DNA of 42,776 nt from Pseudomonadota bacterium (GTDB taxonomy: Bacteria > Pseudomonadota > Alphaproteobacteria > SHVZ01), in the NCBI GenBank assembly GCA_016195085.1, contig JACQAG010000045.1, positions 1 through 42,776 on the forward strand, given 5' to 3'. Position 1 is the stretch's first letter. Each line of letters begins with the position of its first letter. Positions 1 through 42,776 of the stretch are shown here, piece by piece. The notes beneath the pieces were generated by a model, which worked only from the letters and a program-made list of their open reading frames with translations, had not been told where the DNA came from and made no database searches. Made by a program: the position numbers and the translations under genes.

Positions 1-159
1 CGCCGCCGATGCGCAAGGTTGCATCATGGTTGGGGTCCAACGACCCACCGAATACAAGGCTGCGGCGCGATCGCCCGCGCCCCCAACGCGAGCTCCACTC
101 GGATCGATCAGCAGAAATCTTCCAGCCCCCCAATCCAGGAGGATCAAATGCCCCAAATC

Positions 160-236
160 GCCCTTGACAGAAAAAGCCCCATACAAGGGGAGAGAGGGGA
201 GGGTGAGGGGGTGATGCGATATCATCGCAACACGAT
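160..236. repeat. G-rich repeat debris and small palindrome; no gene in 1-236
   Basis: No convincing coding region is seen in bases 1-236. From about 185 to 212 there is a G-rich tract of the same style as the palindromic intergenic repeats at 6.7, 14.8 and 34.4 kb. It is followed by a 6-bp perfect hairpin, TGCGAT/ATCGCA (215-220 and 224-229, 3-nt loop). The hairpin lies just downstream of the minus-strand acetyltransferase stop and could help end its transcript, but it has no T-run. Confidence 0.35.
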
Positions 237-815
237 CTAGATCCGCACCAGCCGCGCCATCGAGTAGGCATCGGCGAAGACGCCGTCGCGGAAGGCGAGC
301 GCCCGGTGCGTGCCTTCGATGGTGAAGCCGAACTTGCGATAGAGCCCGATCGCCGGGGCGTTGTCGGTGTAGACCTCGAGCTCGAGCCGCTGCAGCCCCA
401 GCCATCGATCGGCCGCATCGATGAGGTGCTCGAGCAAAGCCGTGCCGATGCCGTTTCCGCGATAGGCGTCGTGCACGCCCATGCCGATCTCGCCCGCATG
501 CTGGCGGCGGCCGCGTCGCCGCTCGATGCCCGCCTGCCCGACGAGCACGCCGGCCTTGATGGCGACGATGTCGAGATCGGTCGGCGGCTTCGCCTCGATG
601 GCCTTGCGTACGTCCGCGGCGGTGCGAAACGGCAGACGCAAGGTGCCCCAGCGGAACTTCGGGAGATTCCACAGGGCGGCGATGCCCTCGCAGTCGCCGA
701 GCTCCGCCGCACGGATGACCAAGTCACGCTCGGGCTCGCCCACTGCGGGCGCGCCCGGCCCTCGGCCGGCGGCACCCTCCTCGTCTCGATCCTTAAGGTC
801 CATGTCCATCTCCAT
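237..815 (-). CDS. GNAT family N-acetyltransferase
   Basis: This is a probable cytoplasmic acetyl-CoA-dependent N-acetyltransferase; the acceptor is unknown. The GNAT fold is recognisable from the beta-1 region (LVIRAAELGDCEGIAALW), a core acetyl-CoA loop of the R/Q-x-x-G-x-G/A type (AYRGNGIGTALLEHLIDAA) and the beta-6/7 end (VYTDNAPAIGLYRKFGFTIEG). These are the usual landmarks of the RimI/YjaB-like branch. I chose ATG 815, giving 192 aa. The frame stays open to a TTG at 851, but that codon lies in the T-rich tail of a hairpin (852-878). The extra N-terminus (MEMDMDLKDRDEEG) is charged and not part of the fold. No operon partner is evident. Confidence 0.8.
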   Translation of the reverse strand: MEMDMDLKDRDEEGAAGRGPGAPAVGEPERDLVIRAAELGDCEGIAALWNLPKFRWGTLRLPFRTAADVRKAIEAKPPTDLDIVAIKAGVLVGQAGIERRRGRRQHAGEIGMGVHDAYRGNGIGTALLEHLIDAADRWLGLQRLELEVYTDNAPAIGLYRKFGFTIEGTHRALAFRDGVFADAYSMARLVRI

Positions 816-845
816 CGCTGTCGCCGGAGCGGAGGGGACCTGGAA

Positions 846-984
846 ATGCAAAGGCCCCGTCCGTCGCCGGCGGGGCCTCGGGGCTTCTCTAGGTCGCGAA
901 ACTCAGAACGCGATCGCCTCCGACGGCCCACCGGAGTGGGTCTGGATGACGAGCATGAGCATCGAGGTCGCGAACGGGTGCATG
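846..984 (-). ncRNA. Candidate small RNA or leader transcript (about 140 nt)
   Basis: A minus-strand promoter-like pair at 991-1019 and a hairpin with T-rich tail at 852-878 bracket about 140 nt. Inside are a CCCAC-TCCG-GTGGG hairpin and a GCGATCGC palindrome. A short frame starts at ATG 992 or the in-frame ATG 983 and stops at TGA 903-905 (29 or 26 aa; N-terminus MPLMHPFATSML). Because the first ATG is inside the proposed -10 box, the transcript is either a small RNA or carries the shorter peptide. No family is recognised. The call rests only on the promoter-terminator layout. Confidence 0.3.
852..878 (-). terminator. Rho-independent-type hairpin (minus strand)
   Basis: An 8-bp perfect stem AGGCCCCG/CGGGGCCT (852-859 with 871-878) encloses an 11-nt loop. 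Read on the minus strand it is followed by CTTTGCATTTCC, a broken T-rich tail. It would end a transcript coming from the promoter at 991-1019, just before the acetyltransferase gene. Confidence 0.5.
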
Positions 985-990
985 AGCGGC

Positions 991-1019
991 ATTTTAGTTG
1001 ACCTTCAGGCCGCGAACAA
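991..1019 (-). promoter_or_regulatory. Sigma-70-type promoter candidate (minus strand)
   Basis: TTGTTC (complement of 1014-1019), exactly 17 nt of spacer, then TAAAAT (complement of 991-996). The -10 box matches the consensus at 5 of 6 positions and the -35 at 3 of 6. Transcription would start near 984 and run into the hairpin at 852-878. Confidence 0.4.
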
Positions 1020-1113
1020 GACCATGGCTGCTGGCGTCACCAAGACGCTTTGGTCAATCGAGGCTATCGTGCGTGTGGTCGATGAGTGGGAAGTCGCACA
1101 AAAGGCGGCTTAG
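993..1113 (+). pseudogene. Remnant of a transposase C-terminus
   Basis: This plus-strand stretch translates to a tail ending at TAG 1113 that contains TMAAGVTKTLWSIEAIV. This resembles the TPAMAAGVTD-LWS/IED-IV tail found at the end of some DDE transposases in alphaproteobacteria, recalled by eye only. No upstream catalytic region is present and the open frame before it is the shadow of the acetyltransferase. It is best read as a decayed insertion-sequence fragment; the identification is tentative. Confidence 0.35.
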
Positions 1114-1189
1114 CCGATGCCCGCCTATGCTCAGCGCCTCATGGCACATGCGGCCGAAGGCGCGATCGGCTTGATTGCCAAGGCAATCG

Positions 1190-2002
1190 CTAAGGATTGC
1201 TGAAACCGCCTATCGTTAAAGGACAGGACAGACCCGCCGCCATATCCAGGGCAAAGCTTCTAGCGGAAATTGTCACCGTCGCATTTGACGAAGAATAGCT
1301 TACGCCGTCCGAGCAAGTCGCTTGCACACTGCTCAGGGACAACCCATAGCCCGCGCTCGCGTAAGGCGAAACATACGTGCAAGATTTGGTTGTGAGCGAG
1401 TAGAGACCCGCAGAGCTCCCGGCATAGATGTATTGCGTCTCTTGAATGGTAAGTGCTGTCGATGTCTGCGTAACCACATAATCGGCCAGATAGTGCGACG
1501 CGATGCTGTTGTTGGTGTTGGTACAGCTATTAGCGCTGGAGCCGAAGATGCCGCTGCCCGTATATGTGCGACCCATGCTCATGGTGCCGGTATTGAACCG
1601 TTGCAAGGTGAGGCTGGTCGGCAAGCCTGCCAGCGTCGAATTGGTTGCCGCCTGAAAGAGGATCTGGTTAGTCGAGACAAAGGTCAGCGTCAACGTGCCA
1701 GTGGTGGCCCCGGCCAGCGTGAATCCCGAGGCAGCACTCGAGGCTGACGCCGTATAGGCGGTAAACTGGCCGACATTCGCGGTGGTCGCGGATGCCCCGG
1801 TTATCGTCGAGGCGAGCCAGATTCCCTTACCCGAGGTATCGTAGGCGTACCAGAGGACGAACAGGCTGGTTCCGTCTTGCTGGATGCTGACGCCTTCGCC
1901 GGATTTCGTGGGGTCGTACCAAAGGCCGGTGTATGTCTGACTGAAGGCTGGCGTCACGAAGAAACCCAACCAAATTAGACCAAGCCGAATTAGATGTTTC
2001 AT
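1190..2002 (-). CDS. Secreted hypothetical protein with GLWYDPTKSGEG motif
   Basis: A 270-aa protein with a clear Sec signal peptide (MKHLIRLGLIWLGFFVTPAFSQ, cleavage probably after SFQ-like AFSQ). The mature N-terminus TYTGLWYDPTKSGEGVSI belongs to a type of short extracellular beta-rich domain (GLWY-P--SG-G) seen in secreted proteins of several Proteobacteria; function unknown. The rest is rich in Ser, Thr, Ala and Gly, with four Cys in the C-terminal half that could form disulfides. The gene is visibly less GC-rich, with more A/T-ending codons than its neighbours, and it sits next to a transposase remnant. Both facts suggest acquisition by transfer. It stands alone; no operon partner is seen. 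Confidence 0.7.
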   Translation of the reverse strand: MKHLIRLGLIWLGFFVTPAFSQTYTGLWYDPTKSGEGVSIQQDGTSLFVLWYAYDTSGKGIWLASTITGASATTANVGQFTAYTASASSAASGFTLAGATTGTLTLTFVSTNQILFQAATNSTLAGLPTSLTLQRFNTGTMSMGRTYTGSGIFGSSANSCTNTNNSIASHYLADYVVTQTSTALTIQETQYIYAGSSAGLYSLTTKSCTYVSPYASAGYGLSLSSVQATCSDGVSYSSSNATVTISARSFALDMAAGLSCPLTIGGFSNP

Positions 2003-2264
2003 ATTCGCTCTGCACCATTAGGCCGGGATTTACCGGATGACTCCTGCACCGGAGCGAATGCTGGCATCTTTATAGCTCGCGTCAAAGCTCTAAACGATGT
2101 GGACGGCTACCCTCAACTCGGGGAACCTGACCGGTAATCAAGGGGGCTGAGTTTCTCGCTATCGCTTACCAGTGGTCCAAAATGGCCGAGCATCTTGAGC
2201 GGATGGCCAAGCTCGACGATAAAGTCGGAAATCCAAACTGACCCACGACCTCGGTCCACCCAGG
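2003..2264. other. Intergenic region upstream of argD
   Basis: No complete gene is seen. A plus-strand frame 2131-2241 without a start codon reads as an amphipathic tail ([19 protein letters not shown]) and ends in TGA. It could be the 3' end of a lost small gene, but this is only a resemblance to coding sequence. The promoter of the arginine block lies at the right end. Confidence 0.3.
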
Positions 2265-2293
2265 TTGACACCCTCAGGAGCTTTCCCGATACT
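2265..2293 (+). promoter_or_regulatory. Promoter candidate for argD
   Basis: TTGACA (2265-2270), 17-nt spacer, then GATACT (2288-2293): a full-match -35 and a 4 of 6 match -10. The predicted transcription start near 2300 leaves a leader of about 45 nt before the GTG start at 2345. Confidence 0.55.
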
Positions 2294-2344
2294 TGCCGGT
2301 TCTTCGCCGGGCGAGGGCCCGGTTCAGCCAGGAGTAGTCCCGCC

Positions 2345-3517
2345 GTGATTTCCGCCGTCATGCCGACCTATGGGCGTTACGACCTTGCCTTCGAGCGCGG
2401 CGAGGGACCCTATCTGTTCGCGACGGACGGGCGACGCTTTCTCGATTTTGCCTCCGGCATCGCCGTCAATGCGCTGGGCCACAGCCATCCGCATCTGGTG
2501 AAGGCCTTGAGCGAGCAGGCGAAGCGGGTGTGGCACACCTCGAACCTCTACCGCATTCCCGAGCAGGAGCGCTTGGCCGAACGCCTGGTCGAGAACAGCT
2601 TCGCCGACACGGTGTTCTTCTGCAATTCCGGCGCCGAGGCGGTGGAGTGCTCGATCAAGGTCGCGCGCAAATATCACGACGAGTCCGGCACTCCCGAGCG
2701 CTACCGCGTCATCGGCTGCGCCGGCTCCTTCCATGGCCGCACGCTGGCCACGCTCGCCGCCGCCGGCAACGAGAAATACCTGAAGGGCTTCGATCCGATC
2801 GTCGAGGGCTTCGACCATGTCGCCTTCGGCAATCTGAACGAGCTCAGGGCCGCGATCACGCCGGAAACGGCGGCGATCCTGGTCGAGCCGGTGCAAGGCG
2901 AGGGCGGCATCCGCCCGGCCAGCCTCGACTATCTGCGCCAGCTCCGCGCGGTTGCCGACGAGTTCGGCCTCCTCCTCATCTTCGATGAGGTGCAATGCGG
3001 CATGGGGCGATCGGGAAAATTGTTCGCTCATGAATGGGCGGGTGTCACGCCGGACATCATGGCTACCGCCAAGGGCCTGGGAAACGGCTTCCCGGTCGGC
3101 GCCTGCCTGGCGACCGAGCGGGCGGCCAAGGGCATGACCGCGGGCAGCCACGGCTCGACCTTCGGCGGCAATCCGCTGGCGATGGCGGTCGCCAACGCCG
3201 TGCTCGATGTGGTGCTCGCCGACGGCTTCCTCGGCCGGGTCGACAAGGTCGCCCGCCGGCTCTGGCGCGAGCTCGAGGCCTTGGTCAAGCGCCACCCGAA
3301 GGTGCTGGCGGAGGCGCGCGGCGCCGGCCTCATCCTCGGGCTCAAATGCCACGTCACCAACACCACGCTGGTCGACAAGGCGCGTGAGCTCGGCCTCCTG
3401 ACCGTGGGCGCCGGCGAGAACGTCGTTCGCCTGGTGCCGCCCTTGATCATCGAGGACGCCCATGTGCAGGAGGCGGTCGCCACACTCGACCGCGCCTGCG
3501 CCCAGCTCGCCGCCTGA
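2345..3517 (+). CDS. argD: Acetylornithine aminotransferase
   Basis: A PLP-dependent class-III aminotransferase that converts N-acetylglutamate 5-semialdehyde and glutamate to N-acetylornithine and 2-oxoglutarate in arginine synthesis. It may also serve as the succinyldiaminopimelate transaminase in lysine synthesis. Landmarks include [18 protein letters not shown] (PLP phosphate loop), [17 protein letters not shown] (Asp stacking on the PLP ring), [14 protein letters not shown] (Schiff-base Lys) and [13 protein letters not shown]. Length is 390 aa from GTG 2345, normal for ArgD. GTG is preferred because AGGAG at 2330-2334 is 10 nt upstream; ATG 2360 would be 25 nt away. It is first gene of the argD-argF-hslO run, with a promoter at 2265-2293. 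Confidence 0.93.
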
Positions 3518-3563
3518 CGGCCGAGCCGAGACGCCGCGTCCGCCACTTCTGTCCGGGTTGCCT

Positions 3564-4496
3564 ATGTCCGTGCCATCCGCCGCGTCCCCGAAGCATTTCA
3601 TCGATCTCGACGGGTTCGACACCGCCACGCTTCGCCACATCCTCAAGGATGGCGTCTCCTACAAGAAGGGCGACATCGATCCGGCCAAGCAGCAACCGCT
3701 CAGCGGCAAGACCTTGGCGATGATCTTCGAGAAGCCCTCGACGCGCACCCGCGTGTCCTTCGATGTCGCCATGCGCAAGCTCGGCGGCGAGACCGTGGTG
3801 CTCTCCAGCAATGAGCTGCAGACCGGCCGCGGCGAGACCTTGGCGGATACCGCCCGGGTGCTGTCGCGCTATGTCGATGCGATCATGATGCGCACCTACC
3901 AGCCCTGGAAGCTGCACGAGATGGCGGCCTATGCCACCATCCCGGTGATCAACGGGCTCACCGACAGCAGCCACCCCTGCCAGCTGATGGCCGACGTGAT
4001 GACCTATGAGGAGCACCGCGGCGCGATCGCCGGCAGGGTCGTGGCCTGGAGCGGCGACGGCAACAACGTTGCCTCCTCTTGGGTGCATGCGGCCGTTCGC
4101 TTCAATTTCGAGCTCAAGCTCGCCTGCCCGGAGATGCTCATGCCCCCCGAGGCGCTGTTGCGCTGGGCGCGCGACCAGGGCGGCCGGGTGTCGGTGACCC
4201 ATGATCCGGCAGCCGCGGTCAAGGGTGCGGACTGCGTCGTCACCGATACCTGGGTGTCGATGGACCGCGATGCGACCAAGGGCGAGACGCGGCACAACCT
4301 GCTTGCCCCCTACCGGGTCGACGATCGGCTGATGGGCCTGGCCAAGCCCGATGCGGTGTTCATGCACTGCCTGCCCGCCCATCGCGGCGAGGAGGTGACC
4401 GCGTCCGTCCTCGACGGCCCGCAATCCCTGGTCTGGGATGAGGCGGAAAACCGCCTACATGTGCAGAAAGCCATTCTCGCCTGGTGCCTCGCCTAA
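3564..4496 (+). CDS. argF: Ornithine carbamoyltransferase
   Basis: Cytoplasmic enzyme joining ornithine and carbamoyl phosphate to give citrulline, the step after ArgD and ArgE in arginine synthesis. Diagnostic motifs are all present: [12 protein letters not shown] (carbamoyl-phosphate loop), the HPCQ motif ([13 protein letters not shown]) and the ornithine-binding [10 protein letters not shown] near the end. From ATG 3564 it is 310 aa, the normal length. The open frame continues upstream to 3462, but that part overlaps argD and has no family similarity. It starts 46 nt after argD, and its stop is one base from the hslO start, so the three genes are probably co-transcribed. Confidence 0.95.
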
Positions 4497-4497
4497 G

Positions 4498-5415
4498 ATG
4501 AAGCCGAGCGAGCCCGGAAACGGGCATGGGTCCATTCTGGACGATCTGGTGCAGCCATTCCAAGTCGAGGGGCTCAATCTGCGCGGCCGCCTGGTCCGGC
4601 TCGGCACCGCCGTCGACACGGTCGTTCGCCAGCACGCCTATCCCGGCCCGATCGGCGGACTCTTGGCCGAAGGCTTGGCGCTCGCCGCCACGCTCGCGGG
4701 CGCGCTCAAATATGACGGCGTGTTCAGCCTGCAGACCAAGAGCGACGGGCCGATGCGCCTGATGGTCGCCGACGTGACCTCCGCGGGCGATCTCCGCGGC
4801 TATGCGCAGTTCGATACGGATCGGCTGCTTGAGCTCGGCGACCGGGCAGACGATCGCTCCTTCCGTCGCCTCATGGGCAAGGGCTATCTCGCCTTCACCG
4901 TCGATCAAGGCCCCCATACCGACCGCTATCAGGGGATCGTCGACCTCGACGGCTCGAACTTCGTGGAATGCGCCCAGCACTACTTCCGCCAGTCAGAGCA
5001 GCTCGAGACCGGCATCAAGCTCGCGGCCGGCCATGCCGGGGACCGCGAGGTCGGCTGGCGCGCCGGCGGCCTCATGGTGCAGCGCCTGCCGGCCAACGAC
5101 GATGACGAGGACTGGCGCCGCGCGCTGGTGCTGATGGAGAGCTGCACCAGGGCGGAGCTGCTCGACCAGGCGCTCGATCCCCACGATCTCCTCTACCGGC
5201 TCTTCCACGAGGACGGGGTCAGGGTCTACCGCCCGCATCCGCTGCGCGCTCGCTGCCGTTGCTCGCGCGGCCGCGCGGAGTCGGTGCTCCGGCTCTTGCC
5301 CGAAGTCGACCTCGCCGAGATGGTCATCGACGGCCAGGTGATCGTCACCTGCCAGTTCTGCAATTCCAGCCACGTGTTCGACGAGACCGAAGTCCGCCGC
5401 CTGCGCGCATCCTGA
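4498..5415 (+). CDS. hslO: Hsp33 redox-regulated chaperone
   Basis: A holdase chaperone switched on by oxidative unfolding. At rest four cysteines bind zinc; on oxidation they form disulfides and the protein binds unfolding clients. The C-terminal zinc site is visible as C253-x-C255 and C285-x-x-C288 (CRC and CQFC), the Hsp33 signature. The N-terminal domain includes the typical GPIGGLLAEGLALAATLA helix and the SDGP-RLMVADV strand. Length is 305 aa. ATG 4498 lies one base after the argF stop (TAA-G-ATG), which indicates translational coupling. An ArgF-Hsp33 pairing is common in alphaproteobacterial genomes. Confidence 0.93.
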   Translation: MKPSEPGNGHGSILDDLVQPFQVEGLNLRGRLVRLGTAVDTVVRQHAYPGPIGGLLAEGLALAATLAGALKYDGVFSLQTKSDGPMRLMVADVTSAGDLRGYAQFDTDRLLELGDRADDRSFRRLMGKGYLAFTVDQGPHTDRYQGIVDLDGSNFVECAQHYFRQSEQLETGIKLAAGHAGDREVGWRAGGLMVQRLPANDDDEDWRRALVLMESCTRAELLDQALDPHDLLYRLFHEDGVRVYRPHPLRARCRCSRGRAESVLRLLPEVDLAEMVIDGQVIVTCQFCNSSHVFDETEVRRLRAS

Positions 5416-5439
5416 CCACAGCCGAGAGGACAGAAAGCC

Positions 5440-6027
5440 ATGCTCCGCACATTGATGACCATCCTCGTGCTGGCGCTCCTCGCCGGCTGCACCAGCGAGC
5501 CGCCGCCGGCCCGCTTGCCGGAGATGACCTTCACCAACCTTCCCAAGATCATGCTGGAGGTGGCGCTGGTCGAGGTCGTGGACAAGTACAATCCGCCCTT
5601 CGCGTCCCCCAATGTCGAGCACAAGATGCCGGTTCCCCCGGCCCGCGTCGCCCGGCGCTGGGCCGAGGATCGGCTGCTTGCGGCCGGCGACAAGGGCCGC
5701 GCGCTGGTCACCATCCAAGACGCCAAGGTGATCGAAGTGTCCTTGAAGCGCAGCTCCTCGGGCTTGACCGGGGCGTTCACCACCGAGCAGGGCAAGCGCT
5801 ATGACGCCTCGCTCGAGATGTCGGTCGAGATCGTCAACGACCGCGGCTTCAAGGATGCCGCCGCCACGGCGCGCGCCGTGCGCAGCCAGACCGTGGCCGA
5901 GGACATCTCGCCCAACAAGCTGGACGAGGTGTGGTATGAGATGGTGGAAGCTCTCATGCGCGACATCAATGCCGAGCTCGAGCGCAACATGCGGCAGTTC
6001 ATGGGGCGCTATATCCGCCAGACCTGA
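5440..6027 (+). CDS. Conserved hypothetical lipoprotein
   Basis: A 195-aa predicted lipoprotein: a short hydrophobic signal with lipobox LLAGC, Cys17 being the lipidated residue. The mature part starts TSEPPPARLPEMTF and ends in a Glu/Arg-rich helix (WYEMVEALMRDINAELERNMRQFM), likely periplasmic and anchored to the inner or outer membrane. The DAKVIEVSLKRS...YDASLEMSVEIVNDRG region looks like paired beta strands, but I do not recognise a named domain. It starts 25 nt after hslO with a good ribosome site (GAGAGGACAGAAAG before ATG), so it probably shares that transcript. Confidence 0.8.
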   Translation: MLRTLMTILVLALLAGCTSEPPPARLPEMTFTNLPKIMLEVALVEVVDKYNPPFASPNVEHKMPVPPARVARRWAEDRLLAAGDKGRALVTIQDAKVIEVSLKRSSSGLTGAFTTEQGKRYDASLEMSVEIVNDRGFKDAAATARAVRSQTVAEDISPNKLDEVWYEMVEALMRDINAELERNMRQFMGRYIRQT

Positions 6028-6068
6028 TTCAGCTGCCGCTCCCTCCCAACCAAGAAAGAAGCCACCAT

Positions 6069-6689
6069 ATGAGCCTTCGCATCCACGGCATCGCCGCCAG
6101 CCGCGCCTTCCGCACGATCTGGATCGCCAAGGAACTGGGCATCAAATACGAGCATGTCCCGGTCTCCTGGAGCGACGGCGGTACCAAGACCAAGAAGTTC
6201 CTCCAGATCAATCCCAACGCTGCCGTGCCGGCGATCGAAGACGGCTCCTTCAAGCTCTGGGAGTCGCTGGCGATCAATCTCTATCTCGCCAAGAAGAAAG
6301 GCCTGGGCACGCTCTATCCGAAGACCCTCAAGGACGAGGCGCTCACCTGGCAATGGAGCTTCTGGGCGGTGAGCGAGCTCGAAAAGCCGATGCAGGCCTA
6401 TCTCGCCAACACCGTCGCGCTGCCGCCGGAAAAGCGCGACGCCAAGCTCGCCGAGTCGAGCTGGGTTGCCGCGTCCAAGGCGCTGAAGGTGCTGAATGGC
6501 GCGCTCGCCAAGCAGCCCTATCTCCTCGGCAAGAGCTTCAAGGTCGCCGACTTCAACGTCGCCTCGGTGCTGTATGGCGCGCTTCGGATGAAGGCCGATC
6601 TCTCGGCCACGCCCAAGGTCGCAAAGTGGCTCAAGGCCTGCCTCACGCGCCCGGCCGCGCTGGAAGCCCGCAAGCTCAGGGGCGAGTAG
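6069..6689 (+). CDS. Glutathione S-transferase family protein
   Basis: A 206-aa cytosolic GST-like enzyme. The N-terminal thioredoxin-fold domain (residues 1-80) carries the glutathione-binding region QINPNAAVPAIEDGSFKLWESLAINLYLA, with the cis-Pro (VPAI) and the E-S pair that hold the gamma-glutamyl group. The active-site Ser/Thr/Tyr position falls within GIAASRAFRTIW. The C-terminal helical domain carries the conserved LLGKSFKVADFNVASVL (N-capping box and hydrophobic staple). Substrate cannot be told from sequence. It starts 41 nt after the lipoprotein and is the last gene before a large inverted repeat that separates it from argE. Confidence 0.88.
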   Translation: MSLRIHGIAASRAFRTIWIAKELGIKYEHVPVSWSDGGTKTKKFLQINPNAAVPAIEDGSFKLWESLAINLYLAKKKGLGTLYPKTLKDEALTWQWSFWAVSELEKPMQAYLANTVALPPEKRDAKLAESSWVAASKALKVLNGALAKQPYLLGKSFKVADFNVASVLYGALRMKADLSATPKVAKWLKACLTRPAALEARKLRGE

Positions 6690-6703
6690 CCGCAGCGGCG
6701 AGA

Positions 6704-6808
6704 CGCCCCACCCCTTCCCTCCCCCGCATGCGCGGGGGAGGGGGCCACGCGAGCCGCTCGTACTCCCTCCTCCATGCGTCAGCACGGGGGAGGGAAGGGG
6801 TGGGGGCA
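6704..6808. repeat. Long inverted repeat between converging genes (family A)
   Basis: Arms of about 22 bp (CCCCACCCCTTCCCTCCCCC near 6705-6725 and its complement near 6784-6806) flank about 60 nt that includes an inner hairpin CCTCCCCCGCATGCGCGGGGGAGG. It sits between the converging GST and argE genes and could act as a two-way terminator. The same C/T-rich versus G/A-rich style recurs at 14.75 kb and 34.4 kb, so it is probably a dispersed palindromic repeat rather than a gene-specific site. Confidence 0.7.
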
Positions 6809-6815
6809 CTCGACT

Positions 6816-7970
6816 TTACCGCGCCGCCCAGTCGGCGAGCTTCAGCATGAAGGCCTCGCAGGCCTCGATCTGAGCCACGTCGATGAACTCGTCGGGCTGG
6901 TGGGCTTGGGCGATGTCGCCCGGGCCGAAGATGACCGCCGGCATGCCGCCGCGCTGGAACAGACCCGCCTCGGTGCCGTAGGCGGCGGTGTCGGACTCGT
7001 TCAAGCCGGTCAAGAGACGAATGAGCGCCTCCGCCGCCGAGTCCGCGAGCGGGGTCAAGGGCGGCACCAGCGCCATCTCTTCCCACCTGATGCCGGCATG
7101 GGGTGCGGCCCGCTTCAGCTCGGGCTCGATTGCATCGGCCGCGAACCGCTTGATCCGCTCGATCACCGGGGCTTCGCTTTCGCCCGGAAGCACCCTCAGC
7201 TCGAGCTTGAAGCGGCATTTGTTGGGAATGATGTTGCCCGCCGTGCCGCCCTCGATGATGCCGACATTGAAGGTGGCGTAGGGCGGAACGAAGCCGGACT
7301 TGGGATCGGCCTTGGCCTTGAACTCCTCTTGGATCTTCAAGACCTCCGAGATGATGCCGACCGCGGCGAAGATTGCATTGGCGCCGCGCTGGGGCGCGCT
7401 CGAATGGCCTTCGACGCCGGTGATGGTGACCTCGTAGGAGGCCGCACCCTTATGCGCATTGACCAGCTTCATCATCGTCGGCTCGCCGACGATGACGATC
7501 CGGGGCAGCGGCAGATTGGCGACGATGTCCTCCACCAGATGGCGGGCGCCATGGCAGCCGACCTCCTCGTCGAAGGAGAAGGCGAAGTGGATCGGCGTCT
7601 TCGGCTTGCGCTTGATGAATTCCGGCACCAGGGTCAAGGCGACCGCGATGAAGCTCTTCATATCCGAGGTGCCGCGGCCGTAGAGCCGACCGTTGCCGCG
7701 GCGGACCTTGAACGGGTCGCCCGTCCAGTTCTGTCCGGCGACCGGCACCACGTCGGTATGACCGGAGAGCACCACGCCGCCCCGATCTGCGGGGCCTAGG
7801 GTCGCATAGAGGTTGGCCTTGGTCTTCTCGGCGTTGAAGGTGAGCCGGGACTCGACGCCGAAGCCCGCGAGATATCCCTGCACATCCTCGATCAGCTTCA
7901 GATTCGACAGGGCCGAGGTGGTGTCGAACGCCACCAGGCGTTCGATCATGCCGATGCTTTGAGCGGCCAT
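6816..7970 (-). CDS. argE: Acetylornithine deacetylase (M20 family)
   Basis: A metal-dependent hydrolase of the M20/ArgE-DapE family that releases ornithine from N-acetylornithine. The metal site motifs are visible: LSGHTDVVP (H71, D73), GRGTSDMKSF (bridging D103) and FSFDEEVGCHG (catalytic E135, metal-binding E136). The middle contains the dimerisation domain (GVEGHSSAPQRGANAI) and the end the last metal His (GDIAQAHQPDEFID). Length 384 aa matches ArgE. It is the last gene of apaG-folE-argE on the minus strand (33 nt after folE). Specificity for N-acetylornithine is supported by close length and by argD and argF nearby, though M20 members are hard to separate by eye. Confidence 0.88.
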   Translation of the reverse strand: MAAQSIGMIERLVAFDTTSALSNLKLIEDVQGYLAGFGVESRLTFNAEKTKANLYATLGPADRGGVVLSGHTDVVPVAGQNWTGDPFKVRRGNGRLYGRGTSDMKSFIAVALTLVPEFIKRKPKTPIHFAFSFDEEVGCHGARHLVEDIVANLPLPRIVIVGEPTMMKLVNAHKGAASYEVTITGVEGHSSAPQRGANAIFAAVGIISEVLKIQEEFKAKADPKSGFVPPYATFNVGIIEGGTAGNIIPNKCRFKLELRVLPGESEAPVIERIKRFAADAIEPELKRAAPHAGIRWEEMALVPPLTPLADSAAEALIRLLTGLNESDTAAYGTEAGLFQRGGMPAVIFGPGDIAQAHQPDEFIDVAQIEACEAFMLKLADWAAR

Positions 7971-8003
7971 TTGTGGCTCCGCCGCGAGGCTGTGGGCGAT
8001 CGG

Positions 8004-8657
8004 CTACACGTTGGCGAGCTGGTCGGTCGTCACCTGGCCCACCATCGACAGAAATTCGCGGCGCGTCGATGGGTCGGTGCGGAAGGCGCCGAGCATGCGG
8101 CTCGTCACCATGGTGACGCCGGGCTTGTGCACGCCGCGCGTGGTCATGCATTGATGCGCCGCCTCGATCACCACGGCCACACCTTTCGGCTTCAGCACGT
8201 CGTCGATGCAGTTGGCGATCTGCGCCGTCATCTTTTCTTGGATCTGCAAACGGCGCGCATAGGCCTCGACCACCCGGGCCAGCTTCGAGATGCCGACGAC
8301 GCGCCGATCCGGCAGGTAGGCCACATGCGCCTTGCCGATGATCGGCGCCAGATGATGTTCGCAATGAGACTCGAAACGGATGTCGCGCAGCAGCACCATC
8401 TCGTCGTAGCCGTCGGTCTCCTCGAAGGTGCGGTTCAAGATCTCGACCGGGTCGACCTTGTAGCCGCCGAAGAATTCCTCGAACGCCTTGGTCACGCGCT
8501 TGGGCGTGTCGGCGAGGCCCTCGCGCGCGGGGTCGTCGCCGGCCCAGCGGATGAGCGTGCGGACCGCCGCCTCCACTTCGGCGCGGCTCGGCCGGTCGGA
8601 GGATGCAGCGTCAGCGTCAGGCGACGGTTTTAGGACCTTGGCCACGGATCGGCTCAC
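8004..8657 (-). CDS. folE: GTP cyclohydrolase I
   Basis: Converts GTP to dihydroneopterin triphosphate, the first step to folate and pterins. The T-fold enzyme signature is intact: [22 protein letters not shown] (zinc Cys and His), [25 protein letters not shown] and the third zinc ligand region [11 protein letters not shown]. Length is 217 aa from a GTG at 8657; a second GTG four codons later is also possible because the N-terminal 25 residues are not conserved. It lies 27 nt downstream of apaG and 33 nt upstream of argE, so the three are probably one transcript from the promoter at 9154-9182. Confidence 0.95.
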
Positions 8658-8684
8658 TTTCTTTTGGAGAGGCGAGGCTGCGCG

Positions 8685-9077
8685 TTAGTTCAATTGGCGG
8701 GCCTGGTGCGGGCTGTCGAGGGAGAAGGCCGGGATCGCCACATTGAAGCGGTCGCCGGTCTCGGCTTCCATCTCGTAGGTGCCAACCATGATGCCCGATG
8801 GTGTCGGCAGCGGTACGCCGCTGGTGTATTCGAAGGCCTCGCCGGGCTTCAGCACCGGCTCCTCGCCGATCACGCCCGGGCCCCTGACCTCATTGGTGCG
8901 CCCCTTGGCATCGGTGATGCGCCAGTGCCGATTGCGAAGCTGAACCGTCCTCGCGCCTTGGTTCTCGATCCGAACGTGATAGGCCCATACGTATTTGTTG
9001 TCGGCGGGCGAGGAATGGTCCTCGAGATAAATCGGCCGCACCGTCACTTTGATGGACTTAGTCACTTCCGCGTACAT
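8685..9077 (-). CDS. apaG: ApaG domain protein (DUF525)
   Basis: A 130-aa protein consisting of a single ApaG/F-box-associated beta-sandwich domain. Recognisable are SPADNKYVWAYHVRIENQG, VQLRNRHWRITDA, and GPGVIGEEPVLKPGEAFEYTSG with PLPTPSGIMVGTYEME. The glycine-rich GPGVIGEEP segment is the family hallmark. ApaG has been linked genetically to divalent cation resistance, but its biochemical role is not settled. ATG 9077 has GAAGG upstream. First gene of the apaG-folE-argE unit. Confidence 0.93.
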   Translation of the reverse strand: MYAEVTKSIKVTVRPIYLEDHSSPADNKYVWAYHVRIENQGARTVQLRNRHWRITDAKGRTNEVRGPGVIGEEPVLKPGEAFEYTSGVPLPTPSGIMVGTYEMEAETGDRFNVAIPAFSLDSPHQARQLN

Positions 9078-9153
9078 GATGTGCCTTCGGCCCGAAGTTC
9101 TTGAGCGCCCTGGTGGACGCGACCGGCGCCCGCTTCCATCCCCTGAACGGATA

Positions 9154-9182
9154 TTTATAGGTCAATCGCCGGCATTGTCCAA
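9154..9182 (-). promoter_or_regulatory. Promoter candidate for apaG-folE-argE
   Basis: On the minus strand TTGGAC (complement of 9177-9182) and TATAAA (complement of 9154-9159) are separated by exactly 17 nt. The -10 is in a local A/T-rich patch (TATAAATAT), rare in this GC-rich window. Predicted start is near 9147, about 70 nt before the apaG ATG. Confidence 0.6.
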
Positions 9183-9227
9183 TCCGGGGTTACCTGCTCC
9201 GCCGGGCGTAATGGAAGCTAAACAGTT

Positions 9228-9713
9228 CTAGGGGTTTAGATTGGGATTCTTGAGCGCTTCTTCCAGGGTGAGCATGTTCTCCTCGAACTCGCGGCGACAG
9301 CGTACCGCCTCGGATGAGTCCACCCAGGCCCGACTGCGCTCGGCCCAACAATCGAAGCGAGCGAGTGCAACGGCGGCAAAGGGCGGGAACCGCTCTGCTG
9401 CACTGCGGGATAAGGCCAGCAGAAGCCGCTCGCGCGCGCCACGCAATGCCACCGCTTCGGCGGCCGGAAGGCTCGGATCGACCGGATCGGGCTGGGGCAG
9501 GCGGCCGGCAAGTGCCGCCCTTCCCTTGGCGGCGAAATGCTCGGCCGTCCGCCAACTGCCATTGGCGGAACGCTGCAGCGCGAAGGCTCGATATTCCCGG
9601 GCGAGCGTTTCGGCATAGCTGCTGCCCCTGGGCTGAACCCCTCGGAGCGCGGCCAGATCCTCGCCCGCGCAGGCGGCAAGCGCCAGCATGAGGCCGATCG
9701 CCGGCCAGTTCAC
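9228..9713 (-). CDS. Hypothetical lipoprotein in the ynjBCD-like operon
   Basis: A 161-aa predicted lipoprotein: signal with lipobox ALAAC (Cys15). The mature region (SSYAETLAREYRAFALQRS...WRTAEHFAAKGRAAL) resembles the N-terminal helical part of some alphaproteobacterial OmpA-family lipoproteins, but the OmpA domain itself is absent. The end (ALARFDCWAERSRAWVDSSEAVRCRREFEENM) has two Cys that may pair. It starts with GTG 9713 overlapping the ATPase TGA (GTGA), so it is translationally coupled to the ABC operon and is its last gene. Its link to transport is inferred from position only. Confidence 0.75.
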   Translation of the reverse strand: MNWPAIGLMLALAACAGEDLAALRGVQPRGSSYAETLAREYRAFALQRSANGSWRTAEHFAAKGRAALAGRLPQPDPVDPSLPAAEAVALRGARERLLLALSRSAAERFPPFAAVALARFDCWAERSRAWVDSSEAVRCRREFEENMLTLEEALKNPNLNP

Positions 9714-10375
9714 GAGAGGCCCAGCTCCACGACCAGACCGCCGGCGGCCTTGGCGTCGGCAGCATCGTGGGTGACCAGAAGCGTCGGCAAGCGCTGGGCC
9801 AGCGTATGCTCGAAGACGAAGGCGCGGAATTTCTGCTTCAAGGTCGAGTCGAGCTTGGCGAAGGGTTCGTCCAGCAACAGCGCCTGAGGCTCGGACAAGA
9901 GCGTGCGCATGAGCGCCACCCGAGCGCGCTGGCCCCCCGACAGCGTCGCCGGATCGCGTCCGGCGAAGCCGGCGAGGTTCGCTTCCTCAAGGGCCGCCTC
10001 GATGCGCTCCTGGCGGGCGCGGCGCCCGCGTATGTGCGCCGGCAGGCCGAAGGCGAGATTCTCGCCCACCGACAGATGCGGAAACAACAGATCGTCCTGG
10101 AACAGGATGCCGACGCGCCTGCGCTCGGGCGGCAAGCCCGCGAGCACCACGCCGTTCAGGCTGATCCGGCCCGACCAACGGAACGCCGGATCGAGCGTGC
10201 CGCAGATGAGCGCCAGCACGCTCGACTTGCCGGAGCCGCTGGGACCCATCAAGGTCGCGACCTCGCCTCCGGCGACCGACAGCGACAGTCCATCGACGAC
10301 GAGGCGGCCGGCGACCCGGAGCGAGAGCGCCTCCAGCACGAGCGCCGATTTGGCGGCAGGATCGATGCCGCTCAT
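9710..10375 (-). CDS. ynjD: ABC transporter ATP-binding protein (YnjD-like)
   Basis: The nucleotide-binding subunit of an importer. All ABC motifs are present in 221 aa: Walker A GPSGSGKSSV, Q-loop ILFQDDLLFPHLSV, signature LSGGQRARVAL, Walker B ALLLDEPFAKLD and the H-loop LLVTHDAADA. It is short, lacking a C-terminal regulatory domain, as in YnjD and ThiQ. The ATG at 10375 overlaps the permease stop by one base (TGATG). With the YnjC-like permease and YnjB-like binding protein upstream, it forms a complete importer of unknown substrate. Confidence 0.88.
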   Translation of the reverse strand: MSGIDPAAKSALVLEALSLRVAGRLVVDGLSLSVAGGEVATLMGPSGSGKSSVLALICGTLDPAFRWSGRISLNGVVLAGLPPERRRVGILFQDDLLFPHLSVGENLAFGLPAHIRGRRARQERIEAALEEANLAGFAGRDPATLSGGQRARVALMRTLLSEPQALLLDEPFAKLDSTLKQKFRAFVFEHTLAQRLPTLLVTHDAADAKAAGGLVVELGLS

Positions 10376-12060
10376 CACTCGACCCGCGCCAAAGCCCGTC
10401 GGTGGCGGAAGACCCACACCGGCAGCATCATCGCAAGCGTGAATCCCAAGAGCGGCAAGAGGCTCTGGCTGAAGGCATAGACGCCGATCAACCGCCGGTC
10501 GCCGCCGGCCGATAAGGTCACCGCTTCGGTGGTGAGGCTCGGCCAACGCCCGCCCCCGGCGAACAATGTCGGCAGGTATTGCGCCACGCTGACCGCGAAG
10601 CCGACGGCCAAAGCGAACAGCACCGGGCGCAGCAGCATCGGCAGCTTGATTCGCCAAAACACCTTGAACGGCGCTGCGCCGAGACAGAGTGCGGTGCGCT
10701 GATAGCGCTCATCGAGGGTTCGCCACGGATCGGACAAGGACAGGAATACGTAGGGCAAGACGAAAAACAGATGAAACCAAACCACCGCCGGCAGGCTGGC
10801 ATCGAGGCCGATCAGCACCAGCAGCACCTGCGCGCCGAAGAGAAACGCCGCCTGGGGAAGCAGCAACGGCGCGTAGAGAAGCCAGAGCACGCCCATTCCC
10901 GGACGCAGGCGCTTGCGCTCTTCGTTCTCGAGACAAGCCAGCACCAGAACGAGCGCCAGGACCGACGCGGCAATCCCCACGGCGAGCGTCGTCCAACCCG
11001 GCCTCAGCAATCCCGGCAACGCGTTCGCCCAGGCGGCGAGGCTGAGCCCTGCCGGCAGGGCGTGGGGGAAGCGCCAAAGGCTGGCGAAGGACCAAAGCGC
11101 CATGCCCAGGAGATTGACGAGCGAGACGCCGAGAAGCACGACCGCGAGGCCGAATGCCGCGATGCGGGCGCCACGACCCGAGCCGCCGCGGCTGCCGGCG
11201 CTGAGCCAAGGCCTCGAGAGCGAGGCGACCAACCGCTCGGCCACGACCCAGAGGAAGATGGCGCCCAGCACCAGGGCAAGCAGCAGCGTCGCGCCGGCCG
11301 CAGCCTGGAAGGTCATGGCGAGGTCGCGGTCGTTGAACCAGGACACCACTTCGACCGCGAGCGGCGGCGGCGTGTTGGGGGCCAGAATGATCGCCATGTC
11401 AACGACCGAGAAGGAGAAGGTGAGCACCGCATAGATCGGCAGCCGGATCTGCGGATAGAGGCCCGGCAGCACCGCCTTCAGCCAGGCCGCGATCGGCCCG
11501 TAGCCGAGCGAGCGGGCGACGGCGAGAGTCTGCTCGGCCTTGAGCTGGTTGAGCGCGGCCAGGATCATCAAGATGAGATACGGCACCTCCTTGAGGACAA
11601 GGCCGGCGACGAGGGCCATTCCCCAGGGATCTTGCACGATGAGCAAATCCGGCGGGCGCGTCCATCCCGTCGCCCAGGGAGACAGGGCGCGCACGATCCA
11701 GCCGCTGGGCCCGATGAGGAAGACGAGACCGAGCGCGAAGGCCGCATGCGGGGTGGCGAGCAGAGGCGGGATCAGTCGGCGCATCAGCCGGAACGGCCGG
11801 CTGCCATGGAGGCTCATGCACAGGCCGAGGGCCAGCATGAGCGACAGCGTGGTCGCAAAGAGCCCGGTGGTCAGGGTCAGCCTGATCGCGCTGGATAGGC
11901 CAGGGCTGGCGAAGAGTGCCCGCCACGGCGCCAAGGTGAGCTCCTGTCCGCCCAGCGCCGGGAGATAGCCGAAGGCCGGCAGCCAGGTGCCGATCAGGCC
12001 GGCTGCGACCGGTGCCAGGAAGAGAAGAAGCGTCAGGGCGGGGGCAAGACCGAGCAGCAC
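10375..12060 (-). CDS. ynjC: ABC transporter permease, double-domain (YnjC/ThiP-like)
   Basis: A 561-aa inner-membrane permease with two BPD-type transmembrane halves of about six helices each. The first half has the EAA-like loop LAVARSLGYGPIAAWLKAVLP and the second TALCLGAAPFKVFWRIKLP, each contacting the ATPase. Such fused permeases occur in ThiP (thiamine), FbpB-type iron systems and YnjC. The binding protein next to it is YnjB-like, so YnjC is the best match. I start it at GTG 12060 (VLLGLAPALTLLLF), two bases from the upstream stop; the longer open frame to 12165 only covers the antisense-like tail overlap with ynjB. Confidence 0.85.
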   Translation of the reverse strand: MLLGLAPALTLLLFLAPVAAGLIGTWLPAFGYLPALGGQELTLAPWRALFASPGLSSAIRLTLTTGLFATTLSLMLALGLCMSLHGSRPFRLMRRLIPPLLATPHAAFALGLVFLIGPSGWIVRALSPWATGWTRPPDLLIVQDPWGMALVAGLVLKEVPYLILMILAALNQLKAEQTLAVARSLGYGPIAAWLKAVLPGLYPQIRLPIYAVLTFSFSVVDMAIILAPNTPPPLAVEVVSWFNDRDLAMTFQAAAGATLLLALVLGAIFLWVVAERLVASLSRPWLSAGSRGGSGRGARIAAFGLAVVLLGVSLVNLLGMALWSFASLWRFPHALPAGLSLAAWANALPGLLRPGWTTLAVGIAASVLALVLVLACLENEERKRLRPGMGVLWLLYAPLLLPQAAFLFGAQVLLVLIGLDASLPAVVWFHLFFVLPYVFLSLSDPWRTLDERYQRTALCLGAAPFKVFWRIKLPMLLRPVLFALAVGFAVSVAQYLPTLFAGGGRWPSLTTEAVTLSAGGDRRLIGVYAFSQSLLPLLGFTLAMMLPVWVFRHRRALARVE

Positions 12061-12061
12061 G

Positions 12062-13255
12062 CTAACGGTTATAGCGCCGCTTCCACGCTTCGGCGATCTT
12101 GACCATCCAGGTCGGGTGCGGCTCGGCCAGCGCCTGGCCCAGCTCCTCGGGCGACAAGGTGGCAATGCCCACCGGCAGCTCGACGAAGCGCCGGCGCTGA
12201 TCGGCCTCGAGGCGCTTCAGCGAGAGCACGGTCGACACGCCCCAGACGCGCGGATCCTGCTTCTTCGCCTGCGCCTCCGGCGACAGGAGGAAATCCGCCG
12301 CCACCATGGCGCCGGCGCGCGCATTGGCATTGAACGGAATGGCAAGGAAGCTCGCATTGCCGATGGTGCCGCGCTCCCAGATGACGGAGCGTGCGGTTGC
12401 CGGCAGGTCGCCGCTGGCGATCGAGAGGGACGCTTCGGCCGGATTGTAGGAGACGTAGAGATCGATCTCGCCATCGGCCAAGAGGCGGCGCTGCGCCGGT
12501 CCGTTTTCCGGAAAGGCTTGGCCGCGGCGCCAGAGCTGGGGATGCAGGCGCTCGAGGTAGCTCCAGAGCGGCTCGGTCGCCTTCTGGAAATTGTCCTTGC
12601 TCGCCGGCCGGCTCAGCTCGGCGACGTCGCTCGTCACCTCGTACAGCACCTGCTTCAAGAAGGTCGTGCCGAGGAAGTTGTTGACGTGGGGATAGGTGAA
12701 GCGGCCGGGGTTCGCCTCGGCCCAGCCGAGGAGTGCCTTGGCGGAGCGCGGCGGCTTCGCCAGGTGCGCTTCGTCATAGACGAAGACGATCTGGGCCAGG
12801 CTCCAGGGCGCCTCCATCCCCTCGACCGGAACGGTGAAATCGGTGGCGACCGCCGGCTGCTCGACCGGGTCGACATAGCGCCAATTCGGCAGGCGCTCGA
12901 CCCAAGGGCCGTAGAGCAGGCCGTTCTGCTTCATGGCGGCGAAGTTCTCGCCGTTGATCCAAATGAGGTCGACGGTGCCGCCGGAAATCTTGCCGGCCGC
13001 CTTCTCGGCCACCACCCGCGAGACCGCCTCGGAGGTGGCGTTGAGCTTGGCGTGCCGGAGATTCACGCGATAGCGCTTCATCACCTCCTCGGCGGCCCAT
13101 TCGATATAGGCGTTGATGCGCGGATCGCCGGCCCACGCATTGAAGAAGACCGTCTGTCCGCGCGAAGCGGCTAGGGTTTCCGGCCAAGTCTCGGCCGATT
13201 GCGCCGCGCTCGCGAAGGACGATACGGCGAAGAGGAAAGCCAGAAACCGGAGCAT
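12062..13255 (-). CDS. ynjB: ABC transporter substrate-binding protein (YnjB/COG4134-like)
   Basis: A periplasmic binding protein of the large family-1 type, 397 aa, with a Sec signal (MLRFLAFLFAVSSFASAAQSA). The mature start (ETWPETLAASRGQTVFFNAWAGDPRINAYI) and the region GTVDLIWINGENFAAMKQNGLLYGP are characteristic of YnjB-like proteins. The ligand is not known for this family. Start ATG 13255 is supported by the signal peptide; the open frame continues upstream without family similarity. First gene of the four-gene operon ynjB-ynjC-ynjD-lipoprotein, divergent from the glycosyltransferase pair. Confidence 0.88.
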   Translation of the reverse strand: MLRFLAFLFAVSSFASAAQSAETWPETLAASRGQTVFFNAWAGDPRINAYIEWAAEEVMKRYRVNLRHAKLNATSEAVSRVVAEKAAGKISGGTVDLIWINGENFAAMKQNGLLYGPWVERLPNWRYVDPVEQPAVATDFTVPVEGMEAPWSLAQIVFVYDEAHLAKPPRSAKALLGWAEANPGRFTYPHVNNFLGTTFLKQVLYEVTSDVAELSRPASKDNFQKATEPLWSYLERLHPQLWRRGQAFPENGPAQRRLLADGEIDLYVSYNPAEASLSIASGDLPATARSVIWERGTIGNASFLAIPFNANARAGAMVAADFLLSPEAQAKKQDPRVWGVSTVLSLKRLEADQRRRFVELPVGIATLSPEELGQALAEPHPTWMVKIAEAWKRRYNR

Positions 13256-13407
13256 GATCACCCTTGAGCTTTGCTTTGGATTCTTCGATGGAGTGTATCG
13301 GCAAACCGCGCCGACGGCAGCGCTTGGCTGCCGCAATCGCGCATTCGTGAGCCGCGTCGCGGACGGCGGAATGGCCGCGCGCTTGGCAATTCCGGAGCGG
13401 GAACTGG

Positions 13408-14115
13408 ATGGCGTGCCCTCTTGATGCCATGGTGTCGCGTATGGCGCCTTCGCTTGCCGTGGTGATTCCGACGCTGAACGCCGCTTCATTCTTGCCGCGG
13501 TCTCTTGCCTCGCTCGCGGAGTTGGCGCCGAAAGAGATCATCGTCGTCGACGGCGGCTCGACCGACGGCACGATCGACATCGCTGCCGGTGCTGGCGTCC
13601 GTCTCATCACGGCCCCGCGCGGCCGCGGCCAGCAGCTCGCCGCCGGTGCCGAAGCGGCCACTTCCGATTGGCTCCTCTTTCTCCACGCCGATACCGTGCT
13701 GGCGCCAGGCGCCGTCGGCGCTGTCGCATCTTTCGTTGCCCATGAAGCGGGCGATCGCGCCGGGTATTTCCGCTTCCGCCTCGACGAAGACAGCAATCAA
13801 GCGCGCCGGCTCGAACGGCTGGTCGGATGGCGCTGCCGGATGCTGGCGCTCCCTTATGGCGACCAGGGGTTGCTCATTCACCGGCACCTTTATCGGACGG
13901 TCGGCGGATTTCTGGGCCTGTCGCTGATGGAAGACGTGGATCTGGCCCGGAGGCTCGGGCGGAGGCGTCTCGTCCAGATCGACCACGACGCCATCACCTC
14001 GGCGGCACGCTACCGGCAAGACGGCTATCTCGCCCGCAGCCTCTGCAACCTTGCTTGCTTGGCTCTGTATTATCTCGGCCTGCCGCCGGCGCGGATCGCC
14101 CGGATCTATCGATGA
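13408..14115 (+). CDS. Glycosyltransferase family 2, TIGR04283-type
   Basis: A 235-aa (or 224-aa) GT-A fold transferase. The N-terminus VVIPTLNAASFLPRSLASL, the nucleotide-sugar Asp motif EIIVVDGGSTDGTIDIA, and the metal-binding D-x-D variant LFLHADTVL fit the rSAM/selenodomain-associated transferase 2 family (TIGR04283). The middle has the LPYGDQGLLIHRHLY and LSLMEDVDLARRLG motifs of this family. The sugar donor and acceptor are unknown. Start is uncertain among ATG 13408 (GGAG 10 nt upstream), 13429 and 13441; family alignment favours 13441. Its TGA overlaps the next gene's ATG (ATGA). Confidence 0.88.
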   Translation: MACPLDAMVSRMAPSLAVVIPTLNAASFLPRSLASLAELAPKEIIVVDGGSTDGTIDIAAGAGVRLITAPRGRGQQLAAGAEAATSDWLLFLHADTVLAPGAVGAVASFVAHEAGDRAGYFRFRLDEDSNQARRLERLVGWRCRMLALPYGDQGLLIHRHLYRTVGGFLGLSLMEDVDLARRLGRRRLVQIDHDAITSAARYRQDGYLARSLCNLACLALYYLGLPPARIARIYR

Positions 14116-14714
14116 GGGGCCGCGACACGCTGATCCTCTTCGTCAAGGAGCCGCAGCTCGGGCGGGTGAAGACGCGGCTGGCCCGGCGCATCGGCGCCGT
14201 TGGGGCTTGGCGGATCTATCGCTTGCTGACGCAGGCCGCCTGCCGCGAGCTGACGGGCGACAGACGCTGGCGGAGCGTGATTGCGGTCACGCCCGACCGC
14301 GCCCGGTCGCGAATCTGGCCGCCGCACCACCCCAGATGGCAGCAAGGCGAGGGCGCGCTTGGAGAGCGCATGGCGCGCGCACTCATCGGGCTTGCCCGAC
14401 CCAGAGCGGTGCTGGTCGGCTCCGACATCCCAGGCATGACGCGAGAGATGATCCAGCGGGCTTTCGCCCTCCTCGGCCGCTCACGCTTCGTCTTCGGCCC
14501 GGCGGAGGACGGGGGCTATTGGCTCATCGGCTGGCGCCGCGGCGCCTGGCCCTATGGCGGGCTCGACCAGGTCCGCTGGTCGAGCCCATCGGCGCTGAAG
14601 GAGAGTCTCGCCAGCATCGGCCGCCGGACCCGCATCGGCTTCCTCGACACGCTCAGGGATCTCGACGACGGCGCCGATTATCGGGCCTGGCGGAAACGCG
14701 AACGCCGCCGCTGA
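14112..14714 (+). CDS. TIGR04282/DUF2064 glycosyltransferase-like protein
   Basis: A 200-aa GT-A-like nucleotidyl/glycosyl transferase of the rSAM/selenodomain-associated transferase 1 family (TIGR04282). Motifs: LILFVKEPQLGRVKTRLAR (nucleotide-binding start), QGEGALGERMARAL, VLVGSDIPGMTREMI (metal-binding SD region) and FGPAEDGGYWLIG. In other bacteria this family and TIGR04283 proteins occur next to radical SAM proteins such as ArsS and have been linked to arsenosugar formation; no ArsM or ArsS is seen here. ATG 14112 overlaps the upstream stop, so the two transferases are coupled and probably act in one pathway. Confidence 0.87.
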   Translation: MRGRDTLILFVKEPQLGRVKTRLARRIGAVGAWRIYRLLTQAACRELTGDRRWRSVIAVTPDRARSRIWPPHHPRWQQGEGALGERMARALIGLARPRAVLVGSDIPGMTREMIQRAFALLGRSRFVFGPAEDGGYWLIGWRRGAWPYGGLDQVRWSSPSALKESLASIGRRTRIGFLDTLRDLDDGADYRAWRKRERRR

Positions 14715-14750
14715 CGCACGTTCCGGCTAGATAGAATCGATGGTCTCTTC

Positions 14751-14912
14751 CTGCTCCCTCTCCCTTGGGAGAGGGACACAAGGGGTCGTGCAGAACTTGC
14801 AACCGCCCTATCCCCTCACCCGCTCGCTCACGCTCGCGACCTCTCCCCAAGGAGAGGTAACGATGGCTTCCGTCTTGCTCCGTCACGCTCAGAGACGAAG
14901 CGAGCGTGAGAG
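14751..14912. repeat. Cluster of palindromic repeats downstream of the transferases
   Basis: Contains CCCTCTCCC-TT-GGGAGAGGG (14756-14775, 9-bp perfect stem), CCTCTCC-CCAA-GGAGAGG (14840-14857), and an 11-bp inverted pair CTCACGCTCGC / GCGAGCGTGAG (about 14827 and 14900). The first hairpin may end the transferase transcript. The remainder looks like family A intergenic repeats seen also at 6.7 and 34.4 kb. Confidence 0.65.
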
Positions 14913-14956
14913 TGGTCACATCTCATCGGAAGACGCTTTAGCGCGGTCGCCCGGAT

Positions 14957-16021
14957 CTACTCTGCCGCCTTGCGCCCCTGGGCTTGCGCTTGGGCGCGGC
15001 GCGGCGCCAGCACCTCGCGATGGAACTGATCGCAGCCGATGCAGAGATTGCGATAGACCCGGCCCGAAGGCAGCGTGACCTTGCACTTGTCGAGGAAGGC
15101 CTCGACGCTCCAGCCAGCGGCAATACCCATGCGCTCGGGATGGCCCATGGAGATCGCCTCATAGACGGGATCGCCGGCGAGGCGATCCAGCATAGCGTCC
15201 AGCTTCTCCTCGATCAGGCTGCCGATCGGCAGCGTGGTCTTCACGCAGCAGGGATAGACGTTGCCGTTGGGCTCCACCGACACTTCCGAGCCGTGATAGC
15301 GCCGCTGCAGGAAATTGAGCCCGCCGGAGCGCTGATTGCAGAAATTGTCGGCGAGCGTCGCGGTGGAGATCGCATTCTGCCAAGCCCGGCCGCGCGGCCA
15401 AAGCTTGCCGACGACGGTCTCCGGCGTCGCTCCCCAGAAGTCATAGGTCGACCGGTCCTCGATCTTGGCCTTGCGGTCGTGGTCGTGGCGGAGCCAGGTC
15501 GTCTGCCTGGTCATGCCGCGGGCCTCGAAGAGCGACGTCAGCCGGCCGATCAGCGACTGCTTCGCCTCCTCGCCCTTGAGGCCGACATGGTAGTCGTCGA
15601 TGCCAGAGACCGAGATGCGGTCGAGGCCGCGCTCCAGGAGCTCGCCCACGATCTTGTCCGTCACCAGGTCGCCCGTGGTCTGGATGGCGAGCTTGACCCC
15701 GCCCTTGTCGCGATACGTCCGCTTCAGCGATTCGATCACCGGATAGAGCACCGCCTCGCGCACGGGCTCGTCCAAGACCTCGCCGCCGGCGAGAATCACC
15801 CAGCCGAGCTTTTCGGTGGGTTCGCCCTCGGGCCCGGGATCGTTGAGGTCGAGGTAGGTCATGCGCTCGGGGAAGTTGACGACGATCTTCGGGAACGCGG
15901 CCACCGCCTCGGCGACCACGCCGTCGAGCTCCGCGCCGCGATAGGGGCGGAACTTGTCCTCATAGCAATGCCGGCAGGCGCGATGGCACTGCCAGCAGAT
16001 GACGTAGTAGATCGATTCCAC
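14957..16021 (-). CDS. Radical SAM protein with SPASM-like cysteine-rich C-terminus
   Basis: A 354-aa radical SAM enzyme. The [4Fe-4S]-SAM motif CxxxCxxC is C12-HRA-C16-RH-C19, close to the N-terminus. A GGE-like segment follows (VILAGGEVLDEP), then an (I/V)xxTTGD motif (LAIQTTGDLV) and RISVSGIDDYHVG. The C-terminal third has several Cys (NFCNQRSGG, VYPCCVKTTLPIG, KCKVTLPSG, LCIGCDQFH), resembling a SPASM/twitch auxiliary cluster domain. I do not recognise the exact family. No small precursor-peptide gene is visible beside it. It is monocistronic, flanked on both sides by palindromic repeats, and convergent to the two rSAM-associated transferases. Confidence 0.8.
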   Translation of the reverse strand: MESIYYVICWQCHRACRHCYEDKFRPYRGAELDGVVAEAVAAFPKIVVNFPERMTYLDLNDPGPEGEPTEKLGWVILAGGEVLDEPVREAVLYPVIESLKRTYRDKGGVKLAIQTTGDLVTDKIVGELLERGLDRISVSGIDDYHVGLKGEEAKQSLIGRLTSLFEARGMTRQTTWLRHDHDRKAKIEDRSTYDFWGATPETVVGKLWPRGRAWQNAISTATLADNFCNQRSGGLNFLQRRYHGSEVSVEPNGNVYPCCVKTTLPIGSLIEEKLDAMLDRLAGDPVYEAISMGHPERMGIAAGWSVEAFLDKCKVTLPSGRVYRNLCIGCDQFHREVLAPRRAQAQAQGRKAAE

Positions 16022-16047
16022 TCAAACGCCTTTCCTACGCCTATTGC

Positions 16048-16164
16048 CGTCATTGCCGGGCTTGACCATCCTACGGCGCGCGGATGGATGCCCGGATCAA
16101 GCTGGAGGTGGATTTGGGAGGGGGTGAGGATCACCCCCCTCCTTGAACCTCCCCGGGCATGACG
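16048..16164. repeat. Composite palindromic repeat (family B inside another element)
   Basis: Outer arms CGTCATTGCCGGG (16048-16060) and CCCGGGCATGACG (16152-16164) match at 12 of 13 positions and are the type of dispersed repeat widespread in alphaproteobacterial intergenic DNA. Within them lies a strong hairpin GGAGGGGGTGA-GGA-TCACCCCCCTCC (16117-16142) whose flanks match, in reverse complement, the element at 25716-25772. It lies upstream of the radical SAM gene and downstream of the DapA-like gene, both on the minus strand. Confidence 0.75.
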
Positions 16165-16236
16165 TAGACGTGTGCTTGGCGGCCTCGGGATGCTAGCAGC
16201 CGCCAGCGGGCCTCGCTCTCACGAAGGCGCGATCCT

Positions 16237-17184
16237 TCAGATGCCCGGCATGTCGAAGCCGTCGGCCATGACATCGGCGATGAGCGCCTTCGCCATGGTG
16301 TCATCCATCGCCACCAGAGGCGGACGGACGCGGCGCCAGTCCTTGTCCTGGCGAAAATGCCCGATCACGGCCTTGAGCGCCGGGATCATCGGGTATTTCT
16401 GCATGACCTTGCGGAATTGGCTGACGCGCTCTTGGATGCCGTCGGCTTCCGCCGTGGTCCAGGTCTCGAACACCCGGCGGATGCGCTGGGGATCGACGTT
16501 GCCGGTGGCCGTAATGCAGCCGACGCCGCCGCCGCGGAGCGTCTGCAAGAGGAAGGCCTCGGAGCCGGCGAAGGTGCCAAAGCCGGGATAGGCCTCCAAG
16601 ACCGCCTTGGTGTTGTTCCAATCCCCAGAGCTGTCCTTGATGCCGACGACGATGCCGGGATAGGCCTTGATCAGGCGGCCGATGAGCGTCAACGGGATCG
16701 GCACCACCGCCACCGGCGGGATGTGATAGAGGTAAAGGCGGAGCTTGTCGCTCGCCACCCGCTGCACCACCTCGGAAAAGAAGGCGTAGAGCCCTTCCTC
16801 GGAGACGCCCTTGTAATAGAAGGGCGGCAGCATCAAGACGCCGCCGCAACCGCGCTTGACCGCATGCTGCGTGAGCTGGACGGCATCGGGGAGCGCGCAA
16901 GCGCCGGTGCCGGGCATCAGCCGCGCGGCCTCGACGCCGCCATCGATCAGCCGATCGAGCAGCGCCGTCCGCTCGGCGACCGACAGCGAATTTGCCTCCG
17001 AGTTGGTGCCGAATACGGCGAGCCCGTCGCACCCATGCGCCAACAGCCAGCGGCAATGGGCAAGGAAGCGATCGCCATCGGGCGTAAGATCGGCTTTGAA
17101 CGACGTCACCACCGGGGCTAGCACGCCGGTGAAAGGCTGGGGTTGGGCCAGCGCGGAGGTGCGCGGGATCGCTTGCACGGACAT
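16237..17184 (-). CDS. Dihydrodipicolinate synthase/N-acetylneuraminate lyase family protein
   Basis: A 315-aa class I aldolase-type (beta/alpha)8 enzyme that works through a Lys Schiff base with an oxo-acid. Key residues are visible: GTNSEANSLS (carboxylate-binding GTxxE loop), YLYHIPP with Y153, and GIKDSSGDW with Schiff-base K183. The family includes DapA, NanA, KDG aldolase and hydroxyproline-route enzymes. The GTNSEA (rather than GTTGE) loop argues against true DapA. Substrate unresolved. Good GGAG ribosome site before ATG 17184. It is upstream of and on the same strand as the radical SAM gene, but 215 nt of repeats separates them. Confidence 0.85.
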   Translation of the reverse strand: MSVQAIPRTSALAQPQPFTGVLAPVVTSFKADLTPDGDRFLAHCRWLLAHGCDGLAVFGTNSEANSLSVAERTALLDRLIDGGVEAARLMPGTGACALPDAVQLTQHAVKRGCGGVLMLPPFYYKGVSEEGLYAFFSEVVQRVASDKLRLYLYHIPPVAVVPIPLTLIGRLIKAYPGIVVGIKDSSGDWNNTKAVLEAYPGFGTFAGSEAFLLQTLRGGGVGCITATGNVDPQRIRRVFETWTTAEADGIQERVSQFRKVMQKYPMIPALKAVIGHFRQDKDWRRVRPPLVAMDDTMAKALIADVMADGFDMPGI

Positions 17185-17244
17185 GGGACTTAAGGGCTCC
17201 GTCAGTGGTGCGGCGGTTCTAGCACCCTCCGCAGCAATTTTCGC

Positions 17245-17550
17245 CTATTCGTCGTCCTTCCGCCTCAGGCTGACACGGACGCTCTCAGTCAGGTGCGATG
17301 CCTTGCGATCGCTCTCTTCGAAGCGTCTGGCCGCGTCGTCCAAGAGCTCTTCGACCCCGTCGGCCGTCAGCAGGCCGCGCTCGCGCAACCCGCGGAGCAA
17401 CTCCAGCGTCAGCGCCAGGGCAACGGAGGCGGCAGCCGGGTCTTCGGGGCGCGGAACCCAGGGCATGCCGTGCCTGAAGAGCTTCCATAAGCTTCGAGGC
17501 TGCAGAACGGCAGCCGTCGGCATGGCCGGAGGCGCTTTCTTGGGCTTCAT
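17245..17550 (-). CDS. Hypothetical protein (101 aa)
   Basis: A small soluble protein with no recognised domain. The N-terminal third is basic and Pro-rich (MKPKKAPPAMPTAAVLQPRSLWKL). The middle is a likely helix pair (ASVALALTLELLRGLRERGLLTADGVEELLDDAARRF), the end charged (VSLRRKDDE). The helical part looks like a short protein-interaction module, but that is only secondary-structure reasoning. Strong third-position GC supports it as coding. It lies 60 nt upstream of the DapA-like gene on the same strand and may be co-transcribed with it. Confidence 0.6.
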   Translation of the reverse strand: MKPKKAPPAMPTAAVLQPRSLWKLFRHGMPWVPRPEDPAAASVALALTLELLRGLRERGLLTADGVEELLDDAARRFEESDRKASHLTESVRVSLRRKDDE

Positions 17551-17725
17551 GGCGGCATCAACCCCTGCGTTCGTAGTCCTCGATCCTAGGACGCCGCGCG
17601 CGCAATCTCAACGCGAAGTCATAGGCTTGGGCCGCGGCGCTTGACCGGGGGAGGCCGCACCCCCTTATATCTTGGGCGCGCCCCCGCCTTTCCGGCGAGG
17701 ACCGCGCCGTCATTATGGGGGTCAC

Positions 17726-18703
17726 ATGAGCCGATCGCATCTCTCTCGCCTTGCTGCGGGTCTGGTCCTGGCCGCGCTCATGCTCGCCCCGGCCCTGGCC
17801 GAGGCGGCAGCCGGAAGCGGCAGCAGTGCCGGCAGCCGCGGTTCACGCACCTATAGCGCGCCGGCGCCGACCCAGACCGCACCCTCGAGCCAGCCGGTGC
17901 AGCGCAGCATGACGCAGCCCACGCAGCCGCAGCGTCCGGCCGCGACCCCGCAGACGGCGCCCGGCCAGGCCCAGCCTTCCTTCTTTCAGCGCAACCCCTT
18001 CGTCGGCGGCTTGATCGGCGGCCTCGTCGGCGCCGGCATCGCCGGGATGCTGTTCGGTCATGGCTTCTTCGGCGGCGACTTCGGCATGGCGGGCATGCTC
18101 GGTCTCTTCCTGCAGCTGGCGCTGGTCGGCGTCGCGGTATATTTCCTGTTCTCCTGGCTGCGCTCGCGGAACGGCGCCCAGGGCTTCGGCTTTGGCCAGG
18201 CGCCGGTGCCGGCGGGCGGGCCTGCCGGTGCCTTGGGTTCGCAAGCGAACCGCTACGATGCGCATGCCGGCTCGGGCGGCGGCCAACCGGTGCGCGATGA
18301 GATCGGCATCGGCCAAGACGATCTCGGGGCCTTCGAGCACCAGCTGAAGGGGATCCAGGCGGCCTGGTCGAAGCAGGATCTGGGCGCGTTGCGCCGCTTG
18401 GTGACGCCGGAGATGCTGCATTACTTCTCCGAAGAGCTGGCCCAGATGGCCAGCCGTGGCGTCGTCAACCGGGTCGAGAACGTGCAGCTCCTGCAGGGCG
18501 ATCTGTCGGAGGCCTGGCGCGAAAGCGACGTCGAATACGCCACCGTCGCAATGCGCTGGTCGGCCAACGACACCATGGTCGACGCGGCGAGCGGCAAAGT
18601 TGTCGAGGGCGACCCGCAGCACCCGAAGGAGACGACCGAGGTCTGGACCTTCATGCGCGGCCGCGGCGGCAACTGGCTGCTCTCGGCGATCCAGCAGGTC
18701 TGA
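17726..18703 (+). CDS. Tim44-like domain membrane protein
   Basis: A 325-aa protein with an N-terminal signal or anchor (SRLAAGLVLAALMLAPALAEAA). A low-complexity Ser/Pro/Gln/Thr linker follows (residues 30-90), then a Gly-rich hydrophobic stretch (VGGLIGGLVGAGIAGMLFG) and a second membrane segment (LGLFLQLALVGVAVYFLFSW). The C-terminal Tim44-like domain runs from about residue 190 (DLGAFEHQLKGIQAAWSKQDL...WTFMRGRGGNWLLSAIQQV). In mitochondria this domain binds membranes and import partners; the bacterial role is unknown. ATG 17726 is chosen because it opens the signal. No operon partners. Confidence 0.85.
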   Translation: MSRSHLSRLAAGLVLAALMLAPALAEAAAGSGSSAGSRGSRTYSAPAPTQTAPSSQPVQRSMTQPTQPQRPAATPQTAPGQAQPSFFQRNPFVGGLIGGLVGAGIAGMLFGHGFFGGDFGMAGMLGLFLQLALVGVAVYFLFSWLRSRNGAQGFGFGQAPVPAGGPAGALGSQANRYDAHAGSGGGQPVRDEIGIGQDDLGAFEHQLKGIQAAWSKQDLGALRRLVTPEMLHYFSEELAQMASRGVVNRVENVQLLQGDLSEAWRESDVEYATVAMRWSANDTMVDAASGKVVEGDPQHPKETTEVWTFMRGRGGNWLLSAIQQV

Positions 18704-18728
18704 TCCGGCTGCGACGCCGAGCGGCGGC

Positions 18729-19439
18729 CTAGGCGGCCGCCGGCTTCACTGTGCCGAGGTAGCCGACTACGTCGACCAGCGGCATGACATCGCCGAGATC
18801 GACGTCGATGTCGTGCAGGAACACCTCGTGCATCAGCTCGCAGCGCTCGCCCACCGCTTCCCGCGGCACGATCACGTGGAAGCAATCGGTCGCCTCCCGG
18901 CAGGTGGCGTAGACGCAATGGCTGGTGCTGACGCCGGTGACGATCAGCGTGTCGACGCGGAGCATGGTCAGCATGTCCAGAAGGTTCGTTCCCTTGAAGG
19001 CTGACGCGTAGCGCTTCAGGATGAGCTTCTCCGTCGGCCGTCGCTCCAGGCGCGGGTCGATCTCCCAGAGATGCTTTTCTTCGACCGGAAGCTTGATCGA
19101 CTGCTTCTTGTCGTGCGGGCTCGGCGGGTGAGCTCGGTCGCGGGCGTATGTGGTGAAGAAGACCGGAGCACCGGCGGCACGCGCCGCGCGGACCACCGTG
19201 GCGGCGGCCTCGACCACAACCTCGAGGTTGCTGCCGATGGTCTGCTTGGGGTCGACCCAGTATTGCGCCAGATCGATGACGATGACCGCCGGCCGCGTGC
19301 CGAAGCCGACGCGTCCCGCCCAGTCCCGGCGCTCATAAGCCCGGCGCAAATCGGCGAGATGGGCGAGAAGCGGGCCGCGGAGCGCGTCGGGCATCCGGAG
19401 GTCCTTGGAGCCGAATTTGGGCGCTCGCTCACCATCCAT
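18729..19439 (-). CDS. Isochorismatase-family cysteine hydrolase
   Basis: A 236-aa cysteine hydrolase of the isochorismatase/N-carbamoylsarcosine amidase superfamily. The catalytic triad is visible: D56 (VIVIDLAQYW), K142 (LILKRYASAF) and C175 (VTGVSTSHCVYAT), with the usual non-proline cis-peptide preceding VTGVSTSHC. True isochorismatases usually lack the catalytic Cys, so amide or carbamoyl hydrolysis (N-carbamoylsarcosine, nicotinamide or maleamate-like substrates) is more likely. It is divergent from the ABC/oxygenase operon at 19637 and may act on the same compound; this is inferred from position. GGGAGAG lies just before ATG 19439. Confidence 0.87.
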   Translation of the reverse strand: MDGERAPKFGSKDLRMPDALRGPLLAHLADLRRAYERRDWAGRVGFGTRPAVIVIDLAQYWVDPKQTIGSNLEVVVEAAATVVRAARAAGAPVFFTTYARDRAHPPSPHDKKQSIKLPVEEKHLWEIDPRLERRPTEKLILKRYASAFKGTNLLDMLTMLRVDTLIVTGVSTSHCVYATCREATDCFHVIVPREAVGERCELMHEVFLHDIDVDLGDVMPLVDVVGYLGTVKPAAA

Positions 19440-19582
19440 GGTCTCTCTCCCTCGGTTCTGACGCCGACGGCCGATCGAAAGCCGGCTTGGGGCAAGGATG
19501 CGCGGGGGAGGCTGCTTTCGTCCAGGATCTCGGTCGCCGGCCGCGTCCGGCAGAATGCCATGGTTTCGCCGTTTGATTTGTG

Positions 19583-19592
19583 GCGATATCGC
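19583..19592. promoter_or_regulatory. 10-bp palindrome in the divergent intergenic region
   Basis: GCGATATCGC is a perfect 10-bp palindrome between the divergent isochorismatase-like gene and the ABC operon, 45 nt before the permease ATG. It could be an operator half of a regulator binding site. No regulator gene lies next to it. A short hairpin (CATC/GATG, near 19606-19620) follows. Confidence 0.25.
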
Positions 19593-19636
19593 TCGGGCGC
19601 GGGCCCCATCTTCGGGATGGCCCAGAGAGGGGACGG

Positions 19637-20533
19637 ATGGAGCAGCTGAGGGCCCTGGTCCTCAACATGTTCGAACAGGGCTTCCTGTTCGGCTTCTTGG
19701 GACTGGGAGTGCTCATCACCTTCCGCTTCTTCCGGTTCCCGGACCTCACCGCCGAGGGCAGCTACCCCTTGGGCGGGGCGGTGACGGCTTCGCTCCTGGT
19801 GGTCGGTCTTGACCCGTTCAGCGCGACCTTCGTCGCCATGCTCGCCGGCGCTGCCGCCGGCATCGCGACCGCGCTCGTCCACACCAAGCTCAAGATCAAC
19901 AACATCATCGCCGGCATCATCGTGATGACCGCCCTTTACACGGTCAACCTCCGGGTCATGGGGCGCGCGAACGTGCCGCTGCTCAATACCCCCTCGGTGT
20001 TCGGCGACGTGCCGGCGCTTCTCAATCGCCTGGGCTTTGCGCTCTCCGACAATGTGTTCACCACGATCGCCATCGCCTTCGTCCTCCTGGCCGTCGCCGG
20101 CTTGGCCGTCGTCTGGTTTTTCTCGACCGATCTCGGCCTCGCCGTGCGCGCCACCGGCCAGAACGAGGCGATGATCCTCTCGCTCGGCGTCGACACCGAC
20201 CGCACGAAAATGGTCGGGCTTGCGCTCTCCAACGGCTTGATCGCCCTTTCCGGGGCCCTGGTGGCGCAGAACCACGGCTTCGCCGATATCGGCATGGGCA
20301 TCGGCATCCTGGTGACCGGCGCGGCCGCGGTGCTGATCGGCGAAGCGATCTTCGGCGACCGCACCGTCGCCTGGTGGGTGCTGGCGGCGATCATCGGCGT
20401 TCTCATCTACCGGCTCCTGGTGGCACTGGCGCTGCGCTTCGGGCTGCAGCCGATCGATCTCCGGCTCATCACCGCCATGCTCCTGCTGCTGGCGCTCTCC
20501 GTGCCGCGCTGGCGCACGCGCATCCTTCGCTGA
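19637..20533 (+). CDS. ABC transporter permease (COG4120, BPD_transp_2 type)
   Basis: A 298-aa inner-membrane permease related to the branched-chain amino acid/ribose permease superfamily, of the COG4120 branch that pairs with COG2984 binding proteins and COG1101 ATPases (TrpX-type systems). About eight to nine hydrophobic segments are seen. The GTP-like cytoplasmic loop LGLAVRATGQNEAMILSLGVDTDRTKMVGLALSNGLIALSG is the conserved ATPase-contact region. I start at ATG 19637 (AGAGGGGACGG just upstream); the open frame before it lacks membrane character. First gene of the importer-oxygenase operon; its stop is 5 nt before the ATPase start. Confidence 0.88.
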   Translation: MEQLRALVLNMFEQGFLFGFLGLGVLITFRFFRFPDLTAEGSYPLGGAVTASLLVVGLDPFSATFVAMLAGAAAGIATALVHTKLKINNIIAGIIVMTALYTVNLRVMGRANVPLLNTPSVFGDVPALLNRLGFALSDNVFTTIAIAFVLLAVAGLAVVWFFSTDLGLAVRATGQNEAMILSLGVDTDRTKMVGLALSNGLIALSGALVAQNHGFADIGMGIGILVTGAAAVLIGEAIFGDRTVAWWVLAAIIGVLIYRLLVALALRFGLQPIDLRLITAMLLLLALSVPRWRTRILR

Positions 20534-20538
20534 CCCTC

Positions 20539-21336
20539 ATGCTCAAGCTCCGCTCGCTGACCAAATGCTTCCTCCGCGGCACACCCAACGAGGTGAAGGC
20601 GATCGATGCCCTCTCGCTCGACGTCGCGTCCGGGGATTTCATCACCGTCATCGGCTCGAATGGCGCCGGAAAGTCGACGCTGATCAAACTGGTGGCAGGA
20701 ATCGCAGAGCCCGACGACGGCACGATCCTGTTCGAGGGAAGCGACATCACCCGCGTTGCGGTCCATCGCCGGGCTGCTTCCATCGGCCGCATCGCCCAGG
20801 ATCCGGGCGAAAGCACCTGTGCCGTCATGACCATCGAAGAAAACCTGGCCATGGCCGAGAAGCGCGGCCGGATGCGGGGCCTCGCGCGCGCCGTGACCGC
20901 TTCCGGGCGCGAGCGCTATCAGGCCGCGTTGGCGCCCATCGGGCTTGGATTGGAAGCAAGGCTGGCGACGCGCGTGGGCATGCTGTCGGGCGGCCAGCGC
21001 CAGGCATTGGCCTTGCTGATGGCGACCTTGTCGGGCTCGCGCCTGCTCTTGCTGGACGAGCACCTGGCCAGCCTGGATCCGCGCACCGCCGAAATCGTCA
21101 TGGCGCTGACCGGCCGCCTGGTGGCCGAGCGCAGGCTCACCACCATCATGATCACCCACAACATGCAGGACGCCATCCGTTGGGGAACCCGCCTTCTGAT
21201 GATGCATGCCGGGCGCATCCTGTTCGATGTCCAAGGCCCGGCCAAGGCGGCGCTCGACGTGGGAGCGCTCGTGGACAAGTTCCACGAGGCCAGCCGGCAC
21301 CGGCTCAACGACGATCGAGTCCTTTTGACCCCGTGA
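20539..21336 (+). CDS. ABC transporter ATP-binding protein (COG1101)
   Basis: Nucleotide-binding subunit, 265 aa. Walker A GSNGAGKSTL, Q-loop RIAQDPGESTCAVMTIEENLAMA, signature LSGGQRQALAL, Walker B LLLLDEHLASLD and H-loop TTIMITHNMQDAI are intact. Two details mark the COG1101 branch: the QDP-x-x-x-T insertion after the Q-loop and the Walker B DEHLASLDP, with His replacing the usual Pro of DEP. ATG 20539 is 5 nt after the permease stop. The partner permease and binding protein are on either side. Confidence 0.9.
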   Translation: MLKLRSLTKCFLRGTPNEVKAIDALSLDVASGDFITVIGSNGAGKSTLIKLVAGIAEPDDGTILFEGSDITRVAVHRRAASIGRIAQDPGESTCAVMTIEENLAMAEKRGRMRGLARAVTASGRERYQAALAPIGLGLEARLATRVGMLSGGQRQALALLMATLSGSRLLLLDEHLASLDPRTAEIVMALTGRLVAERRLTTIMITHNMQDAIRWGTRLLMMHAGRILFDVQGPAKAALDVGALVDKFHEASRHRLNDDRVLLTP

Positions 21337-21396
21337 ACCGACTAATATGACGGCATCCAGAAATCGTCCAAACGGACAAGGAGGGAGGGAGACATC

Positions 21397-22425
21397 ATGA
21401 AACCGATCGTTCTGATTTCGCGCCGCACGGCCGTGACGGCCGCGCTCGCCTTCGTCTCCGGCATCGCTGCCATGCCGCCGGCTCACGCGCAGACGCGCAC
21501 GCAGCCGGAACCGGGCCGCACCTACCGCATCGGCTATGCGCAGATCGTCGATCATCCCGCCCTCAACGCCACCCGCCAAGGCTTCATCGACGGGCTCAAG
21601 GCGGCCGGATTCGAGGTCGGCAAGAACCTGGTGTTCGACTACCAGAATGCCCAAGGCGATGTCGGCAGCGCGCGCAACATCGCCGAGAAGTTCCTCGCCG
21701 ACAAGGTCGACCTTCTGGCGCCCTGCACCACGCCGGTGGTGCTGGCGGCCTTGCGGGTGGCCAAGGATTCGAAGACGCCGGTCGCCTTCGGCTGCGTCAC
21801 CAATCCGATCGAGACCGGCGTTCTGCAGAGCATCGACAAGCCGACCGGCACCAACGTGACCGGCTTCTACACCATCCCGCCGGTCGACCGGAACTTCGAG
21901 CTCTTCGCGGCGATCAAGCCAGGCATGAAGACGATCGGCACCATCTACAATTCCGGCGAAACGAATTCCGCAGCGCTCGACAAGCTCTCCAAGGCGGAGG
22001 CCGACAAACGCGGCATCAAATGGGTTCCGGTGACGGTGACATCCAGCGCCGAGATCAAGAACGCGGTCGAATCGCTGATCGGCAAGGTGGATGCGATCGT
22101 GACGCCGCAGGACAACACGGTAGCGTCCGCCTATGAGGCGATCATCAAGGCGACGCGCGACGCCAAGGTGCCGTGGTTCTCCTTGGACGTGCTCGCCGTC
22201 GAGCGCGGAGCCATCGCCGCCGTTGCCCAGCACCAATACCAGAACGGCGTCGACTGGGCGAAGAAGGTGGCGGTGCCGGTGCTGCTCGGCAAGGATCCGG
22301 GCACGCTGACGGCGGTGGCCGCGGAGGTGTTCGAGTCGCAGGTCAACCTCACCGCCGCGAAAGCCGCGGGCCTGAGCATTCCCGACGGCATCGTGAAGCA
22401 GGCAAGCCGGGTGTTCGGGCAGTGA
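21397..22425 (+). CDS. ABC transporter substrate-binding protein (COG2984/TrpX-like)
   Basis: A 342-aa periplasmic binding protein with signal peptide (RRTAVTAALAFVSGIAAMPPAHAQ; the Arg pair makes Tat export possible). The mature protein has the two-lobed fold of the COG2984 family: IGYAQIVDHPALNATRQGFIDGL at the start, CTTPVVLAALRV, FGCVTNPIETGVL, TNVTGF and IGTIYNSGETNS, and VTPQDNTVAS in the second lobe. Relatives bind tryptophan or related compounds; given the ring-hydroxylating oxygenase just downstream, an aromatic ligand is an attractive but unproven guess. Very strong ribosome site (AAGGAGGGAGG). Third gene of the operon. Confidence 0.9.
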   Translation: MKPIVLISRRTAVTAALAFVSGIAAMPPAHAQTRTQPEPGRTYRIGYAQIVDHPALNATRQGFIDGLKAAGFEVGKNLVFDYQNAQGDVGSARNIAEKFLADKVDLLAPCTTPVVLAALRVAKDSKTPVAFGCVTNPIETGVLQSIDKPTGTNVTGFYTIPPVDRNFELFAAIKPGMKTIGTIYNSGETNSAALDKLSKAEADKRGIKWVPVTVTSSAEIKNAVESLIGKVDAIVTPQDNTVASAYEAIIKATRDAKVPWFSLDVLAVERGAIAAVAQHQYQNGVDWAKKVAVPVLLGKDPGTLTAVAAEVFESQVNLTAAKAAGLSIPDGIVKQASRVFGQ

Positions 22426-22458
22426 CCGAGGCACGAGCGCCCGCATTCGAGGGGTAGC

Positions 22459-23715
22459 ATGAGCCCGGAAGCGGTCCGCGCGCTCATCGAGCCCGACCGC
22501 GTCGATCGCCGGGTCTACACCGACCCGGCGATCTTCGCGCTCGAGATCGAGCGCATCTTCGCGCGGGCCTGGATCTATGTCGCCCATGCGAGCCAGCTGA
22601 AGCAACCCGGCGACTTCGTCACGACCAAGGTGGCGCAGCAGGACGTGGTGGTCATTCGCCACCTCGACGGATCGATCCGGGCGCTGCGCAATCGCTGCGG
22701 CCATCGCGGCGCACGGGTGGTCGCTGAGCGCTCAGGCAACGCCAAGCGTCTGCAATGCCCCTATCACGGCTGGACGTTCCTGACCGATGGGGCGCTGGAC
22801 GCGGTCCCCTTGCCGGAAGGCTATGACGGCACCGGCTTCGAGCGCAGCCTGCACGGCATGCAGGCGCTGCCGCGGGTGGCGAGCTATCGCGGCTTCGTGT
22901 TCGCCAGCCTTGCCGCCGAGGGGCCCGATCTCGAAAGCTTTCTCGGGCCCGCCGGCGCGGTCTTGGACAACATGGTGGAGCGCGCGCCCGAAGGCGAGCT
23001 CGAGATCGCCGGCGGCACGTTCCGGGCGCTCCAGCGCAACAATTGGAAGATCTATCTCGAAAACCTGCATGACGGCGTGCACGCACAGAGCGTGCATCGC
23101 GCCTCCATCGAGGCCAGCCGCGCGGTCGCCGCCACGCTTACGGGGCCGCCGCGCTTCGCCCTCGAAATCGTCGCCGCCAACGGCATTCCCTTCCGCGAGA
23201 TGGGCAAGCTCACAGTGAATTGCTACGGGCACGGCCATAGCGACATGCGCGGCTTTCGCAAGACCCGCGCAACGGATCCGGAGTTTCAGGAATACGAGGC
23301 GGCGCTGGCACGACGAATCGGCGCCGACGGCGCTGCTGGCGTGCTCGACGACAATCGTCACAATGCGCTGATCTATCCCGGCTTCTCGGTGCATCCGGCA
23401 TTCCAGCAGCTCCGGGTGATCATCCCGGAGAGGGTGGACCGCACCGTGGTCGAGGTTTGGTGCCTCCGCATGAAAGGCGCGCCGGCGCACATGCACCGCC
23501 GCACCGTCGCCTTTGCCAATGCCGTGCATTCGCCCGCCTCCATCGTCAAGGTGGACGACCTCGAAGCCTATGAGCGGGTGCAGGAAGGCTGGTCCGACGA
23601 TGGCTGGGTCAGCCTGCATCGCGGCGCCGGACGCGCCGGCGGCGCCACCGCGCTCGACGAGCGCTTCATCCGCAACCAGTACCAAGCCTGGCTCGGCTAC
23701 ATGGAGGCCGCATAA
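22459..23715 (+). CDS. Rieske ring-hydroxylating oxygenase, alpha subunit
   Basis: The catalytic subunit of a two-component aromatic dioxygenase or related Rieske oxygenase, 418 aa. The Rieske [2Fe-2S] ligands are C80-x-H82 and C100-x-x-H103 (RCGHRGA and CPYHGW). The mononuclear iron site is D205, H208, H213 plus a later Asp, within NNWKIYLENLHDGVHAQSVH; the N-W-K-x-x-x-E-N start is typical. The substrate cannot be predicted from this view; alpha subunits for benzoate, anthranilate, salicylate and others share these motifs. It lies 33 nt after the binding protein gene. The stop is TAA, overlapping the expected beta-subunit start codon by 3 bases. No reductase or ferredoxin gene is in the window. 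Confidence 0.93.
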   Translation: MSPEAVRALIEPDRVDRRVYTDPAIFALEIERIFARAWIYVAHASQLKQPGDFVTTKVAQQDVVVIRHLDGSIRALRNRCGHRGARVVAERSGNAKRLQCPYHGWTFLTDGALDAVPLPEGYDGTGFERSLHGMQALPRVASYRGFVFASLAAEGPDLESFLGPAGAVLDNMVERAPEGELEIAGGTFRALQRNNWKIYLENLHDGVHAQSVHRASIEASRAVAATLTGPPRFALEIVAANGIPFREMGKLTVNCYGHGHSDMRGFRKTRATDPEFQEYEAALARRIGADGAAGVLDDNRHNALIYPGFSVHPAFQQLRVIIPERVDRTVVEVWCLRMKGAPAHMHRRTVAFANAVHSPASIVKVDDLEAYERVQEGWSDDGWVSLHRGAGRAGGATALDERFIRNQYQAWLGYMEAA

Positions 23716-24182
23716 GCGAGCTTGCCCAAATCGCCGGTTTCCTCCACCAAGAGGCGGCACTGCTCGACGAGCGGCGCTTCGAGGCCTGGCTCGACCTGTT
23801 CGCCGAGGACGGCACCTATTGGATTCCAGCCTCGGCCGGCCAGCCGGACCCGCTCGACCACGTATCGCTCGTCTACGAGGACCTGACCATGCTGCGCGTC
23901 AGGATTCGCCGCCTCGTCCATCCCGGGGCGCATGCCTTGGCGATCCCGATCCGCACCAGTCGGCTCGTCGGCAACGTGATGCTGGTCGATGGGGATGGGG
24001 ATAGGTTGACCGTGCGCGCGCGTTTCCAGCTCCTCGAGATGCAGGGCGAGCGCCAGCGCCTGTTCGCCGGCGCCTACACGCATCTCCTGGTGCGCCATCG
24101 CGGCAGCTTCAAGATCCGGCAGAAGCGCGTCGACCTGGTCGGCAGCGACGCCACGCATGCGGCCATCCAGGTCCTAATCTGA
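23712..24182 (+). CDS. Ring-hydroxylating oxygenase, beta subunit (ATA start?)
   Basis: The small non-catalytic subunit with the NTF2-like fold. The first residues (xSELAQIAGFLHQEAALLDE, then RRFEAWLDLFAEDGTYWIP) align with the usual N-terminus M-S-x-x-x-I-x-x-F-L-x-x-E-A-x-L-L-D-x-R of this family, and the end (RLFAGAYTHLLVRHRGSFKIRQKRVDLVGSD) is also typical. At the place where ATG is expected the codon is ATA (23712-23714). No ATG, GTG or TTG occurs in frame until ATG 23889, which would remove 59 residues of the core. From ATA the protein is 156 aa, the usual size. Its end overlaps the UbiD gene's 3' end by 9 bases. Confidence 0.85.
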   Translation: MSELAQIAGFLHQEAALLDERRFEAWLDLFAEDGTYWIPASAGQPDPLDHVSLVYEDLTMLRVRIRRLVHPGAHALAIPIRTSRLVGNVMLVDGDGDRLTVRARFQLLEMQGERQRLFAGAYTHLLVRHRGSFKIRQKRVDLVGSDATHAAIQVLI

Positions 24183-25496
24183 GACGTAGTCCTTGAGGCG
24201 AATGCGGTCCTCGCCCGGAATGCGCCGGCGCTCGAACTCGGCTTCGCGGCCCAAGGGCTTGGTCGCATCGATCATGAGCCGGCCCCAATGGTCGCGCTCC
24301 GGGTCGCGGTAGAAGCCGGGCACATCGGGGATGATCGTGGTGCGGGTATCGACCCGGCCGCGGGTCAGGAACGCCCACCAGACATCGTCGAGATCGTGGA
24401 TGTCGACGTCATCGTCGACGACGATCGCCGCCTTGTTGTAGTCGAGATGGCTGCCGACGGCGGCCAGCGCCACATGGCGCGCATGGCCGGGATAGAGCTG
24501 CTTGATGCTGACGACGGTGCAAAGCAGGGATGCGTGGATGGCGACGTCGACCACGCCCCGCACCTGCTGGCTCAAGAGCCGGTAGATGCGCGAAGCGGTC
24601 GCCTCCTGCAGCAAGACGATGTCCTCCGGCGAGCCGCAGAGGAGGCCGTGGAACACCGCGTTCTCCCGATAGCTCACATGCTTCACCTGGAAGACGTGAT
24701 TGTCGCCGACGGGCACGTAGTAGCCCATGAACTCCCCGAACGGCCCCTCGGGGCGGCGAATATCGGGAAGGATCTCGCCCTCGACCACGATCTCGGTATC
24801 CGCCGGCACCATGAGATCGATCGAGCGGCAGGGGCGCATGTCGATGGGTCGCCCGCGGATCTGGGCAGCGGCCGAGAGCTCGTCGGTCTCGTAGGGCAGC
24901 GAGGCGGCGGCGGCGAGAAAAATGTCGGGCGCGGTGCCGATGAGGAGGGCCGCCGGCAGCGCCTGGCCCCGTGCCTCGGCTTTTTGCTGGTAGCGGGTCA
25001 AGTCGTGAGTGCCGCCCAGGCGGATGCGCAGCTCCGTGTCGCTCACATACATGGAGCGGTGGAAGGAGAGGTTGGCGACACCGGTATCGGGCTCGCGCGC
25101 GAGATAGATGGCGGCGGTGAAATACGGGCCGGCGTCGCGCTCCCAATAGGTGATCTGCGGCAGCTCCGAGAGCGTTCCGTCCTTGAGATCGGCGGGTGGC
25201 GCCACCGGATTGAGGAAGCTCGTCGCACTCGGCTGCAGGCCGCTCGACAGCGCCTGCCAACGCCGGCAAAAGCTGCCATCGGTGGCGCCGATCAGCTCGC
25301 GGAGCCGCTTCCGGCTGCCGTAGATGTTGGTGACCACCGGCAGGCGGGAGCCCTTCACCCGTCGAAACAGGAGCGGGCGCTCATCCTCAGCCTGGCTCAG
25401 CTTGGTGACCGCGGCCAGCTCGTGGCGCGGGTCGACTTCGCGTTCGACCACGCGCATTTCGCCCCGCGCCATCAGCCTCTGGACGTAGTCGCGCAT
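24174..25496 (-). CDS. UbiD-family decarboxylase
   Basis: A 440-aa prenylated-FMN-dependent (de)carboxylase of the UbiD superfamily. Recognisable regions: MRDYVQRLMARGEMRVVEREVDPRHELAAV at the start, IRRPEGPFGEFMGYYVPVG (family signature with the prFMN/metal Glu), and DYNKAAIVVDDDVDIHDLDDVWWAFLTR. UbiD relatives act on polyprenyl-hydroxybenzoate or on aromatic and unsaturated acids. Here a catabolic role with the adjacent Rieske oxygenase is more likely than ubiquinone synthesis, by context only. No UbiX-like prenyltransferase is in the window. It converges on the oxygenase operon with a 9-bp overlap. Confidence 0.88.
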   Translation of the reverse strand: MRDYVQRLMARGEMRVVEREVDPRHELAAVTKLSQAEDERPLLFRRVKGSRLPVVTNIYGSRKRLRELIGATDGSFCRRWQALSSGLQPSATSFLNPVAPPADLKDGTLSELPQITYWERDAGPYFTAAIYLAREPDTGVANLSFHRSMYVSDTELRIRLGGTHDLTRYQQKAEARGQALPAALLIGTAPDIFLAAAASLPYETDELSAAAQIRGRPIDMRPCRSIDLMVPADTEIVVEGEILPDIRRPEGPFGEFMGYYVPVGDNHVFQVKHVSYRENAVFHGLLCGSPEDIVLLQEATASRIYRLLSQQVRGVVDVAIHASLLCTVVSIKQLYPGHARHVALAAVGSHLDYNKAAIVVDDDVDIHDLDDVWWAFLTRGRVDTRTTIIPDVPGFYRDPERDHWGRLMIDATKPLGREAEFERRRIPGEDRIRLKDYVSD

Positions 25497-25549
25497 GAAG
25501 CCCCGCTCTTCAGCTCAGCCCCTATTTCGCACCGGGATCGGGAGCAGCC

Positions 25550-25670
25550 TCGCATCGCGCGGGTCGCCCCGCAAGGAGCGGGCCGAAAAGCGTAGCACAG
25601 CTACGGTTGAGGCCCGCGACGGTCCGACGAGGGTAGGAACCCTCGTGGACGGGCGACCCGCGCAATGCGA
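25550..25670. repeat. Three-way-junction palindromic element
   Basis: A 121-nt block that folds almost completely. The outer stem is 20 bp (25550-25569 with 25651-25670) with one C/A mismatch. Inside it, hairpin 1 is GCGGGCC/GGCCCGC closed over CGTAGC-ACA-GCTACG (about 25578-25617). Hairpin 2 is GTCC then ACGAGGGT-AGGA-ACCCTCGT and GGAC (about 25622-25650). It lies between two divergent genes, so it is not a terminator. It could be a structured RNA or a non-autonomous palindromic mobile repeat; the symmetry favours a repeat. Confidence 0.8.
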
Positions 25671-25715
25671 CCCGAAGGGACGGGCTCCTGCGATCACAGG
25701 ACGTCGTCAAGCCGC

Positions 25716-25772
25716 TCGCCGGGGGAGGATCGAGGAGGGGGTGATCCTCACCCCCTCCTAAATCCCACCCCC
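25716..25772. repeat. Family B palindromic repeat, second copy
   Basis: A perfect 11-bp hairpin GGAGGGGGTGA-TCC-TCACCCCCTCC (25734-25758) with flanks (GGGGGAGGATCGA before, TAAATCCCACCCCCA after) that match the reverse complement of the element inside 16048-16164. It lies in the divergent region between ubiD and the binding-protein gene. Confidence 0.75.
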
Positions 25773-25863
25773 AGTGCTCTGCATCGCTCTTCGCGGCTTT
25801 CCTCGCAAGTGGTCAACCGAGGGGTGTCTCGGCTATGCTCGCCCAACGCCGAGGGAGGGAGCG

Positions 25864-26985
25864 ATGTCGCATTTTTGGCGGAGCTTGCTGGTTGCCGCCG
25901 TCATTCTCGCCAGCGCGCGCCCGGCGCGAAGCGACGATATCCGGGTGGGATTCATCAATCCGAACCAGCCGGCCGCGTTCTGGAGCCTGATATCGGCGAC
26001 GATGCAGGCCGCCGCAGGCGAGCTCGGCATCGATGTCGACATCCGCCTTGCCGACGGCTCGCACGACAAGGCGTTCGCGCTGGCCCGGGAGTTCCTCGCC
26101 CGGCAGCCACGGCTCGACTATCTCGTCGGCACCAACGACTTCAACTTCGGCGCCGACCTGGTCAAGCTCGCCGATGCGGCTGGCGTGCCCCTGCTGCTTC
26201 TGTCGAACGATCTCGACAAGAAGGACTGGGCGGAGTACGGCGAGCCGCGCACGAAATATCGCCATTGGCTGGGCAGCATCGTGCCCGACCATGAGAGCGG
26301 CGGCTATGGCATCGCCGAGGGCATCCTGACCGAGGCGGCGCGGATCAAGACGGCGCGGCCGCTCAAGCTCTTGGCGATATCCGGCGATCCGGTGACCCCG
26401 GCCTCTCTCGACCGCGTGCAGGGCCTCAAGCGCTCCATCGCGGTGATGACCAAGCTGCTCGGCCCCAACTCGGTCGAGCTCGTCGATTTGCGCTACCTCG
26501 ACTGGACCGAGAAGACCGCCGAAGCCTCGGTGCGCGAGTTCGTCCAGAAAGGTCCGCGCATCGACGCGCTCTGGGCCGCCAATGATCCGATGGCCTTGGG
26601 CGCGCTCACCGCGCTCGGCGAGGCCGGATACAAGCCCGGCGTCGATGTGGTCGTCGGCGGTCTCAACTGGAACCAGCCGGCGATCGAACGCGTGCTCAAG
26701 GGGGAGATGCTGCTAAGCCATGGCGGGCACTTCCTCGGCGGCGCCTGGGCCATGGTGCTGCTGCGCGACCATCATGACGGACGCGATTTCGCCGAGGAGG
26801 ATGTGCGCCTCCAGTTCCCGATGGGCGCCTTCGATGCTCCGGTGGCTCGACGGTTTCCCAATATCGGCAGCTTGGATTGGAAAAAGGTCGACTTCACCAA
26901 GTTCGCCAAGAGCCGAAACCCGACGCTCACCCGCTACGATTTCACCCCCGATGCCGTGCTGAGGCAGCTTTCATCGCTCAAGTGA
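25864..26985 (+). CDS. Periplasmic sugar-binding-like protein, probable sensor partner
   Basis: A 373-aa type-1 periplasmic binding protein (Peripla_BP_4/LacI-like fold) with Sec signal (SHFWRSLLVAAVILASARPARS, then DDIRVGFINPNQPAAFW). The fold is marked by VGTNDFNFGADLVKLADAAGVPLLLLSND, KLLAISGDPVTPASLDRVQGL and DALWAANDPMALGALTALGEAG. No transporter permease or ATPase follows; instead a hybrid histidine kinase starts 31 nt downstream. This layout, as with TorT-TorS or LuxP-LuxQ, suggests that it presents a ligand to the kinase. The strong GAGGGAGGGAG ribosome site fixes ATG 25864. A weak TATGCT -10-like box lies near 25834. Confidence 0.87.
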   Translation: MSHFWRSLLVAAVILASARPARSDDIRVGFINPNQPAAFWSLISATMQAAAGELGIDVDIRLADGSHDKAFALAREFLARQPRLDYLVGTNDFNFGADLVKLADAAGVPLLLLSNDLDKKDWAEYGEPRTKYRHWLGSIVPDHESGGYGIAEGILTEAARIKTARPLKLLAISGDPVTPASLDRVQGLKRSIAVMTKLLGPNSVELVDLRYLDWTEKTAEASVREFVQKGPRIDALWAANDPMALGALTALGEAGYKPGVDVVVGGLNWNQPAIERVLKGEMLLSHGGHFLGGAWAMVLLRDHHDGRDFAEEDVRLQFPMGAFDAPVARRFPNIGSLDWKKVDFTKFAKSRNPTLTRYDFTPDAVLRQLSSLK

Positions 26986-27016
26986 CCCCAGGGAATCTCC
27001 TGCCGGCAAGCCTTCG

Positions 27017-29734
27017 ATGACCTGGATCCGCCGCAACCGGGTGGTATTCACCGTCCTCGCCGGCCTGTCGCTCATCGGCTTGCTCGCGATCACGCAGAAC
27101 GGCGTGGCGCTGCTTGCCGTCGCCCGGTTCGGGGCGAGCTTCAATCAGATTGCCGAAACGAACCTGCCGGCGCTCATCGCCGCTTCGGAGCTTTCCGCGC
27201 TCAGCCAAACCTTCATCGCGACCGCGCCGGAGATCGCGCTCGCCGATACCCATATGCGCCGTCAAGCGAGCTCGGACCAGATGGACGACCGGCTCATCGC
27301 CCTCAGCCGCATCGTCGACCGCCTCGATCCGGCCGCGGTCGATGCCGGCCTGGTCGCGGCAATGCGGCACCAGCTCTCCGATCTGGTCATCAACCTCAAG
27401 GGATTGGACGATCTCGTGCGGCGCCGCATCGATGCCGACAACGCCTTCGAGTCGATCATGGCCCGGCTCCCGGCGCTGGCGGCTCGGGTCCGCCTCATCG
27501 CCGATGAGGCGATCGTCGCCGAGCAAGGCGGTCCGCTCACGGCCGCGCCACCCGCCTCGGCCGCCGACCGGACACGCCTGATCGGATGGTCGGCGGCAGG
27601 CCTGGAGGGCATCACGCTCATGCTGTCGACGCCGTCGGTGCGCAATACCTCGCGCCTCGAGCGGATCAAGCCGGAGCTGGCCGATCTCGTTGGCCGCATG
27701 GATGCGGTGCGCAGCGCCTTGCCGCCGACGATGCAACCGCGGATCGTCGGTATGCACAACGACATCGCGAGGTTCGGGCTTGGATCCGCCAGCATCATCG
27801 AGGCGAGGCGCGAGCAGATCGAGACGGAGACCGCGCTCAGGTCGGCGCTGAGGCTCATTCAGCAGAGCGGCGACAAATTCGTCTCATCCGTTTCCGCGAT
27901 CTCCAACGCGACCCAGCGGGACATTGCCGGCCGCTCCGCCTATTTCAACCAGACGATCGCATCCTTCAATGTGCTGATCGCGGCCACGCTGTTGCTCTGC
28001 GTGGCGGCCGGCACCGCGATCTTCATCTATGTGAAGCGCGCCGTCATCACTCGGCTCAAGAGCCTGCAGGAGTACATGCAAGCCCAGGTCGAGGGCCGAC
28101 AAGCGGTGATCTCGACCGCGGGCGAGGACGAAATCATCCAGATGGCGAAGGCGACGGAATTTTTCGTCACCAGCATCGCCCAGGCGCGCGATACGGCGAT
28201 GGATGCCAATCGCACCAAGAGCGCCTTTCTCGCCAGCATGAGCCATGAGCTGAGAACGCCGCTGAATGCGATCATCGGCATCTCCGAGCTGCTGCTGGAA
28301 GATGCGCGCGCCGAGGAGCGCGCCGAGAACATCGAGCCCTTGGAGCGCATCTTCCTTGCGAGCCAGCATCTCTTGAGGCTGATCAACGACGTTCTCGACC
28401 TGTCGAAGATCGAGGCCGGCAAGATGGAAATCCACCCGGAATGGGTCGAGCTGGCGCCGCTCTTAGCCGACATCGTCGCCACGGTGCGGCCGCTGGCGCT
28501 CCAGAAGGAAAACCGAATAGAGCTCGACTGCCCCGCCGATATCGGCCGCATGCATACGGATGCGACAAGGCTCAGCCAGATCCTGCTGAACCTCACCAGC
28601 AACGCGGCGAAGTTCACTGAGAAAGGTGCGATCACGGTCTCCGCCCGGCGCCGGCAAGAGAGTGGGCGCGACTGGATCACCATCGACGTCGCCGACACCG
28701 GCATCGGTATGACGCAAGAGCACATGGGGCGGTTGTTCCAGGACTTCAGCCAGGCCGATGCATCGACGACGCGGAAATACGGCGGAACCGGCCTCGGCCT
28801 CGCCATCAGCCGGCGGTTCTGCCGGATGATGGAAGGAGACATAACGGCCACGAGCGAGGCCGGACTGGGGTCGACCTTCACCATCCGGCTCCCGGCCGAA
28901 TTGGGCACGCCGCTCCCCGCCATCGAGCCGACGCCGCCGCGACCGCGGCCGCGGCCGGCCGAAGCGGGTGCCCGCCGTGTGCTCGTCATCGACGACGACC
29001 CGGCCGTGGCTCAGATCATGGATCGCTTCCTGCGCAAGGAAGGCTTCGTGCCGATCATCGCCGAGAGCGGCATCGAAGGCCTGCGCAAGGCCCGCAGCTG
29101 CCAGCCGGTGGCGATCACCCTCGACATCAATCTGCCCGATCTCGATGGCTGGACCGTGCTCGCCGCCCTCAAGGGCGATCCGGGCCTGGCGGCGATCCCC
29201 GTCATCCTGGTGACCATCGTCGACGAGCGCACCAGAGGCTATATGCTCGGCGCCATCGACTATGTGCTGAAGCCGATCGATCGGAGCCGGTTGTCAGGCG
29301 TGCTGCAGCGGCTCAGCGCTCCATCGTCGGGCCAGGTCGTCCTGGTGATGGAAGACGAGGAGGTCACCCGCAGCATCATTCGCGAAACATTCGAGCGCGC
29401 CGGCTGGAGCGTGGACGAGGCGGTCAACGGGTTGGATGGGCTCGGCCGGCTCAAGGAGCGGAAGCCGGACGCCATCGTGCTCGATCTCATGATGCCCGAG
29501 ATGGATGGCTTCGAGTTCCTGCAGCAGATCCGCCAGCACGATGAGTGGCGTTCGATTCCGATCCTCGTGGTCACCGCGATGGATCTGACGGCCGAGCACC
29601 GCGGCGTCCTCACCGGTGCGGTGCAGCGGATCCTGCAGAAGGGCGCCTACTCGCACCAGGAGCTGCTCAGCGAAGTGGCCTTGCTGCTGGCCCGTGCCGT
29701 AGACTCCGCCGCCCTTCGGGAGCGCCAGGCGTGA
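27017..29734 (+). CDS. Hybrid sensor histidine kinase (HisKA-HATPase-REC-REC)
   Basis: A 905-aa membrane kinase. One TM helix at about residues 9-32 and another at about 316-338 bracket a roughly 280-residue, mostly helical periplasmic sensor domain. Next come a HAMP-like linker, HisKA with phospho-acceptor H410 (SHELRTPLNAI), and HATPase with N-box N529 (SNAAKF), G1 DTGIGM and G2 GTGLGLAI. Two receiver domains follow: REC1 with phospho-acceptor D703 (DINLPDLDGW) and REC2 with D823 (DLMMPEMDGF). In REC2 the usual switch-region Lys is near LQKGAYSH, without the K-P pair. The large sensor domain and the adjacent periplasmic protein fit TorS-like ligand sensing. The stop overlaps the next gene by GTGA. 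Confidence 0.93.
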   Translation: MTWIRRNRVVFTVLAGLSLIGLLAITQNGVALLAVARFGASFNQIAETNLPALIAASELSALSQTFIATAPEIALADTHMRRQASSDQMDDRLIALSRIVDRLDPAAVDAGLVAAMRHQLSDLVINLKGLDDLVRRRIDADNAFESIMARLPALAARVRLIADEAIVAEQGGPLTAAPPASAADRTRLIGWSAAGLEGITLMLSTPSVRNTSRLERIKPELADLVGRMDAVRSALPPTMQPRIVGMHNDIARFGLGSASIIEARREQIETETALRSALRLIQQSGDKFVSSVSAISNATQRDIAGRSAYFNQTIASFNVLIAATLLLCVAAGTAIFIYVKRAVITRLKSLQEYMQAQVEGRQAVISTAGEDEIIQMAKATEFFVTSIAQARDTAMDANRTKSAFLASMSHELRTPLNAIIGISELLLEDARAEERAENIEPLERIFLASQHLLRLINDVLDLSKIEAGKMEIHPEWVELAPLLADIVATVRPLALQKENRIELDCPADIGRMHTDATRLSQILLNLTSNAAKFTEKGAITVSARRRQESGRDWITIDVADTGIGMTQEHMGRLFQDFSQADASTTRKYGGTGLGLAISRRFCRMMEGDITATSEAGLGSTFTIRLPAELGTPLPAIEPTPPRPRPRPAEAGARRVLVIDDDPAVAQIMDRFLRKEGFVPIIAESGIEGLRKARSCQPVAITLDINLPDLDGWTVLAALKGDPGLAAIPVILVTIVDERTRGYMLGAIDYVLKPIDRSRLSGVLQRLSAPSSGQVVLVMEDEEVTRSIIRETFERAGWSVDEAVNGLDGLGRLKERKPDAIVLDLMMPEMDGFEFLQQIRQHDEWRSIPILVVTAMDLTAEHRGVLTGAVQRILQKGAYSHQELLSEVALLLARAVDSAALRERQA

Positions 29735-30099
29735 CCAAGATCTTGTACGTCGAGGACAACGACTTCAATGTGTACGTGGTCAGGCTCCGGCTGGTTCGGG
29801 CCGGCTTCGAGGTGGTGATCGCGGCCACCGCCGAACAGGGCTTGGCCATGGCGCTCAGCGAGGCGCCCGACCTCATCCTCATGGATCTCAGCCTGCCGGA
29901 GCTCGACGGCTGGGAGGCCACGCGCCGGCTCAAGGCGGCAGCCGAGACCAAGGATATCCCCGTCATCGCGCTTTCGGCGCATGCGATGACCGGCGACCGC
30001 GAGCGCGCGCTCGCGGCCGGCTGCGACGATTATGAGACCAAGCCCGTCGACTTCACCCGGCTTGTCAGCAAGATCAACGAGCGGATCAAGGGGGCGTAG
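29731..30099 (+). CDS. Stand-alone response regulator receiver (CheY/DivK-like)
   Basis: A 122-aa single REC domain without output domain. Acidic pair E/D at VEDNDFN, phospho-acceptor D52 (LMDLSLPELDGWEA), Thr/Ser switch in IALSAHAM and Lys in ETKPVDF are all present, so it should be phosphorylatable. The VEDNDFNVYVVRLRL start resembles DivK-type regulators. It begins with GTG 29731 overlapping the kinase TGA, giving strong coupling. Phosphotransfer from the hybrid kinase would be expected, possibly through a separate HPt protein not in the window. Confidence 0.92.
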   Translation: MTKILYVEDNDFNVYVVRLRLVRAGFEVVIAATAEQGLAMALSEAPDLILMDLSLPELDGWEATRRLKAAAETKDIPVIALSAHAMTGDRERALAAGCDDYETKPVDFTRLVSKINERIKGA

Positions 30100-30109
30100 G
30101 CAAGCCCCC
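30090..30109 (+). terminator. Hairpin at the end of the sensory operon
   Basis: GGGGGC (30090-30095) and GCCCCC (30104-30109) form a 6-bp G/C stem over an 8-nt loop that spans the receiver stop codon. No T-run follows, so it may be a Rho-assisted or weak terminator in the 23-nt gap between converging genes. Confidence 0.35.
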
Positions 30110-30122
30110 GCCTTCGTACCGG

Positions 30123-30329
30123 CTATTTCTTGATGCAGTTCTCCGGGTTCACATTCGCCCCATCGTAACTGCCCTGGGCGTTGGGATAGATGTACCAGAC
30201 GGACACGCCAAATTTGTCGCAGCTGTTGAACCCGACGAAACGGGCCTTGTCGTCGGCGCAGGCCCCAAGCGCGAGGCCGACGGAAGCAGCCAGCAGGCTC
30301 CAAACAAATGCACGTCGGATCGTTGCCAT
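30123..30329 (-). CDS. Small hypothetical lipoprotein
   Basis: A 68-aa predicted lipoprotein. Signal IRRAFVWSLLAASVGLALGAC with lipobox LGAC (Cys24), mature part of about 44 residues (DDKARFVGFNSCDKFGVSVWYIYPNAQGSYDGANVNPENCIKK) containing two Cys that may pair. The ATG at 30329 has a clean ribosome site (GAGGAGACG) six bases upstream. Function unknown. It converges on the receiver gene. Confidence 0.7.
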   Translation of the reverse strand: MATIRRAFVWSLLAASVGLALGACADDKARFVGFNSCDKFGVSVWYIYPNAQGSYDGANVNPENCIKK

Positions 30330-30423
30330 GGAACGTCTCCTCATGGAGGGGTGGATTGACGGGAAGTCTCTGTTTCCAGCAAATCTTCGCCCAGATGAGT
30401 GGCCGCTGTCCACTCTCGGCGTC

Positions 30424-30453
30424 TTGCGCCGTTCCCGCCAGACTCGGTATTAT
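30424..30453 (+). promoter_or_regulatory. Promoter candidate for tRNA-Gly
   Basis: TTGCGC (30424-30429), 18-nt spacer, and TATTAT (30448-30453), a 5 of 6 match for the -10. It ends 9 nt before the mature tRNA 5' end, the spacing expected for a tRNA promoter. Confidence 0.5.
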
Positions 30454-30462
30454 TCGATCGGC

Positions 30463-30536
30463 GCGGGTGTAGCTCAATGGCAGAGCAGAAGCTTCCCAAG
30501 CTTACGACGAGGGTTCGATTCCCTTCACCCGCTCCA
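30463..30536 (+). tRNA. tRNA-Gly (anticodon CCC)
   Basis: A 74-nt tRNA with encoded CCA. The acceptor stem pairs GCGGGTG with CACCCGC. The D-arm is GCTCAATGGCAGAGC, the anticodon loop TTCCCAA with anticodon CCC at 30495-30497, and the T-arm GAGGGTTCGATTCCCTTC. The bottom pair of the anticodon stem (G27-A43) is mismatched, as also seen in alphaproteobacterial tRNA-Gly(CCC). It reads GGG codons. Confidence 0.96.
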
Positions 30537-30909
30537 GGCACCCCATCGGACCTGCGCTCGGCGACCGTAGACGGGCGGTCCGGGTAGAACGGAAACTGCG
30601 TCAGCGCCACCCGCGTCCCCGAGGGGAGCGCGAGGGTTGATCTGCCGGCCGAGACGAACGCCACCGAACCCGGACCGGGGGTTCCCACACATTGCAAGGA
30701 TGTCGGGTCCGCCGGGCCGTTGATCGTCGGTCGGCCGGCGAAAACCAGCAGCGTCCCGCTGAAGGAGGGTATGAGGGTCGCGAGCATCGACCCCGAGGCG
30801 ATGCAGCAGAAGGGCGTGCCGTCGGTCCAGTCCATGCGGACGGCGTCCCTTGCACGGGTCCCCGAGCCCCCGCCTGCGGTACATTCGTTGCCGCCGGGCT
30901 GCTTTCCGA
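30537..30909 (-). pseudogene. Possible truncated coding remnant next to tRNA-Gly
   Basis: No confident gene fills this stretch between the tRNA and the lacI promoter. On the minus strand a frame starting near 30928 reads with high third-position GC through TDGTPFCCIASGSMLATLIP and SGTRVALTQFPFYPDRP, then runs into the complement of the tRNA, where it is certainly not coding. That pattern fits a gene whose 3' end was lost beside the tRNA. No domain is recognised. It may also be chance. Confidence 0.25.
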
Positions 30910-30962
30910 TTGACAGCGGCCGCCGCAAGCTCGACGATTTACCTTAGCTGATACGTATTAGC
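30910..30962 (+). promoter_or_regulatory. lacI-type promoter and operator palindrome
   Basis: TTGACA (30910-30915) with GACGAT 17 nt later (30933-30938) is a candidate promoter. Just downstream, covering the likely transcription start, is GCTGATACGTATTAGC (30947-30962), palindromic at 14 of 16 positions. LacI-family operators are 14-20 bp palindromes with a central CG. The position suggests autorepression by the following LacI-type gene. Confidence 0.5.
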
Positions 30963-30975
30963 AAACCAATCAGGC

Positions 30976-32061
30976 GTGCCGATGGCCGACACACGACTTG
31001 TCGGAAAAACGCGACACCGGCGTGCGAAGGCGACCAGCGTCGATGTCGCTCGAGCCGCCGGGGTGTCCCAGGCAACCGTATCCCTGGTGCTGAGCGGGGC
31101 CGCCCCGCGGCTGCGCCTGTCGGCCGATACGGTGAAGCGGGTGCAGGAGGCGGCCCTGGCGCTCGCCTATACCCCGAACCATGCGGCCCGCAGCCTGCGC
31201 CAGCGCCGCACCAAGATCATCAGCTTCGTGCTCTCGACCTTGGAGAATCCGTATTTCGGCGAAGTCGTCGGCGGGGCGCAGCAGGCCGCCCAGGCGCGCG
31301 GCTACGCCATCAACGTCATCGTCGCCCGCAGCGAGGAGGCGACCTTGAGCGCGTTGATGCGCCACCGCGGCGGCGTCGCCGACGGGGTGGTGATGACCGG
31401 GAGAACGCCCCGGATCGTGGCCGAGCTCGAAGACTTGGCGGCGCATGGTGTCGCCACCGCCGTTCTCAAGCACCACGCAACCGCGCTCACCATTCCGTCG
31501 GTCTCGGTCGATCTCGATGCCGGCGGCTTCATGGCGGCGAACCACCTCATCGGCCTCGGCCATCGTCGGATCGCGCATATCGCCGACCGCGCACCCTTCT
31601 CCGATCACGCCGGCGACCGCAGCCACGGATTCCTCCGGGCGCTCGCCGCCGCCGGCATCGGCTTCGAGCCGACATGGCTGAGCGAAGCCGACAACAGCTT
31701 GGCCGGCGGCCATGAGGCGATGCGGGCGCTCTTCGCCCAGGGCGATCGGCGACCGACCGCGGTCTTCGCCTTCAACGACCTGATGGCGGTGGGTGCCTTG
31801 CATGCGATCCGCGAGGCGGGTCTCAGCGTGCCCCGCGACATCGCCGTGGTCGGCTTCGACGGCATCCAGCTCGGCGCCTACACCCAGCCCATGCTCACCA
31901 CCGTCGACCATCCCCGCCACGAGCTCGGCCGGCTCGCGGTCGAGATGGTGCTGGATCGCCTCGAAGGGCGGGAACCCGAGGTGGCCGGGCATGTTCTGCC
32001 GGTGCGCCTCATCATCCGCGAATCCTGCGGCGCCCGGGGTTCGACGTTCACCAAGGCCTGA
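30976..32061 (+). CDS. LacI-family transcriptional regulator
   Basis: A 361-aa regulator (359 aa if ATG 30982 is used instead of GTG 30976). The N-terminal helix-turn-helix is ATSVDVARAAGVSQATVSLV with the hinge-helix region YTPNHAARSLRQRRTKII. The C-terminal ligand-binding domain has the periplasmic-binding fold (VLSTLENPYFGEVVGGAQ, VDLDAGGFMAANHLIGLGHRRIAHI, AVFAFNDLMAVGALHAIREAG, IAVVGFDGIQLG). It precedes and is co-oriented with the CUT1 transporter and MelA-like gene, so it most likely controls this cluster in response to a sugar. Confidence 0.92.
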   Translation: MPMADTRLVGKTRHRRAKATSVDVARAAGVSQATVSLVLSGAAPRLRLSADTVKRVQEAALALAYTPNHAARSLRQRRTKIISFVLSTLENPYFGEVVGGAQQAAQARGYAINVIVARSEEATLSALMRHRGGVADGVVMTGRTPRIVAELEDLAAHGVATAVLKHHATALTIPSVSVDLDAGGFMAANHLIGLGHRRIAHIADRAPFSDHAGDRSHGFLRALAAAGIGFEPTWLSEADNSLAGGHEAMRALFAQGDRRPTAVFAFNDLMAVGALHAIREAGLSVPRDIAVVGFDGIQLGAYTQPMLTTVDHPRHELGRLAVEMVLDRLEGREPEVAGHVLPVRLIIRESCGARGSTFTKA

Positions 32062-32087
32062 CTATCCAAGAAGCAAGGGAGGAAGAC

Positions 32088-33392
32088 ATGCAGCAGAATC
32101 AGCGCAAGACCACTCCGCACCTCAGCCGGCGCACCCTCATCAAGGCCGGCATCGGCGCCTACGCGGCGCTATCGTTCGGTCGCCCGGCCCGGGCGCAGAG
32201 CCCGACGCGGCTGAACTTCGCCTTTTGGGGGCAGCAACCCGAGCAGGAGGGCTTCAACCGCCTGATCGAGAAATACCAGGCGAAGAACCCCAATGTCGCG
32301 ATCAAGGCGGAGATCGTCCCGCCGGGGCCGCAATACTATCAGCTGCTCGACACGCGGCTGGCCGGCGGCCAAGGGCCCGACCTGTTCCGCGTCCAGTATC
32401 AAAGGATCGGCAAGTACGCTCAGAACCGCGCCGCCGTCGATCTCTCGCGCTATCTCGACAAGGATTTCGGCGCCGGGTTCGGCTCGACCTTCTGGGCCGC
32501 CGCCAGCTTCGAGGGCAAGGTCTTCGCCTTGCCGCACCACACCGACACCTTCGGCCTCTATTACAACATCGACCATTTCGAGAAGGCTGGGCTCGAAGCG
32601 CCGAAAAGCCTCGACAAGAGTTGGAGCTGGGACGAATTCATCAAGGCGGCGCGTCGGCTCAAAGAGAAGCAGACCGCACCCTATCCTTTCGCAATGCATT
32701 GGGTGCTTTCCAACGCTTATCGCTGGCTTCCCTTCCTCTACCAGCATGGCGGCGCGATGCTGGACGCCGATTTCAAGTCTCCGATGATCAACTCGAAGAC
32801 GGGGATCGAGACGATCGCCTGGACGCAGAGCTGGTTCAAGGAGGGGCTGGTGCCGGCCAACACATCGATCAAGGGCACCGAGGCGACCCAGAATCTGTTC
32901 GCCAACGGCACCATCAGCATGCTCTTGAACGGCAATTGGCAGATCCCCTTCCTCAACGAGCAGATGACCCGCTTCAGATGGGGGGTGACCTACATGCCGC
33001 GGGACGTCGCCATGGCATCCGATCTCGGCGGCAATTGCGTCGCCGTCTCCAAGGACAGCAAGAACCCGGAGGTCGCCGCGGACTTCCTGAAGTTCATCGC
33101 GTCGGAGGAGAACATGCGCGAGTTCATCATCGCCGGGCAGTTCCTGCCGGTGCGCAAATCGCTGATGCAGGAGACCATCGCGTTCAAGGTCAGGCCCGAG
33201 CTGATGCCGGTCTTCGTCCAGCAGGCGACGACGATTCCTGAACACATGGCGCGCACGGAAGTTCTGCCGAAATGGAGCGAGATCAACGTCAAGCTTAATG
33301 ACGAGCTCGACCTCGCCTTCACCTCGGGCCAGTCGCCCGAGGCGACGGCCAAGAACCTCGAGACGGCGGTGAAGCAGATCCTCGCCGCCTGA
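32088..33392 (+). CDS. CUT1 sugar ABC transporter substrate-binding protein
   Basis: A 434-aa family-1 extracellular solute-binding protein. The N-terminus LSRRTLIKAGIGAYAALSFG has a twin-arginine motif, so Tat export is likely, with cleavage after ARAQ. The mature start RLNFAFWGQQPEQEGFNRLIEKYQ and KNPNVAIKAEIVPPGPQYYQLLDTRLAGGQGPDLFRV are typical. The ligand is probably an oligosaccharide or alpha-galactoside, judging from the downstream GH4 enzyme. It starts 26 nt after lacI with a strong AGGGAGGAAG ribosome site. Confidence 0.92.
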   Translation: MQQNQRKTTPHLSRRTLIKAGIGAYAALSFGRPARAQSPTRLNFAFWGQQPEQEGFNRLIEKYQAKNPNVAIKAEIVPPGPQYYQLLDTRLAGGQGPDLFRVQYQRIGKYAQNRAAVDLSRYLDKDFGAGFGSTFWAAASFEGKVFALPHHTDTFGLYYNIDHFEKAGLEAPKSLDKSWSWDEFIKAARRLKEKQTAPYPFAMHWVLSNAYRWLPFLYQHGGAMLDADFKSPMINSKTGIETIAWTQSWFKEGLVPANTSIKGTEATQNLFANGTISMLLNGNWQIPFLNEQMTRFRWGVTYMPRDVAMASDLGGNCVAVSKDSKNPEVAADFLKFIASEENMREFIIAGQFLPVRKSLMQETIAFKVRPELMPVFVQQATTIPEHMARTEVLPKWSEINVKLNDELDLAFTSGQSPEATAKNLETAVKQILAA

Positions 33393-33402
33393 GGCGAATC
33401 GG

Positions 33403-34371
33403 GTGCGCGCCGAGACCAACCTCGATGCGATCGGCCGGCGGGCGAGCCCCGCCGGCCGCGAGGCGACTCCGCCATTGCGGGCCGCGACCGGCTGGCGACA
33501 TCGAGTCCGCCGGCTGCCGGTGGCCCCCTATCTCTTCATCGCGCCCAATCTGCTGCTGTTCTCCACCTTCACGTTTCTGCCGCTCCTTTTCGCGGTCTAT
33601 ATCAGCTTCAACGAATGGGGCTTGCTCGGCCAGCCGCACTTCATCGCCGCCGGCAATTACGCGCGCATCGTCGAGGATCGGCTGTTTTGGCGGGCGCTCG
33701 GCAACACCGTCGTCTATTCGCTGGGAACGGTGCCGACCAGCCTGGCGCTCGGTCTGGCGCTCGCCTTGGCCCTGGATCGCCCGCTCCCCGGTCGGTCGCT
33801 CATCCGCAGCACCTTCTTCCTGCCGGTGGTGATCTCAGGCGTGGCGACCGCCGTCATCGCCGCCTGGCTGTTCAACGACAATTACGGCGTGATCAACGCC
33901 GTCCTGCAGCGGATCGGCTTGCCCAAGGTGAACTGGCTGTCCTCGCCGAGCTGGGCCTTGCCGTCGCTGGTCATCACCACGCTCTGGGTCAGGCTCGGCT
34001 TCTGCATGGTCGTCTATCTGGCCGCACTGCAATCGATCCCGTCCGACTACTACCACGCCGCCGCCATCGACGGCGCGTCCCGCTGGGCGCAGTTCCGCTA
34101 CATCGTCTGGCCGCTCTTGTCGCCGGCGACCTTTCTTCTCCTCATCCTCAACGTCATCTATTCCTTCCAGGTGTTCGACCTGATCTATGTGATGACCGGC
34201 GGCGGCCCCGGCTTCGCCACCACCATGCTGGTGCAATACATCTACCAGTCGGCGTTCATCACCTCCGAGATGGGCTATGCCAGCGCCATCGGCGTGGTGC
34301 TCTATCTCCTGATCCTCGGATTCACCGTGCTGCAATGGCGCATCAGCCGGCAGGCGCAGAATGCGCTGTGA
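33403..34371 (+). CDS. CUT1 sugar ABC transporter permease (MalF-like)
   Basis: A 322-aa inner-membrane permease with six hydrophobic helices (first: APYLFIAPNLLLFSTFTFLPLLFAVYI). The EAA loop that docks the ATPase is IPSDYYHAAAIDGASRWAQFRYIVWPLL, with the canonical A-x-x-D-G-A core. Start is GTG 33403, 10 nt after the binding protein stop. The N-terminal 38 residues are Arg/Ala-rich cytoplasmic tail. It pairs with the MalG-like permease at 34498, but a palindromic repeat separates the two genes. Confidence 0.92.
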   Translation: MRAETNLDAIGRRASPAGREATPPLRAATGWRHRVRRLPVAPYLFIAPNLLLFSTFTFLPLLFAVYISFNEWGLLGQPHFIAAGNYARIVEDRLFWRALGNTVVYSLGTVPTSLALGLALALALDRPLPGRSLIRSTFFLPVVISGVATAVIAAWLFNDNYGVINAVLQRIGLPKVNWLSSPSWALPSLVITTLWVRLGFCMVVYLAALQSIPSDYYHAAAIDGASRWAQFRYIVWPLLSPATFLLLILNVIYSFQVFDLIYVMTGGGPGFATTMLVQYIYQSAFITSEMGYASAIGVVLYLLILGFTVLQWRISRQAQNAL

Positions 34372-34390
34372 TATCCGCCTTGCGGGATCG

Positions 34391-34492
34391 AACGATCACC
34401 CCCTCCCCATCCCTCCCCCGTCGAGGGGGAAAGAGGGAGGGCGCCGATCGTGTCCCCGCCCCCCTTGCGGGCGCGGGTTAGGGTGGGGGGTA
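34391..34492. repeat. Palindromic repeat within the transporter operon (family A)
   Basis: About 100 nt of C-rich then G-rich sequence fill the gap between two permease genes. It includes CCCCC-GTCGA-GGGGG with matching CCCTC and GAGGG outer segments, followed by a second G-rich block ending GGGTGGGGGG. Style and composition match the repeats at 6.7 and 14.75 kb. Its insertion between permease genes could alter mRNA stability or reduce downstream expression. Confidence 0.65.
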
Positions 34493-34497
34493 TCGGT

Positions 34498-35331
34498 ATG
34501 ACCCGACGATCGCTCGGCCAGCGGCTCGAGCTCGGCGCCATCTGGGCAGCACTGGTGGCCGGCGGTGCCGTCATGGTCTTTCCGATCTATTGGATGTTCG
34601 CGACCGCGGTTAGGCCGCGGAGCGAGGTCTTCGGCGAGCTCCCCCGCCTCATTCCCTCCCAATTCGTCTGGCACAACTTCGTCGAGGCCTGGCAGCGCCT
34701 GCCGTTCCTGCAATGGACCATCAACTCGCTGGCGATCGCGATCATCGCCGTCGCCATCACCGTCTCGATCAACCTCTTGTGCGGCTATGCCTTCGCCAAG
34801 TTCCGCTTTCCCGGCCGCGACGTCCTGTTCTTCGCCATCATCAGCGCACTCATGATCCCGATCCAGGTGATCCTGGTGCCCGAGTTCCTGATCGTCTCCT
34901 GGCTCGGGCTCATGAACAGCTATTGGGGCGTGATCCTGCCCCGCGCCGCCGAGGCCTTCGGCATCTTCATGGTGCGCCAGTTCATGGTGGCGATTCCCGA
35001 CGAGCTGATCGAGGCCGCCCGCATCGACGGCGCCGGCGAGCTCGGGATCTTCATCCGGATCGTGCTGCCCTTGTGCAAGCCCATCGTCGCCGTCCTGGTG
35101 ATCTTCACCTTCATGTGGCGGTGGAACGACTTCGTCTGGCCGTTGATGGTGCTGACCGATCAGGACCTCTACACGGTCCAGCTCGGCCTCAATCTCCTGA
35201 AGGGCCAGTACAACACCGAGTGGACCAACATCATGGCGATCGCGCTGTTTTCGCTCATTCCGATGTTCGCAATCTTCATGGTGTTCCAGCGCTATCTCGT
35301 GCGCGGCATCGCCGGGACCGGCCTCAAATAG
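34498..35331 (+). CDS. CUT1 sugar ABC transporter permease (MalG-like)
   Basis: A 277-aa inner-membrane permease (293 aa if the GTG at 34450 inside the repeat were used; ATG 34498 is preferred because the repeat-derived extension is not conserved). Six helices; FPIYWMFATAVRPRSEVF and the EAA loop IPDELIEAARIDGAGELGIFIRIVLPL are typical of MalG/UgpE-type proteins. It completes the transporter core with the MalF-like permease. No MalK-type ATPase gene is found in the window, so the pair must use one encoded elsewhere, as is known for some CUT1 systems. Confidence 0.92.
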   Translation: MTRRSLGQRLELGAIWAALVAGGAVMVFPIYWMFATAVRPRSEVFGELPRLIPSQFVWHNFVEAWQRLPFLQWTINSLAIAIIAVAITVSINLLCGYAFAKFRFPGRDVLFFAIISALMIPIQVILVPEFLIVSWLGLMNSYWGVILPRAAEAFGIFMVRQFMVAIPDELIEAARIDGAGELGIFIRIVLPLCKPIVAVLVIFTFMWRWNDFVWPLMVLTDQDLYTVQLGLNLLKGQYNTEWTNIMAIALFSLIPMFAIFMVFQRYLVRGIAGTGLK

Positions 35332-35354
35332 CGTTCGCCAAGGAGCACGCCTCG

Positions 35355-36710
35355 ATGACCAAGATCGCGATGATCGGTGCCGGCAGTGTGGTGTTCGTGA
35401 AGAACCTCTTGACCGACATCATGGATTTCCCCGAGCTCCGGGGAGTCACCTTCTCCTTGCACGACATCGATCCGGAGCGGCTGGAGACCGCCGGCATGAT
35501 GGCGCGCTGGACCGCCAGAGAGTTCGGCGCCGCGGCCAAGGTCGAGGAGCATCTGGACCGCCGCGCGTCCCTCGAAGGGGCGGATTTCGTCATCAACATG
35601 GTGCAGATCGGCATGGCGCCGGCCACCGAGATCGACTTCCGCATCCCCAGCAGATACGGCCTGAAGCAGACCATTGCCGACACGGTGGGCATCGGCGGCA
35701 TCTTCCGGGGCTTGCGCACCATCCCCTTCATGCTCGATCTCGCCCGCGACATGGCGGCGGTCGCTCCGGGCGCCCTCCTCCTCAACTACACCAACCCCAT
35801 GAGCATCCTCACCTGGTCGGTCTACGATGCCTTCCCGGCGCAGAAGGTGGTCGGGCTCTGCCACAACGTGCAATTCACCGCCCGCGATCTCGCCGGCTAT
35901 CTGGGTGTCGCCCGGGAGCGCCTGTCCTATCGCTGCGCCGGCATCAACCACATGAATTGGTTCCTCGAGCTCAAGATCGACGGCGAGGATGCCTATCCCT
36001 TGCTGTGGCAGGCGATGGAGAACCCCACCATCTACACCCAGGACAAGGTGCGCTTCGAGCTGATGCGCTGCTTCGGCCGCTTCATCAGCGAATCGAGCGA
36101 GCACAATGCCGAATACACCCCCTACTTCCTCAAGCGCGAGGACCTCATCGCCGAGTTCGACGTTCCGGTCGACGAGTATCTCCGGCGCATCCGGCGCAAT
36201 CTGCAGCGCTACCGCGACGCGCGCGCGACGCTCTTGAAGGGCGAGAAGCTGTCGCTCGAGCGCAGCTTGGAATTCGGCTCGCTCATCATCCATGCCATGG
36301 TGACCGGCAAGCCACAGATCATCTACGGCAATGTGCCCAACGACCGCCTCATCGACAATTTACCGGAAGGCTGCTGCGTCGAGGTGCCGGTGCTGGTCGA
36401 CCATATGGGCCTCAGGCCCTGCCGCGCCGGCGCGCTCCCACCGGAGCTCGCGGCCCATTGCGCGCCCCATACCTTCGTGCAGGAACTGGTGGTGCGGGCC
36501 GCGATCGACGGCGACCGGGACCGCGTCTACCGGGCCGCCTATCTCGACCGCCATGCGGCCAGCGTGCTGTCGCTCGCCGAGATCCGCTCGATGGTGGATG
36601 AGCTCATCGAGGCCCATGGCGAGGCGATGCCGGAAGGCATAAGGCGCCGGCACCAGAGGCCGAAATCCCGATCCCGATCCGACGTCAGCGTCCTGGAGCC
36701 GTCGAAATGA
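35355..36710 (+). CDS. melA: GH4 alpha-galactosidase (MelA-like)
   Basis: A 451-aa family 4 glycoside hydrolase, the same length as E. coli MelA. These enzymes use NAD+ and a divalent metal, oxidising C3 of the sugar to drive elimination of the glycosidic bond. Visible: NAD-binding IGAGSVVFVKNLL, DIDPERLE, the QTIADTVGIGGIFRGLRTIP segment, metal ligands C169 (GLCHNVQ) and H199 (AGINHMNW), SSEHNAEYTP and IYGNVPNDRLIDNLPEGCCVEVPVLVD. Similarity to MelA runs throughout, though some GH4 members cleave alpha-glucuronides or galacturonides. ATG 35355 is 23 nt after the permease. The stop overlaps the next start (ATGA). Confidence 0.9.
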   Translation: MTKIAMIGAGSVVFVKNLLTDIMDFPELRGVTFSLHDIDPERLETAGMMARWTAREFGAAAKVEEHLDRRASLEGADFVINMVQIGMAPATEIDFRIPSRYGLKQTIADTVGIGGIFRGLRTIPFMLDLARDMAAVAPGALLLNYTNPMSILTWSVYDAFPAQKVVGLCHNVQFTARDLAGYLGVARERLSYRCAGINHMNWFLELKIDGEDAYPLLWQAMENPTIYTQDKVRFELMRCFGRFISESSEHNAEYTPYFLKREDLIAEFDVPVDEYLRRIRRNLQRYRDARATLLKGEKLSLERSLEFGSLIIHAMVTGKPQIIYGNVPNDRLIDNLPEGCCVEVPVLVDHMGLRPCRAGALPPELAAHCAPHTFVQELVVRAAIDGDRDRVYRAAYLDRHAASVLSLAEIRSMVDELIEAHGEAMPEGIRRRHQRPKSRSRSDVSVLEPSK

Positions 36711-37954
36711 GCGCAGCCGGAAAGAAACGCCGGGCCGCCATCGTCGGCACCGGCCATCGCGGCTTCAACATGTGGGGCAAGGGCCTCGTGGACGGCTATG
36801 GCGATTTCGTGGAATTGACCGGACTCTGCGATCAGAACCGCTTGCGCGCCGAGGCGGTCCGCGCCGCCATCGGCGGCCAGACGCCGGTCTACACCGACTT
36901 TCCGCAAATGATGCGCGAGCAGAATCCGGAGCTGGTGATCGTCTGCACCCGCGACAGCGACCACGACCAATATGTGGTGGCCGCACTCGAAGCCGGCGCC
37001 GACGTGATCACCGAGAAGCCGATGGCGACCACGGTGGAGAAATGCCGGCGCATCCTCGATGCCGAGACGCGCACCGGGCGTCGTGTCGACGTCTCCTTCA
37101 ACTACCGCTATTCGCCGACCGCAACCAGGATCAAGGAGATCCTCCGCTCCGGCGCCATCGGCGAGGTGACCTCGGTGGATTTCCACTGGTACCTCGACAC
37201 CAGGCACGGCGCCGACTATTTCCGGCGCTGGCATGCCAAGGCGGCGTATTCCGGCACGCTCTTCGTGCACAAGGCGACCCACCACTACGACCTCCTGAAC
37301 TGGTATCTCGAATCCGATCCGGCCGAGGTCTCCGCCGTAGCGAGCCTGCGCAACTACGGCAAGAACGGGCCCTTTCGCGGCGTGCGCTGCCGCACCTGCG
37401 CGCATAAAAGCGAGTGCCGTTACTTTTTCGACATGAGCCGGGATCCGCTCCTGGAGATGCTGTACGAGGAGCCCTCCCACGAGGACGGCTATGTGCGCGA
37501 TGCCTGCGTCTTCCGCGAGGACATCGACATCTACGACACCATGACCGCTTCCATCCGCTACCAGAACGGCGCGCAGATCTCCTATTCGGTCAACTGCTAC
37601 ATGCCGATCGAAGGCTACCATCTCGCCTTCAACGGCAAGGGTGGGCGCGTCGAGATCCGGCAATACGAGGCGCAGCCCTGGAAGACGCCGCCGGCGGATG
37701 AGATCCTGGTCATGCGCAATTTCGGCCCGGTCGAGCATGTCTGGGTCCCGCATAGTTCGGGCGGGCATTTCGGCGGCGACGATCGGCTGCGCGACATGAT
37801 CTTCAAGCCCGGCGGCAAGGACCCCTTGGGCCAGCGGGCGGGTGCCCGCGCCGGTGCGGTGTCGGTCCTCTGCGGCCTGGCGGCGGCCGAGAGTGCCCGC
37901 ACCAAAAAGACCGTGGCGCTGGCCGACCTCTGGGGCGGGCCCCTGCCGAAATAA
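36707..37954 (+). CDS. Gfo/Idh/MocA-family oxidoreductase
   Basis: A 415-aa NAD(P)-dependent sugar or cyclitol dehydrogenase. The Rossmann start AAIVGTGHRGFNMWG and the E-K-P motif (VITEKPMATT) are clear, as is the catalytic-type HKATHHYDLLNWYL segment. A central insertion carries RCRTCAHKSECRYFF plus a further Cys (DACVF); this CxxC...C pattern occurs in a subset of the family. ATG 36707 overlaps the melA stop, so the two products are coupled and probably act on the same sugar, for example oxidation of the hydrolysis product. Exact substrate unknown. Confidence 0.9.
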   Translation: MSAAGKKRRAAIVGTGHRGFNMWGKGLVDGYGDFVELTGLCDQNRLRAEAVRAAIGGQTPVYTDFPQMMREQNPELVIVCTRDSDHDQYVVAALEAGADVITEKPMATTVEKCRRILDAETRTGRRVDVSFNYRYSPTATRIKEILRSGAIGEVTSVDFHWYLDTRHGADYFRRWHAKAAYSGTLFVHKATHHYDLLNWYLESDPAEVSAVASLRNYGKNGPFRGVRCRTCAHKSECRYFFDMSRDPLLEMLYEEPSHEDGYVRDACVFREDIDIYDTMTASIRYQNGAQISYSVNCYMPIEGYHLAFNGKGGRVEIRQYEAQPWKTPPADEILVMRNFGPVEHVWVPHSSGGHFGGDDRLRDMIFKPGGKDPLGQRAGARAGAVSVLCGLAAAESARTKKTVALADLWGGPLPK

Positions 37955-38050
37955 GCCGGGGATCGCCGCCGAAAATGTCGGTGGCCTCGCTCCGATAGCG
38001 GGTTTAGCATCGCCGGCAGTTACGTGAATTCCGGGAGAAGGAACGCTTCG

Positions 38051-38539
38051 ATGGCGGGAATCGTCAGCCTCGGTCACATCGCGCTCCGCGCGAAGGACGT
38101 CCAGCGCACCGTCGACTTCTATCAGAGCCAGCTCGGCTTCAACGAGGTCATGCGGCTGAACTACGAGGACGGCAGCTTGTGGCTCGTCTATCTCCGGGTG
38201 ACCGATACGCAGTTTCTCGAGGTCTTTCCGGGCGGCGTCGGCGACAAGGCGAGTGCCCGCGAGGCGGTCGGCGTCAATCATTTCTGCCTGACCGTGGACG
38301 ACATCGACGGCGTGGTGGCCGATCTGGTGCGGCGCGGCGTCACCATCCAGCGCCCGCTGAAGATGGGCCCGGACGGCAACCGCCAGGCCTGGATCGAGGA
38401 TCCCGACGGGGTCAGGATCGAGCTCATGGAGATGGCCAAGGACGCGGTGCAGTTCCAGGCCGTCCGCCGCCTGCACCAGGGCCAGACGCCGATCGCGGTT
38501 GCGACCGACCGGAAACCGGAGCTGGCTCTCGTCCGCTAG
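38051..38539 (+). CDS. VOC/glyoxalase-family protein
   Basis: A 162-aa metal-binding vicinal-oxygen-chelate protein. Two beta-alpha-beta-beta-beta units: GHIALRAKDVQRTVDFYQSQLGFNE...LEVFPGG and VNHFCLTVDDIDGVVADLVRRGV...IEDPDGVRIELMEM. The His and Glu positions expected to hold the metal are GHIALR, FLEVF, NHFCL and IELME. Possible roles are isomerase, epimerase, lyase or dioxygenase; the neighbours suggest sugar or aldehyde metabolism. ATG 38051 has GGGAGAAGGA upstream. It starts 96 nt after the oxidoreductase and likely shares its transcript. Confidence 0.87.
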   Translation: MAGIVSLGHIALRAKDVQRTVDFYQSQLGFNEVMRLNYEDGSLWLVYLRVTDTQFLEVFPGGVGDKASAREAVGVNHFCLTVDDIDGVVADLVRRGVTIQRPLKMGPDGNRQAWIEDPDGVRIELMEMAKDAVQFQAVRRLHQGQTPIAVATDRKPELALVR

Positions 38540-38582
38540 CCGAGGGCCGCCGGACGCGAGCCGCGAGAGGCGAGAGGGGTCC

Positions 38583-39374
38583 ATGTCCGAGACCCACCGG
38601 GTTCCGGCGCTGGATCGCATGGTCGAGCTCCTGGAGCAGCTCGAGCGCGGCGGCGACGGCCTCACCATCAACGAGCTGGTGACCGGCTGCGGCATCCCGC
38701 GCTCGACCGTCTACCGCATCCTGAACACGCTCGCCTCCCACGGGCTCGTCAGCCGCACCGCCGGCGACGGCCGCTACCGGCTGGGGGCGCGCTTCCTCGC
38801 CTTTGCCGCCAAGGTGCCGAATGCGGCGGCCTGGCGCGACCTCGCGGACCTGGCCAGGCCCTATATGCAGCGCCTCGGCGCCGAGAGCCGCGAGACCATC
38901 AAGCTCTCCGTGCTCGATGGCGACGACGTCTTGTGCATCGCCGTGGTGCCGGGCTCCAGCCGCTACACGGTCGCGGCCGCCGTCGGCACCCGCTATCCCC
39001 TGCATGCCGGTGCCGCCGGCAAGATCATCCTGACCGCACTCGCCCCGGCGGCGCGGGAGGCGCTGCTGGCCGCACCGCTCGCTCCTTACACGCCGAAATC
39101 CATCATCGATCCCCGGCTGCTCCGCCAAGAGCTGCAGCGGATCGAGCGCCATGGCTGGAGCGAGGATGCGGGCGAGTTCAGCCTCAGCGTCCATGCGCTG
39201 GCGGCACCGGTGACCGACGCTGAGGGACGCATCATCGCGGCCCTCAGCGTGTGCTATCTCGCCGACCGCGACATGGCCGACCTCGCGCGCTTGCGGGCAA
39301 GGCTGCTCCGCGCTGCCGCCGACATGTCGGCCCAGGGTGTCGCCGCCGCCCCGCCGAAGCGCGCGGCGGGGTGA
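38583..39374 (+). CDS. IclR-family transcriptional regulator
   Basis: A 263-aa regulator. N-terminal winged helix: VPALDRMVELLEQL, LTINELVTGCGIPRSTVYRIL and LASHGLVSRTAGDGRYRLGARFL. The C-terminal effector (IclR/GAF-like) domain includes LGAESRETIKLSVLDGDDVLCIAVV, YPLHAGAAGKIILTALAP, and WSEDAGEFSLSVHALAAPVTD. IclR members usually control catabolic operons and respond to small organic acids or sugars. As the last gene of the sugar cluster it may add a second control beside LacI. ATG 38583 follows GAGAGGCGAGAGGGG. Confidence 0.92.
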   Translation: MSETHRVPALDRMVELLEQLERGGDGLTINELVTGCGIPRSTVYRILNTLASHGLVSRTAGDGRYRLGARFLAFAAKVPNAAAWRDLADLARPYMQRLGAESRETIKLSVLDGDDVLCIAVVPGSSRYTVAAAVGTRYPLHAGAAGKIILTALAPAAREALLAAPLAPYTPKSIIDPRLLRQELQRIERHGWSEDAGEFSLSVHALAAPVTDAEGRIIAALSVCYLADRDMADLARLRARLLRAAADMSAQGVAAAPPKRAAG

Positions 39375-39474
39375 GATCGAACCGATAAGCGCAGACGGGT
39401 CGGCCTGGTGCGTCCATGACCGCTGTCAGGTTGGAAGCGGTCTTCGATCATGGTTCGCGCCATGTCGGAGACGT

Positions 39475-41461
39475 GTAGAGTCGAGGTGTGGCGCGGTGGC
39501 TGTAGGTCGAACATATCTGTTGTCCGCCCCTTTCGTCTGGCGGTGCCTCACTGGTTCGACCATGGCTCCGTTTCCACACCCCGCTCATCGAACCGGACAT
39601 GCAGAGCTACCGCATCCGGCTCTCGGACAAGACCTCACGCCTTCACCCACGACACGTCGTGCCCAAGCCGGGTCAGGCGTATGAGCCCGAAGTGCCCGTA
39701 AAGGTGCGAGAGTGGATAAGCTCCGCCCTTGCGTCGCCTGACCTTGTGCTTGAAGCGCAATCACCGACGCAACCGCACAGCGGTGTAGTTGTCGAGCGCC
39801 CGATACGCCTTGTTGACGGTGCCTACTTGGAAGTAGTTCGCCCATCCGCGCAGCGTGCGGTTCAACTTGCCCACCAGCTCCGTGGTGTCTTGCCATGTCA
39901 TCGAACGGACGGTCATCGCATGGACTTTCTCGACCATGCGCTTGATGCTCTTCTTCGATGGCCGGTACCCCAGGCGCGCCTGGCCGGTTCTCGCCGAATA
40001 CATCCGCCCGAACGTGTACCCCAGGAAGTCGAACTCCCCTTCCGGGACCTTGCAGATTCGTGTCTTCTCCTCGTTGACCGTGAGCCTCAGTCTTCCCATG
40101 ATCTCGCGCAGTCGTTGCAAGGCCTCTTCGGCTCTGCCCTTCCTGCACAGGATCACAAGATCGTCGGCATAGGTCACGATGCGACTGCCGAGGCTCCGCT
40201 CCAGCCCGAGCTTCTTCCATCCCAGCACGAACCGGCGCATGTAAAGATTCGCCAGCAGTGGTGAGATGGGAGAGCCCTGCGGAATGCCGCGCCGCAGGTC
40301 CTTGGCCTCGGTCGTGCGTGTCTTCCTTCCTCGATCATCGGTTTCTTCAACGGGGCATTCCAGCCACATCTTGATCAGGTGCAGCACACGCCGATCAACG
40401 ATACGGCGCGCTATCGACTTGACCAACTCGGCGTGGGGAATGCTTCCGAAGTAGTCCGCGAGGTCGGCGTCGACGACTTCCGGGTGGCCTCGGAACAGCA
40501 ACTTCTCCACCTCGACCACCGCTTGCTGGGCATTTCTCCCAGGACGGTAGGCGTACTGCTCTGGTGGAAGGTCGGCTTCGAAGATCGGTTCAAGCACCAG
40601 CATCGCTGCTGTCATGCACACCCGATCGCGCAGGGTCGAGATGCCCAGCGGCCGGAGTTTACCGTTGGCCTTCGCGATGAACACTCTTCTGATGGGATCC
40701 GGTCGGTAGGTCGCCTGCCTGAGCGCAAGCGCCAGTTCGCCGAGCCACCGCTGCCTCCCGTACGCCTCGATGTCCGCAAAGTCCTGACCGTCCACCCCCG
40801 GTGCGCCCTTGTTGGAGCGGCACTGAGCGTAGGCATGCGCCAGAATATCCTCACGGCTGATCTTGTCGTACAGGGCGTAGAAGCGATACCCGGCTTCTGC
40901 CTTCGCTTTCGCGTGTAACGCCGTCTGCAGTTTCTGAACACTCTTCGGAGTTGATAGGTTGCCCAATCTCCAGGTCCCTCGCCACGTCTTGCGTCTGTCT
41001 TGAACTGAGGTCCCTTCCCTCCCCCGGCATTACCCGGCTTCTCTGGTACTGCGAACCTCTCCGCCACCCCAGGGCGTCCGGCCTGTCCCTCGCGGGCGTC
41101 CGGTTGGTCATCCCTGACCACGCCTTGGGGCTTCCCGTGTTGCGTACGCTTTCCTTGTGTACATGCTGCCGCCAATACCCCGGCGTAGCGGCTGGGCGTA
41201 CCCTTCGCTCATTCAACCCAACCGTATCAGCCTTCCCCGCTATGGCAGTCGGGTCGGCCTACACATCGTCCTTTTCGAGGCTTGCTCGGCGTTCACTCGC
41301 GTTGCGGCCTGCACACTCGCGCGGTCACCGTATGTCGTGACACGCTAATCGAAGGCTTCAGCCATTTCGTTACCTCCATGACTGCTCCGATTGCTTCCGG
41401 CTGGAGCGGTTGCCGGGTGGGACTTGCACCCACTGGAAAACGCCGCCTTTTCACGGCGCAC
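39475..41461 (-). mobile_element. Group II intron (1,987 nt)
   Basis: A group II intron on the minus strand. The 5' end GTGCGCCGTG is at 41461, followed by a conserved 5' region (TGGGTGCAAGTCCCACCCGG). The reverse transcriptase/maturase is in domain IV. Domain V is at 39590-39622 (GAGCCGGA/TCCGGTTC). Domain VI starts 3 nt later; its base stem GAGCGGGGTGTGG pairs with CCACACCTCG(A)CTC, leaving one bulged A at 39481. That A is 7 nt from the predicted 3' end (CTCTAC, ending at 39475). This is the classic branch-point layout. The intron sits between the PuuD-like and iclR genes and interrupts no obvious gene. Confidence 0.85.
39761..40966 (-). pseudogene. ltrA: Group II intron reverse transcriptase/maturase, truncated by TGA
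   Basis: The intron-encoded protein, 401 aa as read. RT blocks are intact: [46 protein letters not shown] and catalytic YADD (residues 266-269). The maturase domain X follows ([24 protein letters not shown]). After [12 protein letters not shown] comes an in-frame TGA (39761-39763), where related proteins have Trp (TGG). Past it the frame continues for 41 codons with the conserved tail ([12 protein letters not shown], then [19 protein letters not shown]) to TGA 39635. A single nonsense change has therefore removed the C-terminus. The start is TTG 40966. Confidence 0.88.
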
Positions 41462-41523
41462 GCCAGAAGCCGACACCGTCACCGCTGAGCGCCATACGTT
41501 GCGCCACGATCGATGTATTTCAT

Positions 41524-42327
41524 TTAGACCTTCTTCTTTGCCCCGCGGTACCGATCACGACTGTGCTTCCGCAATGCCGCACCGAAAGCCTTGAACAGAG
41601 CCTGGTTAATGGGATTGCTCTGCGGGTCGTATTCGGCATGCCACTGGACTCCGAGCGCAAACGAAGGCGCGCCGACGATGCTGATCGCCTCGATCGTGCC
41701 GTCTTCCGCCACGCCCTCGACGAGGATCCGCTCGCCCGGTTCAAGAATTCCCTGACCGTGGAGGGAATTCACGCGGATCGTCTCACGGCCCAAGATCCTT
41801 GCAAACACGCCCTCCGCTACTAGGCGCACCTCATGGCGATCGGCGAAGACGACGTTCGGGTCGGGATGAACCTCGCCGTTCTCGAGCCGAGGCATGCGAT
41901 GGTTCATGCGTCCTGGCAGCTCGCGAATCTCCGGATGCAGCGTGCCGCCGAACGCGACATTCATTTCCTGGAATCCCCGACAGATTCCGAAGATGGGGAC
42001 ACCGCGTTCGACCGCGGCCTTGATCAGTGGCAGCGCCACCGCGTCGCGCTCCTGGTCGTAGGGCTCGTGTTTGGGATCGGGCTCGACGCCGAAACAGGTC
42101 GGATGGATGTTGGCGCGTGCGCCGGTCAGCAGGATCCCGTCGACCGCACCCAGAAGCGAGGCGATGTCGGTGACGTCAGGGATGCCGGGAAACATCAGCG
42201 GCAAGGCGCCAGCCACCTCCGCGACCGCGCGGAGATTGCGCTGTCCCACGATCTGGACGTTGAACCGGTCGTTGATGATCTGAGAGTTCCCGATCACGCC
42301 GACCACCGGCATCGTCATGCCTGGCAC
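41524..42327 (-). CDS. puuD: Gamma-glutamyl-GABA hydrolase-like class I glutamine amidotransferase
   Basis: A 267-aa peptidase C26-type hydrolase similar to PuuD, which cleaves gamma-glutamyl-GABA in putrescine degradation. The catalytic nucleophile is C116 (IFGICRGFQEMNVAFGG), with H230 and E232 in QWHAEYDPQSNP. The GARANIHP segment near residue 70 and the VNSLHGQG motif are typical of the PuuD branch. No other putrescine pathway genes (puuA, puuB, puuC) are in the window, so the specific substrate is an inference. Starts at 42327 or the close internal ATGs (42318, 42312). The group II intron begins about 60 nt after its stop. Confidence 0.85.
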   Translation of the reverse strand: MPGMTMPVVGVIGNSQIINDRFNVQIVGQRNLRAVAEVAGALPLMFPGIPDVTDIASLLGAVDGILLTGARANIHPTCFGVEPDPKHEPYDQERDAVALPLIKAAVERGVPIFGICRGFQEMNVAFGGTLHPEIRELPGRMNHRMPRLENGEVHPDPNVVFADRHEVRLVAEGVFARILGRETIRVNSLHGQGILEPGERILVEGVAEDGTIEAISIVGAPSFALGVQWHAEYDPQSNPINQALFKAFGAALRKHSRDRYRGAKKKV

Positions 42328-42736
42328 CCGTGCTCGCCTTCCACCGTCAGCCTTTGAGGTCGCCCCGTTCTTGAGTCTCCATTCTAAATGGCAATTCAGG
42401 GTGGGATCCAGAGCCGAAGCGAGGCGGTCCGGGAATCGGTCACTGGAAATGTGGGCTCAAGAACGCGAACGCCCGCCTGCATTCGAACCGAGCGGGCGGA
42501 CTTGGTTGCGGGGATTCGAAACCACCCATACCGAACACGGCAAAAATCCAATACCCTAGCCTACGACAACCCACCAACCCCCTTAGGTCCGCTTTGTGCC
42601 ATTGGACTAAACCGCTTTCGCGGTAGAGCGCTGCGCGCAGGCGTGTGCCTGAGGCGATCAGCGGGGCAATAACGGTCAAGGAGCGTCTTGTCTGAGGATC
42701 GGGTTGTTCGACCCACCCTCAGCACAGGAGCATCCC
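42328..42736. other. Intergenic region with hairpins and a tRNA-like fragment
   Basis: No confident gene. CGCCCGC / GCGGGCG hairpin near 42467-42498. On the minus strand, about 42503-42530 reads like the 3' end of a tRNA (TTCGAAT loop with CCCCGCAACCA), but the T-stem does not pair and no cloverleaf forms. Near the end a two-part hairpin (CTGAGG/CCTCAG around GGGT/ACCC, 42692-42722) precedes the recombinase ribosome site. Confidence 0.4.
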
Positions 42737-42776
42737 ATGACTGGGACACCCGTCAGTCCGCTGCGCCGGCGCATGA
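42737..42776 (+). CDS. Tyrosine recombinase/integrase, 5' end only (cut by window edge)
   Basis: Only 13 codons are inside the window: MTGTPVSPLRRRM. This matches the conserved opening of a group of phage-integrase-type tyrosine recombinases (SPLRxRMIEDM...), often found with IS91-type transposases. AGGAG at 42726-42730 is well spaced before ATG 42737. The call is a recognition of a very short N-terminus and needs the following sequence. Confidence 0.45.
   Translation, partial: MTGTPVSPLRRRM

Follow-up and report, generated by a model that had tools for sequence, protein, structure and literature searches.

The classic gene with a near-cognate start codon is infC, which encodes initiation factor IF3 and autoregulates. 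In S. aureus, infC, ccpN, and citZ start at AUA behind extended Shine-Dalgarno sites; the yield from AUA was roughly 10% of that from AUG, although ccpN in rich medium reached as much as 30%, and the AUA of citZ was limited to one strain lineage (PMC13009471). In Streptomyces, sigR starts at GTC and is repressed by IF3 (PMC5472188). Termination-reinitiation is also described for gene pairs with ATGA/TGATG overlaps; for ATGA pairs, coupling is established, and the upstream gene typically carries a Shine-Dalgarno motif (PMC6728339).

We analyzed a stretch of 42,776 nucleotides (the window), which is contig C45 of the 4.81 Mb draft genome of an uncultured alphaproteobacterium, in 95 contigs with 95.92% completeness. 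The features of the locus are as follows.

19637 to 22425, plus strand: ABC transporter genes upstream of the oxygenase genes and co-directed with them (permease, PF02653; ATPase, PF00005; ABC_sub_bind substrate-binding protein, PF04392)
22459 to 23715, plus strand: ring-hydroxylating oxygenase alpha subunit, 418 aa (Rieske domain, PF00355, 3.3e-21; catalytic domain, PF00848, 1.1e-14)
23703 to 23707, plus strand: Shine-Dalgarno sequence GGAGG within the final codons of alpha, separated from ATA by 4 nt (from the sequence and the duplex energy)
23712 to 23715, plus strand: ATAA junction, the candidate ATA start of beta overlapping the TAA stop of alpha (from the sequence; GTGA or ATGA in relatives)
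23712 to 24182, plus strand: intact gene for the ring-hydroxylating oxygenase beta subunit, 156 aa counted from ATA (PF00866, 1.9e-24)
23889 to 23891, plus strand: ATG at codon 60, the first canonical in-frame start (from the sequence)
24174 to 25496, minus strand: UbiD-family decarboxylase gene, convergent with beta (PF01977, 3.7e-56)

The alpha gene ends GAG GCC GCA TAA, with its stop at 23713-23715, and the beta frame across these bases reads ATA (23712-23714) AGC GAG CTT and is open through to its stop at 24180-24182. No ATG, GTG, or TTG occurs in the beta frame from the upstream stop down to ATG 23889, which is codon 60 counting from ATA, and the ~46 codons that are open 5' of ATA likewise contain no canonical start. 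Both points agree with the initial annotation, which had read GCA-TAA against ATA-AGC-GAG and had found no canonical start before codon 60. A start at ATG 23889 would drop the first 59 residues of beta, including the conserved L11, A15, D19, W26, Y36, W37, P39, and D57. Beta is thus a gene without a canonical start close to its conserved start position, where ATA 23712 stands behind GGAGG. As in ATGA/TGATG pairs, the two genes encode subunits of one complex in the same direction, share start and stop bases in a 4-nt overlap, and have a Shine-Dalgarno sequence in the upstream gene; unlike in those pairs, the shared bases are AUAA instead of AUGA, and coupling at beta is putative (PMC6728339). 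Elsewhere in the window, the gene calls contain five canonical 4-nt overlaps, two ATGA (14112 and 36707) and three GTGA (9713, 10378, and 29731), rather than the four further ATGA overlaps counted previously.

Comparison of the junction with relatives showed that they start at the ATA position. In the nearest relative, L012/L092 (identity of 71% for alpha and ~62% for beta), GCG GTG AAC with an overlapping TGA gives GTGA, and L013 (56% alpha identity), L015, L096, L102, and L103 read ATGA. Because the relatives have NTGA at this place and beta retains 16 of the 17 columns conserved at ≥90% among 49 homologs, the position of the start is conserved, with ATA having replaced a canonical codon. 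The single G-to-A change at an ATGA junction proposed in the initial annotation is supported in that the relatives point to replacement of an NTGA overlap at exactly that base; with GTGA in the closest relative, the ancestral junction may have been either ATGA (one change) or GTGA (two changes). The ATA at beta was observed in one assembly and is not kept in the relatives, whose nearest members have GTG or ATG; such conservation would support assignment to the near-cognate class and is not strictly required for it.

The duplex energy of GGAGG with ACCUCCUU was -9.3, a value equalled or bettered by ~8% of the 159 canonical 4-nt-overlap starts of the genome, and the corresponding energies in relatives were weaker (-6.8 in L012, -4.8 in L013, and -1.5 in L015); for beta, this argument concerns a single site. 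According to a codon-usage gene finder, the coding signal of beta begins at 23718, two codons past ATA. These results bear on the idea that beta starts elsewhere, from an upstream near-cognate codon such as CTG 23688, from ATC at codon 7, or by a -1 frameshift at the alpha end that would yield an alpha-beta fusion. The open ~46 codons upstream and the presence of in-frame CTG and ATC codons would permit this, but by inspection CTG 23688 has no Shine-Dalgarno site and the alpha end has no slippery heptamer, and both the relatives and the coding signal begin at the ATA position. We regard such a start as highly improbable.

Beta scored 86.8 bits against PF00866 (cut-off, 27) over residues 13-143 and lies directly behind an alpha gene with PF00355 and PF00848, which places it in the family, and it is the single PF00866 match in its own genome. 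Direct reading of the alpha translation showed the CGH...CPYH and D-x2-H-x4-H motifs. No lesion beyond the beta start codon was found in alpha or beta. Both subunits fell under all NCBIfam cut-offs, including the curated ones for named dioxygenases (benzoate, anthranilate, and phenylpropionate), with best scores of 58.5 bits vs 145 for beta and 195.3 vs 780.95 for alpha. In the relative L012, genes for an ABC ATPase and an ABC_sub_bind protein also precede alpha, and a UbiD gene is also found near the operon. The 3' ends of beta and the convergent UbiD gene share 9 bases (24174-24182). A plasmid search gave only matches of 65-71% identity, none spanning 80% of the query.

The beta gene was missing from the six family relatives compared, so the oxygenase module is accessory. 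This accessory status, together with the weakness of AUA initiation in S. aureus (PMC13009471), would fit a real G-to-A mutation that silenced beta, which would then be a pseudogene at an early stage beside an oxygenase that is inactive or consists of alpha only. However, the beta frame is wholly open with its conserved residues retained, the strong Shine-Dalgarno site is preserved, neither gene carries another lesion, and AUA is apparently tolerated at purM of the same genome (see below). Silencing is therefore quite improbable in our judgment.

Furthermore, we surveyed 1.77 Mb of the same genome with the codon-usage gene finder, covering 1551 genes whose 5' ends are complete. Beta ranked first of the 1551, with the greatest loss of coding signal (22.6) ahead of its first canonical start. 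Eighteen genes were flagged as start-less, and those whose frames were read comprised several antisense shadow frames, one broken carB (L177), and two apparent near-cognate starts, namely the ATA of purM and, with less certainty, an ATC in an Lrp-type regulator. As a control, 400 kb of a complete genome was searched, and none of its 337 genes was flagged. The Lrp/AsnC-type regulator (L119; G000:C1, 4191-4691, minus strand) has >50 codons without a canonical start and either a possible ATC behind AGGAG or a frame error; it was not adopted as an ATC-start gene, given its distant homologs and the possible frame error. CTG codons at 4-nt-overlap positions (53 cases in the genome) were also not adopted, a canonical start being nearby in nearly all.

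Across the 504,373 codons of the 1.77 Mb, which offer 122,412 single-base nonsense opportunities and ~10,700 start-loss opportunities, no gene showed a clear nonsense split; the few candidate splits were judged by reading translations, and the count is an estimate, not proof. If one start loss were expected by substitution, several nonsense breaks should be visible; none is clear, so error and decay become less likely. A random base error or decay is an unlikely cause of the ATA, a conclusion tempered by the fact that the beta locus was selected for being odd. In L177 (G000:C28), the carB frame is broken near 8650 by an apparent internal deletion and a frameshift. The deletion is estimated at about 57 codons from the general features of CarB and not from an alignment. 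The break is probably an assembly fault and possibly a real lesion, so the assembly has at least one probable fault or real lesion.

These observations cut both ways for a consensus error or a minor-strain base, under which the true base at 23714 would be G and the junction an ordinary ATGA. The assembly is a 95-contig draft at 95.92% completeness, the carB break resembles a small internal deletion with a frameshift, and relatives carry G at the matching base. Against this, the lack of a clear nonsense-split gene indicates that gene-breaking base errors are rare, and the ATA of purM recurs in six other genomes, so that ATA starts in general do not stem from a fault of this assembly. We give this explanation a limited though appreciable chance.

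The purM gene of the same genome (L218; G000:C3:40945-42024, minus strand) starts GAGGATGCC ATA ACC and has no canonical start from the upstream stop to codon 30. All six family genomes compared carry ATA at the corresponding position (GAGGACACC ATA), so that here the near-cognate start is kept in relatives. In its own genome and the six family members, the ATA is preceded by GAGG, and no canonical start lies between a TTATAC promoter-like sequence and the conserved motif; upstream in-frame GTG or TTG codons, where present, are at least 60 nt away, ahead of the promoter-like sequence. The infC gene (L256; G000:C32, frame opening at locus position 1204) starts AGGAGGACATAC ATC behind AGGAGG. 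Because purM (ATA) and infC (ATC) of the same genome start in this way, near-cognate initiation is very probably part of normal translation in this lineage.

We also surveyed 82 purM loci, mostly best matches rather than a random sample and including one false motif hit. Within 30 codons, 18 had both kinds of start; 19 had only AUA, AUC, or AUU with a Shine-Dalgarno sequence, 42 had canonical starts, and 3 had neither. In many alphaproteobacterial genomes, apparent ATA, ATC, or ATT starts of purM stand behind a Shine-Dalgarno sequence of the GAGGAnnCC type, often with no canonical start, and in others that site has ATG. The loci with such an apparent start are L218, L219-L223, L234, L228, L230, L233, L263, L264, L266-L269, L272, L276, L281-L283, L285, L291, L294, L295, L297, L301-L304, and L306. 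The purM ATA of L218 overlaps a two-codon minigene, ATG CCA TAA, again forming ATAA; no such overlap appeared where the start was ATC or ATT. No report of purM with a non-AUG start was found in the literature searched, which covered few subscription papers.

The initial annotation had offered a rare ATA start, silencing, and sequencing error as outcomes. The absence of a canonical start, the ATA at a conserved position, the strong Shine-Dalgarno site, the intact protein, the single beta copy, the purM and infC genes without canonical starts, and the lack of a clear nonsense split favor use of the ATA, the other two outcomes keeping the lower likelihoods given above. AUA at beta is most likely a real but unusual weak start and not the mark of a dead gene, and from the sequence we consider it probable that beta is translated from it by termination-reinitiation, with the aid of the strong Shine-Dalgarno site and at reduced yield. 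Ribosomes would terminate alpha at UAA, be held at the junction by pairing with GGAGG, back up one base, and use fMet-tRNA to reinitiate at the overlapping AUA. The third codon position would hold a C-A mismatch that cuts the yield, with the strong Shine-Dalgarno site partly compensating, and beta would probably be made at a fraction of the output of an ATGA or GTGA junction. A lowered beta:alpha ratio would be expected. Under an AUA start, the N-terminal peptide of beta would open Met-Ser-Glu-Leu, and MSELAQIAGFLHQEAALLDER or SELAQIAGFLHQEAALLDER would be a peptide diagnostic of that start.

Beta resembles infC genes with AUU or AUC starts in combining a near-cognate start with a strong Shine-Dalgarno site; unlike infC, it has no known link to initiation. 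It likewise resembles S. aureus infC, ccpN, and citZ in having AUA behind a strong Shine-Dalgarno site, and citZ in that the AUA of beta, like that of citZ, is apparently a lineage-restricted variant; ribosome profiling or reporter assays located the S. aureus starts, whereas the candidate start of beta is known from sequence, and in the accessible part of the source they are not described as 4-nt start/stop overlaps (PMC13009471). With Streptomyces sigR, beta shares a near-cognate start within an operon that has consequences for subunit ratio and is overlooked by gene callers. In the sigR operon, however, the unusual start belongs to the upstream gene and the ATGA overlap is of the ordinary kind, whereas at beta the unusual codon is the one in the overlap; IF3 repression is a feature of sigR (PMC5472188) and for beta a hypothesis, which we infer along with AUA use, reinitiation, and lowered yield.

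AUA starts are already known in bacteria, and beta probably adds one more case, at a coupled junction. Callers limited to ATG, GTG, and TTG would set the beta start at codon 60 or miss beta, and in many alphaproteobacterial genomes they would set purM at the wrong place. Start/stop coupling would tolerate near-cognate starts if AUA functions within an AUAA overlap, and a one-base evolutionary route to a lower downstream-subunit ratio would then exist. The purM pathway shares formyl-folate with fMet-tRNA. It is conceivable, though we hold it unlikely, that AUA, AUC, and AUU starts form a small functional class in the lineage (infC, purM, and AUAA-coupled beta) whose yield tracks the supply of IF3 or initiator tRNA, with purM as its conserved core and AUAA as a low-gain form of ATGA coupling. 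The purM start, a conserved AUA, AUC, or AUU in many Alphaproteobacteria, is probably a more interesting lead than beta and merits separate study, and its pattern suggests that translational control of purine synthesis includes an overlooked layer.
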